DNA of 61,781 bases, taken from Pararhodobacter sp. (lineage in GTDB: Bacteria; Pseudomonadota; Alphaproteobacteria; Rhodobacterales; Rhodobacteraceae). The translations under genes were made by a program, and so were the position numbers. This document shows, piece after piece, positions 1-61,781 of this stretch; the first letter of the stretch is position 1, and each line of letters begins with the position of its first letter. The notes beneath the pieces are model-generated. The model worked only from the letters and a program-made list of their open reading frames with translations. It searched no databases and was not told where the DNA came from. Where the stretch lies: NCBI GenBank assembly GCA_020832665.1, contig JAFIEG010000016.1, positions 1 to 61,781 on the forward strand. Direction: 5' to 3'.

Positions 1-18
1 TAAACCAAAAACACGGGT

Positions 19-1674
19 GTGGTTCGGGCGGCCAAACCCCGGGCCTTGCGGGGGTTGTTGGGTTTTATTTGGTTGTGGGGCGCGGGGGTGCGCACCCTGA
101 TCCAGAGTGCGCTCGGCGCCGCCTCGGCCTTGGGGCCGGTCGCGTTGGATCGCCTGGACGACCGCGAGAGATGCGTCAGCGCTTTCGAGGAATTCGTTCG
201 GCGGACGGGGCTGTTCCAGTTCGCCGGGTTTGTCGAGCCGGACGGCACGATGCGCTGCAGTTCGGACGGCGAAGAGAACGATCTTTCCGGCACACCCGCC
301 TTCTGGAGCTTCATCGACGAGCCAGCACCCACCATCCTGATGAATCCCGACGGTGACGTGACCGGCCAGCCCTCGCTGGTTATCGCTCAGCCGGTCCGGG
401 ACGATGACGAATTCGAAGGCGTTCTGATTGTGGCGTTACCGCTTTACGCGCTCAACCTTGTGCGGGAGTTCGGGCAAGAGCAGGTGCCCACCAGTACCAT
501 TCTGTTCAACCGCGAAGGCGACGTGATCAGCGCGACGCCAAGCGGGCTCGATGTCGAGGACAACATACCGCGGGGAAGATCGCTTGCATCCCTGGCGTTT
601 GGTGGAAAAAGACTCATGCGCGGCCAGACCGAGAACGCCCAGACCGCCACTTTCACGATCGTGCCGCTTATTTCCGACAGGCTTTATGTTCTCGGTGTCT
701 GGGCAGAAGACGACTTGCCGACAACGGGCGCTATGGCCAATCCGCTCAACCTGGCGTTTCCCTTCCTTATGTGGCTGGCAAGCCTTGGTGTCGCATACTT
801 CGCCGTTCATCGGCTGGTTATCCGCCATATCAGAACGCTGGGTCGCCAGATGCGCCGCTTCGCGGTCGGCCAACGTGGCGGCGCACCCGAGGTTATCGAA
901 AAGGCACCTGCCGAACTTCGTGAGCTGAGTGTGACGTTTTCCAAGCTCGCGCGCATCCTGGCGCGGGACGAGGCGGAACTCGCCGCGTCACTGGAGGAGA
1001 AGACAGTTCTGCTCAAGGAGGTTCATCACCGGGTCAAGAACAACCTTCAGCTTATCGCCTCGATGATAAGCATCCAGAGCCGGCAGGTGAATGAGCCCGA
1101 GGCACGCGAGGTGCTCAAGAGCCTGCAGGACAGGGTCATGGCGCTGGCCACGATTCATCAGCGCCTCTACCAGTCCGACCGGCTTGCAGAGGTGCAAGTG
1201 GACCGCCTGCTGGACGACATCGTCAACCATCTTGCCTCGGTCAGCGCAGTGCCGGGGCGGCACACGCAGATCCGCACGGAGCTGGAACATGTCAGCCTGA
1301 AGCCCGACCAGGTCGTGCCCTTGTCACTGCTGGCCACCGAGGCCGTAACGAATGCCTTGAAATACTCAGGTTGCTCTGAAGAGGGCGGCGGGCAGATCGA
1401 TGTCCGCTTGTCCCGGGTCGGTGAAGAAGAGGTATTGTTCGAGGTCATCAACTCGGATGGCGCACCATTCCCTGAAACGGCTGCTGCTGCCGGAACGCAA
1501 CTGGGGACAAAGCTGATTCAGGCGTTTTCAGCGCAGCTCGGCGGTCATACGGAGCAGGGCCAGGTCAGGACCGCTTCGGGAACCGGCTATCGATTGGCAA
1601 CGCAGTTCCCCGTCACAGGTTTCCGGGCAGTCGAAACCCCAGACGCCCCCCCTTCGGCAAGTGGGGAAGGCTGA
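19..1674 (+). CDS. HisKA_2-type sensor histidine kinase, 5' end unreliable
   Basis: Membrane sensor kinase. An extracytoplasmic sensing region (about residues 40-240) is followed by one clear membrane helix (about 243-263), a HAMP-like linker and a dimerisation box with the phosphoacceptor motif HHRVKNNLQL (residues 336-345), typical of the HisKA_2 family. A C-terminal HATPase region follows, with an N-box around TEAVTNALKYSG. Kinases of this family often feed the PhyR general stress pathway in alphaproteobacteria; that link is only inference here. The first ~100 bases are unusually G/T-rich and the first membrane helix is poorly formed, so the true N-terminus is probably missing or corrupted at the contig edge. 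The gene ends in front of a strong terminator. Confidence 0.85.
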   Translation: MVRAAKPRALRGLLGFIWLWGAGVRTLIQSALGAASALGPVALDRLDDRERCVSAFEEFVRRTGLFQFAGFVEPDGTMRCSSDGEENDLSGTPAFWSFIDEPAPTILMNPDGDVTGQPSLVIAQPVRDDDEFEGVLIVALPLYALNLVREFGQEQVPTSTILFNREGDVISATPSGLDVEDNIPRGRSLASLAFGGKRLMRGQTENAQTATFTIVPLISDRLYVLGVWAEDDLPTTGAMANPLNLAFPFLMWLASLGVAYFAVHRLVIRHIRTLGRQMRRFAVGQRGGAPEVIEKAPAELRELSVTFSKLARILARDEAELAASLEEKTVLLKEVHHRVKNNLQLIASMISIQSRQVNEPEAREVLKSLQDRVMALATIHQRLYQSDRLAEVQVDRLLDDIVNHLASVSAVPGRHTQIRTELEHVSLKPDQVVPLSLLATEAVTNALKYSGCSEEGGGQIDVRLSRVGEEEVLFEVINSDGAPFPETAAAAGTQLGTKLIQAFSAQLGGHTEQGQVRTASGTGYRLATQFPVTGFRAVETPDAPPSASGEG

Positions 1675-1711
1675 ACGATTGTCCCCGCTCATTCCAGCCA
1701 AGGAAAGACAT

Positions 1712-1736
1712 CAGGCCCGCGCGTTGCGCGGGCCTG
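1712..1736. terminator. Perfect hairpin between convergent genes
   Basis: An 11-bp perfect stem (1712-1722 pairing with 1726-1736) with a GTT loop lies between the kinase stop at 1674 and the convergent PRC-barrel gene ending at 1769. There is no clear T-run, but the position and stem strength suit a bidirectional terminator. Confidence 0.75.
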
Positions 1737-1768
1737 TGTGAGTGGTGGCGAAATCGATCAGCTCAGGG

Positions 1769-2239
1769 TCAGCCTTCGTATTCCGGCATCGCCTCGAGCT
1801 CCTCGAGGGTCACCGCGAGAAGGATGCGAACATCGGCCTCGGTTTCGGCCTCGATGTCGAACTGCGAGCGTTCGAGCGCAACTTCCCTGGCGCCAAGCCC
1901 GAGGAAGCCGCCGATTTCAGCAACGATCTGCGCCACTCGGCCGTCGGCATCGATGATCAGATTGGCGACGGTCCCGACGACTTCCCCGTTGGGGTCATGG
2001 ATTTCGGCGCCAATCAATGCGTCGCTCGTCAGGGTCATGCCAGCGGCGAACGATCCATCGGATTGCGCTTCAACGCCGGTATCGAGTGTGGTTTCAGCGT
2101 CGGCATTCACATCTGTATCGACATCGACACTCATCTGAGCATCAGCACCTGCGCCGGCATCGACATCGGCGTTGATCTGCGCGAAAGCCGGCGCTGCGAT
2201 CAGTGCGAGCACTGCAGTTGTTGAAAAAATGTGTTTCAT
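1769..2239 (-). CDS. Exported PRC-barrel domain protein
   Basis: 156 aa. It starts with a Sec signal peptide (MKHIFSTTAVLALIAAPAFA), followed by an acidic Asp/Ala/Thr-rich linker (about 21-70) and a PRC-barrel domain (about 72-150) with the hallmark GGFLGLGAREV. PRC-barrel proteins of this type are small periplasmic or envelope proteins; their biochemical role is not established. Two more proteins with the same GGFLG(L/M/I)G signature occur in this window (51561-51923 and 52049-53041), and all three have an EcfG-like promoter, suggesting a stress-induced family. A purine-rich ribosome-binding site (AAAGGAG) lies just before the ATG. Confidence 0.85.
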   Translation of the reverse strand: MKHIFSTTAVLALIAAPAFAQINADVDAGAGADAQMSVDVDTDVNADAETTLDTGVEAQSDGSFAAGMTLTSDALIGAEIHDPNGEVVGTVANLIIDADGRVAQIVAEIGGFLGLGAREVALERSQFDIEAETEADVRILLAVTLEELEAMPEYEG

Positions 2240-2286
2240 TCCGATAGCTCCTTTCGTTTCAGCCTTTCATCAGGGCTGCACAATAA

Positions 2287-2311
2287 AACGCAGACATAGA
2301 ATTGAAGTTCC
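2287..2311 (-). promoter_or_regulatory. EcfG-type stress promoter, GGAAC-N17-GTT
   Basis: On the minus strand GGAAC (2311-2307) is followed by exactly 17 bases and then GTT (2289-2287), preceded by C to give the CGTT -10 core. This is the consensus for the alphaproteobacterial general stress sigma factor EcfG. It lies about 50 bases upstream of the PRC-barrel start at 2239. Confidence 0.7.
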
Positions 2312-2782
2312 TGAAGCCGGTCATGATTTATTTTTAGTAATCCATGGAACCAATAGCTCAATGGTGCGTTTTGGAGAACCCGCCAGCAAATATGTTGCCA
2401 TTTCATCAGAGCATTGCTTGAAGGTTGCTTTATTTACTGTTTCAGAATTGATGTGCCTTTACATAAGCTATTTCAGGCCGCCATGGCTTGCATGATTCCG
2501 GGTATTACTTGATACGATCTGTTTCTTGGGTCAGAGCTTTTGAACTGGGTGGTGAAATATGAATTTCACCCTGCGTATTGAACATGCCGCTTGTAGTTTC
2601 AGATCAACCGAGGAGCGAGAAATTTATTCGTTCGGGCACGAATCCAGTTTTCTTATTCGACAAACGGAACCTGTCCAATGCCTGCATCGCGGTCGTCTTC
2701 CTGGCCTCGGTGCTCTTGATTTGCTTGGTTGTCCGAGAAGCGAAAACCGGTTTCCGCTATTTCGCGACATGCTCCAGAACCG
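2312..2782. other. AT-richer intergenic region
   Basis: About 470 bases, noticeably richer in A/T than the neighbours, between the PRC-barrel promoter and the end of the TRAP permease. I see no convincing gene. A short inverted repeat (ATTCGT...ACGAAT) lies near 2627-2644. A palindromic segment near the right edge is listed separately. Confidence 0.5.
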
Positions 2783-2784
2783 CT
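2732..2784. repeat. Possible RIME-like palindromic intergenic element
   Basis: This segment contains the palindrome AAACCGGTTT flanked by GCGAAA...TTTCGC and the string GACATGCTCCAGA. From memory this resembles the mosaic palindromic elements scattered between genes in Rhizobiales genomes. It abuts the stop codon of the TRAP large permease. One copy only is seen here, so the assignment is tentative. Confidence 0.3.
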
Positions 2785-4270
2785 ATCTGGCCAAGCTCGC
2801 GCCTGGCAGCCAGGTCACGATACCGGGTACGAAGATCAGCAGTATCAGCACAGCAAGTGCGGTAAGCGCAAAAGGCGCCACGCCCTTGAATACAGTGGTC
2901 AGCGAAATCGGCGTGCCGAGATTGGCTTGCGGATCGGATGCAATGCGATGGACGATGAAGGTGAGTATGCCAAGCGGTGGGGTCAACAGGCCCACCTCTG
3001 CCATGACCACCAGAAAAACCCCGAACCACAAGGGATCAACCCCCACCGTGCGCAGCGGAATCAACAGCACGGGAATGGTCAGCAGCATCATGGCGAGCGT
3101 GTCCATGAACATGCCGAGGATCAGATAGACCAGGATCAGGATCAGGAGCAGCTCGACCCGGCCAAGCCCAAGGTCGAGAATCCCCGATGCCAGCATATTG
3201 GGAACCTGGCTTAGCGCCATGACCCTGGCCAGGGCCGCGACGCCGATGATGAGCAGAAAGATGGAAGCGGTTCCCTGCAGTGTGCCGATCACCGAAACGC
3301 GCAGCATCTCGACGATCTCGGCCATGGACGCGCCCTGGCGTATCTGGTGCGCGACACCGAAAACCAGGGCCGCGAGCATGCCGAAGACACCGGCCTCGGT
3401 CGCGGTGAAGATGCCGGCGAAAAGCCCGCCTATGACCAGCAACACCACACAGGCAACCGGCAGGATACCCGCGAGCGACTGCCAGCGCATGCGCCAGGTG
3501 ATCGCTCGCATGTCGATGCGCGGGGCCACTTCAGGGCGTATCATGGCATAGACAATGATCATGGCAGCGAATGCAAAGGCCAGAATCAGCCCCGGTACGA
3601 CACCGGCCAGAAGCTGCTGGCCCACCGGCACCGACGCCGCCCCGGCATAGATGACCAGCAGCAAGCTTGGCGGGATGATCTGACCCAGAGTTCCGGCCGC
3701 GGCGACGCTTCCGACAGCCAGTTGCGGATGATAGCCCGAGCGCAGCATTTCTGGAATTGACACCCGGCCCAGGGCATAGGTGATGCCGATGGTGCTGCCG
3801 CTGCTGGCGGCGAGCGTGGCGCCGGCGAAGTTGGTGGATACGGCAAGGCCGCCCGGCAACCAGCCCAGCCAGCGGCGCGCGGTTTCAAAGGCGCTCGCCG
3901 TCAACCCCGAGCGCCACAAAAGCATCCCCATCAGGATGAACATCGGGATCACGCTGTAAGACCAGGACGCCGTTGAATCATAGGCCACGGATTTCAAGGT
4001 CGACGTAACCACGCGCCCGCCGCTGATCGCCCACAACCCGACGACCGCCGCGCCCAGCATGGCCACGCCCACCGGAATGCCCATCAGAAGCAGCACGATA
4101 CTGAGTGCGATCACCAGCAGCCCGACGCTTTGGCGGGAAAGGTCCATGAACAGCATCGCGGAAAACGCCGCCACAGCCACAGCCAGCCCGAAAAAAAGGA
4201 AACTCACGGCAATACGGCTGCCGTCTTGCGCAGGCAGAGTGCCGGTTTCCTTTTCAGGGTGTTCGTTCAT
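2783..4270 (-). CDS. dctM: TRAP transporter large permease (DctM family)
   Basis: 495 aa, a normal to slightly long size for DctM/SiaM large subunits. It has 12 or more hydrophobic segments, including a glycine/proline-rich membrane motif (PVGVAMLGAAVVGLW) and a later ATEAGVFG segment typical of the family. It forms the Na+/H+-coupled translocation channel that takes solute from the periplasmic DctP protein. The upstream small permease ends 25 bases before its start, and dctP precedes both, so this is a dctPQM operon. An N-terminal extension of about 25 polar residues precedes the first membrane segment. The substrate is unknown; context suggests an organic acid destined for CoA ligation. Confidence 0.92.
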   Translation of the reverse strand: MNEHPEKETGTLPAQDGSRIAVSFLFFGLAVAVAAFSAMLFMDLSRQSVGLLVIALSIVLLLMGIPVGVAMLGAAVVGLWAISGGRVVTSTLKSVAYDSTASWSYSVIPMFILMGMLLWRSGLTASAFETARRWLGWLPGGLAVSTNFAGATLAASSGSTIGITYALGRVSIPEMLRSGYHPQLAVGSVAAAGTLGQIIPPSLLLVIYAGAASVPVGQQLLAGVVPGLILAFAFAAMIIVYAMIRPEVAPRIDMRAITWRMRWQSLAGILPVACVVLLVIGGLFAGIFTATEAGVFGMLAALVFGVAHQIRQGASMAEIVEMLRVSVIGTLQGTASIFLLIIGVAALARVMALSQVPNMLASGILDLGLGRVELLLILILVYLILGMFMDTLAMMLLTIPVLLIPLRTVGVDPLWFGVFLVVMAEVGLLTPPLGILTFIVHRIASDPQANLGTPISLTTVFKGVAPFALTALAVLILLIFVPGIVTWLPGASLAR

Positions 4271-4295
4271 GAGGCGGTCATTCCGTATCGGGGCA

Positions 4296-4838
4296 TCACT
4301 GCTTCAGCGGAAGGCCGGCAAAGCAGCGATAGCTGGTTGCGGCCACCTGCAACGCCAAAAGGCCAACGCCGATTACAGCAGCAAATGTGAAAGGCCAGAT
4401 CATGACAGGTGGTCGTGAGGGCGTGGTCTTGCCGATCGATGATGCGTAAAGCGCTTCTTGCAGCGCATACCACGCCAGGACGCAGAGCAGGCCAAAGGCC
4501 AGAAGCGCAAAACTTCCCTCGACGATCTGACGCAAGCGCAACGGCAGCGCGTCCAGCAGCATCGTGACCTTGATATGTTCCTGCGTGCGCTCGGTATAGC
4601 CCAGCGACAGCAGCGTGATCATCGGCATCCACCAATAGGCCGTCATCTCCAGCGTCCCGCTCAGTGGCCTTCGAAACATGGATCGACCGAGAACATCGAC
4701 GAACACATTGGCCACCAGCAGGACAAGAGCGAGCGCGGCGAATATCGCCACGAAGCCGCTCAGCCGATCGATCGTCTTGAGTATCACGGTATCAAGTCGT
4801 GGCGGGGGTACCGAATTGGGGTCAGTGGTCCCTTGCAT
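4296..4838 (-). CDS. dctQ: TRAP transporter small permease (DctQ family)
   Basis: 180 aa with four hydrophobic segments, fitting DctQ proteins that partner with DctM. I chose the ATG at 4838 because GGAG lies 6 bases upstream. A longer reading from 4910 would start inside the intercistronic hairpin at 4882-4906 and has no ribosome-binding site. It lies between dctP and dctM in the usual order. Confidence 0.88.
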   Translation of the reverse strand: MQGTTDPNSVPPPRLDTVILKTIDRLSGFVAIFAALALVLLVANVFVDVLGRSMFRRPLSGTLEMTAYWWMPMITLLSLGYTERTQEHIKVTMLLDALPLRLRQIVEGSFALLAFGLLCVLAWYALQEALYASSIGKTTPSRPPVMIWPFTFAAVIGVGLLALQVAATSYRCFAGLPLKQ

Positions 4839-4881
4839 CTGGGGCTCCGCTCGCCGGTGACAGCATCCATCGAGGATGTTG

Positions 4882-4906
4882 CCCGCCCGCAATAAGTGCG
4901 GGCGGG
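4882..4906 (-). terminator. Intercistronic stem-loop after dctP
   Basis: A perfect 10-bp GC-rich stem (4882-4891 with 4897-4906) with a 5-base loop lies immediately after the dctP stop (4914) and before dctQ. There is no T-run, so it may act as a partial terminator or as a 3'-end stabiliser that keeps binding-protein mRNA more abundant than permease mRNA. Confidence 0.7.
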
Positions 4907-4913
4907 TCATTGA

Positions 4914-6137
4914 TCAAGGCAGCAGGTTTGGAGTGACTTCCTGGTTGAACCGCTCGAAGAAGCCGGAAAGATCGACATCGCGCAGGCCGGCGAAGGCCTC
5001 GATGATGGCTTCCGGTGTGCGGTCGGCAACGGGGTAGCCCTGCTCTTCCAATACGCCTGTCCAGTAGGCGATCCGCTCAAGATAGGTGTCGATCACCGCC
5101 TGGGGGTCATCGACCGCCGCCGGGGCCGATTGCGCCAGCGCCTGCACCGCCTCGGCCCGCTGCGCGGCGGCGACGGGTTCAAGCTCTGAAACGTCATTCA
5201 CGCGGACCTCTTCGCCCGCAGCGATCAGATCACCTGCACGCGCTTCAATCTCGAGATACCCTTGCCAGATATTGTAGGCCGCGCGCACCGATTCCTCGAC
5301 CATGAAGGTCTGCAGTTCCACCGGGAAACTGTTCCAGGTGTCCATGTTCATGACCCAGGTGGACGATTGCAGCTGCGCAAGGGTTACCGGCACATATTCC
5401 GGCGCGACATCCTTGAGGATGAGGCCATCTGCATACTGGTTGGGGTTGATCACCATGCATTCGAACACGCCGCGCTGAAGCCCCTCATAGGCTTCGTTCC
5501 AGGCAATGCTGACCGGGGTCATGCCCAGCGCCTCGACGGTGTCCGACCAGACGGCGCCGATGGCGCGCGCACGCAGGCCGCGCGCGTCGTCCAGCGAATT
5601 GATGGGGCGATTGCAAAGAAGGTTGTAGGCCGGGGTCGACGTACCCTGCATCACCACGAGGTTGTGGCGGGCATACTCTTCGGTCACGGGCTCCAGCGTC
5701 AGAATGGTTTCCAGCGCAGCGGCCCCGCCGGCCGCGACATCATGCACCGTCGAGCCGCTGAGCGCACCGCCCAGCCCGAACAGCCACGAGCCGACCGGCA
5801 GCTCCTGGGGAAAGTAGGACGGGATGATCAGCCCGATATCGGCCACGCCATCGCCTACCCCGCGCAACGAATCCATGGCGTTGAGAAGCGAAGATGACCA
5901 GTAGTTTTCAAACGTGATCCTGCCATCGGTGAATTCGGTGACCGCCTCCTGCCAGACGACCATGGCGCGCCCGAAATTGGCGGTCTGATCGCCCGAGAAA
6001 TCGGCAAGGCGCAATACGCGCGGTTCCAGATCTTCGAGCCAGGCCTGTTCGGCCTGCGCAGCGCTGCCGGTTGCCAGAAAACCGGCCGCCGCAATGGTCG
6101 AGGCCGCAAGGCCTGCAAGGATTCCTGTGTGCTTCAT
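4914..6137 (-). CDS. dctP: TRAP transporter periplasmic substrate-binding protein (DctP family)
   Basis: 407 aa. The start at 6137 has a strong site (GGGAGGGAAGC) directly upstream; it gives a signal peptide (about residues 1-30, ending GSAAQAEQ). The mature part has family features, including the ligand-arginine region GLRARAIGAVWSDTVEALG and the W-x-E-A-Y stretch. It binds the substrate in the periplasm and delivers it to DctQM. DctP proteins usually take carboxylates. The neighbouring acyl-CoA ligase, acyl-CoA dehydrogenases and hydratase suggest an organic acid, but nothing in the sequence fixes which one. Confidence 0.92.
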   Translation of the reverse strand: MKHTGILAGLAASTIAAAGFLATGSAAQAEQAWLEDLEPRVLRLADFSGDQTANFGRAMVVWQEAVTEFTDGRITFENYWSSSLLNAMDSLRGVGDGVADIGLIIPSYFPQELPVGSWLFGLGGALSGSTVHDVAAGGAAALETILTLEPVTEEYARHNLVVMQGTSTPAYNLLCNRPINSLDDARGLRARAIGAVWSDTVEALGMTPVSIAWNEAYEGLQRGVFECMVINPNQYADGLILKDVAPEYVPVTLAQLQSSTWVMNMDTWNSFPVELQTFMVEESVRAAYNIWQGYLEIEARAGDLIAAGEEVRVNDVSELEPVAAAQRAEAVQALAQSAPAAVDDPQAVIDTYLERIAYWTGVLEEQGYPVADRTPEAIIEAFAGLRDVDLSGFFERFNQEVTPNLLP

Positions 6138-6266
6138 GCTTCCCTCCCAAACCGGATCTTCCGGTGGTTTTCCTGCCTTCGCCAGATTCTGGCCCAGCGC
6201 GCAAGACGCTAGCATATCCTGCTTTGTGGGCCAATACGGAACAATGCATGGGCACGGCTAAGAAAG

Positions 6267-6299
6267 TCCAAAATATTGATAATACATGATTATTTTGGA
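6267..6299. promoter_or_regulatory. Nested dyad upstream of dctP
   Basis: A 9-bp inverted repeat TCCAAAATA...TATTTTGGA (6267-6275 and 6291-6299) encloses a second short repeat (ATAAT...ATTAT). It is about 130 bases upstream of the dctP start in an AT-rich promoter region. CCAAAATAT recurs at 17769-17777, upstream of the acyl-CoA dehydrogenase operon. It could be a regulator site. Confidence 0.45.
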
Positions 6300-6369
6300 T
6301 TATGAGAGGTGTTTTGGTGATGATTTTCCCTGAATCGGCGGCATATGACGCCAGAAATTCACATTGCTA

Positions 6370-6384
6370 TCCCACATATTGGTA
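6370..6384. promoter_or_regulatory. Candidate IclR operator, copy 1
   Basis: TCCCACATATTGGTA. It shares the partly palindromic pattern yCAy-ATA-wTGr with copies at 8221-8235 and 17846-17860. It lies in the gap between the ThDP enzyme gene and dctP, upstream of dctP. Confidence 0.45.
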
Positions 6385-6402
6385 ATATCGCAGCCTGATG
6401 GG

Positions 6403-8025
6403 CTACCACATCGCCACCTCATCGGGGTCCAGCTTGATTGTCACAAGCAACGGCCGACTCCGATCGCGCGCGGCCAGGCTCTCAGGAAGCGCGGCAAGAT
6501 CCTGCGACGAACGCACAGTGATGCCGTCACCACCCAAAGCCTTGGCGACATCCGCGAATTCGGGCCAGTCGAACAGGCTTATCCCCGGGTCGATCTGCTT
6601 CTCGCGCAGCTGGATGTGCTCGGCACCATAGCTTCCGTCATCGAAAACGACTGCGATGATATCCATGCGCTCGCGAACAGCGGTGTTGAACTCACTCAGA
6701 TTGCCCAGCATGAAGCCGCCATCACCGCAAAGCATCACTGTCGTGCGGCCCGGATTGACCGCCGCCGCGCCGATTGCCGAGGCCATTCCCAGGCCAATCG
6801 CGCCGAAGCTGGCACTGGTCACCAGATCGATCGGATCCTGGGTGGAAAAGCTGGCGTAGCTGCGCACCATCCAGCGCCCCGCATCGGTGACGAGAACCTT
6901 GTCCTTGGGCAGGATCGACTCGAGTTGCTCGAGCGTGGTCAGAAAATCCACCGTGCCGCTGCGGTTGCGCGCGTGTCTGGCGGGAAAAGGCGCGTCGAGG
7001 CCCTGAGCGGGCAAGTCACGGGTGAAGCCAGAAGGCGCGATCTCGGCTTCATCCAGCCAGAACATCAGGGTTTCGGCTACATCGTGGCAGCGGCCCAGGA
7101 TTGGCACGTCGGCGGCGGCGCCACGCCCCAGATCGCAGGCCCGGTCCGCCACCTGGATCACGCGCTTTCCCCTGACGAACACACCCTCTGCGGTGGTGTG
7201 AAAATTCAACCCGGCACCGAAGGCGATGATGCAGTCGGACGTCGCGATGGCTTCGGCCGCCTGCGGCGTGCTAACGGTGCCGAACACGCCCAGAACGTGA
7301 TCCTCGCCCCGAAACAGCGACTTCGCGCGCATCGTGGTTGCGAGCGGGGCCTCGATCCGGCGCGCAAGCCGCAATAGCGCATCGCGGGTCACCGGGTCGA
7401 TTGCGCCGCGCCCGGCCAGAACGACCGGGCGTCGCGCGGCAGCGATGATCCCGACCGCCTGGTCGAGGGGGGCACCCTCGAGCACGGTTTTCGGAAAGGG
7501 CGGCACCGACCAGGGCTCGGGAGTGTATTCGACATCGCGCCAAAGCAGATCGGCCGGCATGTTGAAGACAACCGGGCGACGCCCTGACACCGCGCGCCGC
7601 GCGGCACGGGCAAGGTCGGCCAGCGCCGTTTCGGGGGTGTGCAGCATCTCGAACCCGGCACCCGAGGCCAGAACTACCGCGCGCTGGTCGATGTTTTGCA
7701 AATTCTCGCGGTCGCCGGCGCGCGTGTCGCCACAAAGCAGCACCACCGCAGTGTTCGAGCGCACCCCCTCTGCCAGCGCCGTAACGCAATTCGTCAGCGC
7801 CGGGCCATGCGTGACCGTTGCAAGGCCAAGTTCGCCCGACGCCATCGCCGCGCCAATCGCCATCAGTGTCGCACCGTTCTCGTTCGCGGCGGCGATGTAT
7901 CGACCGCCATGCTGGCGGATCAGTGCGTGGACCATGTAGGCGTTCGCATCGCCCACCACGCCGAAGAGCGGTGTGCCGGACTGCTCGGCCAGCATACGCG
8001 CGATTGCTTCATTGAGCTTCATCAT
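6403..8025 (-). CDS. Thiamine diphosphate-dependent enzyme (acetolactate synthase-like)
   Basis: 540 aa with the three-domain layout of the POX/acetolactate synthase superfamily. The N-terminal PYR domain has the catalytic Glu in AANENGATL (about residue 47). A central domain follows, then a C-terminal PP domain with the ThDP motif GDGGFMLGNLSEFN...FDDGSYG. The usual Asn near the end of that motif is replaced by Asp-Asp. The ATG at 8025 is preceded by GGGGGAC; an ATG directly follows at 8022. The family includes synthases, decarboxylases and C-C lyases, so the reaction cannot be fixed. It lies upstream of dctP on the same strand and divergent from the acyl-CoA dehydrogenase operon, which suggests a part in the same pathway. 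Confidence 0.85.
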   Translation of the reverse strand: MMKLNEAIARMLAEQSGTPLFGVVGDANAYMVHALIRQHGGRYIAAANENGATLMAIGAAMASGELGLATVTHGPALTNCVTALAEGVRSNTAVVLLCGDTRAGDRENLQNIDQRAVVLASGAGFEMLHTPETALADLARAARRAVSGRRPVVFNMPADLLWRDVEYTPEPWSVPPFPKTVLEGAPLDQAVGIIAAARRPVVLAGRGAIDPVTRDALLRLARRIEAPLATTMRAKSLFRGEDHVLGVFGTVSTPQAAEAIATSDCIIAFGAGLNFHTTAEGVFVRGKRVIQVADRACDLGRGAAADVPILGRCHDVAETLMFWLDEAEIAPSGFTRDLPAQGLDAPFPARHARNRSGTVDFLTTLEQLESILPKDKVLVTDAGRWMVRSYASFSTQDPIDLVTSASFGAIGLGMASAIGAAAVNPGRTTVMLCGDGGFMLGNLSEFNTAVRERMDIIAVVFDDGSYGAEHIQLREKQIDPGISLFDWPEFADVAKALGGDGITVRSSQDLAALPESLAARDRSRPLLVTIKLDPDEVAMW

Positions 8026-8246
8026 GTCCCCCGATTGATTGACGCCGCCGCCAAACAGCATCCATATTGTGAGAAACTAAGCAAACCATCATTGGCCCAG
8101 CGCCCCGCCACATTCTGAAGTCCATACAGGAATTCAACAGAAATATTGAAATCAAATGGTTCTTGCTTGACAATTCCCCTGCCGGAAAGCAGTTTTTCCA
8201 CAAAGGGCGGCGAGCCATAATCCCACATAATGGCAAAGGATGAGCG
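8026..8246. promoter_or_regulatory. Divergent promoter region
   Basis: A 221-base AT-richer gap between the divergent ThDP enzyme and acyl-CoA dehydrogenase genes. It contains a TTGACA hexamer at 8166-8171, a TTCAA...TTGAA inverted repeat around 8132-8149, and the candidate operator listed at 8221-8235. No convincing -10 box at standard spacing was found. Confidence 0.5.
8221..8235. promoter_or_regulatory. Candidate IclR operator, copy 2
   Basis: TCCCACATAATGGCA, with arms CCA-ATA-TGG. It begins 26 bases before the ATG of the divergent acyl-CoA dehydrogenase gene at 8247, a place where a bound repressor would block transcription. Confidence 0.5.
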
Positions 8247-9398
8247 ATGGATTTCTCGTGGGGGGAAGATGATCAGCGCTTTCGAGCGCGCGTGCGGGAC
8301 TTCCTGGAGCGCGAATTGCCCTCCGACTGGCCCGAGATCGCCCGGCACGGCCCCGGCTCGAAGGAGCAGACCGAGTTCAGCCTGTCATTCTGCCCCAAGC
8401 TGGCCGAAGCGGGCCTGCTGATGCCGCATTGGCCAAAGGAGTGGGGCGGTGAGGGGCGCTCGGCCTGGCAGCATCTGATCCTCGGCGAAGAGATGTGGGC
8501 CACCGGCGAGCCACGGGGCGCGCAATACATGAATGTCAACTGGATCGGCCCGACATTGATGCGTTATGGCAGCGAGGACCAGAAGCAGCGATACATCCCG
8601 CAGATGGCGCAGGGCAAGGCGATCTGGTGCCAGGGCTTTTCAGAGCCCGGCGCGGGGTCGGACCTGGCCAGCCTGCGCACGAGTGCCCGGCGCGATGGCA
8701 CCGACTATGTTATCAATGGCTCGAAGATCTGGACCTCCTATGCCGGGTTGGCCGAACATTGTTTTCTGCTGGCGCGTATTGCGGGCGATGGTGGCGGCAA
8801 GTCAGCCATCGCCATTTTCCTTGTGCCCATGGCCACGCCGGGAATCGAGATTCGCTCGATTCCAAGCCTGATCGGGCATGGCGATATCCACGAGGTTTTC
8901 CTGACCGATGTGCGCGTGCCCGCCAGCCAGCGGCTGGGCGAAGAAGGTGCAGGCTGGGAGATCATTTCCTTTTCGCTGGCCAATGAGCGCGTCGGCTTGC
9001 CGCGTTACGAGTTGTCGGTGCGCGTGCTGGGCGAGATGGTGACCAAATTGCGCGCGCGCGACGAGTTCGATGACCCGGTCATCCAGATGCGCGCCGGCGA
9101 GGCCGCCGCTGCCTGCGAAGCCGCGCGGTTGCTGGTCTACCGGGTCGTCGATGGAAAGGAACGTCAGCAGGGTGCCGGAACGGATGCAAATATTGCCCGG
9201 CTGGCCGTGATTGCCGCCGATCATGCCGTGTCGGAGTTCGGCATGGATTTCCTGCCCGATGGTTACAGCGGCCTCGGCCATCCACAGCTTCTGGCGCATC
9301 ATGAGCGCGCGATCGTATCGGGCATCGCGGCCGGCGCAGCCGAGATCCAGATGAACCTGGTGGCACGGCGCCATCTCGATCTGCCGAAGGGGGGCTGA
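8247..9398 (+). CDS. Acyl-CoA dehydrogenase, large subunit type
   Basis: 383 aa, full-length acyl-CoA dehydrogenase fold. The FAD/substrate region shows WCQGFSEPGAGSDLASL and the C-terminus has GAAEIQMNLVARRHL. The base position that holds Glu in many short-chain enzymes (Y-E-G) reads I-A-A-G here, so the catalytic base must lie elsewhere or in the partner. It oxidises an acyl-CoA to the 2-enoyl-CoA. The next gene is a shorter dehydrogenase paralogue 2 bases downstream. Such large/small pairs form heteromeric enzymes for bulky or cyclic acyl-CoAs (steroid side chains, pimeloyl-CoA). First gene of a four-gene plus-strand operon. Confidence 0.9.
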   Translation: MDFSWGEDDQRFRARVRDFLERELPSDWPEIARHGPGSKEQTEFSLSFCPKLAEAGLLMPHWPKEWGGEGRSAWQHLILGEEMWATGEPRGAQYMNVNWIGPTLMRYGSEDQKQRYIPQMAQGKAIWCQGFSEPGAGSDLASLRTSARRDGTDYVINGSKIWTSYAGLAEHCFLLARIAGDGGGKSAIAIFLVPMATPGIEIRSIPSLIGHGDIHEVFLTDVRVPASQRLGEEGAGWEIISFSLANERVGLPRYELSVRVLGEMVTKLRARDEFDDPVIQMRAGEAAAACEAARLLVYRVVDGKERQQGAGTDANIARLAVIAADHAVSEFGMDFLPDGYSGLGHPQLLAHHERAIVSGIAAGAAEIQMNLVARRHLDLPKGG

Positions 9399-9400
9399 TC

Positions 9401-10318
9401 ATGCGTTTCGAGCTCAACGAAGATCAAATCGTGTTCTTCGATGCACTGGATGCCATGGTCAACACGGCCGATGCAGGGTTTCGGGCCGCCACCGGCTGGG
9501 AGCGCTTCGACTGGGCTGACGGGCTGGATTCCCGCATCGCGGCGAATGGCTATTTCGATGTCGGCGCCGAAGCCGAGTTTGGCGGACACACGGCGGCAGA
9601 GCTGGTTTTCCGGCTGGCGCGGTTGCCGGTCGTTGTCGAAAGCGCCGCCTCGGCCATGCTGCGCCCTTTCCTGGGGGCCGACCTGCCGCGCCCGCTTGCG
9701 GTGACCACAACGGCGGGCAACGAAGCCATTCGCTTTCTGCCAGTTGCGCGCAGCCTGATACGGCTGGAGAGGGGTGGTGTCAGCCACGCGGCAGTAACCA
9801 GTGACAAGGTGGCGCCGCTGGAAAGCCTCTTTGCCTATCCGATGGGACGGCTGACCGGCGGGGCAGACTGGAAGCCCCTGCCCTGTGATCCGGCGCAGAT
9901 GATGGTGCTCTGGCAGATCGCAACCGCTGCCGAGATTGCCGGAAATCTGAGCGGCGCGCTGGCCTCGGTGCTGGAGCATGTGCGCGTACGCACCCAGTTT
10001 GGCCGCCCCCTGGGCAGTTTCCAGGGGATGCAGCACCGCCTGGCAATGGCCAGCGTGAAGATCGAGGGTGCGCATCTGCTGACGCTCAAGGCCGCGCAAA
10101 GCCTTGCGCCGGTCGATGCCGCAACGGCGCTGGGGAACGCGCAACAGATCAGCACGGCAATTTGTTATGATCTGCACCAGTTCATGGGGGCAATGGGGCT
10201 GACACTGGAACATCCGCTTCACCGCTGGACCTATCGCGCGCGCCTGCTTCGTGTCAGCCTGGGCGGTGCATCGCGAAATCTGGCGGATGGTGCACGCCAA
10301 CGCTGGAGGGCATCATGA
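9401..10318 (+). CDS. Acyl-CoA dehydrogenase, small subunit type
   Basis: 305 aa, shorter than a standard acyl-CoA dehydrogenase. The N-terminal half is divergent, but the C-terminal helical domain is recognisable (VRTQFGRPLGSFQGMQHRLA). It follows the 383-aa paralogue by 2 bases and overlaps the next start by ATGA, so it is translated from the same message. The family precedent is an alpha2beta2 enzyme in which each subunit supplies part of the FAD site. A second large/small pair lies at 15557-17661. Confidence 0.85.
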   Translation: MRFELNEDQIVFFDALDAMVNTADAGFRAATGWERFDWADGLDSRIAANGYFDVGAEAEFGGHTAAELVFRLARLPVVVESAASAMLRPFLGADLPRPLAVTTTAGNEAIRFLPVARSLIRLERGGVSHAAVTSDKVAPLESLFAYPMGRLTGGADWKPLPCDPAQMMVLWQIATAAEIAGNLSGALASVLEHVRVRTQFGRPLGSFQGMQHRLAMASVKIEGAHLLTLKAAQSLAPVDAATALGNAQQISTAICYDLHQFMGAMGLTLEHPLHRWTYRARLLRVSLGGASRNLADGARQRWRAS

Positions 10319-11109
10319 GCAATCTTCCCCGCTTCGAGACTCTTCTGCTTTCCCGTCGTGAACGGTGCCTGACGATCACCTTCAACCGGCCCGACGCGCT
10401 GAACGCGGTGGGCGGCGCGATGCATCATGAGATCATCGAGGCGCTGGCGTTTGCCGGGCAGGATGCGGGTTCGGATGTTGTTGTCCTGACAGGCGCCGGC
10501 CGGGCCTTTTCGGCGGGGGGCGATGTCGTGCGCATGCAGCATTTCATCGACCACCCGGCGGAATTCGAGGAAGAGGCGCGCAATGCCAAGCGCCTGATCT
10601 TCACCTTGCTCGATATCGAGAAGCCCGTCATCGCGCGGGTCAACGGCCATGCGGTGGGGCTGGGGGCCACGATCGCACTGTTTTGCGATGTCGTCTTCGC
10701 TGCCGAAAGCGCCCGGATCGGTGATCCGCATGTGGCGGTGGGCCTTGTTGCCGGCGATGGCGGCGCGGTGATCTGGCCGCAGCTCGTGGGCTTTGCGCGC
10801 GCCAAGGAATTCCTGATGACGGGCGAGTTGCTGCCGGCGGCGCGCGCGGCCGAAATAGGGTTGATCAACCACGCGGTGCCCGATGAGGAACTGGACGCGC
10901 GGGTTGACGCCTTTTGCGACCGGCTGCTGGCCGGCGCAACCAATGCCATTCGCTGGACCAAGGTCACCGTCAATCTGGAACTCAAGCGCATAGCCCACGC
11001 CCTGATGGACCCGGGCATGGCCTATGAAACGCTTTCGGTTCATGGCGATGAACACCGCCGGCTTGTGGCGGCAATGGTTGAAAAGATGAAGGCGAAAGGG
11101 CGGCAATGA
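10315..11109 (+). CDS. Enoyl-CoA hydratase/isomerase family protein
   Basis: 264 aa, standard crotonase length. The oxyanion-hole segment AFSAGGDV (about 64-71) and the second hole around NGHAVGLGATIAL are present. It should hydrate or isomerise the enoyl-CoA made by the preceding dehydrogenase pair. ATGA overlaps at both ends couple it to its neighbours. Exact regiochemistry cannot be read from sequence. Confidence 0.9.
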   Translation: MSNLPRFETLLLSRRERCLTITFNRPDALNAVGGAMHHEIIEALAFAGQDAGSDVVVLTGAGRAFSAGGDVVRMQHFIDHPAEFEEEARNAKRLIFTLLDIEKPVIARVNGHAVGLGATIALFCDVVFAAESARIGDPHVAVGLVAGDGGAVIWPQLVGFARAKEFLMTGELLPAARAAEIGLINHAVPDEELDARVDAFCDRLLAGATNAIRWTKVTVNLELKRIAHALMDPGMAYETLSVHGDEHRRLVAAMVEKMKAKGRQ

Positions 11110-12665
11110 ATTCGCTTGATCAACGCATGATCCAGCTTCAGGCCTCTCGCCCCCCCGCGCCGACCGGCAGCCAGGGGCTGGGGCAGCTCGCGATCGCCCG
11201 CACCGCCGAGGCGCCCAACCGCGTTGTGGTAATCGATGGCGATGTGCATCTGACACGCGTGCAGATGCTCGATGCGGCACTGGCCCTGGGCGGTGCGCTC
11301 GAGGCGCAAGGGGTCCACCCTGGCGCGGCAATCGCGTTTCAGCTTCCGAACTGGTGGGAAGCGTGCGTGATCAATCTTGCAGCCGCGATCTTCGGCTACC
11401 GGCTGGTGCCCCTGCTGACCATCTATCGCAGCGCAGAGCTGGAGCAGATTATGCCTGCCTGCGATGTCGAGGTTCTCTTCGTGTTTGACAGGTTTCGAAA
11501 GCATGACGGCGCGGCCCTTGTCGCCACCTTGCGCCGCAAGCCGCGCCTGGTTGTGTTCGTGCGGGGTGAGCGCGGGCATGAATTTACCCGCATGCTGGCC
11601 CATCAACCTGCCAGGCCGGCCTTGCCCGATGCCGATGACGCCAAGATGGTTTTGTTCACCTCTGGCAGCACCGGCGGGCCGAAAGGTGTGATCCACAGCC
11701 ACGCAGCCATGGACGCACTCATCACCCGCACGGCAGAATTCTGGCAGACCGATCTGGACGACATCTTCTATGTGCCATCTCCGATCGGCCATATCGGCGG
11801 GTCGATCTATGCATTCGAATTTCCATGGGTCACAGGCTGCACCGCCATTCTGGCCGAAAACTGGGATGCCGATGCCGCCCTGCGCCGGATGGCACAGGCC
11901 GGGGTGACCTTCATGGCGGGCGCCACGCCATTTCTGCGCGGGCTGGTTTCGGCAGCTCGACAGGCCGGGACAAGCCTGCCTGACCTGAAGCGCTTTGTCT
12001 GTGGCGGTGCAAGCGTCCCGCCCGAATTGGTTCGCAACGGTCTGGAACAGTTTGAAAACGCTGTCATCTCGCGTGCCTATGGCTCCACCGAGATTCCGCT
12101 GGCCTGCCCCGGGATTCGCAACCGCGACGAAGCCTTTGAAAGGACCGAAAGCGATGGCGAGATTGCGGTCGATCTGAAGCTGTTGAACAAAGAAGATGAA
12201 ACCGGCGAGATCGCGCTGAAGGCACCGCAGATGTTTCTGGGCTATCTCGACCCGGCCGATGACGAAGGGTGCTTCACCACTGACGGCTATTTCCGGACCG
12301 GCGATCTGGGGCGCATCGTCGATGAACGCTTCATCGAGATCACGGGGCGCAAGAAGGACATCATCATCCGCAAGGGCGAGAATATCAGCCCGCTCGAGAT
12401 CGAGAATGCACTGATGCGCCACCCTTCGGTGCGCCTTGCTGCAGTGGTGGGAGTGCCTGATGACGAGCGCGGTGAAATGGTGGTTGCGTTCGTGGTTCCC
12501 GTCGAAGGCGCGGAGTTCGGCTTCGACAGCATGCTCGAACACCTGCACGCGCTCGACATGGCGCATCAGAAATTTCCGGAACGGCTTGAAATCACCCCCT
12601 CGCTGCCTGTGAATGCCGTGGGAAAGGTGCAGAAAATCGCGTTGCGTCAGATCGCGCGGGGCTAG
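11106..12665 (+). CDS. AMP-dependent acyl-CoA ligase
   Basis: 519 aa ANL-superfamily enzyme. The phosphate-binding loop LFTSGSTGGPKG, the YGSTEIPLAC region, the hinge motif YFRTGDLGRIVDERF and the C-terminal catalytic lysine motif NAVGKVQK are all present. It activates a carboxylic acid with ATP and CoA. It resembles cyclohexanecarboxylate-CoA and short/cyclic acid ligases more than long-chain FadD, but that is an impression. Last gene of the plus-strand operon, ATGA-coupled to the hydratase; the IclR gene follows after about 90 bases. Confidence 0.88.
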   Translation: MNSLDQRMIQLQASRPPAPTGSQGLGQLAIARTAEAPNRVVVIDGDVHLTRVQMLDAALALGGALEAQGVHPGAAIAFQLPNWWEACVINLAAAIFGYRLVPLLTIYRSAELEQIMPACDVEVLFVFDRFRKHDGAALVATLRRKPRLVVFVRGERGHEFTRMLAHQPARPALPDADDAKMVLFTSGSTGGPKGVIHSHAAMDALITRTAEFWQTDLDDIFYVPSPIGHIGGSIYAFEFPWVTGCTAILAENWDADAALRRMAQAGVTFMAGATPFLRGLVSAARQAGTSLPDLKRFVCGGASVPPELVRNGLEQFENAVISRAYGSTEIPLACPGIRNRDEAFERTESDGEIAVDLKLLNKEDETGEIALKAPQMFLGYLDPADDEGCFTTDGYFRTGDLGRIVDERFIEITGRKKDIIIRKGENISPLEIENALMRHPSVRLAAVVGVPDDERGEMVVAFVVPVEGAEFGFDSMLEHLHALDMAHQKFPERLEITPSLPVNAVGKVQKIALRQIARG

Positions 12666-12752
12666 GGGCGCGGGCCTGTGCCCGGATGCCTGCTGGCTCG
12701 GCCCGTTGACGAGGTCTATTCAGGGCCATGCATGACAGGTGGGAGAGGCCAG

Positions 12753-13538
12753 ATGGGTACGGATGGGCAGGCAGTCGGCAAGGGCAAGATCGATGGTACG
12801 CAGGCAATTCGTCGCGCGGCCGCTATATTGCGCCAGATCGGGCAGAGCGTGCCGCAAGGCGCCGATCTCACCGCGATATCCGAGGCCGTGCAACTGCCAC
12901 GCTCGACGACACATCGCATCCTGCAGGGCCTCGTCGATGAGGAACTGATCAGCTATGACCGCAAGGCCAGGCGCTATTTCGTTGGTAGCCTGACCTATGA
13001 GTTGGGTCTTGCGGCGACGGGGGTCGCGCTGGGTATCGGCCATTGGCGCCCCTTCGTGGATAACGTCTCGCGCCGCACCGGCGCCACAGCCTATCTGATG
13101 GGCCGAAGCGGGATTGAGGCGACCTGCCTCATGAAAGCCGAATCAAGTGCGATCATCCGCGTGATTCCGGTGGATCCGGGGCAGCGGCGCTTTCTGGGTA
13201 TCGGCGCGGGGGCAACGGCGCTTCTGGCCGCGCTGAGCCCCGAAGAATCCGAGCAGATCATCCGCACCATTTCGCCCCATCTTGGCCGGTATTCCAGCCT
13301 GACCGAAGCCCGGGTCCGTGACATGGTGGAAGAAACCCGCCAGACCGGCATTGCGGTAAGCCGCGGAAATGTCACCGAGAATGTGATCGGCATAGGCGTG
13401 GCCATCCGCGAGGGTGACAAGACCCCGCGCCTGGCATTGAGCCTGGCGGCGCTGACCCCGCGCGAGGATGAAGCCACCATCGAGCGCTGGAAAGAGATCA
13501 TCCGTGAGGAAGCAAGCGCAGGGCAGCGCGAGCGGTGA
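12753..13538 (+). CDS. IclR-family transcriptional regulator
   Basis: 261 aa. An N-terminal winged HTH (LTAISEAVQLPRSTTHRILQ) is followed by the IclR effector-binding domain. I chose ATG 12753 because GGGAGAGG lies just upstream; an upstream start would add about 25 unconserved residues. It sits between the two halves of the catabolic island and is the natural regulator for both. IclR proteins often sense the pathway substrate and bind ~15-bp palindromes; see the candidate sites at 6370, 8221 and 17846. Confidence 0.9.
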   Translation: MGTDGQAVGKGKIDGTQAIRRAAAILRQIGQSVPQGADLTAISEAVQLPRSTTHRILQGLVDEELISYDRKARRYFVGSLTYELGLAATGVALGIGHWRPFVDNVSRRTGATAYLMGRSGIEATCLMKAESSAIIRVIPVDPGQRRFLGIGAGATALLAALSPEESEQIIRTISPHLGRYSSLTEARVRDMVEETRQTGIAVSRGNVTENVIGIGVAIREGDKTPRLALSLAALTPREDEATIERWKEIIREEASAGQRER

Positions 13539-13726
13539 TGCCAGAATTTGTTGATTGCTTCGCTTGACGCATGGGCGGGCGTGCAAGCCAAGGTGTCGGC
13601 ACCGATCAAGCGGCTTGCATATCAGGCTCCATGCGAACCAGTGTTCCGCCAGGGTGGCACCAAGTCAGGATCAACCGGATCAGAGTTCGTCGATCCGCCC
13701 GGGAAACCGCTTTCCCCAGCCCCATG

Positions 13727-15555
<1,829 letters not shown>

Positions 15556-15556
15556 G

Positions 15557-16534
15557 TCAGCTCCTTGTCAAATGGGTAAGGGGGGCAGTATGGGCCAGCA
15601 GGTCCGCGCGGGTTCCTGCAAGCCTGAATGCATGCGCGCGCTTGAGGAACAGATGGGCATCGCATTCCGCGGAAAAACCGAAGCCGCCATGAATCTGGAT
15701 GTTAAGCCGTGCATTACCCAAAGCCGCGCGCTGCGCCAGATGCCCGGCCGAGGCGACCTGAAAGGCAGCGTCTGGCTGTTCGTTGCCCAGCACCAGCGCA
15801 GCCATTGACAACTGTGCCGAGGCAATCTCGGTGGCAATGGCCATGTTGGCGCAGTGATGTTTGACAGCCTGAAAGGCACCTATCGGCTGCCCGAACTGCT
15901 GGCGCACTCCGGCATAGCCTACCGCCATGTCGCGCGTGGCCTCGGCCATGCCAAGCAGCTGCGCCGCCACCAGAAGTTCGGCCAGAAGCGCCAGGTTCGG
16001 GGAATGGACGCTGCCAAGGAAAGGCAGCGCATCCGCTGGCGAGCGCGCCAGCCTCAGAGAGTCATCGATGGATTGTTCGTCGCTCAACCCGGCGCCTGAC
16101 AGATCAAGCAGCGAGGCCGAACCCGCCCCCCATGACACCGCCAGGGCTGCGCCCCCGGGGGCCAGAAGGGTGAGGTCATCGCCATTGCGCAGAGCCAGGG
16201 CGACCCGTGCGTCACCGGCGATGATGCGTTGCATCAGGCTGGCAAGACCCAGTTCGCGTGCTGCCCTTGCGGCGATGGCGCCGGCAAGGGCGGCAGGCGT
16301 AACCAGGTGACGGCCAAATTCGACATGCAGGAGCACTTCATCCGTCACGCCAAAGCCTGACCCGCCGGCTTCTTCCGGAAGCGCCAGCCCCAGGGCGCCG
16401 AAAGCGGCGATATCTTCCATCGGATCGGCGCCGGGGTTGCGCAGGCGATCGATGGGAAAGCGTGCCTCGAGAAGGTTGCGCGCTGCATCCAGGATCTGCC
16501 GCTGATCCTCGCTCAGGTTCAGATCGATCGTCAT
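15557..16534 (-). CDS. Acyl-CoA dehydrogenase, small subunit type (second pair)
   Basis: 325 aa, recognisable by VRQQFGQPIGAFQAVKHHCA and the C-terminal IQIHGGFGFSAECDAHLFLKR-like helix region. It overlaps the upstream large paralogue by ATGA and is likely the partner subunit of a heteromeric dehydrogenase. It parallels the pair at 8247-10318 in gene order and size. Confidence 0.87.
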   Translation of the reverse strand: MTIDLNLSEDQRQILDAARNLLEARFPIDRLRNPGADPMEDIAAFGALGLALPEEAGGSGFGVTDEVLLHVEFGRHLVTPAALAGAIAARAARELGLASLMQRIIAGDARVALALRNGDDLTLLAPGGAALAVSWGAGSASLLDLSGAGLSDEQSIDDSLRLARSPADALPFLGSVHSPNLALLAELLVAAQLLGMAEATRDMAVGYAGVRQQFGQPIGAFQAVKHHCANMAIATEIASAQLSMAALVLGNEQPDAAFQVASAGHLAQRAALGNARLNIQIHGGFGFSAECDAHLFLKRAHAFRLAGTRADLLAHTAPLTHLTRS

Positions 16535-17661
16535 CTCGCCCCCCCGCGCGGCAAGCCAAGAATACGCTCGCCGATGATGTTGCGCTGGATCTCCGCGGTG
16601 CCGCCGGCGATAGTTTCGCTATAGGCTTCCAGATAGGCATGGCTCCAGGGCCCGTGGGCCAGCATGTCCGGGCCAAGGATGTCCATTGCAGCGCGATGTA
16701 TCTGCTGGGAAAGCTCGGCAAAGACCAGCCGCACCAGCGAGCCGTCAAAGGCTGTTGCCGGGGCGCGAAACTGGGTGCGCCAGGTCAGCGCCCGCAGCCC
16801 CGCCGCCTGCGCGCGCAGATCGCCCAGGCGTTCGGCAAGGGCCGAGCCCGGGCGCGGCCTGGCCAGCGCGATCAGCTCCTCGATCTTCACCGAAAGCGCC
16901 AGCTGAAGCCCCATGGCGGCCGTCTTGCGCTCAAAGCCAAGGGTGGTCATGGCCACGTTCCACCCATCATGCAGCGCGCCGACGACATTGGACAGGGGCA
17001 CACGCACATTGTCATAGAACACCTCGGCGAAATGCGTCTCCCCGGCCATGTTGCGTATCGGCCGCACGGTAATGCCGGGGCTGCGCATGTCGCAGATTAC
17101 CCAGGACAGGCCGCGATGACGCTGCGAGCCGGGCTCGGAGCGCACCAGCAATTCCTGGTACTCAGCAATATCGGCATAGCTGGACCAGATCTTCTGGCCA
17201 TTGATGACGAGTTCATCGCCATCCACCGCCGCCGAGGTGCGCAGCGAAGCCAGATCAGAGCCGGATTCGGGCTCGGAAAAGCCCTGGCACCAAAGGACCG
17301 CGCCGGAAAGGATGCGCGGCAGGTGAAAGGCTTTCTGCTCGGGCGTGCCGCAGGCAATCAGGGTTGGTCCGGCATGATTGAGAGACACGAAGGTCGGATC
17401 GAGCAGAGACGGCGCGCGAGCGCGGGCGTATTCTTCGTACCAGATCACAAGCCGCTCGGGCGGCAACTCCCGCCCGCCATAGGCCTCTGGCCAGCCGATG
17501 CCGGCCCAGCCCGCGGCGTGTCGCCTGCGAAGCCAGTCCAGCGCAAACTCCCTCGCCGCGATGCCGTCATGCGGGGCGGGCTCGCCCGGCGTGTTGGCTG
17601 CCAGCCATTCGCGCGCGGATCGGCGAAAGGCCAGGTCGGCTTCTGTCAGGTCCAGTTGCAT
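16531..17661 (-). CDS. Acyl-CoA dehydrogenase, large subunit type (second pair)
   Basis: 376 aa full-length acyl-CoA dehydrogenase. WCQGFSEPESGSDLASLRTS marks the flavin-binding stretch and GGTAEIQRNIIGERILGLP the C-terminus; as in the first pair the Y-E-G base position is changed (I-A-G-G). It leads the minus-strand operon of two dehydrogenases, SDR and flavoprotein, giving the island two separate oxidation steps or two chain-length specificities. Confidence 0.9.
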   Translation of the reverse strand: MQLDLTEADLAFRRSAREWLAANTPGEPAPHDGIAAREFALDWLRRRHAAGWAGIGWPEAYGGRELPPERLVIWYEEYARARAPSLLDPTFVSLNHAGPTLIACGTPEQKAFHLPRILSGAVLWCQGFSEPESGSDLASLRTSAAVDGDELVINGQKIWSSYADIAEYQELLVRSEPGSQRHRGLSWVICDMRSPGITVRPIRNMAGETHFAEVFYDNVRVPLSNVVGALHDGWNVAMTTLGFERKTAAMGLQLALSVKIEELIALARPRPGSALAERLGDLRAQAAGLRALTWRTQFRAPATAFDGSLVRLVFAELSQQIHRAAMDILGPDMLAHGPWSHAYLEAYSETIAGGTAEIQRNIIGERILGLPRGGAR

Positions 17662-17959
17662 CCCCCCCCGATCCGCCGATCTGCGGCGGCTTATCCCATT
17701 ATTCAGGATGCCGACCGTGATCGTAACCCTGTACCCGGAAGATACTTAGTTCCTGTTTTGATGGCAAACCAAAATATACTCAAAAATTACTGACACAGGC
17801 GGCGTAAAGAGTGCAGCCCCTCAAAGGCAAAGGTGACTCAACTTATCTCATATAATGATATTCTTAAACCAAACTCCTGACGAGGCGGCTTGACTGGCGC
17901 GCGCCACCCGCCCTTCGGGAGAACCGATTCTTTTCTACTGGACAGCAAGGGAGGAGACT
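17662..17959. promoter_or_regulatory. Divergent AT-rich promoter region
   Basis: 298 bases between the second dehydrogenase operon and the broken TctC gene. It holds CCAAAATAT at 17769-17777 (also in the dctP promoter dyad) and the candidate operator at 17846-17860. No gene is visible. Confidence 0.5.
17846..17860. promoter_or_regulatory. Candidate IclR operator, copy 3
   Basis: TCTCATATAATGATA, with perfect arms TCAT-ATA-ATGA. It is the most symmetric of three related sites in this island, about 185 bases upstream of the dehydrogenase start at 17661. Confidence 0.45.
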
Positions 17960-18817
17960 ATGCTTTGTCTGGGACTAACGGCGCTCTGCGCCACATTGGC
18001 GTTCACTGGCGCGTCGGTTGCGCAAGGGTTCCCCGATCGACCAGTCACCCTGATCGTTCCCTTCCCCGCTGGTGGCCCTGCAGATGGCTTGGCGCGCGCA
18101 TTTGCCGAGGGGCTGGAGCTGGAACTCGGGCAGTCGATCATTGTCGACAACCGTCCGGGCGGCGGCACCATGGCGGGGTTGAGCGCGGCTGCGTGTTCCG
18201 AGCCTGACGGCGATCACGCTGCTGGTAGAGCCCCATATGGCGTTTCTGGTGCGCGGAGATTCCGGCTTGGGACGGTTGGCGATCTGATCGAGCGAGCGCG
18301 AGACAATCCGGGGGGAACAACCTTCGCTTCGACCGGTCACGGCGCGGCAACGCATATCACGGGCGAGTATTTCGCCTCCATGGCGGGAAGCGAGATGGTT
18401 CACGTTCCCTATCAGGGTTCGGCGCCTGCGGTGGTCGATCTACTGGGTGGCCGGGTCGACATGCTGGTGGACGCCATCTCGGGCGCGCTGGGGTATATGG
18501 AAACGGGCGAGTTGTACGCGTTGGCAACCACCTCGGCCGAGCGCTCATCGATTACGCCGGATATTCCGGCAGCGAACGAAACACTTGAAGGTTTCGATGC
18601 ACGCTCGTTCATCGGCCTGTTCGGGCCGGGCGGCCTGCCGCAGGATGTTCGCAACCGGCTGCACGAGGCAAGCGCGATTGCCCTGGAAGATGCTCATGTC
18701 GCCGAGCGTTCAAGAGCCCGGTCGATGGATGTCGTCGGCCTTGGCCCCGCGGAATTTGGCTAGCTGATCGTCCGCAACACCGAGAAATGGCGCGACATCA
18801 TGATCGACGCCGACTGA
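17960..18817 (+). pseudogene. Broken tripartite tricarboxylate transporter binding protein (TctC/Bug family)
   Basis: The start encodes a signal peptide and the family opening (FPDRPVTLIVPFPAGGPADG). After NRPGGGTMAG the frame is wrong: the expected EPDGYTLLVEPHMAFLV-type segment is readable only in another frame, and roughly 30-40 residues are missing before VGDLIERARDNPGG. The rest is normal (HVPYQGSAPAVVDLLGGRVD) until an in-frame TAG at 18761-18763, after which the same frame continues to a TGA at 18815-18817. No TctA/TctB membrane genes are nearby. An orphan transporter component that has decayed. Confidence 0.8.
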
Positions 18818-18892
18818 CGAATTTTCTCACCCGCATTGCCGCCCTTGCGTGACATCTCCGGGGCGGCAACAACATGACGAGACGATAGCCGG

Positions 18893-19546
18893 ATGTTTGT
18901 TACACTCAGCCCCGTCATGGAGGGGGTCGCTACAATAACCCTGAACCGGCCTGAACGCCTCAACGCGCTTTCGATGGCTGTAGTCGATTATTTCCTGGAG
19001 GTGCTTGATCGCGTCGCGGCAGATGATACGATACAGGCCGTCGTCCTGACAGGTGCGGGCCGGGGGTTCTGCGCGGGCGGCGATGTCAAGGAAATGCAGG
19101 CCAATCGCCAGAAATCCCTGGCTCGGTGCCGCCGCGATCTGGCCCGCATTCATGAGATTCCACGCTTGCTGCGGGCCATGCCGCAAGATTCGGTTTGCGC
19201 CGTCAATAGCCCGGCCTATGGCGCCGGTTTCGCCGTTGCCTTGTCATGCGACCTGTTAATTGCATCGACTGATGCGCGCTTTTCCACCGCCTTTCTCAAG
19301 AAGGGTTTTTCCAGTGATTTCGGCATGTCCTTTCAGCTTGCCCAGCTGTGCGGTCCGCAACGGTCCCGGCGGCTGATCTACATGGATGAGGTTCTAAGCG
19401 CGCTGGATGCTATGGCGCCTGGGCTGTTGAGTGCGGTGGCGGGCAACGATGAACTGCAGGTCGAGGCGCTTGACATGGCATCACGGGTTGCCCGCGCGCC
19501 CCGCGATGCGCGGATCAGCCTCAAACGCATGCTCACCCTGTGCTGA
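18893..19546 (+). CDS. Enoyl-CoA hydratase family protein, C-terminally short
   Basis: 217 aa against about 260 for the family. FCAGGDVKEMQ (first oxyanion loop) and VNSPAYGAGFAVALSCD (second) are present. The usual C-terminal trimerisation tail is missing. After the stop another frame continues with residues that could be a degraded tail, so a frameshift near 19540 is possible. No good ribosome-binding site precedes the ATG. Located next to a pseudogene, it may itself be decaying. Confidence 0.6.
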   Translation: MFVTLSPVMEGVATITLNRPERLNALSMAVVDYFLEVLDRVAADDTIQAVVLTGAGRGFCAGGDVKEMQANRQKSLARCRRDLARIHEIPRLLRAMPQDSVCAVNSPAYGAGFAVALSCDLLIASTDARFSTAFLKKGFSSDFGMSFQLAQLCGPQRSRRLIYMDEVLSALDAMAPGLLSAVAGNDELQVEALDMASRVARAPRDARISLKRMLTLC

Positions 19547-19865
19547 TGAGCGACCCGCCGCAAATGCGTATCTTCTCCGACAACCCGCGCTACAGACTCA
19601 AAGTTTTTCAGGCACGTCTGTTGGTATCGGCGGGGATCCATGGGCGCCTCTGTTGAAAACGCATAGGCCCCGACGGCCCGAAAACACCAAACGTCCGAAG
19701 GAACTTCCGGCGGGTGCAACGGCGGCATGGTGAGACCTCGCGTCAAGGGTGCCAACCTTGTCAGGGCCTTGGCACAGTCGGTCGAGGATTGCCCGAGAAC
19801 CCGGCCAAGTAAAAAAACCTTCGGACCTGGAAATTGTGGCCGGCCTGGTGGATGCGATCTGATGA
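19547..19865. other. Intergenic region without recognised gene
   Basis: About 320 bases between the short hydratase and the TetR gene. I see no convincing coding region, hairpin terminator or repeat. It may hold degraded sequence linked to the neighbouring decayed genes. Confidence 0.5.
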
Positions 19866-20579
19866 TCAGTCCCTGGAAGCGACCTGCTCATCCCGTGCGA
19901 TTACACCAAGCCAGATTTCCGAGATGTGATACGCCAGATCGTGCGGTCGGTCACGCCAATGGGCCAGGGTCGGCGAGCCGGCGCTGTAGATATCGCGCAG
20001 CAAGTCGTCGACCATGCCGGTCAGCGCGCGAGCGCGCAGCATGCGGGCCTCTTCATCAAGATTGGCCGGCAGAATCCGTGCGACGACCCGTGCCCAGCGA
20101 TGATTCACCTGATCGCGCACCAACGCGAAATCTGGCCGCTCGCTTGCCAGCGCGATCTGCCCGCTGAGCAGCTGGTCATTGCGGGCATAGGTTTCCAGAT
20201 AAAAGGCATTTGTCATCCGCACCCGCGCAGCCAGATCCCTGCTGACCTGCCGTGGCCGCCAGCGACGCATGACCGCCCAGAACAGGCGGTAAACTGCAAT
20301 CGCAGCATCCGAACGATGCGCGTAATATAGGTAAAACGTTCCGCGCGCGATCTCTGCCCGTGACGAGATTCGTTCCACCGTGAGCGCCCGATAGCCTGCG
20401 CGGGCGATTTCCTCAGCGGTCGCAGCAAGGATGCGAGCGCGCGTACGGGCCCGCTTCGGCCGATTGCGCACCCGCTGGAGCCGCGCTCTCAGCACCTCGA
20501 CCATGTCAAGCGGCAGTGCCTCCGGCACAGACCCGCCATCGATCGGCGGTTCCGGTTCGAGATGCAAAGGGTGCGTCAT
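19866..20579 (-). CDS. TetR-family transcriptional regulator
   Basis: 237 aa from ATG 20579. The N-terminal HTH is clear: ILAATAEEIARAGYRALTVERI, then ARGTFYLYYAHRSD, typical of TetR. The C-terminal ligand-binding region is unlike any I recognise. A longer open frame upstream of this start is only antisense to the ABC transporter gene. Divergent from the ATPase gene at 20652, with a palindrome between them, so it probably represses that operon until it binds its ligand. Confidence 0.88.
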   Translation of the reverse strand: MTHPLHLEPEPPIDGGSVPEALPLDMVEVLRARLQRVRNRPKRARTRARILAATAEEIARAGYRALTVERISSRAEIARGTFYLYYAHRSDAAIAVYRLFWAVMRRWRPRQVSRDLAARVRMTNAFYLETYARNDQLLSGQIALASERPDFALVRDQVNHRWARVVARILPANLDEEARMLRARALTGMVDDLLRDIYSAGSPTLAHWRDRPHDLAYHISEIWLGVIARDEQVASRD

Positions 20580-20605
20580 GGAAACTGGTTGACACAGAAC
20601 CAAAG

Positions 20606-20619
20606 TGACATCAATGTCA
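20606..20619. promoter_or_regulatory. Candidate TetR operator
   Basis: TGACAT-CA-ATGTCA, a perfect 6-bp inverted repeat with a 2-base spacer. It lies in the 72-base gap between the divergent TetR and ABC transporter genes. GTGACA recurs at 20632-20637. Confidence 0.6.
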
Positions 20620-20651
20620 TAATTCAACAGAGTGACAGTAATCGGAATCTG

Positions 20652-21659
20652 ATGCCGACTCACAACGCCCCGCTCTCGTTTCAGGCCGTCACCAAGCGCT
20701 ACGGATCGACGTCGGCGCTTGAGTCCTTTTCGCTCGACGTGGCGGCGGGGGAATTCGTCACGCTGCTGGGCCCGAGTGGCTCTGGAAAGACGACGGCGCT
20801 GAACATTCTCGCGGGTTTCACCGAGGCGAGCGAGGGCGAGGTCTATATTGGCGGCCGCCCGGTGGGCGCTCTGCCGCCCGAGCGGCGCAATGTCGGCATG
20901 GTGTTTCAGAACTTCGCGCTGTTTCCGCATATGAGCGTATTCGACAACGTCGCCTTTCCGCTTCGAATGCGAAAGGTCCCTCGGCGGGAGATCGGCGCGA
21001 AGGTCGGCAAGGCGTTGGAGACCGTGCATCTGACCGGCCTCACCGACCGCAAACCCGGGGCGCTGTCGGGCGGGCAGCGCCAGCGCGTCGCGCTGGCGCG
21101 CGCTATCGTTGCCTCGCCGCCGGTGCTGCTGATGGATGAATGCCTGTCGGCGCTGGATCTGAAACTGCGTGAGGAACTGCGCGACGAAATCCGCCGCATC
21201 CACGCCACACTCGGTACGACGGTGGTTTTCGTCACGCATGACCAGTCCGAGGCGCTGTCGATGTCCGATCGCGTCGCCGTGCTCAACGAAGGCAGGCTTT
21301 GCCAGGTTGACCGGCCGGACTCGATCTATGACCGGCCAGCCTCGCGGTTCGTCGCCGATTTTATCGGCCGGACCAACATCCTGCCTGCGAAAGCAGTGAC
21401 GGACAGCGCAAAGGAGGCCTGGGCCTCGATCCGGCCCGAGCGGCTGCGCCCTGAGCCGGGCCCCGACGATATCCATTTTGAGGGCGTGGTCGAGGAACGC
21501 GCCTTTCTGGGCGCCACGATCGAAGGCCGGCTGCGCCTTGGTGGCGGCCAAAGCCTGCGCTTTGCACTGCCGCGCAGCGCATCCGTCCCCTGCCCGGAGG
21601 TCGGACAAACCGCGGTGCTGGGCTGCCCGCCTGGCGACATCGTCATGCTCGATGAGTGA
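20652..21659 (+). CDS. ABC transporter ATP-binding protein (PotA-like)
   Basis: 335 aa: an NBD plus C-terminal TOBE domain. Walker A GPSGSGKTT, Q-loop VFQNFALFPHMS, signature LSGGQRQRVALARA and Walker B LLMDECLSALD are visible; the usual DEP after Walker B reads DEC. The ATG at 20652 begins the conserved part. It belongs to the spermidine/putrescine/opine (POPT) group and powers the permeases at 22808-24417. Confidence 0.93.
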   Translation: MPTHNAPLSFQAVTKRYGSTSALESFSLDVAAGEFVTLLGPSGSGKTTALNILAGFTEASEGEVYIGGRPVGALPPERRNVGMVFQNFALFPHMSVFDNVAFPLRMRKVPRREIGAKVGKALETVHLTGLTDRKPGALSGGQRQRVALARAIVASPPVLLMDECLSALDLKLREELRDEIRRIHATLGTTVVFVTHDQSEALSMSDRVAVLNEGRLCQVDRPDSIYDRPASRFVADFIGRTNILPAKAVTDSAKEAWASIRPERLRPEPGPDDIHFEGVVEERAFLGATIEGRLRLGGGQSLRFALPRSASVPCPEVGQTAVLGCPPGDIVMLDE

Positions 21660-21685
21660 AACTGAATCTGAAAGGGGAGGAAAAG

Positions 21686-22750
21686 ATGACCGGAATCACC
21701 AAACGACATCTCATGGCGGGCGCGCTCGCCTTGCCGCTGGCAGCGGGCGGCGCATTTGCTGCACAGGCCGATACACTGACCGTTGCAGGCTCGGGCGGTG
21801 GGCTCGCGCAGGTGATGGACATGCTCTATGACCAGCCTTTCACCGAGGCGACGGGCATCCAGATCAACGCGCTGGCCACGACCGACCGTGCTTCGGCGTT
21901 GCAGGCGATGATGCGCTCGGGCAACACGATCTGGGATGTCGCCGAACTCTCCCCTGTCGATTACGCCATCGCCTCGACCAATGGCTGGCTTGTCCCGATC
22001 GACTGGTCACGGGCCGATCCCGACGGCCTTCTGCCCGATGAAGCGCGACTGGAGGATGCGGCGGTCGTTGCCACCTATTCGACGATCCTGGCCGTGCGCA
22101 GCGACCGCCTGCCCGAGGGGCAAGCGATGCAATCATGGGCGGATTTCTGGGATGTCGAAACCTTCCCGGGCCCGCGCGGGTTGCAGAACTCGGTGATGGA
22201 CAATCTGGAATTCGCGCTGTTGGCCGATGGTGTCGAGAGGGCGGATATCTACGACCTGCTCGCCACTGACGAGGGCGTTGATCGCGCCTTTGCAATGCTC
22301 GATGAGATCAAGCCGCATATCACCGCCTGGTGGACTGCCGGGGCCCAGCCGGTGCAGATGCTCGCCGATGGCGAGGTGGCCTTTACCTCGGCCTGGAACG
22401 GCCGCATCACCCAGCTTCAGGCCGAGGGCGTGCCGGCAGACATGATCTGGCAGGGTGGTGCGCTGAAACCCTCCTACATGGCGATCATACGCGGCACCGA
22501 CATGGAGGATGCGGCGCATGAATACCTGCGCATGCTGCTGACCGATGCCGAGCGCGCCGCGCAATTCGCCGAACTGGTCGCCTATCCGGCGATGCTGCCG
22601 CAGCTTTATGACCATCTGTCAGCGGAAGCCGGTGCCAACCTGCCCACCCACCCGGACAACATGGATGTGCAGTTCGTGACCAACGCGCTGTTCTGGGCCG
22701 AACACATGGACCGGCTGCGCGAGCGCTGGGACGAATGGATGCTTGAGTAA
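21686..22750 (+). CDS. ABC transporter periplasmic binding protein (PotD-like)
   Basis: 354 aa with a signal peptide (about 1-26, ending GAFAAQA). GGGLAQVMDMLYDQPFTEATG and the later TSAWNGR segment are typical of the PotD/extracellular solute-binding family. GGGGAGG lies just before the ATG. It captures the substrate for the PotABC-like permease. Family ligands include polyamines, opines and quaternary amines; the CoA ligase and hydratase in the operon argue that the ligand carries a carboxylate, as carnitine-like compounds do. Confidence 0.9.
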   Translation: MTGITKRHLMAGALALPLAAGGAFAAQADTLTVAGSGGGLAQVMDMLYDQPFTEATGIQINALATTDRASALQAMMRSGNTIWDVAELSPVDYAIASTNGWLVPIDWSRADPDGLLPDEARLEDAAVVATYSTILAVRSDRLPEGQAMQSWADFWDVETFPGPRGLQNSVMDNLEFALLADGVERADIYDLLATDEGVDRAFAMLDEIKPHITAWWTAGAQPVQMLADGEVAFTSAWNGRITQLQAEGVPADMIWQGGALKPSYMAIIRGTDMEDAAHEYLRMLLTDAERAAQFAELVAYPAMLPQLYDHLSAEAGANLPTHPDNMDVQFVTNALFWAEHMDRLRERWDEWMLE

Positions 22751-22759
22751 GAGCAACCG

Positions 22760-22778
22760 CGCCGGGGCCACCCCGGCG
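22760..22778 (+). terminator. Intercistronic stem-loop after binding-protein gene
   Basis: A perfect 8-bp stem (22760-22767 with 22771-22778) with a 3-base loop lies 10 bases after the binding-protein stop and upstream of the permease start. It parallels the hairpin after dctP. Confidence 0.65.
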
Positions 22779-22807
22779 TGCCTCTCTCAGAAAGGCCAGC
22801 TACCCCG

Positions 22808-23638
22808 ATGTCACCCGGCCAGAAATGGACTGTGCTGCCGGCACTGGCGCTTGCGCTTGTCATGTTCGCGGTGCCGGTGGCGCTGATCTTCCGCGAAGCG
22901 CTCTTCGATCCCGCCTTCACGCTGACGCATTTCGAACGCTTCTTCGGCCGGCCGGTATTTCAGTCGGTCTTTCGCAACACCCTGATGGTTGCGACCATCG
23001 TTGCGACGGCCTGCCTGCTGATCGGCTATCCGATGGCGCTTTTCATCGTCACCCGCCCACCGCGCTGGCGGCCGCTGCTGCTGTTTCTGGTGCTGGTGCC
23101 GCTGTGGATGTCGATCCTGGTGCGCACTTATGCCTGGATGGTGGTGCTGGGGCGGGAAGGAATGTTGAACCACGCACTGCTGACGCTCGGTCTGATCGAG
23201 ACGCCCTTGCAGATGCTTTACACCTCGGGCGCGGTCTATGTCGCAATGGTGCAGATACTGCTGCCGATCATGGTGATCACCTGCTACTCGGCGATGACCG
23301 AAATCGACATGGGGCTGGTTCGCGCCGCCCGCGTGATGGGGGCCGGTCCGGTGCGAGCCTTTCGTCATGTGTTCCTGCCCCTCAGCCTGGAAGGCGCACT
23401 TACCGGCTGGGCGGTGATCTTCATCCTGTCGCTGGGTTTCTTCATCGTACCGGCGCTGGTCGGCGGGCGGCGCGACGCGCTGATCGGCAACATGATCGTC
23501 AACCAGGTTGCCCAGACAAACTGGGGCTTCGCCGCGGCCATGGCCATCGTGCTGCTGGCGGCGACCATCATCTTGCTGGCACTTTTGCGACTTCTGGCCA
23601 GCAAATTTCTGCATTCGCCCCGGCAGGAGAGTACATAA
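22808..23638 (+). CDS. ABC transporter permease (PotB-like)
   Basis: 276 aa with six predicted membrane helices and the EAA-type loop VRAARVMGAGPVRAFRHVFLP (about 180-200) that contacts the ATPase. A GTG at 22778 could extend the protein by 10 residues but lies at the edge of the hairpin; the ATG at 22808 is preferred, though its ribosome-binding site is weak. Its TAA overlaps the next ATG. Confidence 0.88.
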   Translation: MSPGQKWTVLPALALALVMFAVPVALIFREALFDPAFTLTHFERFFGRPVFQSVFRNTLMVATIVATACLLIGYPMALFIVTRPPRWRPLLLFLVLVPLWMSILVRTYAWMVVLGREGMLNHALLTLGLIETPLQMLYTSGAVYVAMVQILLPIMVITCYSAMTEIDMGLVRAARVMGAGPVRAFRHVFLPLSLEGALTGWAVIFILSLGFFIVPALVGGRRDALIGNMIVNQVAQTNWGFAAAMAIVLLAATIILLALLRLLASKFLHSPRQEST

Positions 23639-24417
23639 TGCGGCTTTCCTCGATTCTCTTCGCCCTTGGCGTGCTGCTGCTCTTCTTCCCGATCCTGATC
23701 GTCGTGCCGATGTCGTTCAGCGCCGATCGCTTCCTTGGCTTTCCGCCACGCAGCTGGGGGCTGACCTGGTACCGCGCCTATTTCGGCGATCCGGTCTGGA
23801 TGGCGGCGACCTTCCGCTCGCTCAGGATCGCCCTGTTCGCCAGCCTGATCGCCACGATCGCCGGCACGCTTGGCATTGTGGGGCTGGGCCGGATCGGGCC
23901 GCGCTGGCGGGCGGGGCTGACGGGGCTCTTCATCGCGCCTGCGATTGTGCCCAACGTGATCATCGCGCTGGGGGTTTTCATCCTGGCGCTGAGCTTCGGT
24001 GCCACCGACAGCATTGTAACGCTGACTTTCGCCCATGCTGCGCTGGCGCTGCCTTTCGTGGTGATGATTGTCGGCGCGGCCTACCGCCAGGTCGATTCGA
24101 ACCTCGAACGCGCGGCCCGCGTCTGTGGCGCCGGGCCCGTGCGCGCCTTCCTGACCGCCACCTTGCCACCCATCCTTCCCGCGGTGGTGGCTGCGGCGAT
24201 CTTCGCCTTCTTCATCTCGTTCGACGAACTGGTGGTTGCGCTTTTCCTGATGGGCGGGGCCGAGACGTTGCCCGTGCGCATCTGGAACGACCTGCGTTTC
24301 GAGATCAACCCGACCATTGCCGCGATTTCCACCTTCTTCGTCTTCGTCACCACGGCCGCCATGGCGCTGGCCGAGCTTTTACGCATGCGCACGATCCGGA
24401 AACTGAGGGACATATGA
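23638..24417 (+). CDS. ABC transporter permease (PotC-like)
   Basis: 259 aa, six membrane helices, EAA loop ERAARVCGAGPVRAFLTATLP. The start overlaps the preceding stop (TAATG) and its own stop overlaps the hydratase start (ATGA), so the four-gene transporter and the two enzymes downstream are one translationally coupled operon. Confidence 0.9.
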   Translation: MRLSSILFALGVLLLFFPILIVVPMSFSADRFLGFPPRSWGLTWYRAYFGDPVWMAATFRSLRIALFASLIATIAGTLGIVGLGRIGPRWRAGLTGLFIAPAIVPNVIIALGVFILALSFGATDSIVTLTFAHAALALPFVVMIVGAAYRQVDSNLERAARVCGAGPVRAFLTATLPPILPAVVAAAIFAFFISFDELVVALFLMGGAETLPVRIWNDLRFEINPTIAAISTFFVFVTTAAMALAELLRMRTIRKLRDI

Positions 24418-25202
24418 CGTTTCATTATGAAAAAGCCGATGGCATCGCCACGATCACCCTGGACAACCCGCCGGTAAACGTCCTGACACCAGAATTACAC
24501 AAGGACCTGCTGGAAATTCTGCGCGATTTCAATGCCGACCCCGAAATCCGTTGCGGCATCTGGACAGCGGCCGGCGACCGCGCTTTCTGCGCCGGCGATG
24601 ACGTCAAGACCCCGCGCCGCGAACGCAGCTTTGCCGAGATCGCCGAACGCCACCTTACCCCCCGGCGCGAGGGCGACGGGTTCGAATACCCCGGCTGGGA
24701 GGCAGAGGTGCTGGCCCTGCCGCGGCTGAAGCCGATGATCGCAGCGGTAAACGGGGTGTGTCTGGGGCAGGGAATGATTTATCTTCTGCTGCTGACCGAT
24801 CTGCGCCTTGCCACACCCAACGCCCGGTTCGGCCTGCCCGAGATTGCCTATGGCATGCCCGGCGCCAGCGCCGCCACGCGGCTGGGCCGGCAGATCCCGC
24901 ATGTCCTGGCCATGCAACTCGCGCTGACCGGCGAGATGATAGACGCCGAGACCGCCGCGCGTGGTTTCCTGATCAACGAAGTCGTCCCCCCCGCCGACCT
25001 GATGCCGCGCGCCGGCGCGCTGGCCAGCCGCATTGCCGCCCACCCGCCGATCGCCGTGCGCGCCGAGATCGAGGCCTACCAGCGCACCCAGGACATGACC
25101 CGCGCCGACGCGCTGGCCTATGCCGGCAACCTCTATCACCTTGTCCGCGCCACGCAGGACCGTTCAACACCGCCGCTTGCCCGCAAGGAGCCGAACCGAT
25201 GA
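24414..25202 (+). CDS. Enoyl-CoA hydratase family protein
   Basis: 262 aa crotonase-fold protein. FCAGDDVKTP (first oxyanion loop; G-D-D rather than G-G-D) and NGVCLGQGMIYLLLLTD (second) are visible. In this operon it should act on the CoA ester made by the following ligase. A CaiD-like carnitinyl-CoA dehydratase role is possible but unproven. Confidence 0.88.
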   Translation: MTFHYEKADGIATITLDNPPVNVLTPELHKDLLEILRDFNADPEIRCGIWTAAGDRAFCAGDDVKTPRRERSFAEIAERHLTPRREGDGFEYPGWEAEVLALPRLKPMIAAVNGVCLGQGMIYLLLLTDLRLATPNARFGLPEIAYGMPGASAATRLGRQIPHVLAMQLALTGEMIDAETAARGFLINEVVPPADLMPRAGALASRIAAHPPIAVRAEIEAYQRTQDMTRADALAYAGNLYHLVRATQDRSTPPLARKEPNR

Positions 25203-26827
25203 CACAAGATCCTGGCATCGAGGAAATGCGGCGCCTGGCTTCACGACTCGTGAACGAGCCACTGCCCGCATCGATAGGGGATTTCGTGCGCGAGCGGGCG
25301 CGCTCGCTGGGCGAGCGCACTGCGGCAATCTGGTTCGAAAAGGGCATAGAGGTAAGCTTCGCCCAACTTGACCGGCGCTCGGACGCGGTTGCCGCGGGGC
25401 TGCTGGCGTGCGGGATCCGCAAGGGCGCGCATGTCGCGGTGATGCTGCCCAACATCCCCGAGTTCCTGTTTGCCTGGTTTGCCATTGCCAAGCTCGGCGC
25501 GGTCATGGTGCCCGTCAATTCCGGCTATACGGGGGCCGAACTCGATTATCTTCTCAACCAGTCCGACACCCAGGCATTGATCATCGACGCAACCTTCCTC
25601 CCGGCACTCAGAGCCATGCAGCGCCGCCCCGAGGTGCTGGACCAAGCCCGCGTCTTCGTCCACGGCACGCCGGATGCTGGTCAGCGGGCCTTCGCCGACC
25701 TTCTGGCAACCGATGGGCCGTTCGATCCCCCCTGGCCGGTCGTTGCGACCGATCTTGCGAGCCTGCAATACACCTCGGGGACGACAGGCTTTCCGAAGGG
25801 CTGCATGCTGGTGCAGGATTACTGGATCCTGCTTTCACACGCCGCCGCCCTGGGGTCTGCCGAACTGCAGATCGAGCGTACGCTGCTTTGGGCGCCCTTC
25901 TTCTACATGGACCCGCAATGGCAGTTCCTGATGTCGATGAAGCTGGGCGCCACAGCCCATATCGCCGAACGCCTGAGCCTCAGCCGCTTCTTCGATTGGG
26001 TGCGCACGCATCGCATTCACTACACCTATTTTCCCGAAGCGGTGCTAAAGGCGCTGCCGGAAGGCCCAGAGGACGCCGAAATCGAGCTGAAATACATCAA
26101 CGCTTTCGGCTGGAGCCCCGAAGCCATTGCCGAGGCCGAACGCCGCTTTGGCGTCATCGCCCGCGACAGTTTCGGCATGACCGAGATCGGTGCCGGCATG
26201 ATGATGCCGCATGCCGCCACCCACAAGCTGCAAAGCCGCTCCTGTGGGGTTCCCGCGCCGTTCCGCGAGATCCGCGTGGTAGATGCCGAAGGGCACCCCT
26301 GCCCGCCTGGAGAGCCGGGGGAACTGCAATTGCGCGGGCGGTCGATCCTTTTGGGATACTACAAGAATCCTGCTGCAAATGAAGCAGCCTTTGACGGCGG
26401 ATGGTTCCGTAGCGGCGATCTGTTTGTTCAGGACGAGGACGGCTATCTGCGCATCGTCGGCCGCATCAAGGACATGATCCGCCGTTCGGGAGAAAACATA
26501 TCAGCGCGCGAGGTCGAGGCCGTGGCAAACGCCCATCCCGACATCGAGGAATCGGCTGCCATTCCCGTGCCGGACCCGCTGCGAAAGGAAGAGGTCAAGA
26601 TATACCTGAAGCTTCGCCAAGGCATTGCTTCAGAGGCGTTTGACATGGGTGCGTTCCTCGATCATTGCGCAAGCCATCTCGCGGCTTTCAAATTGCCGCG
26701 CTATGTGGCTTTCATTGACAGCTTTCCTCGCACGGCATCACACAAGATCGCCAAACCGGCGTTGATTTCCGCCACGGACGATCTGCGAAAAGGCTCGTTT
26801 GACCGCGTCGAGAGCACCTGGCGCTAG
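25199..26827 (+). CDS. AMP-dependent acyl-CoA ligase (CaiC-like)
   Basis: 542 aa ANL-superfamily ligase. LQYTSGTTGFPKGCML is the phosphate loop, SFGMTEIGAGM the adenine-binding stretch, WFRSGDLFVQDEDGYL the hinge, and the catalytic lysine lies in ASHKIAKPA. Overall it reads closest to crotonobetaine/carnitine-CoA ligases, consistent with the amine-type transporter upstream, but identity would need a search. Its ATG overlaps the hydratase stop (ATGA). Last gene of the TetR-controlled operon. Confidence 0.88.
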   Translation: MTQDPGIEEMRRLASRLVNEPLPASIGDFVRERARSLGERTAAIWFEKGIEVSFAQLDRRSDAVAAGLLACGIRKGAHVAVMLPNIPEFLFAWFAIAKLGAVMVPVNSGYTGAELDYLLNQSDTQALIIDATFLPALRAMQRRPEVLDQARVFVHGTPDAGQRAFADLLATDGPFDPPWPVVATDLASLQYTSGTTGFPKGCMLVQDYWILLSHAAALGSAELQIERTLLWAPFFYMDPQWQFLMSMKLGATAHIAERLSLSRFFDWVRTHRIHYTYFPEAVLKALPEGPEDAEIELKYINAFGWSPEAIAEAERRFGVIARDSFGMTEIGAGMMMPHAATHKLQSRSCGVPAPFREIRVVDAEGHPCPPGEPGELQLRGRSILLGYYKNPAANEAAFDGGWFRSGDLFVQDEDGYLRIVGRIKDMIRRSGENISAREVEAVANAHPDIEESAAIPVPDPLRKEEVKIYLKLRQGIASEAFDMGAFLDHCASHLAAFKLPRYVAFIDSFPRTASHKIAKPALISATDDLRKGSFDRVESTWR

Positions 26828-26863
26828 CTGTTCGATCCTTTCACAGGAATGGAAGAAAGCACT

Positions 26864-27030
26864 ATGGGACACGCTCTTCACGGCGGCACCACGCCGCCGC
26901 ACGCCGTCAGAGCTGCGATACAGCGATCGCAAGACAAGTGGCCCGCCTGCGGTTAAAGCACGGCCCCGAACGCTGGCGCAGCAGAACCGTTGTGGAAAGT
27001 GCGGAACCAATTTCCGACGAATGTCCCTGT
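26864..27030 (+). pseudogene. Remnant of an IS481-type transposase N-terminus
   Basis: From ATG 26864 the translation MGHALHGG...PPHAVRAAIQRSQ matches the characteristic opening of IS481-type transposases. It then hits a stop; a second frame continues with LKHGPERWRSRTVVESAEP, resembling the following HTH segment (normally R-Y-G-x-N-x-K-T-V-x-K-W). The fragment is about 170 bases, frameshifted, with no remaining catalytic part. A 7-bp hairpin (26881-26899) falls within it and may serve as terminator for the ligase operon. Confidence 0.5.
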
Positions 27031-27049
27031 TCGGTGGGATTCATCCGCC

Positions 27050-28027
27050 TCAGGCTTTTTCGTCAAGGCATACGACACGGTTGCGTCCTTCGTTTTTCGC
27101 CTGGTAGAGGGCACGGTCCACGCGACTGCTGAGATCCATGATGGACTCTCCTGATTGCAACACAGCGACACCAGCGCTTACTGTGATCGTGGGCAATCCC
27201 TTCGGTGGGTCCATCCCTTCGATGGCCTCGCGGAGCCGCTCTGCAAGTGCGACGGCGCCTTCAAAGCCCGTGTTGGGTGCGAGGACGCTGAACTCCTCGC
27301 CGCCCCAGCGGGCAACGACATCCCCGGCACGAGCATTGGCCTGCAGGACAGTTGCCACGACTTGCAACATTCGATCTCCTTCCGGGTGGCCCCAAGTGTC
27401 GTTAACCCTCTTGAAGTGATCAAGGTCCAGCATGATCGTCGCCAGGGGTTGCCCTGATCGTTGCGCGAGTTCGAAATGAGATCGCATCAGGGCGTCCAAC
27501 TGGCGCCGGTTTGGCAGGCCTGTCAGTTGGTCGGTAAGTGCCTGCTGTTCCATCTGCGCTGCGTGGCGAGCGATTTCACGCCTGGAGCGCGCGAGCTCAC
27601 GTTCTTGCGCCGCATATTCATCGATGAGCTCGAACAACTGGCGACGGAGTCGCCGCTCTTCGTCAATGTCAGGCTCACAGACGACAAGAATGAACCGGTC
27701 GCGATACGACACCTGGCCGAGCCAGCTCTCGGATTCGCCTTGGGCGCCGAGCGTTATTCGACCCGAATAAATGACCGAGCCATTCTCGGCAGTCGCTGCG
27801 CGCGCGAGAATTTCCCCCAGCATCGGGTTGATGAACACGGCTCTCATCTGCGCCGGCGTCGCGCTGGCGATGGTTGCGTTCCCCAACAGATCAAGGAACC
27901 CGCGATTTGCGTCCACCAGGCCGCCATCGGTGTCAAGCACGACGAGCAGCAGGCCACGCAGCGGTCGCAGAAAGTCGGATACGAATGGAGGCGTCGCAGC
28001 TTCCGGCGTGATGGACGGTTCGTTCAT
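27050..28027 (-). CDS. Diguanylate cyclase with PAS-like N-terminus
   Basis: 325 aa. A PAS-like sensory region (about 25-120), a coiled-coil linker (about 125-165) and a GGDEF domain (about 170-322). The active site reads RWGGEEF, with the product-inhibition site RAGD exactly five residues before it, so it should be active and feedback-inhibited by c-di-GMP. No EAL domain. Its start overlaps the stop of the cobalamin-binding sensor upstream, so the two are translated together and probably work together. Confidence 0.92.
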   Translation of the reverse strand: MNEPSITPEAATPPFVSDFLRPLRGLLLVVLDTDGGLVDANRGFLDLLGNATIASATPAQMRAVFINPMLGEILARAATAENGSVIYSGRITLGAQGESESWLGQVSYRDRFILVVCEPDIDEERRLRRQLFELIDEYAAQERELARSRREIARHAAQMEQQALTDQLTGLPNRRQLDALMRSHFELAQRSGQPLATIMLDLDHFKRVNDTWGHPEGDRMLQVVATVLQANARAGDVVARWGGEEFSVLAPNTGFEGAVALAERLREAIEGMDPPKGLPTITVSAGVAVLQSGESIMDLSSRVDRALYQAKNEGRNRVVCLDEKA

Positions 28028-29094
28028 TTGGAAGCTTTCACCGCCGAAAGCGCAGTGGAGTACCAGCCATCCACACCGAGACGTTCGGCAACGCCGGAAA
28101 TATCGGCGAGGGCGAACCCGCCGGCGAGAATCTGGGGGGCGCAGTCGCCCATGCGTGATCGGATCGCGAGAACGGCCTCACGCAGCCGGGCCAGTTGCGC
28201 TGTCAGCGAGACGGACAGGCCAACCAGATCCGGCTTCGTCGAGACAACGCGCTCGACCAGATCGGCGGTCGGCGTGTCGGCACCGAGAAACTCCACCGAC
28301 CACCCGTCAAGCTCGAACGCATCGGCGACAATCTGCAAACCGAGAGCATGGCGATTTGTAGCGACACAGGCGAAAATCGCCCTTGAGCCCGAAGGCGGTG
28401 CCGCGTGCGCGGCCGCGAACCGGTCTGCCAGGAGCTGCTGTACCAGCGCGCTTGCGAGATGCTCTTGCGCCACGCTGATCTCTCGCGCGTGCCAGCGCTC
28501 GCCAACGCGGTACATCGCGGGCTGGATCAGCGTCACCGCCCCCTCCAGATAGTCGCCTTCGGCTGTCGCCTGTTCGAGCAATGCCCGCGCCCGGGGGCGG
28601 TCACCGGCGACAAGGGCATTCACGAGCGCTTCGGTCAAAGGATGCGGCTTGGCGAGCTGGGTGAACCCGCTGAAGGGCACAACGGCGTTGGCAGGCGGAC
28701 CGGAAAGCGCGCTGCGGCCCTTGGCGAGGATGCTCTCAACTGCCTGGCTCTGCTCCGGGGGCAGGTGCTCATGCAGATAGCGCCCGAGAAGTTCGAGAGA
28801 GAGATCTACCGAAGCGCTCGGCACACCGCGCGCATCGAGCAGACGATAAAGCCAGATCACATAGGCCTCGAACGGACGGGAACTTCCGGCAATCAGGCTG
28901 CCGATAAGGTGGTCGAGATGGAAGTGAAGGTCGTCGCGGCAATATGTGCGCCCGCGTTCGCCGAACGGAGCAAGGCTCTCGCCGAGGCGTTGATAAATCT
29001 GGTCGGTGATTGCCTCCACCGTCCGGGTCCGAAGGTGTTCCAGCTTCGCGACCGCAGATTCGGCCAGTACGAGGTCGGTTTCGTTGTTTACCAT
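28024..29094 (-). CDS. CarH-like cobalamin-binding sensor without DNA-binding domain
   Basis: 356 aa. Residues 1-145 form a helical domain I do not recognise by name. Residues 150-225 form the B12-cap helix bundle with W201-H202 and E211-H212, the W-x9-EH pattern of the adenosylcobalamin photoreceptor CarH, including the His directly after Trp that ligates cobalt after illumination. Residues 238-350 are a Rossmann B12-binding domain with NRHALG, whose His249 sits where the lower axial ligand His is expected (Asn replaces the usual acidic residue), followed by GLSVSLT and LAGGFAL. There is no MerR HTH, so output must go through a partner, most simply the overlapping GGDEF gene. Confidence 0.88.
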   Translation of the reverse strand: MVNNETDLVLAESAVAKLEHLRTRTVEAITDQIYQRLGESLAPFGERGRTYCRDDLHFHLDHLIGSLIAGSSRPFEAYVIWLYRLLDARGVPSASVDLSLELLGRYLHEHLPPEQSQAVESILAKGRSALSGPPANAVVPFSGFTQLAKPHPLTEALVNALVAGDRPRARALLEQATAEGDYLEGAVTLIQPAMYRVGERWHAREISVAQEHLASALVQQLLADRFAAAHAAPPSGSRAIFACVATNRHALGLQIVADAFELDGWSVEFLGADTPTADLVERVVSTKPDLVGLSVSLTAQLARLREAVLAIRSRMGDCAPQILAGGFALADISGVAERLGVDGWYSTALSAVKASK

Positions 29095-29104
29095 GGCGAG
29101 CGTG

Positions 29105-29401
29105 TCACTCGGTTATAAGCTCAAGATACTCCAGTGCCCGGCTTCCCTTCTCGACCTTCAGCCCTCGCGGCATATCGGCGTGGGACTCGCCGAGATGCCG
29201 CTTGTGCCAGATCTCGAAACTCTCTTGGTCGGTCCAGAAGGTGATCAGCCAGAATTCGTTTCCACGCTCCTGAGGGCTGAGGACTTCCATGCGCACGAAT
29301 CCCGAATGCTTGTCGACGCGCCCGGGCCGCTGTCGGAAAGCGTCACGAACCATCTCTTCCTGGCCCTGGCGCACACGGAAACGACTCATTGCAACGAACA
29401 T
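29105..29401 (-). CDS. Antibiotic biosynthesis monooxygenase (ABM)-domain protein
   Basis: 98 aa from ATG 29401, the normal length of a single ABM/HmoA-like ferredoxin-like fold. Typical features are the opening FVAMSRFRVRQG, the central FWLITFWTDQESF and a conserved His in WHKRHLGESH. Such proteins include heme-degrading monooxygenases and small quinone oxygenases. A longer frame runs upstream to 29620 but is not conserved-looking. No strong ribosome-binding site was found. It ends 10 bases before the cobalamin sensor gene, so it probably heads that operon. Confidence 0.75.
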   Translation of the reverse strand: MFVAMSRFRVRQGQEEMVRDAFRQRPGRVDKHSGFVRMEVLSPQERGNEFWLITFWTDQESFEIWHKRHLGESHADMPRGLKVEKGSRALEYLELITE

Positions 29402-29792
29402 TGGTCTCTGCGCGATCTCCGAAAGGGTTACGTCTCGAAAGTGGCCGAGACTCGTTGGCAATATCCCCGGAACGCGCGCATGAACGTGACCAGGCGATGC
29501 GGTCAAGGGCCGTGGTCGCGCCGATCGCTTCGATGACGCCGCAACGGTCAGTAAGCGGTCGATCTCGTCAATCAAGCGTGATGTCGGCGTTCCCCTGATC
29601 TTCAGGTATGCTCTGGTCAACGCCTGGTCAACCCGTGAACACGGTCTGGGGCACGCCGAATGACTTCATCATGCCAACCCAAATCCGTCGCGACCACTCC
29701 GCGCAACGGTAAAGGAAAATACCGAAGTGCCCGTATTGAACCGCCCTGGCTGCGCCCTACCTTCCCGAGCAAGCCAATGTAAGGATTCCGCC
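29402..29792. other. Divergent intergenic region
   Basis: About 390 bases between the ABM gene and the glutathione peroxidase gene. It includes a direct repeat of GGTCAAC (around 29616-29634). An open frame extends the ABM gene upstream to 29620 but without family similarity. Promoters for both directions should lie here; none could be assigned. Confidence 0.4.
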
Positions 29793-30326
29793 ATGCAGCG
29801 CCTGCTCCTTGCCCTGCTGATTGCCATCTGGCCGCTCGCCGCCACCGCAACCGCCAGCCCGGTGCCGAACTTGGACTTCACCGCCATCACCGGCGAGGCC
29901 TTGCCGCTTTCGGCGTGGCGCGGGCGTCCCGTTCTGGTGGTCAACACCGCCTCGCGCTGCGGCTTCACCCGGCAGTATCAGGACATGCAGGCACTGCACG
30001 ATCGTTATGCCGCGCGCGGGCTGGTGGTGCTGGCGGTGCCATCGGACGATTTCCGCCAGGAGCTCGCAAGCGATGCCGAGGTCGAAGCCTTCTGCCGTAT
30101 CGAACTTGGCGTCGAAGTGCCGCTGACCCGCATTACCCCCGTCACCGGGCAGGACGCTCACCCCTTCTATCGCTGGCTGCGCGAGGCCCATGGCCACATA
30201 CCGAGCTGGAATTTCAACAAGGCGCTGATCGGGCCGGACGGTCAGCTACTGGGTTTCTGGGGTTCGCGCACGCGGCCCACGTCGCGCCCCATCACCCGTG
30301 CCATCGAGGCGGCCCTCGGGTCATGA
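29793..30326 (+). CDS. Exported glutathione peroxidase-family protein
   Basis: 177 aa with an N-terminal signal peptide (about 1-22) and a thioredoxin-like GPx fold. The peroxidatic Cys is in VNTASRCGFTRQY and the WNFNKALIG motif is intact. The Gln of the catalytic tetrad, normally in a F-P-C-N-Q-F segment, is replaced: the segment reads VPSDDFRQE. It should reduce peroxides in the periplasm, probably with thioredoxin-like rather than glutathione donors. ATG 29793 is preceded by TAAGGA. Confidence 0.9.
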   Translation: MQRLLLALLIAIWPLAATATASPVPNLDFTAITGEALPLSAWRGRPVLVVNTASRCGFTRQYQDMQALHDRYAARGLVVLAVPSDDFRQELASDAEVEAFCRIELGVEVPLTRITPVTGQDAHPFYRWLREAHGHIPSWNFNKALIGPDGQLLGFWGSRTRPTSRPITRAIEAALGS

Positions 30327-30570
30327 ACGCCGCTTCATCGGCTCGGAAATCTGTCGCGGCTCCAGCTATGACCGGCGCAACCTTCTGGCCATAGCACGGG
30401 TTTCGGCGGTGATCGGCCCGCCCCGGGCGCGGATTGCGGCCCAGACCGGTTTTCATACCCCGCCCCTTGTCCGCGGCCCCGCAGGCAGCCTGGACCATGC
30501 AGGACGTCGCCTGGAACGCGCACACCCGCCATGGGTCTGGCACGGCAGGTGCGGATACCGAGGCGGGTAA
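30324..30570 (+). pseudogene. Remnant of an acuC/histone deacetylase-family gene N-terminus
   Basis: Directly after the peroxidase, one frame reads HERRFIGSEICRGSSYDRRN, then LLAIARVSAVIG, then PRARIAAQTGFHTPPLV, resembling the N-terminus of AcuC-type deacetylases. About 15 residues are missing after SAVIG and the frame ends early at a stop. No start codon fits and no downstream catalytic part remains. The rest of the gap to 30703 shows nothing recognisable. Confidence 0.5.
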
Positions 30571-30703
30571 TCACATGGAAGACACCCCGAACCCGCTCAG
30601 ATCAACCGCGCCACTTCTTTCAACCATACGCCCGGCCGGCGTCAACACAGATCAAGACCCTTTATGCTTCGATACCTATCAGACAGAAGCGTGAGTTCGC
30701 TGG

Positions 30704-31693
30704 TCAGACTCGCTTTCGTCGCAGCACATCCAGACCCGCGGCCAGTATGAGCACGATCCCGGTAATCATCAGCGCCGCCTCGGAACGGGCATTCATGAGG
30801 ATCAGACCATTCGTCAGCATACCCAACAGGATAACACCCAGCGCAACCCGCAAAAGCGACCCCTTGCCCCCCGTGAAAGGGACCCCGCCCAAGAGGATTG
30901 CCGTAAGCACCTGCAACTCCATGCCGACGCCCAGCGAACCGGAAGGAGCCGAATTGATGCGCGCAATTGTCATGAGAGCTGCCAGCGCCGTTGCAACGCC
31001 CACCGCTGTGTAAAGCAAAACGACAGTCCATTTGACCCGAATGCCAACCAGAAAGGCAGCCCGTTCATTGGCGCCGATCGCAACCGCGTGGCGCCCAAGA
31101 TACTGAAAGCGCATGAACAACAAGCCCGAAGCCAATACGACAAGCATGATCCAGGTCAGGATGGGCACGCCAAGCAGTTTGCCATATCCAAGATAACTGA
31201 AAGCTTCAGGAAAGCCGAACAGCGGAGACGGCGACAACCATTGCGCCATGCCGCGCATCAAAGTCAGGCCACCGAGAGTCACGATGATAGGTGACATCGC
31301 AAGCAAACCCACGAGCGCCCCGTTGATCGCGCCAATGATCGCGCCGATGAGAAGCGTGACGATAATGGTGCCCGCAACACCTAACACTGGAAAGAGCAAA
31401 CCCGCGATAACGCCGGTCAATGCCATCATCGAACCGACGCTAAGATCAACCTTCCCCGCCATCAGCAGAATTGCGCAGGGGATCGCAATGGTCATCATCG
31501 TGGCAACCTGCACTGACAGGTTGATCAAGTTGCCCAGGGACAGAAAGGCCGGTGAATGATAGTTGAAGAAAAGCGCCAGCAGCACAATCGCGATCGGCAG
31601 TGCGACCGTACTGGCGTGCAAGAGGAAATTGACCATTCGAGCGCTTCGCTCTTGAGGTAGTGACGGAGTAAGATCTGACGGTGTCGAGGTCAT
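30704..31693 (-). CDS. Sugar-type ABC transporter permease (RbsC family)
   Basis: 329 aa with eight to ten hydrophobic segments and family motifs GKVDLSVGSMMALTGV and AILLGGVPFTGGKGSL. It is the membrane channel for the CUT2-type importer encoded with the ATPase at 31725 and binding protein at 33291. Although called sugar-type, such systems also import autoinducers, nucleosides and amine derivatives. Here it is last in an operon led by a dimethylformamidase-like gene, so an amide is possible. Confidence 0.9.
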   Translation of the reverse strand: MTSTPSDLTPSLPQERSARMVNFLLHASTVALPIAIVLLALFFNYHSPAFLSLGNLINLSVQVATMMTIAIPCAILLMAGKVDLSVGSMMALTGVIAGLLFPVLGVAGTIIVTLLIGAIIGAINGALVGLLAMSPIIVTLGGLTLMRGMAQWLSPSPLFGFPEAFSYLGYGKLLGVPILTWIMLVVLASGLLFMRFQYLGRHAVAIGANERAAFLVGIRVKWTVVLLYTAVGVATALAALMTIARINSAPSGSLGVGMELQVLTAILLGGVPFTGGKGSLLRVALGVILLGMLTNGLILMNARSEAALMITGIVLILAAGLDVLRRKRV

Positions 31694-31724
31694 GTTCGGT
31701 TTTCCTAAAACTTCGCTTCAGGGG

Positions 31725-33233
31725 TTACTGCGATGAAGTTTCCAGATTGGAGAACTTGTGTGCCATATCGACGAGGTGCTCTTCGGTGATCTCGTCACCT
31801 TCCAGCATGGCCGCTTGCCGTCCCTTGGCGACGATAATCGCGCGATGCGAAAGGGCGACCACTTCTTCCGGATCGGAAGAAGAGAACAGGATTGCCCCGC
31901 CTGAAGCCGTGAAGTCGCGAAGCAGAAAATAGAGATCCTCTCGTGCTCCGACATCGACACCCTGTGTCGGCTCGTCCAGGAGCAGGACCTTGATCCCCAA
32001 ATCCGGAAACAGCCAACGTCCCATCATCAGCTTCTGAGCGTTGCCGCCGCTGAAGCGTTCGCCAGCTTGATGGGGCAGACGTGGCTGAAGCTGCAGCCGA
32101 TCCGCGATCTGGTGAAAGAGTTCGAGCTGCCTTTTCTTTCCGCCGGCATAGCCGCCGAAATGTGGCATGAGCAGATTTTCGAGTGCCGAGAGATCGGGAA
32201 ACAGGCTTTGTTCCTTGCGGTCGGATGCGACAAGGGCCAGCCCGGCGGAAAAGGCGGATTGCGGGTCACGATTGCGAACCTGCCGGCCATCGAAGAACAG
32301 CTCACCGCCCCGTTGCTTGCGCGCCCCGACAAGGCTTTCCAGAAGATCCGTCCTTCCGGAGCCGAGCAGGCCGTAGATGCCGACGACCTCCCCGGCATGT
32401 AGTTCAAGATCTATAGGGCCCGTGAAATCAGAGTGATAGCCGCGGCATTCGAGAAGTGACTTGCCCGTGCGCGGGGCCGCTGGCGGTTTTTCCCCTCTTT
32501 CCAGGTTGGGCGCGATTGCACGCGTGATCTCGTCATGCGAGGCATCGCTCAGTTCGCGTGTCCAGATCACCTGACCGTCACGCAAAATGGAGACGCGATC
32601 GGCGATCATATCGATCTCGTCAATCAGATGCGTGACATATACGATGGCAAGATTTTCCCTGGACGCCAATTGACGCACTACATTATGCAGGCTTTTCATT
32701 TCCTTGCTGGAAAGGGCCGCCGTTGGCTCATCAAGTATCAGGATTTTCGGTTCATGCCGCAGGGCGCGAGCAATTTCGACAAGCTGGCGTTCACCTACGC
32801 TGAGATCATCGATCAAGGCTCTCGGATCTATATCGACACCTAGTCGTTTCAATAATTCCTTGGCAATACGATTCTGCTCGGAAGCCCGCACATATCCATA
32901 TGAGACCATTTCATGGCCAAGGAAGATATTATCGGCGACCGTCAGCCCCTCAAAAACCTGAAAATGCTGATAAATGATCGCCAGCCCCAAAACCTGCGCC
33001 AGACGGGGAGTCAACGCTTGGAATTCCTTTCCGCCAATTCGAATGACACCTTCCGTAGGTGTGATGGCACCTGACAGGCATCCCAAAAGCGTGGATTTAC
33101 CTGCTCCATTTGCCCCCAGGAAAGCGTGAACCTCGCCTCTCGTGAAGTTCAGGCTTATGCCTTTAAGGACTTCGGTGGCGCCGAAGGACTTACGCAGATC
33201 GCGTATTTCAATCGCATGCGTCATGATTGGCAT
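31725..33233 (-). CDS. Sugar-type ABC transporter ATP-binding protein (RbsA family)
   Basis: 502 aa with two fused nucleotide-binding domains. The first has Walker A GANGAGKST, signature LSVGERQ and LILDEPTAAL. The second has the degenerate P-loop GLLGSGRTD, signature FSGGNAQK and LLLDEPTQGVD. This arrangement is standard for CUT2 importers. An alternative start lies three codons in (33224). Follows the binding-protein gene after a stem-loop. Confidence 0.92.
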   Translation of the reverse strand: MPIMTHAIEIRDLRKSFGATEVLKGISLNFTRGEVHAFLGANGAGKSTLLGCLSGAITPTEGVIRIGGKEFQALTPRLAQVLGLAIIYQHFQVFEGLTVADNIFLGHEMVSYGYVRASEQNRIAKELLKRLGVDIDPRALIDDLSVGERQLVEIARALRHEPKILILDEPTAALSSKEMKSLHNVVRQLASRENLAIVYVTHLIDEIDMIADRVSILRDGQVIWTRELSDASHDEITRAIAPNLERGEKPPAAPRTGKSLLECRGYHSDFTGPIDLELHAGEVVGIYGLLGSGRTDLLESLVGARKQRGGELFFDGRQVRNRDPQSAFSAGLALVASDRKEQSLFPDLSALENLLMPHFGGYAGGKKRQLELFHQIADRLQLQPRLPHQAGERFSGGNAQKLMMGRWLFPDLGIKVLLLDEPTQGVDVGAREDLYFLLRDFTASGGAILFSSSDPEEVVALSHRAIIVAKGRQAAMLEGDEITEEHLVDMAHKFSNLETSSQ

Positions 33234-33244
33234 TCCAGGAATAC

Positions 33245-33272
33245 GGATGCGACAGCAATAGCTGCCGCATCC
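33245..33272 (-). terminator. Intercistronic stem-loop after binding-protein gene
   Basis: Outer arms GGATGCG/CGCATCC (33245-33251 with 33266-33272) and inner arms CAGC/GCTG with an AATA loop form a strong hairpin in the gap between the binding-protein stop (33291) and the ATPase start. Third example of this arrangement in the window. Confidence 0.65.
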
Positions 33273-33290
33273 AGGGTTTACGTAAGGGCT

Positions 33291-34316
33291 TTAGTTCTGC
33301 CCGTAATTCGCGATCAGCTGATCCAGAAGTTCCTGATCAGATCTGTTCGCAAGAACCGTTGGGGTATGCACGAAGCTCGGCCCGTAACCAGTGATTGCGT
33401 TCAACGACAGATTGACGATGTTCTCACCAAGCCGGTTGATCAGAATCGCAGCGCTGGCCCTGTAAGCCCCACCTTCATTGACCGCTCTAAGCCCTTCGAT
33501 CGAGCCGTCCTGGCCAGCAATGAAGAAATTATCCGGATCTATTCCTGCAATGCTTACGGCACGCAGCGCACCGACCGCTGAATCATCGTTGAAGCCGATG
33601 ATGATATTGAGATCGGGATGAACCCCCAGAACGGATTCGGCGACGGTCATGCCGGAAACCTGATCCGCAGAATTCTGCATTGCCACGATTTCTATCCCCG
33701 CCTCGGCAAACATTTCCTGGACCATCGTCCAACGTCCGGCAACTGAAGGCAGGCTGGTGAGTGTCGTGAGCAGCGCCTTGGGTGTTTCGATATCGTTTTC
33801 CTGGACCCAGTCGATGGCGGCCTGAGCCACCAGTGCGCCGGATTGCACATGGTCGAAGCCGACAAACCCGTCGCTGCCCTCCATTTCGCCGCCATAGGTC
33901 AGCCAACGGATGCCGGCCGCCTGAGCTTGGTTCTGGAATGGCCGCAATGCGCCTGCGTCGATCGGAACCACGACAATCGCATCGACCCCCCGCGTGATCC
34001 AACCCTGTATCGAAGTGATCTGCTGCTCCATGTTGTTATTCTGAGTGTTGTCATGCAGCATTGTGACACAGCCAAGTTCCGCAGCTTGCATGTCCGCAAA
34101 ATTGCGCACGTTTCGCACAAGGGCGGCTTCAGAGACGGAGTGGCTGAATGCAATCGTGTAGGTCCGGCCACCCTCGCAAGCTCGGGCAGACATCTCATGA
34201 AGCTCATCCGGAGAAACGGTAACCACTTCACTTTCATCGGCCAGGCCAATTCCTGCCCAAAGGGCAAGGGTCATACCCGCTAAGGCTGCTTTGGTGTTGC
34301 GCGCAAGATAACTCAT
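33291..34316 (-). CDS. Sugar-type ABC transporter periplasmic binding protein (RbsB family)
   Basis: 341 aa. Start at 34316 with AGGAGCACGAAGA upstream and a signal peptide (about 1-26). The mature protein is a type I periplasmic binding protein: TIAFSHSVSEAALVRNV, then the NNMEQQITSIQGWITRGVDAI segment typical of RbsB-like proteins. It binds the substrate for the RbsAC-like transporter downstream. Located directly after the dimethylformamidase-like gene, 120 bases apart. Confidence 0.9.
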   Translation of the reverse strand: MSYLARNTKAALAGMTLALWAGIGLADESEVVTVSPDELHEMSARACEGGRTYTIAFSHSVSEAALVRNVRNFADMQAAELGCVTMLHDNTQNNNMEQQITSIQGWITRGVDAIVVVPIDAGALRPFQNQAQAAGIRWLTYGGEMEGSDGFVGFDHVQSGALVAQAAIDWVQENDIETPKALLTTLTSLPSVAGRWTMVQEMFAEAGIEIVAMQNSADQVSGMTVAESVLGVHPDLNIIIGFNDDSAVGALRAVSIAGIDPDNFFIAGQDGSIEGLRAVNEGGAYRASAAILINRLGENIVNLSLNAITGYGPSFVHTPTVLANRSDQELLDQLIANYGQN

Positions 34317-34437
34317 TCTTCGTGCTCCTGTGTGTGCTGAATGTGGCGTCTGGGAGTCGTTCCGCCGGCCTGCCAAGCTCGGCGGTCTGTCAGGGGGCCG
34401 GCGCAAGGATGGGCCGGCACGTCGAGAACGGGTGGGG

Positions 34438-36597
34438 TCAATCCGAAGAATGCCCCGCAAAGTCATGCAGGACATTCGTGGTGATCCGCGCCAGCGTGTT
34501 GTCGCAGTCATTCCATGCCAACGCGCCCGCATAGGCAATTGATCCGGCCGAAAAGACCTCGCCGCCGCCTGCGGTCCGGAAATAGACAACGTCCGAACGC
34601 ACCACATCTGGCCTGTTCACGCCATCCTGATCCGGCAGCATCAGGGTCTGCTCCTCGATGGCCAACTGGTATTCACGCCCCAGCGGGGTGGAGGTCGCAA
34701 GAATCTCGGCATGTGCCGGGCTACCGAGTTGCAAATCGAAGCGATCCACTTCATCCGCTACCGCACCACCGAGGACATAGCCTTGCTCGCCGAAGGTTTC
34801 GTCCTCCACGCCCTTGAAGAAGCGGGCACCCTCGCCTTCATACGATGCGGGGAGGCGCTTGTATGAAGATGCGGCTCCCCAGCCCTCAGCCGTAAAGCCG
34901 ATGCCCGCGATGGTATTCGGCGCCCGCCCACGCAGCCGCCAGATTCCGCCAAGTTCCGTGGTCGAGGCATGTCGACGCTCGCCATAGGGAGCATCCCACC
35001 CGCGCGTACCGGTATTGTCGCGACGGACCTCGATGACCCACGGGCGGTCCTTGAACCTGGTCGTCACCCAGTAAAAACCGTTTCCGCCCAGATACATGAG
35101 CTTTCCGCCTGTCTCCAGATACTGCTCCATTGATCTCAGGGCGTCGTCTGACCAGTATTCAGGATGGGAGCCCGTCACCACTACCTTGTACTTGCGCAAT
35201 AACTCGATGCCCTCGTCCTCGATCAACTCATCGGTGGCAACATGATAGGGGAGCCCGGCGCTCTCCAGCCAATCGATGTAGTACAGATCGTTCGGGAAGT
35301 GCCGGTAGCTGTCGGTGATCCAGCTGCGCGATGCAGGTCGAAGCGTCACGAGCGACCGGCGGCGGCTGGCATAGCGCACCGGCGTTCCATCGGAATGCGT
35401 ATCATAGACCGAGCGCCCAAGATCAGCCCGCTCGAAAAGCTCCGCCACTTCGGGATCGATATCCTTTTCATGGGGCATGCAGGCCGACAGATCAAAGGCT
35501 GCAAGGTGATCGTTGGCGTAGGCAAGATAGGTATTGGTCGGCGCAAGAAACAGGACCGTCGCGGATTCCGCCCTAGGCGCGGCGAGGAAAAACGGCACAT
35601 GGACGGTTTCCTTTCCGTCCTCGAGCCGCACAGCGTAGACACCGCTCCCGAGCCCGTCGGGCAACCTGAACTCCAGGTCATACTCCCATCCTGCATCCAC
35701 GACATCGTCTTCGTGGAACTGCAGCGCCTGGTATTCTTCCGGACGCTCCAGGAAGGATTCGGATTCACCGCTCCAGTTTCGACCGGTCACCGCTTTTTCA
35801 ACACCATTGACCAGCCGACCGGAAGCCGCTGTTCCGTAAAGTGGTTTCAGTTCGGTACTGTCCCAATCCGGCCCGACCGTCCATGCGACGAGGGCCTTTT
35901 CGCGCGCATCGACGCCCGTCGCGGCGCGGGCGAGTTCTGCATCGTTCAGGCAAGGGCTGTAGATGCGCGGTGAATCGATCTTGCCGTTGAATGGCGCGAC
36001 AGGTGCGCCGCCCGGCGTCACCTCGCTTGCTGCCAGAAGAAGCTCGCTTGCCCCTGTCAGCTTCGATGTCTCCGTCAAGCCCGTCTCCGTCCGGGCGGCC
36101 ATTTCCAGACGGAAGCCACGAGATTGACGCACGTCCAGGACAGCACGTCCGCCAGCAATTGAGACGACCACGGAATACCAGCGCCGCGATACAAGTTCGC
36201 GGTCGGCAACAGCGCGCGCGCCGGCGGCATTGAGAGAAAGTTTTCCATCAACGACTTCAAGGGCAATAGTCCCGAGGGACCAGACAGTTTGCACCGCGTC
36301 TGACTGCGGCATGGTCGGCATTACCCAGCAATGGATGGAGAACTCGTCTGGTAGTGGCTCCGAGAGCGGCAGAGCGGCGTATGAACCGACTACCGTCTCC
36401 TGCACGCGGCCCGGAAACGTGACATCGAGGTGTCGGTCCAGGATTTCCGCCGCAATGCGCCGATCGTTGCGAGCGCCAGGCCCACCGACAAAGCGCAGCA
36501 ATACGGCTCTGACATCACTTTGCTCCGTACTCACCGCCAAGCGCGCCTTGTCGCCGGGACGCAGGGTCCACTCCTCGAAATAGGCATGCAAGCTCAT
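34438..36597 (-). CDS. N,N-dimethylformamidase large-subunit-like protein
   Basis: 719 aa, close to the size of DmfA2 (about 760). Residues 80-230 look like a LamG-type jelly roll. Residues 340-715 form the catalytic-type region, with APTNTYLAYAN (352-362), GSHPEYW (476-482) and GGNGFYW (504-510). Dimethylformamidase uses a mononuclear iron held by two Tyr and a Glu; Tyr481 and Tyr509 or Tyr358 are candidate ligands, from memory of the family. No small subunit (DmfA1) is visible nearby. Hydrolysis of an N-substituted amide to acid plus amine would fit the gamma-glutamylation-type genes around it. GAGGAG precedes the ATG. Confidence 0.7.
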   Translation of the reverse strand: MSLHAYFEEWTLRPGDKARLAVSTEQSDVRAVLLRFVGGPGARNDRRIAAEILDRHLDVTFPGRVQETVVGSYAALPLSEPLPDEFSIHCWVMPTMPQSDAVQTVWSLGTIALEVVDGKLSLNAAGARAVADRELVSRRWYSVVVSIAGGRAVLDVRQSRGFRLEMAARTETGLTETSKLTGASELLLAASEVTPGGAPVAPFNGKIDSPRIYSPCLNDAELARAATGVDAREKALVAWTVGPDWDSTELKPLYGTAASGRLVNGVEKAVTGRNWSGESESFLERPEEYQALQFHEDDVVDAGWEYDLEFRLPDGLGSGVYAVRLEDGKETVHVPFFLAAPRAESATVLFLAPTNTYLAYANDHLAAFDLSACMPHEKDIDPEVAELFERADLGRSVYDTHSDGTPVRYASRRRSLVTLRPASRSWITDSYRHFPNDLYYIDWLESAGLPYHVATDELIEDEGIELLRKYKVVVTGSHPEYWSDDALRSMEQYLETGGKLMYLGGNGFYWVTTRFKDRPWVIEVRRDNTGTRGWDAPYGERRHASTTELGGIWRLRGRAPNTIAGIGFTAEGWGAASSYKRLPASYEGEGARFFKGVEDETFGEQGYVLGGAVADEVDRFDLQLGSPAHAEILATSTPLGREYQLAIEEQTLMLPDQDGVNRPDVVRSDVVYFRTAGGGEVFSAGSIAYAGALAWNDCDNTLARITTNVLHDFAGHSSD

Positions 36598-36636
36598 CCG
36601 TCTCTCCTCGTTGTTGAAAGCAGTTTTCGTCCCCGG

Positions 36637-38037
36637 TCAGCAGCCGAAATAACGTTGCCACTCGAACTCGGTGATACGTTGCGCCTGCCAAGTTTCGAAC
36701 GCCGCGATCTCGTTGCGACGGCTGGACGCGTAATGGTCGTGGAACGCCTCGCCGAAGCTTTCGCGGCAAAATTGCGATGCCTCGAAGAGCGCGAGAGACC
36801 CGGCCAGATCGCGCGGCAACGCCACGACATCGCCGCAGGCTTGCGGATCGCCCGGACAGGGCGCAGGCGGCTCCATGCCCGCCTCCAGCCCGGCGGCCCC
36901 GGCATGAAGAATGGCCGCAGTGGTCAGGTAGGGGTTCACATCGGCCCCGGCGACGCGATGTTCGAACCGGCAGGCGGTGGGACCAGGGGTGGTGATGGCG
37001 CGGATTGCGGCCATGCGGTTCTCGTAACCCCAGGAAACGTCCTCGGGCGACCATGCTCCGCGATCGAAGCGCCGGTAGGAATTGATGTTGGGCCGGAAGA
37101 ACACATGGGTTTCGGGAAGATGGGCCAGCATCCCGGCCAGGAACTGCCGCCCCTGCCCGGAAAGCCCGTTGACCCCCGCAGCCAGAACCGGCTCGTCATC
37201 GCGCCAAAGGCTGACATGATGATGCGCCCCACAGGCGCTGTGCTTGCCCGGCGGCTGGAAGCGGGTCATGAAGGTCGCCACCAGCCCCCTTTCGGCACAT
37301 AGCTCCCGTAGGTGCAGCTTGGCACGGACGGCATCGTCGGCAGCCTCAAGCGCCGGTTTCGGGGTAAGGGCGAACTCATACATGCCATAGCCGTATTCCG
37401 TGACAAAAGACGCCACCCCGATGCCGAGCGCATCCATCCGGCGCATGAATTCGCACACCAGATCCTGATAATCGCCGCTGCGTACCAGGTCGTAGTTTGT
37501 CAGCGTTCCGCCCCAGGGGCGAAGGGCACTGAACTGCCCCTCTCGCATCATGTCGTGGTCGGCGGTGAAGATGCCGAACTCGAACTCGAGAGCGACGCTG
37601 GCCTGAAGCCCCTGACGCGACAGGCGCGCCTCGGCTGCGGACAGGATGTGCCGGGGATCCAACGCGCAGGGGGTGCCATCCAGCAGATAACCGCTGGAAA
37701 TGACCGATGCCATGTCGCCACGCCATCCATGGCGGCGGATCGTGGCCGGATCAGGCAGCGCGCAGATGTTCGGATAACCGTTTTCGTCGCTCGCCAGCGG
37801 CGACGGAAAGGCGGTATCGCCGATCGGCTCGCCATCGCCATAGGACACGCAATAGAGTATGGCGTTGAGCGCCTCGCCGCCTGCAGAAAATTTCACCGGC
37901 GAAAGCTTGGAACGCAACGCGCCGTTGGTATCGACCATGTGCGACTGAAGGAACTTTACGCCGGCTTCCTTCAGCTTGCTTGCCTGATCGGCATATTGCG
38001 GGGCAAATACGGCTGCCTGTTCATCGAGTTTCTTCAT
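36637..38037 (-). CDS. Glutamine synthetase-family ligase (PuuA-like)
   Basis: 466 aa, the size of PuuA/GlnT-type enzymes. Metal-binding and nucleotide motifs are present: VALEFEFG (E151, E153), EYGYGMYEF (E214, E221), SACGAHHHVSLW (~267-278), PNINSYRRF (~316-324) and ENRMAAIR (R341/R346). Such enzymes ligate glutamate to an amine using ATP, giving a gamma-glutamyl amide, or ammonia for true glutamine synthesis. The aldehyde dehydrogenase, amidotransferase-type hydrolase and XRE-cupin regulator at 43775-47387 match the other steps of the Puu logic. Its ATG overlaps the LivM stop. Confidence 0.85.
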   Translation of the reverse strand: MKKLDEQAAVFAPQYADQASKLKEAGVKFLQSHMVDTNGALRSKLSPVKFSAGGEALNAILYCVSYGDGEPIGDTAFPSPLASDENGYPNICALPDPATIRRHGWRGDMASVISSGYLLDGTPCALDPRHILSAAEARLSRQGLQASVALEFEFGIFTADHDMMREGQFSALRPWGGTLTNYDLVRSGDYQDLVCEFMRRMDALGIGVASFVTEYGYGMYEFALTPKPALEAADDAVRAKLHLRELCAERGLVATFMTRFQPPGKHSACGAHHHVSLWRDDEPVLAAGVNGLSGQGRQFLAGMLAHLPETHVFFRPNINSYRRFDRGAWSPEDVSWGYENRMAAIRAITTPGPTACRFEHRVAGADVNPYLTTAAILHAGAAGLEAGMEPPAPCPGDPQACGDVVALPRDLAGSLALFEASQFCRESFGEAFHDHYASSRRNEIAAFETWQAQRITEFEWQRYFGC

Positions 38038-39182
38038 TTTTCCCTTTCTCCCTGAGCCGTGCCTGGCGCGGCCGTGCTACGGCCTCGACGCAGGGTCGTT
38101 GCGATGTATTCGTCCAGTTCCAGTCGGCCGGCCAGCCCCTGCGGGCGCAATGCCATGCCAAGCACGATGACAATGCCAAGCGCCACTCCGGACAGGCCCA
38201 GCATCTGCGGCAGCGCCACGAAGCCCAGGTCCAGCCCGCTTTCGGCACGTCGGATCACCTCGAGCCCCACCGACAGCAACAACGTACCCAGCACGGCGCC
38301 CGTGACCGTTGCCATCCCGCCAAGGATCAGCATTGCCAGTGTCAGGAACACCTGCTGGAAATAGAAGGCACGCGGGCTGATGGTGCCGGTCAGATAGGCA
38401 AACATCACCCCTGCTCCGCCGCAGATCAGCGCCGAAAGAATCCAGGCGCGCCGGCGCAATCGGGTGACATCGAGCCCCAATGCGCGGGCGGCCTGCATGT
38501 CCTGCGCACTTGCACGCAACTGCATCCCGGTGCGGCTTTCGCGAAACAGCCGCGCCAGCACCACCGTCCCGGCCGCTGCCGCCGCTACGCCCCAGAACCC
38601 GATCTCGCGCGGGATACCGAAGAACGCCTGGTTGCCCTTGAACAGCGCCGGCCAGTTCAGGAACATGCCGTGGCAGACGATCAGGAAGGCAAGACTGACG
38701 ATCGTGGCCGCCACCCCCGACAGCCGCGCAATGATCAGCCCTGTCAGCAACGCGATCACCCCCACGACCGCCAGTGCCGCCAGTGCCGCGCCCAGCGGGT
38801 GAAGCTGGACCTGCGCCAGGCCCAGCGGCGCATCGGGGATCGACAGCGCCTTCATCGCCACCGGCGTGGCAAGGATCGCCACGCCATAGGCGCCCAACCC
38901 GACAAAGGCGCTGTGCCCGAGATGCACGATACCGGAGTTGCCCATGTAGACCTGCAATCCCAGCACGATCATCAGGTTGATCATCGCGATGGACGCCATG
39001 TGGCGGTAATGCCCGGGCGCAAGAAGATCGATTCCCAGGGCGATGACCAGCACCGGCAGTGCAACGACCAGCCCGCCGACCAACGCCCGCAGCATGCGCC
39101 GGCGCCCGCGTGCCGCCGGTGCCGTCGCGGAAACGGGGGCGGGCGCACCAAGCGGTGCGGATGCGAAAGAGGAATCGGCCAT
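38034..39182 (-). CDS. Branched-chain amino acid-type ABC permease (LivM family)
   Basis: 382 aa with about ten hydrophobic helices after a 30-residue polar N-terminus. Typical LivM stretches are GNSGIVHLGHSAFVGLGAYG and the EAA-like SAQDMQAARALGLDVTRLR. It pairs with LivH 3 bases upstream. The substrate is not set by the family (amino acids, amides, urea, aromatic acids); the operon suggests an amide or amine. Confidence 0.9.
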   Translation of the reverse strand: MADSSFASAPLGAPAPVSATAPAARGRRRMLRALVGGLVVALPVLVIALGIDLLAPGHYRHMASIAMINLMIVLGLQVYMGNSGIVHLGHSAFVGLGAYGVAILATPVAMKALSIPDAPLGLAQVQLHPLGAALAALAVVGVIALLTGLIIARLSGVAATIVSLAFLIVCHGMFLNWPALFKGNQAFFGIPREIGFWGVAAAAAGTVVLARLFRESRTGMQLRASAQDMQAARALGLDVTRLRRRAWILSALICGGAGVMFAYLTGTISPRAFYFQQVFLTLAMLILGGMATVTGAVLGTLLLSVGLEVIRRAESGLDLGFVALPQMLGLSGVALGIVIVLGMALRPQGLAGRLELDEYIATTLRRGRSTAAPGTAQGEREK

Positions 39183-39185
39183 GCG

Positions 39186-40085
39186 TCAGGCCTCCTTGTC
39201 GCCCAGTTCGCGCCTTGTGCCCATCAGCCCTTCGGGGCGAAGCAGCAACAGCGCGATCACGATGCAATAGGTCAGAGTCTCCTTGATTCCGCCGTACTCG
39301 GCAGGCAGCAGCACCAGCAGGCCGACCTCGATGAAACCCAGCACCATGCCGCCCAACGCCGCACCGGCCAGTGAGCCGAAGCCGCCGATCACACAGGCCA
39401 CGAACGCCTTTAGCACCAGCATGAACCCCATGTCGGGGGCTACGCTGCCGCGCCGCGCCAGCACGAACACCGCGGCAATGCCCGCCAGCAACCCAGACAA
39501 GGCAAAGGCGGCAGCGACCACCCGGTCGGCGCGGATGCCCTGAAGACGCACCGTGGCGAAATCGCCCGCAGCCGCACGCATGGCGATGCCCAGCGTGGTA
39601 CGGTTGAGAAACCACACCAGCGCCCCGCCGGCGACAATGGCGGTGGCGAGTTGCATCAGTTGCAGGGATGATACCGCGTAGGGGCCCACCATCAGCGTCT
39701 GGTTCAGCCCGTTGAGCAGCGGCAATGCCTGCGGACGCGGCGAGATGAACAACTGGAACAGGTTTTGAAGGACGATGCTGACGCCAAAGGCAGTCAGAAG
39801 CCCGGTTGTAAGGGGTGCGCGTCGCACCGGGCGAAAGGCCACTCGCTCGAGCAAGACCGAAGCCAGGATGCCCATGGCAATAGCCAGCCCCACGGCCGCC
39901 AGCGGCGCGGCCAGTCCCACTGCAACCGCCAGGAGCACCGCATAGGCGCTGGCGGCGATGATCTCGCCATAGGCGAAATTGACCAGGCCCATGATCGAGA
40001 ACACAACCGCCAGGCCAAGCGCGACCAGTGCGTATTCGGCACCAAAGGCCAGTGCGTTGAGCAGTTGTTGCAGCGCATATTCCAT
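39186..40085 (-). CDS. Branched-chain amino acid-type ABC permease (LivH family)
   Basis: 299 aa, eight or so membrane helices. GLVNFAYGEIIAASAYAVLL near the N-terminus and VLKAFVACVIGGFGSLAGA near the C-terminus are hallmark LivH segments. It forms the channel with LivM; LivF ends 6 bases upstream. Confidence 0.92.
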   Translation of the reverse strand: MEYALQQLLNALAFGAEYALVALGLAVVFSIMGLVNFAYGEIIAASAYAVLLAVAVGLAAPLAAVGLAIAMGILASVLLERVAFRPVRRAPLTTGLLTAFGVSIVLQNLFQLFISPRPQALPLLNGLNQTLMVGPYAVSSLQLMQLATAIVAGGALVWFLNRTTLGIAMRAAAGDFATVRLQGIRADRVVAAAFALSGLLAGIAAVFVLARRGSVAPDMGFMLVLKAFVACVIGGFGSLAGAALGGMVLGFIEVGLLVLLPAEYGGIKETLTYCIVIALLLLRPEGLMGTRRELGDKEA

Positions 40086-40091
40086 CCGTGC

Positions 40092-40790
40092 TTACCCCCC
40101 GATGTAAAGCGACATCAGCCGATCCGAGGCCAGATCACGCGCCGGCCCCTGGTACTGCAGCCGCCCCGCCCCCAGCACATAGGCCCGGTCAGCCAGGCGC
40201 AGGGCATGGGCGGCGTTCTGCTCGACCAGCAGGATTGTCATGCCGCCGGCCTTCAGTTCCGCGATCACCTCGAAGATGCGTTGCACGATACGCGGCGCCA
40301 GACCCAGCGACGGTTCGTCGAGCAGCAGCAGGCGAGGCCGGGTCATCAGTGCGCGGGCGATGGCCAGCATCTGCTGCTCGCCACCCGAAAGTGTGCCCGC
40401 CGGCTGGTGCATCCGTGCGCGCAGAACCGGAAAAAGCTCCATGAACCTGTCGGTATCGGCGCGCACTCCGGCCCTGTCGCGCCGCGTGGCGGCCGCCAGG
40501 CGCAGGTTCTCGGCCACCGTCAGGCCGGCGAACACCCGCCGCCCTTCGGGCGACAGGGCCAGACCGCGCCGGATGCGCAGCTCGGGCGGCAGACGCGAGA
40601 TGTCCTGCCCATCCATTTCCACCCGCCCGCCGGCCGCAACGAGCCCGATGATTGCCTCGATGGTCGAGGACTTGCCCGCGCCGTTGGGGCCAAGCAAGGC
40701 CACCAGTTCGCCCTCGGCCACGGCCAGGTCGAGATCCTGCACCGCGTGGACGGTGCCGTATCTGACCGAAAGCTTCTCGATCTTCAGCAC
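40092..40790 (-). CDS. Branched-chain amino acid-type ABC ATPase (LivF family)
   Basis: 232 aa. Walker A LLGPNGAGKSST, signature TLSGGEQQMLAIARALM and Walker B LLLDEPSLGLAP are intact. Forms the ATPase dimer with LivG (41984-42733). Confidence 0.94.
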   Translation of the reverse strand: MLKIEKLSVRYGTVHAVQDLDLAVAEGELVALLGPNGAGKSSTIEAIIGLVAAGGRVEMDGQDISRLPPELRIRRGLALSPEGRRVFAGLTVAENLRLAAATRRDRAGVRADTDRFMELFPVLRARMHQPAGTLSGGEQQMLAIARALMTRPRLLLLDEPSLGLAPRIVQRIFEVIAELKAGGMTILLVEQNAAHALRLADRAYVLGAGRLQYQGPARDLASDRLMSLYIGG

Positions 40791-40814
40791 GGCACCGCCC
40801 CGGCCATCAGCGAC

Positions 40815-41966
40815 TCAGTTCCAGTCCGGGACATGCGAAGGGGTGTCTTCGGTCAGCAACACGCGCTCGCCATCACGAAAACCGATCACCGGCACGTTCT
40901 TGATCGGGAAGCCCGGGTTTTCGGCATACGAGATGCTCGCCGCAGTGATCCCGGGGTGCCCCCCTTCCGCGCGGATTGCGGCGCGCAGCGCCACCGGGTC
41001 ATCGGTGCCGGCGGCAGTGGCGGCAGAATGGATCACTTGTACCATGTCGGCGCCCAACGCATCAAAGATGCCCGAAACGCCGAAACCGGCGTCGCGGCAT
41101 TCGGCAAGAAAGGCATCGATCCCGCTGTTCATGCCGGTCAAGCCATGCGTGGCGAACATCACCCTTTCCAGTGCCGCGGCGTCGGCCACCGTGCCCTCAA
41201 GCGAGGGGTCATCGAACCCGTCCGAGCCGATCACCCAACCCTCGTAACCATTGGCGCGAAGCTGTCGGATAAGGATGCCCACGTCGGGCAGCATGGACGA
41301 GATATGGATCGCGTCGGGGGCCGGATCGATGGCCCGGATGCGTGCGATCTGCGGTGACCAGTCCGATGTGCCGAAGGAATGGGTCAGCCGGGCAACCACT
41401 TCGCCGCCGTGATGCTCGAAAGCTTCGCCAAACCAGCGCGGCAACATGTCGCTCCACGATCCGGCATCGGACGAGGTGATGATCACGGCACGCCGCGCGC
41501 CGGCGTCATAGGCCGCCTGGGCGGTGGCGGCAGCGTTGATCGGGTCCGGCACCGCACCGGCGATGAAATTCTCGAACCCGGCGACCTGCATCTCGACCTG
41601 GGTATTGGGGGCCGAAAACACAGTGGCGCCATAAGGCTCGGCGATCTGGGTGATGGGGATGAGCGAATCGGGGAAGGGAATGCCCGACACCACCTGCGCG
41701 CCCTCGTCCAGGAACCGCTGCGCCAGCGAAACCGACAACTGCGAATCCGAGCGCGTATCCTCGATCAGCAGATTGATGCGCGCCCCTTCGCCGGCGGCGT
41801 TGAGCCGCTCAGCCATGCAGCGTGCGCCCTCGGATTCGCCATAAGGGGCATACTCGCCGGTCAGTGACACGGCCATGCCGATGGTGATTTCCTGCGCCTG
41901 AAGCGGCATCGCCGCGGCCATGCCGGCCACCGCCGTGGCGATGGTGATCTTGCCAGTAGCTGTCAT
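40815..41966 (-). CDS. Branched-chain amino acid-type ABC binding protein (LivK family)
   Basis: 383 aa with a signal peptide (about 1-24, ending PLQAQ) and the type I binding-protein opening EITIGMAVSLTGEYAPYGES. TAGGAGGAAACG precedes the ATG. It supplies substrate to the LivHMGF complex encoded around it; the binding-protein gene sits between the two ATPase genes. Confidence 0.92.
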   Translation of the reverse strand: MTATGKITIATAVAGMAAAMPLQAQEITIGMAVSLTGEYAPYGESEGARCMAERLNAAGEGARINLLIEDTRSDSQLSVSLAQRFLDEGAQVVSGIPFPDSLIPITQIAEPYGATVFSAPNTQVEMQVAGFENFIAGAVPDPINAAATAQAAYDAGARRAVIITSSDAGSWSDMLPRWFGEAFEHHGGEVVARLTHSFGTSDWSPQIARIRAIDPAPDAIHISSMLPDVGILIRQLRANGYEGWVIGSDGFDDPSLEGTVADAAALERVMFATHGLTGMNSGIDAFLAECRDAGFGVSGIFDALGADMVQVIHSAATAAGTDDPVALRAAIRAEGGHPGITAASISYAENPGFPIKNVPVIGFRDGERVLLTEDTPSHVPDWN

Positions 41967-41983
41967 CGTTTCCTCCTAGCTGG

Positions 41984-42733
41984 TCATTGTATTGTTGCTT
42001 GTTGTGTTTCCGTTGGCGGCGTCTGGCCGACATAGACCTCGATCACCCGCGGGTCGCTCCAGATGGTTTCGGGTGGGCCGCTGGCGATGACCCGGCCGTG
42101 ATCCATGACCACCAGCCGCTCGCACAGGGTGTTGATGAAGCTCAGATCGTGGTCGATCACCACGATCCCGCAACCGTGCTGCTCGCGGATTGCGATAATG
42201 CGCCGTGCGAGCAGTGCGGTCTCGGCATCATTGAGGCCGGCGGCGGGCTCGTCGAGCAGAAGAAAGGCCGGCGCCAGCGCCATCGAACGCGCAATTTCGA
42301 GCAGCCGCTGATTGCCATAGGCCAGCGTCGCTGCCGGCAGCCCGGAAAGGGCTGTCAGCCCGCATTCGTCGATCAGAATCTCGGGATCGACACCCACCCC
42401 TTCCGCCGGGCGCAGCTCCATGCAACGCGAATGCGCCACCTCGACATTCTGGCGCACCGTCATGTCACCGAACAACCGGCTGGTCTGGAAGGTCCGGGCA
42501 ATGCCCGCGCGCACCGCTGCGATCGGATCGCAACGGGCCACGACGCGGCCATTTACTGCCAACGATCCGCTATCGGCACAAAGGAATCCGGAAAGCACAT
42601 TGACCAGCGTGGACTTGCCCGCGCCATTGGGGCCGATCAGGCCGATCATTTCGTCCCGGTTGCAGGAAAAGGACACTTCCGACAACGCCGCAACGCCCCC
42701 GAAACGCTTGTTTATGCCGCTGACTTCCAGCAT
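41984..42733 (-). CDS. Branched-chain amino acid-type ABC ATPase (LivG family)
   Basis: 249 aa from ATG 42733, which has GGGGGGC upstream. Walker A IGPNGAGKSTL, family motif IARTFQTSRLFGDMTV, and LLLDEPAAGLND are visible. The signature reads LAYGNQRLLEIARSM rather than LSGGQ, a common LivG variant. A longer reading to 42787 would add 18 residues without support. First gene of the Liv operon after the hairpin at 42795-42813. Confidence 0.92.
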   Translation of the reverse strand: MLEVSGINKRFGGVAALSEVSFSCNRDEMIGLIGPNGAGKSTLVNVLSGFLCADSGSLAVNGRVVARCDPIAAVRAGIARTFQTSRLFGDMTVRQNVEVAHSRCMELRPAEGVGVDPEILIDECGLTALSGLPAATLAYGNQRLLEIARSMALAPAFLLLDEPAAGLNDAETALLARRIIAIREQHGCGIVVIDHDLSFINTLCERLVVMDHGRVIASGPPETIWSDPRVIEVYVGQTPPTETQQATIQ

Positions 42734-42794
42734 TTGCCCCCCGATGCCGGCGCATGCCGCCTCTTGGGCTTGTCGCATGCGCCGCAAATTCGAC

Positions 42795-42813
42795 CGCCGG
42801 AACCTTTCCGGCG
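42795..42813. terminator. Hairpin between SDR and Liv operon
   Basis: 7-bp perfect stem (42795-42801 with 42807-42813) and 5-base loop in the gap between the SDR stop and the livG start. The AT-rich stretch beside it (about 42818-42860) may hold a separate promoter for the Liv operon. Confidence 0.45.
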
Positions 42814-42874
42814 AAGAGATTTTCTGTATTCTGCGTATTTTTCCTTTTTCGAAACTTTCCGGTCGTGCAGGCGC

Positions 42875-43633
42875 TCACATGCGCATCAGCAGACCGCCGT
42901 CGACGGCGAGCTCGATCCCGGTGATGTAGCCGGCCGCATCGGACAGCAGGAAGAGCGTGGCATTGGCCATGTCCTGCGGCGTGCCGATCCGGCCAAGCGG
43001 CGCATAGGCGGCCACGGCGGCGCGCGCCTCCTCGCTGTCCCAACGCGCCTGAAGAGGAGTCAGCGCCATGCCCGGGCAGATCGCGTTCGAACGGATCGCT
43101 TCGCCGGCGAGCTGCATCGCCAGCGACTTGGACAAGGCACAAACACCCGCCTTGGACGCCTGATAGGCATCCTGCGGATTGGGATCGCCTCGATACCATT
43201 GAACTGTTGAAAAATGCACCATTGCCCCTCCGCGCCCGGTTTTTCGCATCCAGGGAACAGCATGGCGCGCAGTCAGCACCATAGCGCGCAAATTGATCGC
43301 GAAAACCCGATCCCAGACTTCGAGATCGATTTCGAGTGCCGAACGGTCGCGGTCGAACCACAGCACGCCGGCAACATTGGCCAGATAGTCGATCCCTCCC
43401 ACTTCGGCGCCAGTTGCATCGATGGCCGCGGCCACGAACGCATCGTCCGAAATGTCGCCCTCGCAGTAAGTCAGCCGATCACCATGGCCGGCAAGGCTTT
43501 CAGGTTTCGGCTTCAGATCAAGGGCCGTGACCCGCGCGCCTGCCTTGAGCAACGCGCCGGCGATGGCCTCGCCCATGCCGCCGCCGGCACCGGTCACCAC
43601 GGCATGTCTGCCACTGAAATCGAACTGGATCAT
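42875..43633 (-). CDS. Short-chain dehydrogenase/reductase
   Basis: 252 aa classical SDR: TGAGGGMG nucleotide motif, NVAG at about 86-89, Ser in HFSTVQW and catalytic YQASK. Divergent from the aldehyde dehydrogenase gene at 43775, which suggests joint control. In a gamma-glutamyl amine pathway it could oxidise an alcohol to the aldehyde used by the dehydrogenase. Confidence 0.9.
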   Translation of the reverse strand: MIQFDFSGRHAVVTGAGGGMGEAIAGALLKAGARVTALDLKPKPESLAGHGDRLTYCEGDISDDAFVAAAIDATGAEVGGIDYLANVAGVLWFDRDRSALEIDLEVWDRVFAINLRAMVLTARHAVPWMRKTGRGGAMVHFSTVQWYRGDPNPQDAYQASKAGVCALSKSLAMQLAGEAIRSNAICPGMALTPLQARWDSEEARAAVAAYAPLGRIGTPQDMANATLFLLSDAAGYITGIELAVDGGLLMRM

Positions 43634-43703
43634 GGAATGGCTCGCTTGCTTGTGTCGAGGGGCAGGATAACCGGGATTGGAAATCTAGCAAGCCAAAAAA
43701 GAA

Positions 43704-43730
43704 AAAATTTGCTGATCTGGAAAATTTGCT
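43704..43730. promoter_or_regulatory. Direct repeats in divergent promoter
   Basis: AAAATTTGCT occurs twice (43704-43713 and 43721-43730), starts 17 bases apart, in the 141-base AT-rich gap between the divergent SDR and aldehyde dehydrogenase genes. A possible site for the XRE-cupin regulator encoded at 46058-46657. Confidence 0.45.
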
Positions 43731-43774
43731 TATGGTGACAGCGAACAACCACCTTGCAACCAAGCGGACCCTTC

Positions 43775-45160
43775 ATGCACCCGGACAGCTTCACCGTTAT
43801 CTCGCCCGTCGATCAATCCTCCTATGCGCGGCGCCCCTTCGCCACGCAAGAACACATCGAGGCCGCGTTCGCACGGGCAGAAAAGGCGCGCCGCGACTGG
43901 GCGCGCGCGCCCCTGCAGGACCGCCTGGCGGTGGTGACGGCATTCGACGCCGCCATGCGCCGGCGGGCCGACGATCTGGCCCAGGCCGTGACGTGGCAGA
44001 TAGGTCGGCCGCTTTGGCAGGCTGACGAGACCGGGCGGTTGAGCCTGATTACCTCGGAAATGACAGGCTATGCGGCCGAAGTGCTGGCCGACCGGCCCTT
44101 TCCCGGCAATGACGGCGTGCGCCGCTTCGCCCGTGCGCAACCAGGCGGCCTGCACCTGTCGATCTGCGCCTGGAACTATCCAACCGCCATGCTTGGCTTC
44201 CTCGTCGTCGCGCCGCTGATTTCCGGCAATGTCGTGATCTTGAAACACTCGCCGCAGACCCCGCTGATCGCCGAGATCGCGGTCGAGGCCTTTGCCGAAG
44301 CTGGCGGCCCCGAAGGCGTGTTCCAGGCCCTGCACCTGTCTCATCCCGACGCCGAGGCGCTGATCGGTGCCGGACGATTCGCGGCGGTCAATTTCATCGG
44401 CTCGGTTGCCGGCGGGCGGCGGGTTCATGCCGCCGCGGCGGGCACGTTTACCAATGTGCATCTGGAACTGGGCGGTAAGGACCCGGCCTATATCCGCGCC
44501 GATGCCGATATCGAGCGGATCGTCCCCGATATCGCCGAGGGCTGCTATTCCAACGCCGGGCAGTCGTGCTGTTCGGTCGAGCGAATCTATGTCGCTGCCG
44601 AAATTCACGATCGGTTTGTCGAGGCGCTGGTCGCCGAAACCGAGAAATGGTCCATCGGCCACCCGGTCAACGGCAAGCCGATGCTGGGGCCGGTGGTGCG
44701 CGCCGAGGCGGCGCAGCGCATCCGCGATGCTTGCGATGCGGCCTGCGCCATGGGCGCCCGACTGGTCACCCCCACACCTGCCGAACTACCCGGCCCGGCC
44801 TATGTCGCACCCGGCGTTCTGGATGGGCTGGACCACAGCATGGCGATCATGCGTAACGAACTGTTTGGACCCATGGCCTGCGTTCAGCGGGTCAGCAGCG
44901 ATGATGAGGCCGTGCGCCTTATGAATGACAGCGACTACGGTCTGACCGCCAGCATCTGGACCGCCGACGAGGCGCGCGGGATGGACCTGCTGGACCAGTT
45001 GGAGGCAGGCACTGTCTATCTCAACCGCTGCGATCATGCCGATCTCTACCTGCCCTGGGGCGGGGTAAAGAACTCGGGAATGGGGCGCACCAATGGGCGC
45101 GTCGGCCTTGCCGGAACGACAGCGCCCAAATCCTTCCACATCCGCAGCCGGTTGGGTTGA
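43775..45160 (+). CDS. Aldehyde dehydrogenase family protein
   Basis: 461 aa NAD(P)-dependent aldehyde dehydrogenase. Catalytic Glu in HLELGGKDPAYI (~230) and catalytic Cys in NAGQSCCSVERIYV (~265), with two adjacent Cys residues. The N-terminus is a little short compared with 480-500 aa family members. ATG 43775 was chosen over an upstream TTG. It should oxidise an amino-aldehyde or gamma-glutamyl-amino-aldehyde to the acid, the PuuC step, and heads a four-gene operon with the amidohydrolase, regulator and amidotransferase. Confidence 0.9.
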   Translation: MHPDSFTVISPVDQSSYARRPFATQEHIEAAFARAEKARRDWARAPLQDRLAVVTAFDAAMRRRADDLAQAVTWQIGRPLWQADETGRLSLITSEMTGYAAEVLADRPFPGNDGVRRFARAQPGGLHLSICAWNYPTAMLGFLVVAPLISGNVVILKHSPQTPLIAEIAVEAFAEAGGPEGVFQALHLSHPDAEALIGAGRFAAVNFIGSVAGGRRVHAAAAGTFTNVHLELGGKDPAYIRADADIERIVPDIAEGCYSNAGQSCCSVERIYVAAEIHDRFVEALVAETEKWSIGHPVNGKPMLGPVVRAEAAQRIRDACDAACAMGARLVTPTPAELPGPAYVAPGVLDGLDHSMAIMRNELFGPMACVQRVSSDDEAVRLMNDSDYGLTASIWTADEARGMDLLDQLEAGTVYLNRCDHADLYLPWGGVKNSGMGRTNGRVGLAGTTAPKSFHIRSRLG

Positions 45161-45163
45161 TCG

Positions 45164-46024
45164 ATGGCCGATACAGACATCCTGCCCGCCTCCTCCGGCG
45201 GGCCGTCACTGACCGGTGAGCAAGTCGCGGCCCTGGCTGCTGCTGCGGCGACATCCCTGGAGGGGCGCCCGGGGCACCCGCTGCTGCTGGTATGCGAACA
45301 TGCGGGAGCCGAGGTCCCCGCCCCCTGGAACCGGTTGGGCTTGCACCCGGCGCTGTTTGACTCACATTTCGCCTTCGATCCCGGTGCGGCGGCGATGACC
45401 CGGGCACTGTGCGACGCCCTTGGCGCGCCGGGGGTTCTGGCGCGATACTCGCGCCTGTTTCTGGATTACAACCGCCGAGCGGGGGAATGGGAATACATGC
45501 GCCCCGACATGGGCGGCATGCCGGTACCCGCGAACCTGTTCGTCAGCGACGCGGAACGTGCCATGCGTCAACAGCTTGCTGCCGCACCGCTGGCCGCAGC
45601 TATAGAGGTGGCCGCCACCGGCAGGCAGGCGATGATCTCGGTTCATTCCTTCACTCCGGTAATGAATGGCGTCACAAGGGCGCTGGATATCGGGGTGCTT
45701 GGTCCGCGGGACTGCCCCTTTGCCATCGCGCTGAGCGAGGCGCTGGAGCGGCACGCCCCCGAAGCCGGGTTGCGGGTGGCGCGCAACGCGCCCTATGACT
45801 GGCACGCGGTCGATGCCTATTGCCTGCAGCATCATGCGGTGGCGCGCGCATTGCCCTGCGTGGCACTGGAGTTCAACAATGCCACCCTCGCCGCACCGGA
45901 CGGATTTGCACGCGTCCTGCGGCTGATGGCCGATACCTTGGGCGCGCTCCCGCTTCCTGGTACTGAGCCTGCCGGGGCGGGCGGCGAGGCTGGACAGGCC
46001 GGAGGCAGCACCGCTAAGGAATGA
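45164..46024 (+). CDS. N-formylglutamate amidohydrolase family protein
   Basis: 286 aa. LLLVCEHAGAEVP near residue 41-53 and ISVHSFTPVMNG (~158-169) are the metal and substrate motifs of the FGase/HutG family. These enzymes hydrolyse N-formyl-L-glutamate or similar N-acyl amino acids. No histidine-utilisation genes are nearby, so it is probably recruited to this amide/amine pathway. It starts 3 bases after the aldehyde dehydrogenase stop. A Gly/Ala-rich tail of about 20 residues ends the protein. Confidence 0.88.
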   Translation: MADTDILPASSGGPSLTGEQVAALAAAAATSLEGRPGHPLLLVCEHAGAEVPAPWNRLGLHPALFDSHFAFDPGAAAMTRALCDALGAPGVLARYSRLFLDYNRRAGEWEYMRPDMGGMPVPANLFVSDAERAMRQQLAAAPLAAAIEVAATGRQAMISVHSFTPVMNGVTRALDIGVLGPRDCPFAIALSEALERHAPEAGLRVARNAPYDWHAVDAYCLQHHAVARALPCVALEFNNATLAAPDGFARVLRLMADTLGALPLPGTEPAGAGGEAGQAGGSTAKE

Positions 46025-46057
46025 CTCCTGCGGCTGTGGCGAGACGAGGAGCGGCGG

Positions 46058-46657
46058 ATGGACACGACTCTGGGCGGGATGATACGCAGCGTGCGCAAGC
46101 AGCAGGGCATGACCTTGCGCGAGTTGAGTGCGCGCTCCGGTCTGTCGGTGTCGCAACTTTCGAAACTGGAAAACGGCAAACAACGCATTTCGGTTGACTT
46201 GGCGCTCAAACTGGCCGGCGTGCTCAAGGTGCCGGTAACCACCTTCTTGTCGCCACTTCGTCAGATGGCCCAGGCGCGCCGCGCCATTACCCGCGCCGGC
46301 GAGGGGCTGGTGCACGAGGCCGAAGGACTGACCTTCGAGGTTCTGTGCAACGATATCCGCGACAAGGCCAATCTGTTCTGGCGGGTAACGGTGCGGGCCC
46401 GCACGCCCGAAGAGGCCGGCGGTTGGCGTTCGCATGCAGGCCAGGAGTTCCTGCATGTTCTCAGCGGCAGCCTGGAACTGCACACCGGCCAGTATGAACC
46501 GCTACTGCTTCACCCGGGCGACAGCATCCTGTTCGACGGCGAGATGGAACATGCCTATGTTTGCGTTGGCGACGGGCCTGCGGTGGTGCTGATGTCAAAC
46601 GCCACGATTCGTCAGAACGCTGTTGCACTTGACAGCCTCCAGGGGCGCGATGACTAG
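46058..46657 (+). CDS. XRE-family regulator with cupin domain (PuuR-like)
   Basis: 199 aa. N-terminal HTH_XRE (MTLRELSARSGLSVSQLSKLE, one helix-turn-helix) and a C-terminal cupin (about 115-185, with HAGQEFLHVLSGSLELHTGQ). This layout is that of PuuR, which controls putrescine use via gamma-glutamyl intermediates. It sits inside the operon it probably controls, and a repeat pair lies in the divergent promoter upstream (43704-43730). Confidence 0.9.
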   Translation: MDTTLGGMIRSVRKQQGMTLRELSARSGLSVSQLSKLENGKQRISVDLALKLAGVLKVPVTTFLSPLRQMAQARRAITRAGEGLVHEAEGLTFEVLCNDIRDKANLFWRVTVRARTPEEAGGWRSHAGQEFLHVLSGSLELHTGQYEPLLLHPGDSILFDGEMEHAYVCVGDGPAVVLMSNATIRQNAVALDSLQGRDD

Positions 46658-47387
46658 GTCGTTGCGCCCCGTGCTGCTGATCAAGACCGGCGGGCTGGCC
46701 ACCATCAGCGGGGATTTCACCCGGCGCAACGGTGATTTCGAGGGTATCTTCGCCAGCGCGCTCGGCCTGCCGGCGGATCAGCTTGAAAGCCGTTTTGTCC
46801 AGCAAGGCGACACGCTGGATCGCTCACCTGCCGATTACCGCGCGGTGCTGGTCAGCGGATCGGAATCGATGGTCTCGACCCCCGAACCGTGGATGGCTCA
46901 GACCGCTGGCTGGCTACGCGAATGCCTCGCGGCAGGCACTCCCCTTCTGGGCGTGTGCTTCGGTCACCAGTTGCTGGCGTTTGCTGCCGGAGCAACCATC
47001 GCCCCCAACCCGGCTGGCCCCGAGATCGGAACAGTGACGGTGCACTTTGCCGACGACCGTGCCGGTGACCCGCTGTTCGCGCCGATGGGCGACACCGAGG
47101 AGTTGCAGGCGTGGCATGAAGAGACCGTTCTGACCCGACCGCCCGGGGCGAGCGTGCTGGCCCGCAGCGCCGGCGATGCCCACCATGTGTTGCGCTACGC
47201 GAAACGAAGTTGGGGGGTGCAGTTTCACCCCGAACTGACCCGCACGCAGATGGACGACTTGCTGAAGGAAATGGACGGCCCGTTGCGGGCGCGCGGGCTG
47301 GCGCCGCAGAGCCTGCGCGAGACCCTGCGCCACAGCCCGGCAGGTACCGCCCTGATGCGTCGTTTCGCCCGGCTCGCACTGGAGTAA
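46650..47387 (+). CDS. Class I glutamine amidotransferase-type hydrolase
   Basis: 245 aa stand-alone GATase1 domain. The nucleophile is in GVCFGHQLLAF and the catalytic His-x-Glu in WGVQFHPEL. Stand-alone members cleave gamma-glutamyl bonds (the role PuuD plays) or pair with synthetases. Together with the glutamine-synthetase-like ligase it could add and then remove the glutamyl group. The start at 46650 overlaps the regulator gene by 8 bases. Confidence 0.85.
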   Translation: MTRSLRPVLLIKTGGLATISGDFTRRNGDFEGIFASALGLPADQLESRFVQQGDTLDRSPADYRAVLVSGSESMVSTPEPWMAQTAGWLRECLAAGTPLLGVCFGHQLLAFAAGATIAPNPAGPEIGTVTVHFADDRAGDPLFAPMGDTEELQAWHEETVLTRPPGASVLARSAGDAHHVLRYAKRSWGVQFHPELTRTQMDDLLKEMDGPLRARGLAPQSLRETLRHSPAGTALMRRFARLALE

Positions 47388-47502
47388 GCCGCCATGGTCC
47401 ACCCCGCAGTGCCGCCAACGCAGGCAAGAAGCCCTGCCGCGCTGGCATCCACAGTTTCGTCTCTGGCCGGGGGACATAGGCCAATCAAGCCGTCGCAGTG
47501 CG

Positions 47503-48090
47503 TCAGCCCGACCCTGCGCGGCAGTGCACAGGCGCCGCATCGGGCGATCGGTCCGGACGCGGCATTTCCCCGATGCGCAGGAGCGGGCTCCGGCTGTTTT
47601 CCTCGTCGTGCCGGAAGGTTCGGTCAAGGGTCGCGCGGCCTCGGCTCACGCGGCTCTTGATGGTGCCGACCGTGCAACCGCAGGCATCTGCGGCCTCTAC
47701 CTGCGAGAAACCATAGGCGCCCATCAAGACCAGCGGCTGGCGCTGGATGACGGGCAGCAGGGCGATGGCGGAGATCAGCTCGTTCAAAGCCAGCACATGA
47801 TCCTGGCGCGGCTCCTCCGACAGCGTGTTGGCCATGGCACCATTAACGTCCTCGATCTCGCGCCGGTACTTTCGCAACTCGGAGAAGAAGGTGTTGCGCA
47901 GGATCGTGAACAACCACGCAAGCAGATGGCTGTCGGGATCAAAGGACGCGCGGTTTGCCCAGGCCTTGAGAAAGGTGGTCTGAACCAGATCCTCGGCCCG
48001 GTGTTCGTTCGCGGTGAGCTTCAGTGCGCGCCGTCGCAGGGCCGGGCGTTGCTGCGGCAGCAATTCGTGGAAGGGATGGCGTTCAATCAT
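47503..48090 (-). CDS. EcfG-type (ECF15) sigma factor
   Basis: 195 aa. Region 2 reads HRAEDLVQTTFLKAWANRASF, then the EcfG-characteristic stretch WLFTILRNTFFSELRKYRRE with EIEDVNG. Region 4 has GFSQVEAADACGCTVGTIKS. EcfG sigma factors run the general stress response and recognise GGAAC-N16/17-CGTT, a pattern found in front of four operons in this window. The usual neighbours nepR and phyR are absent, so this is probably a secondary EcfG copy. The ~40-residue tail after region 4 is unusual and basic. Confidence 0.88.
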   Translation of the reverse strand: MIERHPFHELLPQQRPALRRRALKLTANEHRAEDLVQTTFLKAWANRASFDPDSHLLAWLFTILRNTFFSELRKYRREIEDVNGAMANTLSEEPRQDHVLALNELISAIALLPVIQRQPLVLMGAYGFSQVEAADACGCTVGTIKSRVSRGRATLDRTFRHDEENSRSPLLRIGEMPRPDRSPDAAPVHCRAGSG

Positions 48091-48374
48091 GACGTCTACT
48101 CACTTCGGGGGTGACTTCGTTGATGCGTTTCCGGCAAGGGAACGGGCTGGTCGCCTGACGGGACGTCGATTTCGCGATTGCGTCGGTTCGGCCGGATTGT
48201 GAAAGGGCGCAGCGCTTCGGCCCCTCAGAAGGGTCTGGGAAAGGCACCCTTCAGGGAATGGCGCGTCTGGTTGCGTTCCAGGCTGGCGCCGAAGCGTTCA
48301 GGCTTTGCCCGGCCAGACTGGAAAGAGCGTTCTCGGCGCCGCTTCAGTCATTGGCTGGCGAATGCATCGTCTCG
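48091..48374. other. Region upstream of the sigma factor gene
   Basis: 284 bases between the small protein gene (minus, ends 48375) and the sigma factor start. No gene is convincing and no EcfG-type promoter with 16-17 base spacing was found for the sigma gene itself. Confidence 0.4.
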
Positions 48375-48647
48375 CTAGAGGTTGGCGAATGGAAACGAGA
48401 GCCGGGCGAGGGAGAACCGCCTCCGGGCCCGGAAACCGGTTGTGGCGCCTTGCCATGGCCCATTGCCCCGAGGGGCCGGTTCCGGCGCAATGCGGTGTTG
48501 GCCGCGCTCGGGTGCGTTTGCCTTCGTGAATCGCTCGGCCTGGGTCAGGTGTTCAATACTCAACCCTGCCATTCGGCGCTGGCGTTCTTCGTCGAGCATC
48601 TCTCTGAGCGTCACGAGAAAGATCTCGGCTTGCTTCTGTCCGGGCAT
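48375..48647 (-). CDS. Small unknown protein upstream of the sigma factor
   Basis: 90 aa, not recognised. The first 45 residues look helical and charged (MPGQKQAEIFLVTLREMLDE), the rest is Pro/Arg-rich and probably disordered. Evidence that it is real: AAGGAG stands 7 bases before the ATG and the start is helical with normal composition. It lies on the same strand as the sigma factor. The sequence does not match the anti-sigma factor NepR as I know it. Confidence 0.5.
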   Translation of the reverse strand: MPGQKQAEIFLVTLREMLDEERQRRMAGLSIEHLTQAERFTKANAPERGQHRIAPEPAPRGNGPWQGATTGFRARRRFSLARLSFPFANL

Positions 48648-48976
48648 GGCAGGGCTCCTTCCTGGCAGGGAAACGGATGTCGGTTCCTGGGAGGGCTTTG
48701 CCGGCGAATAGCGGTTCGAACCAGCGATCCGGGTCTTCCGGGAACTTTACACACTCAACTCTTCACCATGCAAATCTACCCTCGAAAACCTTTCTCGGTC
48801 AGCCCCGGAATATACTCATGACCTAGCGTCAAGCCCTGCGCAGGAGCCGGCGGAAGCTGAACTGTGTTAGGATGGCGGCGCGCAGCACCCTGTACGAAGC
48901 AGGCACCCGCAGGGCGTCCCGTGATCGTTTCTTCGATGAACGGTCGGGCGTTTTGGCCCAGCAGCGGGAGGACAGA
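48648..48976. other. Intergenic region without recognised gene
   Basis: About 330 bases between the small unknown protein and the LuxR-type regulator, divergent. No clear promoter consensus or terminator found; a longer frame reading into 48872 lacks a good ribosome-binding site compared with the ATG at 48977. Confidence 0.4.
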
Positions 48977-50206
48977 ATGATGCATGGCGAACAAAGCAAA
49001 AGCCGACTGGTCCTGGCCCCCGGGGCCGCTGCAGGCGCAAGCGAGGCAAGCATCGCCCTGCTGCGCGACATTTCACACAACGCACCAGCCACCTTCGACC
49101 CGATGCGCCGCCCCGATCCGTCGGATGCCGGCAAGATTGTCAATATGCCGGCAGGACGTGCCCGGCTGAGCACGGCTCTGGCCTCAAGCCAGATGACGCT
49201 GCGCCCCGGCAGTCACTTTAGCATTCCGCACCAGGCGTACGCGCCCGCTGCGGCGCTGCTGAACAGCCGACTTGAATGTCTCTACCTTCTCGGGCCGGTC
49301 GGGACATTCCTCTCGATCAACCCCGGCCAGCCCGAACCGGGCTTTGCGGGGATGCTTCCCAAGGCCCTGCGCACCCGCTTCCGGGTCGCGGCCGCGTCTT
49401 GCACCAGGGCGAATCCCTTTGTCACAATGTCCGTTGCGCCAATCTCGCAGTCCGACGGTTTCGACATTGAACTGCACGCGGTCTCGGCGGGGAGCGAGCC
49501 ATTGATGCTGGCCTGCTTCGTCACGCATGCGACGCCCGCGCACACGGCCCGGGGCCCGTCCGACCGCGCAGAAACCGTGGCACAGGCCGGGCGCTTGCCC
49601 TTTCCTGGGGTCGATCTGGAAACCACACGCAGCGCCCTGCGCGAGGCCGTGCTCGATTTCGAAAACGAGGTCGAGTCCCACGTCGCCGACAACGCCAAGG
49701 CGCTTTTGGTGAAGGAGAGATTCCAGTCAACGAACGCCGAGTTGCGCGCCTCGAAGGGAGAGCTCAAATCGCTCAACAGAAAGCTGATCATGCGCAACAG
49801 CCAGTTGCAGGAAACCCTGGAACGCCAGCGAAACATTGCCAGCGACCTGAAAAATCTGCTCAAGGGCGCCAAAGTCACGATTGGCGGGGCCGAACGGCCG
49901 CGCGAGGCCAGGTCGAACTTTCCGGTTGCCGCCAGCCGCGATCAGCGCGGGACGACCGACGACGACCAGGCCCGGACCGAGTTGCGCATCGCCGTGCTGG
50001 GGCGGTTTTCCAGGCTGACCCCGCGAGAGCGAACGATCCTGGCGCGGGTGCTTGCAGGCACGCCCAACAAGATCATCGCCGCCGATCTTCGGATCAACCA
50101 GCGCACGGTCGAAAACCACCGGGCGTCGGTGATGCGCAAGACCGGCGCGGCATCGCTTCCGGCGCTGGTCCGGCTTGCGATTACGGCCGAGATCCCCTTC
50201 AGGTGA
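48977..50206 (+). CDS. Coiled-coil regulator with LuxR/FixJ-type HTH
   Basis: 409 aa from ATG 48977 (GGGAGG upstream). Residues about 60-215 are of unknown fold. Residues about 225-320 are a long coiled coil with the string [20 protein letters not shown], closely resembling the linker in CheB-CheR-PAS fusion proteins, where it joins methyltransferase and PAS domains. The C-terminus (about 350-405) is a LuxR/FixJ HTH with [20 protein letters not shown] and [15 protein letters not shown]-binding protein built on a chemotaxis-type linker is unusual. No partner kinase is adjacent. Confidence 0.75.
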
Positions 50207-50387
50207 ACGGGTGCCGGGCCGGTGCCGTCATTCCCGGCGGCCCTGTGGCACCAAGCCCGTGCAGTCTGACGTGGTTTCGCCCCCGTGACGGCCGACCGAT
50301 CGAACCTGCCAAATGCTTGCGACCCGAGACCTTGGCCCGAACCCGATCCCGGGAAGCGGGCAACGGACAATCCTCAGGGGAATTTGA

Positions 50388-51376
50388 ATGTTTCGCAGTT
50401 ACGCCAAGGCGGTGCGCCGCGCCAACCGGATCATGCGCCCGGCCAATCTGAATAACGCGACCCGGTCGATGCAAACGGCTATGGCCGGTTTCATGATACG
50501 CTCGAGCCTGGCCCCGCTGGCCGGCCTAAAGCGAAAGCGCGCCCGGCGCAAGGTAAGGGCCGGCAAGTCGCTGGGCGTCGTGCAGGCACAGTTGCGCGCG
50601 GCGCGCTCGTGGATGCCCGGCGCGATGGCGCTTTCGCGCCGGCGGGGGCCCGCGCCCGAGATTCCCGCGGGCGCGCAGTATCTGAGCCGAAGGCACAGCA
50701 GCGCCGATGGGGCGCGCGGCTACAAGCTTTATCTGCCCGCCAGCGCGCCGAAACGGCCCAGGGCGCTCATCCTCATGCTGCACGGCTGCACGCAAACTCC
50801 GGATGACTTCGCCATCGGCACGCACATGAACGCGCTCGCCGAGAAACATGGCCTTGCCATTGCCTATCCGGCGCAGACCAGAGGCTTCAACGCGGCCTCG
50901 TGCTGGAACTGGTTCGAGCCGGGCGACCAGACCCACGGCGCCGGCGAGCCCGCCATCCTGGCCTCGCTCGCGGCGCGGCACGCAATTCCGTCTCGGCGTT
51001 GTCGGCGATGCGCAGCGGCAGCGACTCTCAGGGCGTGGCGCTCATCGACACCGCGCCCATCAGCCCGGTGCGTCGGATCGTCTTTCAGGGCGATGCCGAC
51101 AGCACCGTGCATCCATCGAACGCCGCGATGATCGTTGCTGCCGCGATGGGTGACGAGGTCAAACCGACAAGGCTCGGCAACAAGAAGGCAGGCGGGCGCG
51201 GAATTGCCCGAAGCGACTATACGGGCGCGAACGGCGAGGTTCTGCTCGAGCTGTGGATGATCGAGGGGGGGGGCCACGCCTGGTCAGGGGGGCACGTCGC
51301 CGGCTCCTATACCGACCGCAAGGGGCCCGATGCCTCGGCCGAGATGATCCGCTTCTTCATGGCGAAATCCGCCTGA
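50388..51376 (+). pseudogene. PHB depolymerase-family esterase that lost its catalytic centre
   Basis: The N-terminal part is normal for the esterase/PHB depolymerase family: LMLHGCTQTPDDFAIGTHMN, then YPAQTRGFNAASCWNWFEP. After GAGEPAILASLAAR the frame shifts, and the segment that should carry the G-x-S-x-G nucleophile box (about 80 residues) is absent. The C-terminal part resumes in another frame (SVSALSAMRSGSDSQG, later IEGGGHAWSGGH with the catalytic His). The junction is near 50975-51000. With no serine nucleophile it cannot be active. Confidence 0.8.
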
Positions 51377-51390
51377 GCCCTCAATGCCAC

Positions 51391-51415
51391 GGAACGCCGC
51401 GCCTTGAGCGGCGTT
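51391..51415 (+). promoter_or_regulatory. EcfG-type stress promoter, GGAAC-N17-GTT
   Basis: GGAAC (51391-51395), 17 bases, then GTT (51413-51415) with C before it. It lies about 145 bases upstream of the PRC-barrel start at 51561 and just after the esterase pseudogene. Half of the spacer is palindromic with the flanks (GCCGC...GCGGC). Confidence 0.65.
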
Positions 51416-51560
51416 CACATTGTGTGGCCAGAATATCGTGAACCGCAATCTGCCCGGCGCGAGCGCGTACGGGCAGCCGGCGGGGATCTCGGCTCGGGTC
51501 ACAACCCTGCAGGGGGCACCTGTCGCCACATTTCCCGCACTCGGGAATCAAGGAGACTCA

Positions 51561-51923
51561 ATGACACATTCAGCAGACACGCAGTCCCATGCCACGGGCA
51601 CGGGCGGCGCCTTCGCGTTTGTACGCAACGGCTATGACCGTGCTGACTTGCACCGCCTGACGACCGCGGAGCTCGAGCGCGCAACCGTCTATGGCCGCAA
51701 CGACGAGACCATCGGAACAGTGAGTTCGCTCAAGGTCGGCACCGACGGTGTGATTACCGCCGCGGTGATCGATGTCGGCGGGTTTCTCGGTCTCGGGGCG
51801 CATTCGGTCATGCTGCCGTTCAGTCAACTGACGGTGCTGCGCAAGACCAACGGCTCCGATATGCGCATCCATCTCGACACGACCAAGGAAATGCTCAAGG
51901 CGATGCCGCATCACGCCGTCTGA
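51561..51923 (+). CDS. PRC-barrel domain protein, cytoplasmic type
   Basis: 120 aa without a signal peptide, from ATG 51561 with AAGGAG 7 bases upstream. PRC-barrel domain from about residue 30 to the end with VIDVGGFLGLGAHSV. It differs from its two exported relatives by lacking a leader. A strong terminator follows 20 bases downstream, so it is monocistronic. Confidence 0.85.
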   Translation: MTHSADTQSHATGTGGAFAFVRNGYDRADLHRLTTAELERATVYGRNDETIGTVSSLKVGTDGVITAAVIDVGGFLGLGAHSVMLPFSQLTVLRKTNGSDMRIHLDTTKEMLKAMPHHAV

Positions 51924-51943
51924 TCTGTCGGCCGACAAATGAA

Positions 51944-51981
51944 GAGGGCCACGCGCTGATCCGCGTGGCCCTCCTTTTTTT
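51944..51981 (+). terminator. Rho-independent terminator
   Basis: 12-bp perfect stem (51944-51955 with 51962-51973), 6-base loop, followed by C and seven T. Directly downstream of the PRC-barrel gene ending at 51923. Confidence 0.93.
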
Positions 51982-52048
51982 ACTGTGCCGGGTCCTGCCC
52001 GTTGGTTCCGACCGCTGGCCGGACATATGTGCAGGGCACTTGGCCCGG

Positions 52049-53041
52049 TCAGTTGCTCGCGCGATACTCGGGTTGCGCCTGAACCTGCTCCTTGGTGGCA
52101 TCGATGAAGACACGCACAGCGTTGCTGGTCGCGTTCGACAGAACCGTCAGCTCGTCAAAGCCGACGCTGACATTGCTGGTGCCGATGCCGAGAAAGCCGC
52201 CGAAATTGATAATCACATCGGTAATCGTGCCGTCCTCGTCGATGATCATGTCGGTGACGCTGCCGACGACGTTCTCGTCCAGATCATAGACAGACTCGCC
52301 CACAAGCATTTCGGTCGTGACCTCGGTCACAGTGACCCGGCTGTAGCCGTCACGGGTAAGTTCCGGTGCGGAAAACAGCGCCCGCTCGGTTGACCGGTCT
52401 GCTGCATCGTCAGCTGACTGGGCCGCCGGCCGCCCTTCAGGCCGCGCCGTGCCACGCCCGGTCATGGGCTCTGCCGCCGCCATGCGATCGTTCTGCACTG
52501 CCCCATCGGTGACGAGCGCCACGCGCTCGTAACGCGGCGAATCCCGCAAAACCTCCGCATCGACCGCGACCACGACATACATCTGCGTGCTGTCTTCGGG
52601 ATCGGTCGAAAAGGTGACCTGGTCCATCGTCACCGCGACATCCCGCTGGCCCATACCAAGAAAGCCGCCGACACCGATCACGATTGCGCGGATCTGCCCA
52701 TCGTCGGACAACACGATTTCATTGATCTGGCCGATATTGTCCATGGCGTCGATCTGGTCCCGGTGGGTCGTCGCCATGTCATCCGCCGCTGCGTCCGCAT
52801 CCCCGGTCGCCGGACGGTTGGTCCTGGCGGTATCGCCCGAATTGCTGTGCGCATGCACGTCGTGGCCCATCAGATCGGATACAAAGATGTCCGACTGGCC
52901 GCGGATGGTCAGAAACCCGGGCGTTTGCACCTGCTGTTGCGCGGCGGCCGGGGTGGCATCGGTGCGGGGGGCATCGGCCAGCATCATGCTCGGCAAGGCA
53001 AGTACGGCCACAAGGGCTGTGGTTGAAAGAAGCATCTTCAT
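52049..53041 (-). CDS. Exported protein with two PRC-barrel domains
   Basis: 330 aa: signal peptide (about 1-22), then two PRC-barrel domains (about 85-175 and 235-325) joined by a low-complexity Ala/Arg/Asp linker. Each carries the signature (GGFLGMGQRDV and GGFLGIGTSNV). The two-domain layout suggests duplication. Its promoter (53105-53129) is a perfect EcfG-type match. The function of such proteins is unknown; envelope stress is the inference from regulation. Confidence 0.88.
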   Translation of the reverse strand: MKMLLSTTALVAVLALPSMMLADAPRTDATPAAAQQQVQTPGFLTIRGQSDIFVSDLMGHDVHAHSNSGDTARTNRPATGDADAAADDMATTHRDQIDAMDNIGQINEIVLSDDGQIRAIVIGVGGFLGMGQRDVAVTMDQVTFSTDPEDSTQMYVVVAVDAEVLRDSPRYERVALVTDGAVQNDRMAAAEPMTGRGTARPEGRPAAQSADDAADRSTERALFSAPELTRDGYSRVTVTEVTTEMLVGESVYDLDENVVGSVTDMIIDEDGTITDVIINFGGFLGIGTSNVSVGFDELTVLSNATSNAVRVFIDATKEQVQAQPEYRASN

Positions 53042-53104
53042 CAGGGAATCCTCCTGGGGCGAGGAACAGATCGAAAACCGACAGCTTGTTCGCCCAGCTT
53101 CAGT

Positions 53105-53129
53105 AACATCCGGCTGCGCGGTCCGTTCC
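53105..53129 (-). promoter_or_regulatory. EcfG-type stress promoter, GGAAC-N17-GTT
   Basis: On the minus strand GGAAC (53129-53125), 17 bases, GTT (53107-53105). It lies 64 bases upstream of the double PRC-barrel start at 53041. Confidence 0.72.
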
Positions 53130-53194
53130 CTTCATTCAGGCGCGCTGGCCCGGCTCGACCGGTCGTGGCCTGGCCAAACCCTCATCGAAGGCAT

Positions 53195-53219
53195 GGAACG
53201 CGCGCACCATCTCGGCGTT
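53195..53219 (+). promoter_or_regulatory. EcfG-type stress promoter before galU
   Basis: GGAAC (53195-53199), 17 bases, CGTT with GTT at 53217-53219. It lies 39 bases before the galU start at 53258. It shares a 216-base divergent region with the promoter of the double PRC-barrel gene. Confidence 0.65.
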
Positions 53220-53257
53220 TGCAAAGTCGAAACTGGTCGTGATGAAGGATTCAAATA

Positions 53258-54196
53258 ATGGCACCGCATATAGCAACGGTGGTGATTCCCGCCGCCGGAC
53301 GGGGAACGCGATTGTTGCCCGCCACCAAGGCGACACCGAAGGAGCTTCTCAGCATATACGACCGGCCGGCGCTTCAATTCGCGATGGATGAGGCGATCGG
53401 GCTCGGCGCCGAACGGATCGTCATCGTTACCCACCAGACGAAGGGCGCGATCCGCGATTATCTGACCCCTGACCCCGAACAGATCCGCGACCTCGGCTCG
53501 CGCGGCAAACCGCTCCTTGCGGCAGCGCTGACCGACATCGAGGTGCCCAAGTGGGTCGAGATCGTCTTTGTCGATCAGCACACTCCGCTCGGCCTGGGGC
53601 ACGCGATCCTTTGCGCCGAGAGGCAGACCCTGCCCGGGCCCTTCGGTGTCATCCTGCCCGACGACGTGATCTTTGGCAGGCCCTGCCTGTCCGAGATGGC
53701 GGAACACTACAGCGAAGGCCACATGATCGCGGCGATGGAGGTAGGGCCCGAAGAAACCGGCAGCTACGGCATTTTCCGTTTCTCAACCCTGCCGATGGGC
53801 CGCAACGTGGCAGTGACCGGAATCGTGGAAAAGCCCACGCCCGAGCAGGCCCCTTCAAGGCTCGCCGCGGTCGGCAGGTATATCCTCGACCCCGGCATCT
53901 TTTCCACGCTCCACCATGTCGGGCACGGTGTGGGGGGTGAGATACAACTGACCGACGCGATTGCGCGCGATGCCGGGACCGTTGCGCTTTCGGCCTTTCG
54001 TTTCAGCGGAACCCGGTATGATTGCGGCACCCGCGACGGGCTGGTGGACGCGACTCTGGCACGACAGGGCGTGGTGAGGAACCAGGCGGCGGGTATCTTT
54101 GCGGTCGCGCAGGGTGCGGTGGGGCGTGTGCCGCCCGCCCCGATCAGGTCAGGGCGGGCAAATGCCGGCACTGTCATTGCGTTCGAACAGCCCTGA
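53258..54196 (+). CDS. galU: UTP-glucose-1-phosphate uridylyltransferase
   Basis: 312 aa. Nucleotide-binding opening IPAAGRGTRLLPATKATPKE, VEKPTPEQAPS and the C-terminal YDCGTRDG stretch are those of GalU. It makes UDP-glucose, the precursor for every other sugar nucleotide in the operon. AAGGA lies 9 bases before the ATG. First gene of the polysaccharide operon. Confidence 0.93.
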   Translation: MAPHIATVVIPAAGRGTRLLPATKATPKELLSIYDRPALQFAMDEAIGLGAERIVIVTHQTKGAIRDYLTPDPEQIRDLGSRGKPLLAAALTDIEVPKWVEIVFVDQHTPLGLGHAILCAERQTLPGPFGVILPDDVIFGRPCLSEMAEHYSEGHMIAAMEVGPEETGSYGIFRFSTLPMGRNVAVTGIVEKPTPEQAPSRLAAVGRYILDPGIFSTLHHVGHGVGGEIQLTDAIARDAGTVALSAFRFSGTRYDCGTRDGLVDATLARQGVVRNQAAGIFAVAQGAVGRVPPAPIRSGRANAGTVIAFEQP

Positions 54197-54459
54197 CCGG
54201 CAGGGCGTCGTGTTCGTTCATGCCCCTGCCCCACCCCTTTCGCCTGAAATGGCAACGGCGTGCCGGGTTCCGGCGCAAGGCGGCCACGGGGCATGAGTAG
54301 ATTCCGGGGCTGTCGCCCTGCCCCCCCGAGTGGCTATCTGACTTTCTTGATGTCGAAGGGCAATCCGGCACCGGCCCGAAATGCCCTGACAGATTCTGCG
54401 GTGCCGGTATCGGCTTTCAACGCTCTGCTCCCGCAACTCCCCTGACAAAGGCTGGCAAG

Positions 54460-55494
54460 ATGAACGGATTCGATCACGCTGTGACGGAAAATTCGGCGAC
54501 GGATGGTGCCGGCGCGCCCGCCGTGAAGACAGTTCTGGTGGCCGGCGGCGCGGGGTTCGTGGGTGCGAGGCTCTGCCAGAGGCTTCTGGCCTCGGGGGCC
54601 AGTGTGATCTGCGTTGACAACCTGCAGACCGGGCGAATGGCGAATATCGACCCGATGATGGAAGAGGCCATGTTTCGGTTTATCCGCCACGACATCATCG
54701 CACCGCTCGAGTTTTCCGCGCCGGTTGACGAAATCTACAATCTCGCCTGCCCTGCATCGCCGCCGAAATACCAGCTCGACCCGGTGCACACCTTCAAGAC
54801 GAGCGTTCTTGGCGCGTTGAACCTGCTGGGGCTGGCGCGCAACAAGGGCGCGCGCATCCTGCAGGCATCGACATCGGAAATCTACGGCGATCCGCTCTGC
54901 AGCCCGCAGCCCGAATCCTATCTTGGCAACGTCAACCCGGTGGGGCCGCGCTCTTGCTACGACGAAGGCAAGCGCGCCGCCGAGACGCTGTTTCACGATT
55001 ATGGCCTGCAGCATGGCGTGAGCATCAAGATCGCCCGCATCTTCAACACCTACGGCCCCGGCATGGCGCCCGATGACGGCCGCGTGGTTTCGAACTTCAT
55101 CATCCAGGCGCTGCGCGGCGAGCCTATTACCATCTATGGCAACGGGTCGCAGACGCGCTCGTTCTGTTTCGTTGACGATCTGCTCGACGGGCTGATGCTG
55201 CTGATGGCATCGCCGCACGAGGTGAGCTATCCGGTCAATCTGGGCAACGAGACGGAATTTACCGTTGCCGAACTGGCCAAGCTGGTGCTGGCGAAAACGG
55301 GCTCAAGTTCGAACACGATCCACAACGCCTTGCCGATCGACGACCCCCGCCAGCGACGGCCAGATATCGTGCTTGCACGGCGCGTGCTGGGCTGGCGCCC
55401 AGAGGTTTCGCTTGACGCCGGCCTCGACCGGACAATCCCCTGGTTTCGCGCCCAGCTGGCTGTCGCTCTGCCCTCGCTGGAGGAAGTCGCTTGA
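54460..55494 (+). CDS. UDP-glucuronate decarboxylase (UDP-xylose synthase)
   Basis: 344 aa extended SDR. After a 22-residue N-terminal extension come [17 protein letters not shown] (a stretch specific for UXS-type enzymes), STSEIYGDP and the catalytic [11 protein letters not shown] with Y-x3-K. It converts UDP-glucuronate, the product of Ugd at 59344-60795, to UDP-xylose. A gap of 263 bases without a gene separates it from galU; it overlaps galE by 4 bases. Confidence 0.9.
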
Positions 55495-56492
55495 GCAGCC
55501 GGGCAAACATTCTGGTGACGGGCGGCGCTGGCTTCATCGGCAGCCATGCCTGCAAGGCGCTGGTGGCGGCTGGCTACCTGCCTGTCACACTGGACAATTT
55601 CAGCACCGGTCACCGCGATGCGGTGAAATGGGGCCCCTGCATTGGCGGCGACATCCGCGACACCGCGCTGGTGCGCGAGGCCCTGACCAGCCACCGGATC
55701 GATGCGGTCATGCATTTCGCAGCCAAGGCCTATGTCGGCGAGTCGATGCACGACCCGGCAATCTATTACGACAACAATGTCTCCGGCACAGCCTCGGTGC
55801 TGGCGGCCTGCCGGCAGGCCGGCGTCGGCGATTTCATTTTCTCGTCAAGCTGTGCGACCTATGGTGAGCCCTCGGCACTGCCGATCACCGAGGCAACCAC
55901 GCAACGGCCGGTCAATCCCTATGGCCGCACCAAGCTGATCGGCGAACAGATGATCGCCGATCACGCCGCCGCCTACGGGTTGCGCCATGTCACACTGCGC
56001 TACTTCAACGCCGCCGGGGCCGACCCTGCGGGCGAACTGGCCGAGCGCCACGAGCCCGAGACCCATCTCATTCCGCTGGCGCTGATTGCGGCCCATGGAA
56101 AGCGCGAGGCGCTCGCGGTCTTCGGTTCCGATTACGCAACCCCTGACGGCACCTGTATCCGCGATTTCGTCCATGTCGGCGACCTGGCGCAGGCTCATGC
56201 CGGCGCACTTTCCTACCTGCTTGGCGGCGGTAGCAATGTGGCGCTCAATATCGGTTCCGGGCGCGGGTATTCGATCCTCGATATCGTGGCCGAGGTCGAG
56301 CGCGTCACCGGACGAGCGATCCGCCTGCGCTTCGAGCCGCGCCGCGCCGGCGACCCACCGGTGCTGATCGCCGACCCCCGGCTTGCCGAACGCGTGCTCG
56401 GCTTCGTAACGAAACTTTCCGACATCGGGACCATCGTCGCCGATGCCTCGGCGCATTTCAAGATCGGAGCGGGCAATGCAATCCGCGCCTGA
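55491..56492 (+). CDS. galE: UDP-glucose 4-epimerase
   Basis: 333 aa. GGAGFIG nucleotide motif, [11 protein letters not shown], catalytic Ser in [11 protein letters not shown] and [11 protein letters not shown] with Y-x3-K. It interconverts UDP-glucose and UDP-galactose (or the 4-epimer pentose pair). The start is a TTG at 55491 overlapping the preceding TGA (TTGA); no ATG fits as well. The last bases overlap the GT2 start at 56476. Confidence 0.9.
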
Positions 56493-58299
56493 ACAATTGC
56501 CGGCAGCCGCCGGGGGACCGGTCGATTATCTGGTGCCGCTGCTTTCGCGCGCCCAGACGGTCAAGTATCAGTTCGCGCTGACAGTGTGGCTGGCGGCGGC
56601 TGCTTATTTCTGGATATGGTGGCTGGACCCCGCGAAGAACATCGACACGCTCAGCTATGTCGTGCTCTCGCTGGGGATCGGCTGGCTTTTCTTCATTCAG
56701 GCCTATTTCCTGATTATCTTCCTGCGCGCCCGCGTATCGAATGCACGGATCGAGGATCTGGGGGAATGCCGGGTGGCGATGGTCACCACCAAGACCCCGG
56801 CGGAACCCTTTTCGGTGCTTCGCGCCACGCTCGAGGCGATGCTGGCGCAGGACCATCCCCACGATACCTGGCTCGCCGACGAGCACCCCGACGAGGAAAC
56901 CCTCGAATGGTGTTTCGCCAATGGCGTCAGGGTTTCATCGCGCCAGGGCGAGGCGGATTACCACCGCACCGAATGGCCGCGTCGCACGAAGTGCAAGGAA
57001 GGCAATCTGGCCTATTTCTACGACCATTACGGCTATCGGGATTACGATTTCGTCGCCCAGCTCGACTCGGATCATGTCGCGTTGCCGGGATATCTGACCA
57101 ATGTTCTGCGCCCCTTCGCAGACCCGCTTGTGGGCTATGTCTCGGCTCCCAGCATCTGCGCATCGAACGGGCCCGAGAACTGGTCGGCGCGCACCCGGCT
57201 CTTTGCCGAGGGGTTGTTTCACGGCATCCTGCAGGCCGGATACACCAACGGCATGGCGCCGCTGTGCATCGGCTCGCATTATGCGGTGCGCACCCGCGCG
57301 CTGCAGGAAATCGGCGGCCTTGGCCCCGAGTTGGCCGAGGACCACTCGACCACCATGATGTTCAATTCCCATGGCTGGCGCGGGGTTCATGCGATCGACG
57401 CAATCGCGGTCGGCGCCGGGCCGGTGGCGGTCTCGGATCTGATTACCCAGGAGTTCCAATGGTCGCGCAGCCTTATGACGCTGCTGCTGGCGCATACACC
57501 CCGGTATTTCCTGAAACTGCCGCTGATCATGCGGGTGCAGTTCCTTTTCATGCAGCTGTGGTATCCGCTGATGGCCCTGTTCATGGCGCTGATGTTCGCG
57601 CTGCCAATCCTGGCGCTCATCTTCGACATCCGCTTTGTCGATGTCTCGTTTCCCGCCTTTATCGGCCATGTGCTGCCCTCGACGCTGGCGATGCTCGCAA
57701 TCGCCTATGCAATCCGTGGCGACGGGTTCTTCCGGCCTGCGACTGCGACGATCCTGAGTTGGGAAAAGGCGCTGTTCGCGTCGATCCAGTGGCCTTGGGT
57801 TCTGTGGGGCACGGCAACCGCGATTGTTGATTGCCTGTTCGGAACCCGGGCCAGTTTTCGCGTCACGCCCAAGGGCCAGCAGGCGGCGCGCCTTCTGCCC
57901 TTGCGGGTCATCGCGCCATATTTTCTTCTTGGCGTGGCATCGGCGCTGCCGATCCTTCTGTTGCCGGGGCTTGAGCAGGCGCGCGGGTTCTACATTCTCG
58001 CGGCAATCAACGCGGCGATTTACACCGCGGTCTTCACGGTCATGGTCATCCGCCACATCCGCGAGAATGCCATTTCGTTGCGCCGCAACCTGCTTCCTGC
58101 AGGTGGGCAACTTGCGGCGATCACACTCCTCGTATCGCTGACCCTCGGCTCGGTCTCGCTGCGTGGTCTGGAAGGCTTGCATGTCCTGGCCATGGGGCTC
58201 GAGCCGCTGCATGTGACACGGTCGCTCTACTCGGTTTCCGGCGCCAATCAGGCGAGTTCGGACGCCGAGCGAATCCGGTTCGAAGTCTGGTGGGAATGA
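56476..58299 (+). CDS. Cellulose synthase-like processive glycosyltransferase (GT2)
   Basis: 607 aa. Two N-terminal membrane helices (about 30-85), a cytosolic GT2 domain and five to six C-terminal helices (about 345-570). Catalytic positions are readable: LADEHPDEE, DSDHV (DxD), LAEDHST, and the acceptor-site motif, which reads QEFQW where Q-x-x-R-W is usual. No PilZ domain. It should polymerise a UDP-sugar and extrude the chain. GGAGCGGG precedes ATG 56476. Followed by a secreted GH26-like hydrolase, as in many synthase-dependent polysaccharide systems. Confidence 0.88.
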   Translation: MQSAPEQLPAAAGGPVDYLVPLLSRAQTVKYQFALTVWLAAAAYFWIWWLDPAKNIDTLSYVVLSLGIGWLFFIQAYFLIIFLRARVSNARIEDLGECRVAMVTTKTPAEPFSVLRATLEAMLAQDHPHDTWLADEHPDEETLEWCFANGVRVSSRQGEADYHRTEWPRRTKCKEGNLAYFYDHYGYRDYDFVAQLDSDHVALPGYLTNVLRPFADPLVGYVSAPSICASNGPENWSARTRLFAEGLFHGILQAGYTNGMAPLCIGSHYAVRTRALQEIGGLGPELAEDHSTTMMFNSHGWRGVHAIDAIAVGAGPVAVSDLITQEFQWSRSLMTLLLAHTPRYFLKLPLIMRVQFLFMQLWYPLMALFMALMFALPILALIFDIRFVDVSFPAFIGHVLPSTLAMLAIAYAIRGDGFFRPATATILSWEKALFASIQWPWVLWGTATAIVDCLFGTRASFRVTPKGQQAARLLPLRVIAPYFLLGVASALPILLLPGLEQARGFYILAAINAAIYTAVFTVMVIRHIRENAISLRRNLLPAGGQLAAITLLVSLTLGSVSLRGLEGLHVLAMGLEPLHVTRSLYSVSGANQASSDAERIRFEVWWE

Positions 58300-58340
58300 T
58301 CCCCCCGGCGCACGTTCCGTCCAGCTACCAGGAGAAGAAC

Positions 58341-59267
58341 ATGAGAACCTTTCAGCCTTCCGGCACTCCCCGCCGAACCGGATCGGCAAGCCGCCGCGCA
58401 CAGTCTGTACTGTCAGGCGTGGTTCTGGGCATGACCCTTTCTGCCGGCGCCGCTTTCGCAGCACCGCCGGGCACGGTACCCTTCGGCGTCTACGACCCCG
58501 CGGGCGACTTTTCCCAGAACCGCGATGTCAGCATCGAAATGATCTTCCTGCCCTGGGAAGGTGTCGATCTCGACAGCCTGCGCGCGGCCGACGCTTATGC
58601 CGTTGAGCGCAACCGCGACCTGTTGGTGACGGTCGAGCCCTGGGCATGGGGTGCGCCCCATCGCCCCGAGACGCTGCGCGACGGCATTCTTACTGGCCGC
58701 CACGATGCGACCATGCGCTCGGTGTGCAGTGTCGTGGGCACGCTGCAAAGCCCCGTGACCGTGCGTTGGGCTCAGGAGATGGACAACCCGAACGGTCATT
58801 TCCCATGGGCTATGTGGCGACCGGACGAATTTGTCGAAGCCTACAGACGCATGGTCGGGGTATGCCGCTCGGTTGCGCCCGATGCCCGTTTCATGTGGTC
58901 ACCCGCCGGTGAACCCGGCTTGGAAGCCTATTATCCCGGTGATGATGTGGTCGATGTGATCGGGCTGTCGGTCTTTGGCGAGCAGAACCACGAGATCGCG
59001 GAGCACGGCACCGAATACGGCTTCGCCGAGATCCTCGGCCCACGCTATGACCGTGCGGTGACCTTCGGCAAGCCGATCATGGTTGCCGAACTCGGCTTTG
59101 CCGGGGATGCGGCCTATCTCGCGCGCTGGCACAATGCCGTTCGCCGGCAGCATGAGCAGTTCGCCGAACTCACGGGCGTGATCTACTACAACCGCCAGGA
59201 AGTCTGGCCGTGGCCGAACGATATCGGCCTGCCCGACTGGCGCGCCGGCGCACAGTTGAGCAACTGA
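58341..59267 (+). CDS. Exported GH26-like endoglycosidase
   Basis: 308 aa with a long signal peptide (about 1-41). A TIM-barrel glycosidase with acid/base candidate in VRWAQEMDN (~155) and nucleophile candidate in PIMVAELGF (~260), the GH26 pattern. AGGAG precedes ATG 58341. In this operon it probably trims or edits the polymer made by the GT2, rather than feeding the cell. Confidence 0.8.
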   Translation: MRTFQPSGTPRRTGSASRRAQSVLSGVVLGMTLSAGAAFAAPPGTVPFGVYDPAGDFSQNRDVSIEMIFLPWEGVDLDSLRAADAYAVERNRDLLVTVEPWAWGAPHRPETLRDGILTGRHDATMRSVCSVVGTLQSPVTVRWAQEMDNPNGHFPWAMWRPDEFVEAYRRMVGVCRSVAPDARFMWSPAGEPGLEAYYPGDDVVDVIGLSVFGEQNHEIAEHGTEYGFAEILGPRYDRAVTFGKPIMVAELGFAGDAAYLARWHNAVRRQHEQFAELTGVIYYNRQEVWPWPNDIGLPDWRAGAQLSN

Positions 59268-59343
59268 TCGGGCGTCGGAAATCCGCGGGCCTTGCACCCG
59301 CGGGTTTCCGGCCCCGCCAAATTCGCCACCAAGGAGCGAAAAG

Positions 59344-60795
59344 ATGAAGATCGTGATTGTCGGAACAGGTTATGTGGGGCTCGTGTCGGGCGTCTGCCTG
59401 GCGGAACTCGGGCACCGGGTGGTCTGCGTCGACACTTCGCCCGAGAAGATCGCCGGTTTGCGCCAAGGCAGGGTCCCGATCTACGAGCCGGGGCTGGAGC
59501 AGCTCATGGCGCGAAATGCCCTTGAAGGCCGGCTCAGCTTTGACACCGATATCGGTGCGGCGGCCGAAGAGGCTGAAGTGCTGGTTGTCGCGGTCGGAAC
59601 ACCGATGCGCGAGCATGACGGCCAGGCCGATCTGCGCCAGGTGATGGCCGCGGTCGACGCCATTGCCCGGGCGCTGACCGGCTATGCGGTCATCGTCACC
59701 AAATCGACCGTCCCCGTCGGCACCAGCCGCCTGATCCATGAGAGAATCCGCGCAGCCCGGCCCGATGCCGCGTTCGACGTCGCCTCGAACCCCGAATTCC
59801 TGCGCGAGGGAAGCGCCCTTGGCGACTTCATGCGCCCGGACAGGGTTGTGGTGGGCACCTCGGCTGCGCGCGCCAGGGCGGTGATGGACGAACTCTACGA
59901 GCCACTGCGAGTGTGCAATGTCCCGATCGTCAATACCGGCCTCGAAAGCGCCGAACTGATCAAATACGCCTCGAACGGCTTCCTTGCGACCAAGATCAGT
60001 TTTGTCAACGAACTGGCCGGGCTTTGCGAACGCATCGGCGCCGATGTCCGCGACGTGTCGCTGGGCATGGGGCTGGATTCGCGCATCGGTTCGGGCTTTC
60101 TCAAGGCCGGGCCCGGATATGGCGGCTCGTGTTTTCCCAAGGACACGCGCGCGCTTGCCCGCATGGGGCAGGAGAACGGCATGGCGATGCATGTGACCGA
60201 AGCCGTGATCCGCGTCAACGGTATCGTCAAGGACCGGATGATCGCCAAGATCATCCGCGCCAGCGGCGGCTCCGTCGCGGGCAAGACTGTCGCCGTGCTG
60301 GGGGTCACCTTCAAGCCCGATACCGACGACATGCGCGACGCCCCTTCACTGACAATCCTGCCGGCACTGATCGGCGCCGGGGCGATCGTGCGGGCGGTCG
60401 ACCCGCAGGGTCGCTGTCAGGGCGAAGCACTTCTGCCCGGTATCCAGTGGCAAGCATCGGCCTACGAGGCCGCCCGGGGCGCCGACGTGCTGGTCGTGAT
60501 GACCGAATGGAACGATTTCGTCGGGCTCGACCTAGAGCAACTGGCGCGCGTCATGCGCCAGCCGCGGATGGTCGACATGCGAAACCTGTTCACACCCGAA
60601 AACGCCCGGACAGCCGGCTTCAACCTGTACGACGCCATCGGGCGCACCTCGGAATGGGCTGTTTTGGAAGAGTGCCCTGCGCCATTCGTCCGCGCATCCC
60701 CGGCCTTGCCGATTGTGGTCGCGCCACCTGGGCTGGGCATGAACGGCTCAAGCAGGCCGCGCCCGGATGCAGCCGCGCCCGGCCCATCAATCTGA
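59344..60795 (+). CDS. ugd: UDP-glucose 6-dehydrogenase
   Basis: 483 aa. N-terminal NAD site GTGYVGLVSG, SNPEFLREG, and the catalytic cysteine in GYGGSCFPKD are intact. Residues past about 440 form a Pro/Ala-rich tail of about 45 residues beyond the usual end. It oxidises UDP-glucose to UDP-glucuronate, which the UXS at 54460 can convert to UDP-xylose, so the polymer may contain uronic acid and/or xylose. Last gene of the operon; AAGGAG lies before the ATG. Confidence 0.93.
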   Translation: MKIVIVGTGYVGLVSGVCLAELGHRVVCVDTSPEKIAGLRQGRVPIYEPGLEQLMARNALEGRLSFDTDIGAAAEEAEVLVVAVGTPMREHDGQADLRQVMAAVDAIARALTGYAVIVTKSTVPVGTSRLIHERIRAARPDAAFDVASNPEFLREGSALGDFMRPDRVVVGTSAARARAVMDELYEPLRVCNVPIVNTGLESAELIKYASNGFLATKISFVNELAGLCERIGADVRDVSLGMGLDSRIGSGFLKAGPGYGGSCFPKDTRALARMGQENGMAMHVTEAVIRVNGIVKDRMIAKIIRASGGSVAGKTVAVLGVTFKPDTDDMRDAPSLTILPALIGAGAIVRAVDPQGRCQGEALLPGIQWQASAYEAARGADVLVVMTEWNDFVGLDLEQLARVMRQPRMVDMRNLFTPENARTAGFNLYDAIGRTSEWAVLEECPAPFVRASPALPIVVAPPGLGMNGSSRPRPDAAAPGPSI

Positions 60796-60809
60796 CAAGA
60801 ACAAGACAC

Positions 60810-60852
60810 CCGGCCCGGATTGCCGCCAGATGTTGGCAGCGATCCGGGCCGG
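60810..60852. terminator. Terminator-like inverted repeat after ugd
   Basis: 11-bp perfect arms (60810-60820 with 60842-60852) flanking a 21-base loop that holds a second short repeat (TGCC...GGCA). It lies between the convergent ugd and lipoprotein genes. Two T runs are absent, so efficiency is uncertain. Confidence 0.6.
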
Positions 60853-60868
60853 TTTCCGCCTGTGGCCA

Positions 60869-61087
60869 TCAATGATGGACGCAGGTGCCGGTGATTCCGG
60901 CGCCGGTTATGGTGCAGGTATAGGCCGGTCCGCTGGTAGTGGGCGGGTTGGACCGCCGCGCCAGAGGCGCTGCCTCTGTCTCATGAACCTGCGGGGCCTG
61001 GTGGAGCCCGGCTTGCGGGTCGGATGGTTCACAGCCTGTCAGCAGCAGGCCGCAGAAAACAACACTGACACTTTGAAGTATGCTCAA
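60869..61087 (-). CDS. Small putative lipoprotein
   Basis: 72 aa from a TTG start at 61087 with AAAGGA upstream. A hydrophobic leader ends in the lipobox LLLTGC, followed by a short Pro/Ala-rich part and a Thr/Gly-rich C-terminus with two more Cys (YTCTITGAGITGTCVHH). Function unknown. The longer frame upstream adds a basic, unconserved stretch and is less likely. Confidence 0.6.
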   Translation of the reverse strand: MSILQSVSVVFCGLLLTGCEPSDPQAGLHQAPQVHETEAAPLARRSNPPTTSGPAYTCTITGAGITGTCVHH

Positions 61088-61781
61088 CGGGGTTCCTTTC
61101 CGAAGTGCGGCTTCTGGCCGCGGGGAAGAAAAGTATGCGACGAAGCGGAGATGGCGATTTCGCGGTCGGTTTTTCGCGGTCAATGCCTGAGGGTCGCGCC
61201 CTTGAGGGTGCTGCGCCAGTCAGAAACCGATGGGAAAAGGTCAGGGTGTCATACTCTGACCACTGCCCGGAAAGGATGAAACGGGTGCAACTGGTACGGA
61301 CCGACGACAAAAAGTCGATCCCTTCGGCAAGTGGCCTGATTGAGGTTGCCGGAATAACAAGAAAAATGTTGAGAAAGCGCCGTCTTTCGAAAGGCCCGGC
61401 AAAGGCCGGCACAGGGGCGCGCAGGCCAAAACAGCCTGCCTGCTCGTAGCACGCACGGTCGGGCAAGTAAAGCCAGCCGGGAAACGCGCCCGGGCGCCCG
61501 GCGGAAAGCCGCCGCAATCGCCGCCAATCCTTTCCGACCCGACCGGGCGTCAAGCATAGCTTGCAACGGGCTGGGGTATTCCCCGCGCCTGTTCCGTTTC
61601 ATTTGGGGTGAGGGGGTCGGGAAAAAAAACCGCGCCGGCACCAACCTGCATCAGCCCGGGCCGTGTGGCAGGCCGGCAGGGTGTTTTGGACGGCAGCTGA
61701 TTGCGCCGTCGGTTGTTTGTAACGAGTGATGGCGAGGCATCGCAGCGCCCCCGCCCCCCGCCACCCCCCCCCCCCCCCCCC
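61088..61781. other. Contig end without recognised gene
   Basis: About 690 bases. Two inverted repeats are visible (GGTCAG...CTGACC at 61239-61261 and GCAGGC...GCCTGC at 61421-61439). The last ~40 bases are a C-rich run that looks like an assembly artefact. No coding frame stands out. Confidence 0.5.

Follow-up and report, generated by a model that had tools for sequence, protein, structure and literature searches.

A probable globin-first photocobilin encoded between an ABM-fold protein and a diguanylate cyclase in Pararhodobacter sp.

What does a cobalamin protein with the residues of the light sensor CarH control when it lacks a DNA-binding domain and its gene runs directly into that of a diguanylate cyclase? 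The question is raised by a 61,781-nucleotide stretch of Pararhodobacter sp. DNA (contig JAFIEG010000016.1; hereafter the window). An initial annotation, made from the letters of the window, described the protein as a CarH-like B12 photoreceptor module coupled to the cyclase and the arrangement as one that it did not know as described. Several of its observations stand as made: W201-H202, E211-H212, and H249 are present where it placed them, a Pfam scan finds no MerR DNA-binding domain, the sensor stop codon and the next ATG share four bases, and the translation of the partner reads both GGEEF and, five residues before it, the inhibition site RAGD within a full GGDEF domain (Table 1). The description as CarH-like holds in part. 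It rests on the matches to the B12-binding_2 and B12-binding domains in Pfam, because the W-x9-EH motif is weak by itself: a six-frame translation of the window contains it four times, 166 of 20000 shuffles of the sensor produce it, and we dropped it as sufficient proof. Like CarH, the sensor has the W, E, and H of the adenosylcobalamin pocket, the lower His, and the bis-His residue H202; unlike CarH, it has no MerR domain, and its score against CarH, the best NCBIfam model, is 79.7 bits, far under the cut-off of 400. The annotation also overlooked the N-terminus, which a profile search identifies as a bilin globin, ruling out "CarH without MerR" as the main description.

Table 1. Features of the locus, with positions in the window.
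Feature	Position	Strand	Evidence
ABM (IsdG/HmuQ-like) protein, 98 aa	29105..29401	(-)	Pfam ABM E 5.1e-14
Sensor, globin-first photocobilin, 356 aa	28024..29094	(-)	begins 10 bases past ABM stop
Bilin-binding globin domain (predicted), residues ~1-125, with C52, D55, W81	28720..29094	(-)	profile vs SasPcob E 2.9e-9
B12-binding_2 helical domain, residues 155-223, with W201, H202, E211, H212	28426..28632	(-)	Pfam E 6.8e-17
B12-binding Rossmann domain, residues 238-352, lower ligand H249 (predicted)	28039..28383	(-)	Pfam E 3.4e-16
ATGA, 4-base overlap of sensor stop and cyclase start	28024..28027	(-)	read from sequence
Partner: PAS-like N-domain, coil, GGDEF cyclase (GGEEF, I-site RAGD), 325 aa	27050..28027	(-)	GGDEF Pfam E 1.4e-46
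PAS-like N-domain, common to other sensor-following partners	27593..28027	(-)	leave-one-out profile 7.4e-14

A phmmer search of the PDB with the whole sensor ranks the photocobilin SasPcob (8J2W, 8J2X) first (E 1.3e-24). The match falls into two segments, one over the B12 part and one that places residues 41-111 on the SasPcob biliverdin domain, and their order is swapped between SasPcob and the sensor. The N-terminal 140 residues alone, as a single sequence, match SasPcob in the PDB at E 3.7e-6. A profile built on 12 globins, that of the window and those of homologues, reaches SasPcob at 2.9e-9 and allophycocyanins from 3.1e-6; of the 52 PDB chains that it finds at E up to 0.01, every one is a photocobilin, a phycobiliprotein, or smURFP. 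The Pfam Phycobilisome family matches five of these 12 globins at E up to 1 (best 5e-10), the window globin itself at E 0.079, under the cut-off. Because its N-terminus matches the SasPcob biliverdin domain and phycobiliproteins by profile, the sensor is, as judged from its sequence, a globin-first photocobilin. It resembles the photocobilins SasPcob and AbDPcob (8J2Y) in combining a B12 domain, a bilin globin, and W-x9-EH, and differs from both in its swapped domain order. We dropped this order as a novelty, since the accessible part of the photocobilin report mentions groups in which the B12 domain comes first or last (PMC10979010).

The sensor keeps two residues that line the biliverdin site in SasPcob, an Asp and a Trp: D270 and W296 (SasPcob numbering is chain index plus 6, checked on W61, E71, and H108) correspond to D55 and W81 in an ungapped alignment. 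We compared 14 globin-first loci, which exclude four further Azospirillum records (H1, H4, H5, and H7) and are not independent, L008/L018 and L013/L059/L060 being close pairs or triples. The Trp is kept in all 14 and the Asp in 12 (E in L003, N in the Ilyobacter locus L016); at the position where phycobiliproteins attach their bilin, 11 have a Cys, L008 and L018 a Ser, and L016 a Met. The sensor has this Cys, unlike the B12-first proteins: among six of these, all actinobacterial, the Trp is found in six, the Asp in five, and the Cys in none. A seventh plasmid locus, from Pontibacillus (L061), gave no globin match. The sensor Cys aligns with that of allophycocyanin, and the sensor motif is CRDD, as against the CxRD site. 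Photocobilins are said to lack the attachment-site Cys, in the portion of their description at hand (PMC10979010); photoglobins, by the text available of theirs, carry CXQD where the sensor has CRDD (PMC10151467), and with that motif already reported we dropped the Cys as a novelty as well.

In the B12 part, W-x9-EH is present in all 12 globin-first B12 domains, the window counted, and absent from the one other B12 protein found in the same genome. That second protein (L012:4230-5066, contig C107) scores best against corrinoid methyltransferase proteins, under their cut-offs. The signature of light-responsive B12 domains described with SignatureFinder consists of GxxW, EH, GxxH, and GxxxP, according to the part of the account that we draw on (PMC11796333); the sensor has three of the four (GERW, EH, and GADTP) and reads TNRH in place of GxxH. 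Unlike SasPcob and AbDPcob, the sensor has a His after the Trp, H202, which aligns with CarH His132, a position that the same account gives as Gln in SasPcob and Tyr in AbDPcob (PMC11796333). Because of this residue, the sensor could form a CarH-type bis-His light state. In an alignment of 12 B12 rows, His stands at this position in the window alone.

The initial annotation also overlooked a gene on the same strand, 10 bases upstream of the sensor gene. Its reading frame is open back to a TTG at 29620, and homology begins only at the ATG at 29401. The predicted product has, by sequence, the ABM fold of IsdG-type proteins, and its best model is HmuQ (46 bits vs a cut-off of 130). In L009, L010, and L011, a protein of the same subfamily (42-49% identity) is encoded immediately before the sensor, making four of the 14 globin-first loci with the window counted; no member was found in the available flanks of the remaining ten globin-first loci or of the six B12-first ones, flanks that span only ~0.4 kb upstream in L018 and ~3 kb in the B12-first loci. 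Like IsdG and HmuQ, the protein keeps the Trp and His of the catalytic triad: W65 and H74 are invariant in all four linked ABMs and by spacing correspond to the catalytic Trp and His of LFO1. Unlike IsdG and HmuQ, it has a conserved MP-x-GLK tail and a Ser in place of the triad Asn, so that Asn-Trp-His is replaced by Ser-Trp-His in all four linked ABMs, whereas the position is Asn in all 26 unlinked ABMs examined. The Asn is required in the characterised IsdG-family enzymes covered by the available text (PMC5557675; PMC6018153).

Some ABM is found at 1e-12 in 33 of the 398 genomes of the phylum; a model of the subfamily scores 161-182 bits in four, which are the four sensor carriers, and at most 67 in the rest, a result whose informative part is the absence of orphans, since the model was built from those same four linked proteins. 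With the window ABM as sole query, the other three linked ABMs score 82-84 bits and the 26 unlinked ones at most 52 (30 of the 34 matches had loci to examine). G682 has a second, generic ABM besides its linked one (55 bits), and a search in the class of G653 (48 genomes, all sampled before) gave only the two members of the subfamily already known. Heme oxygenase (PF01126) is found in one of the six sensor genomes (G345, at only 28 bits) and the phytochrome domain PHY in two (G345 and G941). Neither has a match in the four ABM-linked genomes, two of which are 70-82% complete; the heme oxygenase search covers PF01126, with HugZ- and ChuW-type enzymes outside it. G345, with both PF01126 and PHY, has a sensor and no ABM in the available flank, and G941, also a sensor carrier, gives no match to PF01126 and shows no ABM in the short flank available. 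That the ABM might replace a canonical heme oxygenase fits the absence of PF01126, if weakly, and we regard the protein as a candidate bilin enzyme in which the catalytic Asn is replaced by Ser.

Downstream, the partner carries the motifs of a diguanylate cyclase, GGEEF and an RxxD I-site, as read from its translation. Its N-domain matches PAS_8 only at E 0.007, under the cut-off, and has no match in the PDB at 0.1 or in our plasmid searches. It recurs behind other sensors: among the loci examined, leave-one-out profiles recover it in the window (7e-14), L008 (3e-13), L018 (4e-15), L003 (9e-4), and L011 (2e-7), and do not recover the Ilyobacter locus L016. A homologue of the GGDEF partner, 35% identical, lies directly behind the sensor in L003, from a Rubrivivax MAG. 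A partner gene comes next on the same strand in 12 of the 14 globin-first loci. It encodes a GGDEF protein in three (the window, L003, and L016), a PAS-like-LuxR protein in two (L008 and L018), and a histidine kinase in five (L010, L013, L014, as two overlapping frames, L059, and L060); in L009 and L011 the contig end cuts the partner so that the N-domain alone is visible, and L015 and L017 have no partner. In L008:5189-6945 and L018:414-2173, the sensor is followed by an N-domain related to that of the window with a LuxR-type DNA-binding output. A single PAS family for all partners is unsupported, as the two partner types share the coil only (hhalign probability 15%). A tree built from 17 rows of the B12 part groups the sensors that go with type B kinases in one fork (90/88), and the window, L003, L008, and L018 form a weak fork (80/84) nested in a larger weak fork with L011 and Streptomyces proteins; the ABM-linked sensors are spread over more than one fork. 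From this tree, it is only moderately supported that sensor clade goes with partner type.

We consider it likely that the ABM protein, the globin-first photocobilin, and the GGDEF partner form a three-gene light-sensing operon in which light changes c-di-GMP, the sensor probably using two pigments, B12 and a bilin. In the mechanism that we propose, the ABM would bind heme and make or pass on a bilin, which is the least certain step; the conserved sites of the sensor suggest that adenosylcobalamin would sit between its Rossmann and helical domains and that its N-terminal globin would take up biliverdin or a similar bilin. As in SasPcob, green light would hit the cobalamin directly and red light would act through the bilin, either color breaking the Co-C bond and shifting the conformation or oligomeric state of the sensor. 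The lit sensor might then touch the PAS-like domain and coil of the partner, altering GGDEF activity and so c-di-GMP. We infer the coupling of sensor to cyclase from operon structure and conservation. Turnover by AbDPcob, a photocobilin-diguanylate cyclase fusion, rises more than 10-fold on illumination in the portion of the report available (PMC10979010), and by analogy activation of the partner by light is the better guess. A B12-based light switch that acts on c-di-GMP and not on DNA continues to be the best reading, as the initial annotation had it, with a photocobilin as the sensor rather than a plain CarH without MerR. More doubtful, though possible, is a fuller scheme in which an ABM/IsdG-fold enzyme (Ser-Trp-His) replaces heme oxygenase and supplies a dedicated bilin, the sensor may bind that bilin covalently via C52 and form a bis-His light state, and related sensors use small adaptor domains to drive exchangeable outputs (c-di-GMP, LuxR transcription, and phosphorelay). 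Against the operon as a light-sensing unit count the TNRH in place of GxxH, the two of 14 loci without a partner, the GGDEF output in three of 14, and the ABM in four of 14.

Other explanations give light, or one of the pigments, a smaller part. The sensor might work through B12 only, responding to green light alone, with the globin as a scaffold without bilin. In AbDPcob, a His stands at the Asp position, biliverdin occupancy is ~20%, and the authors suggest that such a scaffold role may apply, as far as the available text of the report goes (PMC10979010), and the Ilyobacter sensor, in which the Asp is replaced by N and the Cys by M, is perhaps a B12-only form by its sequence. The sensor in the window, however, keeps D55 and W81 and adjoins a gene for a protein of heme-oxygenase fold, and we regard this explanation as unlikely. 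Similarly improbable, in our judgment, is a dark sensor that sets c-di-GMP by adenosylcobalamin supply (or by heme, bilin, or iron status via the ABM), with light incidental. A homologous pair in which the sensor overlaps a GGDEF gene is found on plasmid pILYOP01 of Ilyobacter polytropus, a fusobacterium from marine mud (L016:5755-7798). Ilyobacter is a strict anaerobe. Binding of adenosylcobalamin alone also lowered cyclase activity in AbDPcob, according to the same portion of that report (PMC10979010). Yet the sensor has the adenosyl-pocket residues of the photoactive group (W201, E211, and H212, plus H249 on the lower side), and if light played no part, the joint presence of sites for two photosensitive cofactors would be difficult to account for.

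A further explanation leaves the two proteins merely co-transcribed, with the cyclase obeying a ligand of its own PAS-like domain. Such a domain could bind a ligand, and two Skermanella sensors have no partner at all; the recurrence of a related N-domain behind the sensor with a LuxR output in L008 and L018 and the way type B kinase partners track the sensor fork argue against it, and we give it little weight. The explanation that comes closest to an even chance, falling slightly short of one, concerns a single step and is compatible with a light-sensing operon: the ABM may not make the bilin but carry heme or bilin, or be an unrelated monooxygenase, with the bilin coming from elsewhere. The Asn-to-Ser change in all four linked ABMs is what such a protein might show, and known IsdG-family enzymes yield staphylobilin or mycobilin, not biliverdin, by the parts of the literature at hand (PMC9393634, PMC5557675); the invariant W65 and H74 and the lack of a PF01126 match in the four ABM-linked genomes point the other way, toward a bilin enzyme.

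How much of this is new? That the arrangement was undescribed is contradicted by published photocobilin control of a cyclase by light, both fused and in trans: AbPcob or SasPcob in trans alters the isolated AbDGC domain in vitro, as given in the accessible part of the report (PMC10979010). The locus is this published idea as separate genes. It shares with published photocobilins a diguanylate cyclase as target, indicated here by gene context, and differs from SasPcob and AbDPcob in that the cyclase is a separate neighboring gene with a PAS-like domain and in having an ABM gene in the operon. Photoglobins and BBAG-2 globins likewise combine a bilin globin with a B12 protein and a tie to bilin synthesis, but their enzyme is called heme oxygenase, with FDBR in some clusters, as the available text has it (PMC10151467), rather than an ABM-fold protein. 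The sensor family is therefore known, and what looks new, as far as we searched, is the three-gene module with a candidate bilin enzyme; we found no description of an ABM-photocobilin operon in the literature searched, and one may stand in the 2022 photoglobin paper or in supplements. If our reading is true, the locus is a natural in-trans photocobilin-cyclase pair, whereas the published in-trans effect was obtained with one domain taken out of a fusion protein, by itself or together with a photocobilin of another species, in the portion of the report at hand (PMC10979010). With its relatives it shows a single kind of photosensor combined with different outputs, may be useful for green- and red-light control of c-di-GMP, and may link a photoreceptor to a new bilin enzyme in bacteria without a recognised heme oxygenase. 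The candidate bilin enzyme is the most valuable part of the locus.

The sensor is rare and scattered, being found, with its own genome counted, in 1 of 198 genomes of the family, 2 of 385 of the class, and 4 of 398 of the phylum. The genus (18 genomes) has one clear sensor and a second, weak match that is B12-only; around other carriers, the sensor is in 2 of 17, 1 of 18, and 1 of 74 genomes, the carrier counted. An exact-peptide scan of an 84,980-species collection gave one locus, and some match to the sensor occurs in 19 plasmid records, in 10 of which it spans 80% or more of the query. Horizontal transfer is reasonable to suppose from this pattern. Base composition gives no clear sign of foreign origin (GC 0.59 for the ABM, 0.64 for the sensor, and 0.61 for the cyclase vs 0.63 for the window), and a scan of the locus for promoters and terminators gave nothing above chance. 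A gene for a glutathione peroxidase-like protein lies divergent from the operon at 29727-30326 (+).

Some related loci vary the arrangement. G786 (L011:233-1599) has genes for an ABM, a globin, a B12 protein, and a PAS-like protein; the globin gene is separate from that of the B12 protein and overlaps it, which by sequence may be either a natural split photocobilin or a draft-genome frameshift. On Streptomyces plasmids (L053, L055, L056, and L057), B12-first photocobilins adjoin PP2C/SpoIIE phosphatase genes, with a STAS-domain gene next in three of the four, and in L054 the neighbors of the B12-first photocobilin are gas-vesicle genes.
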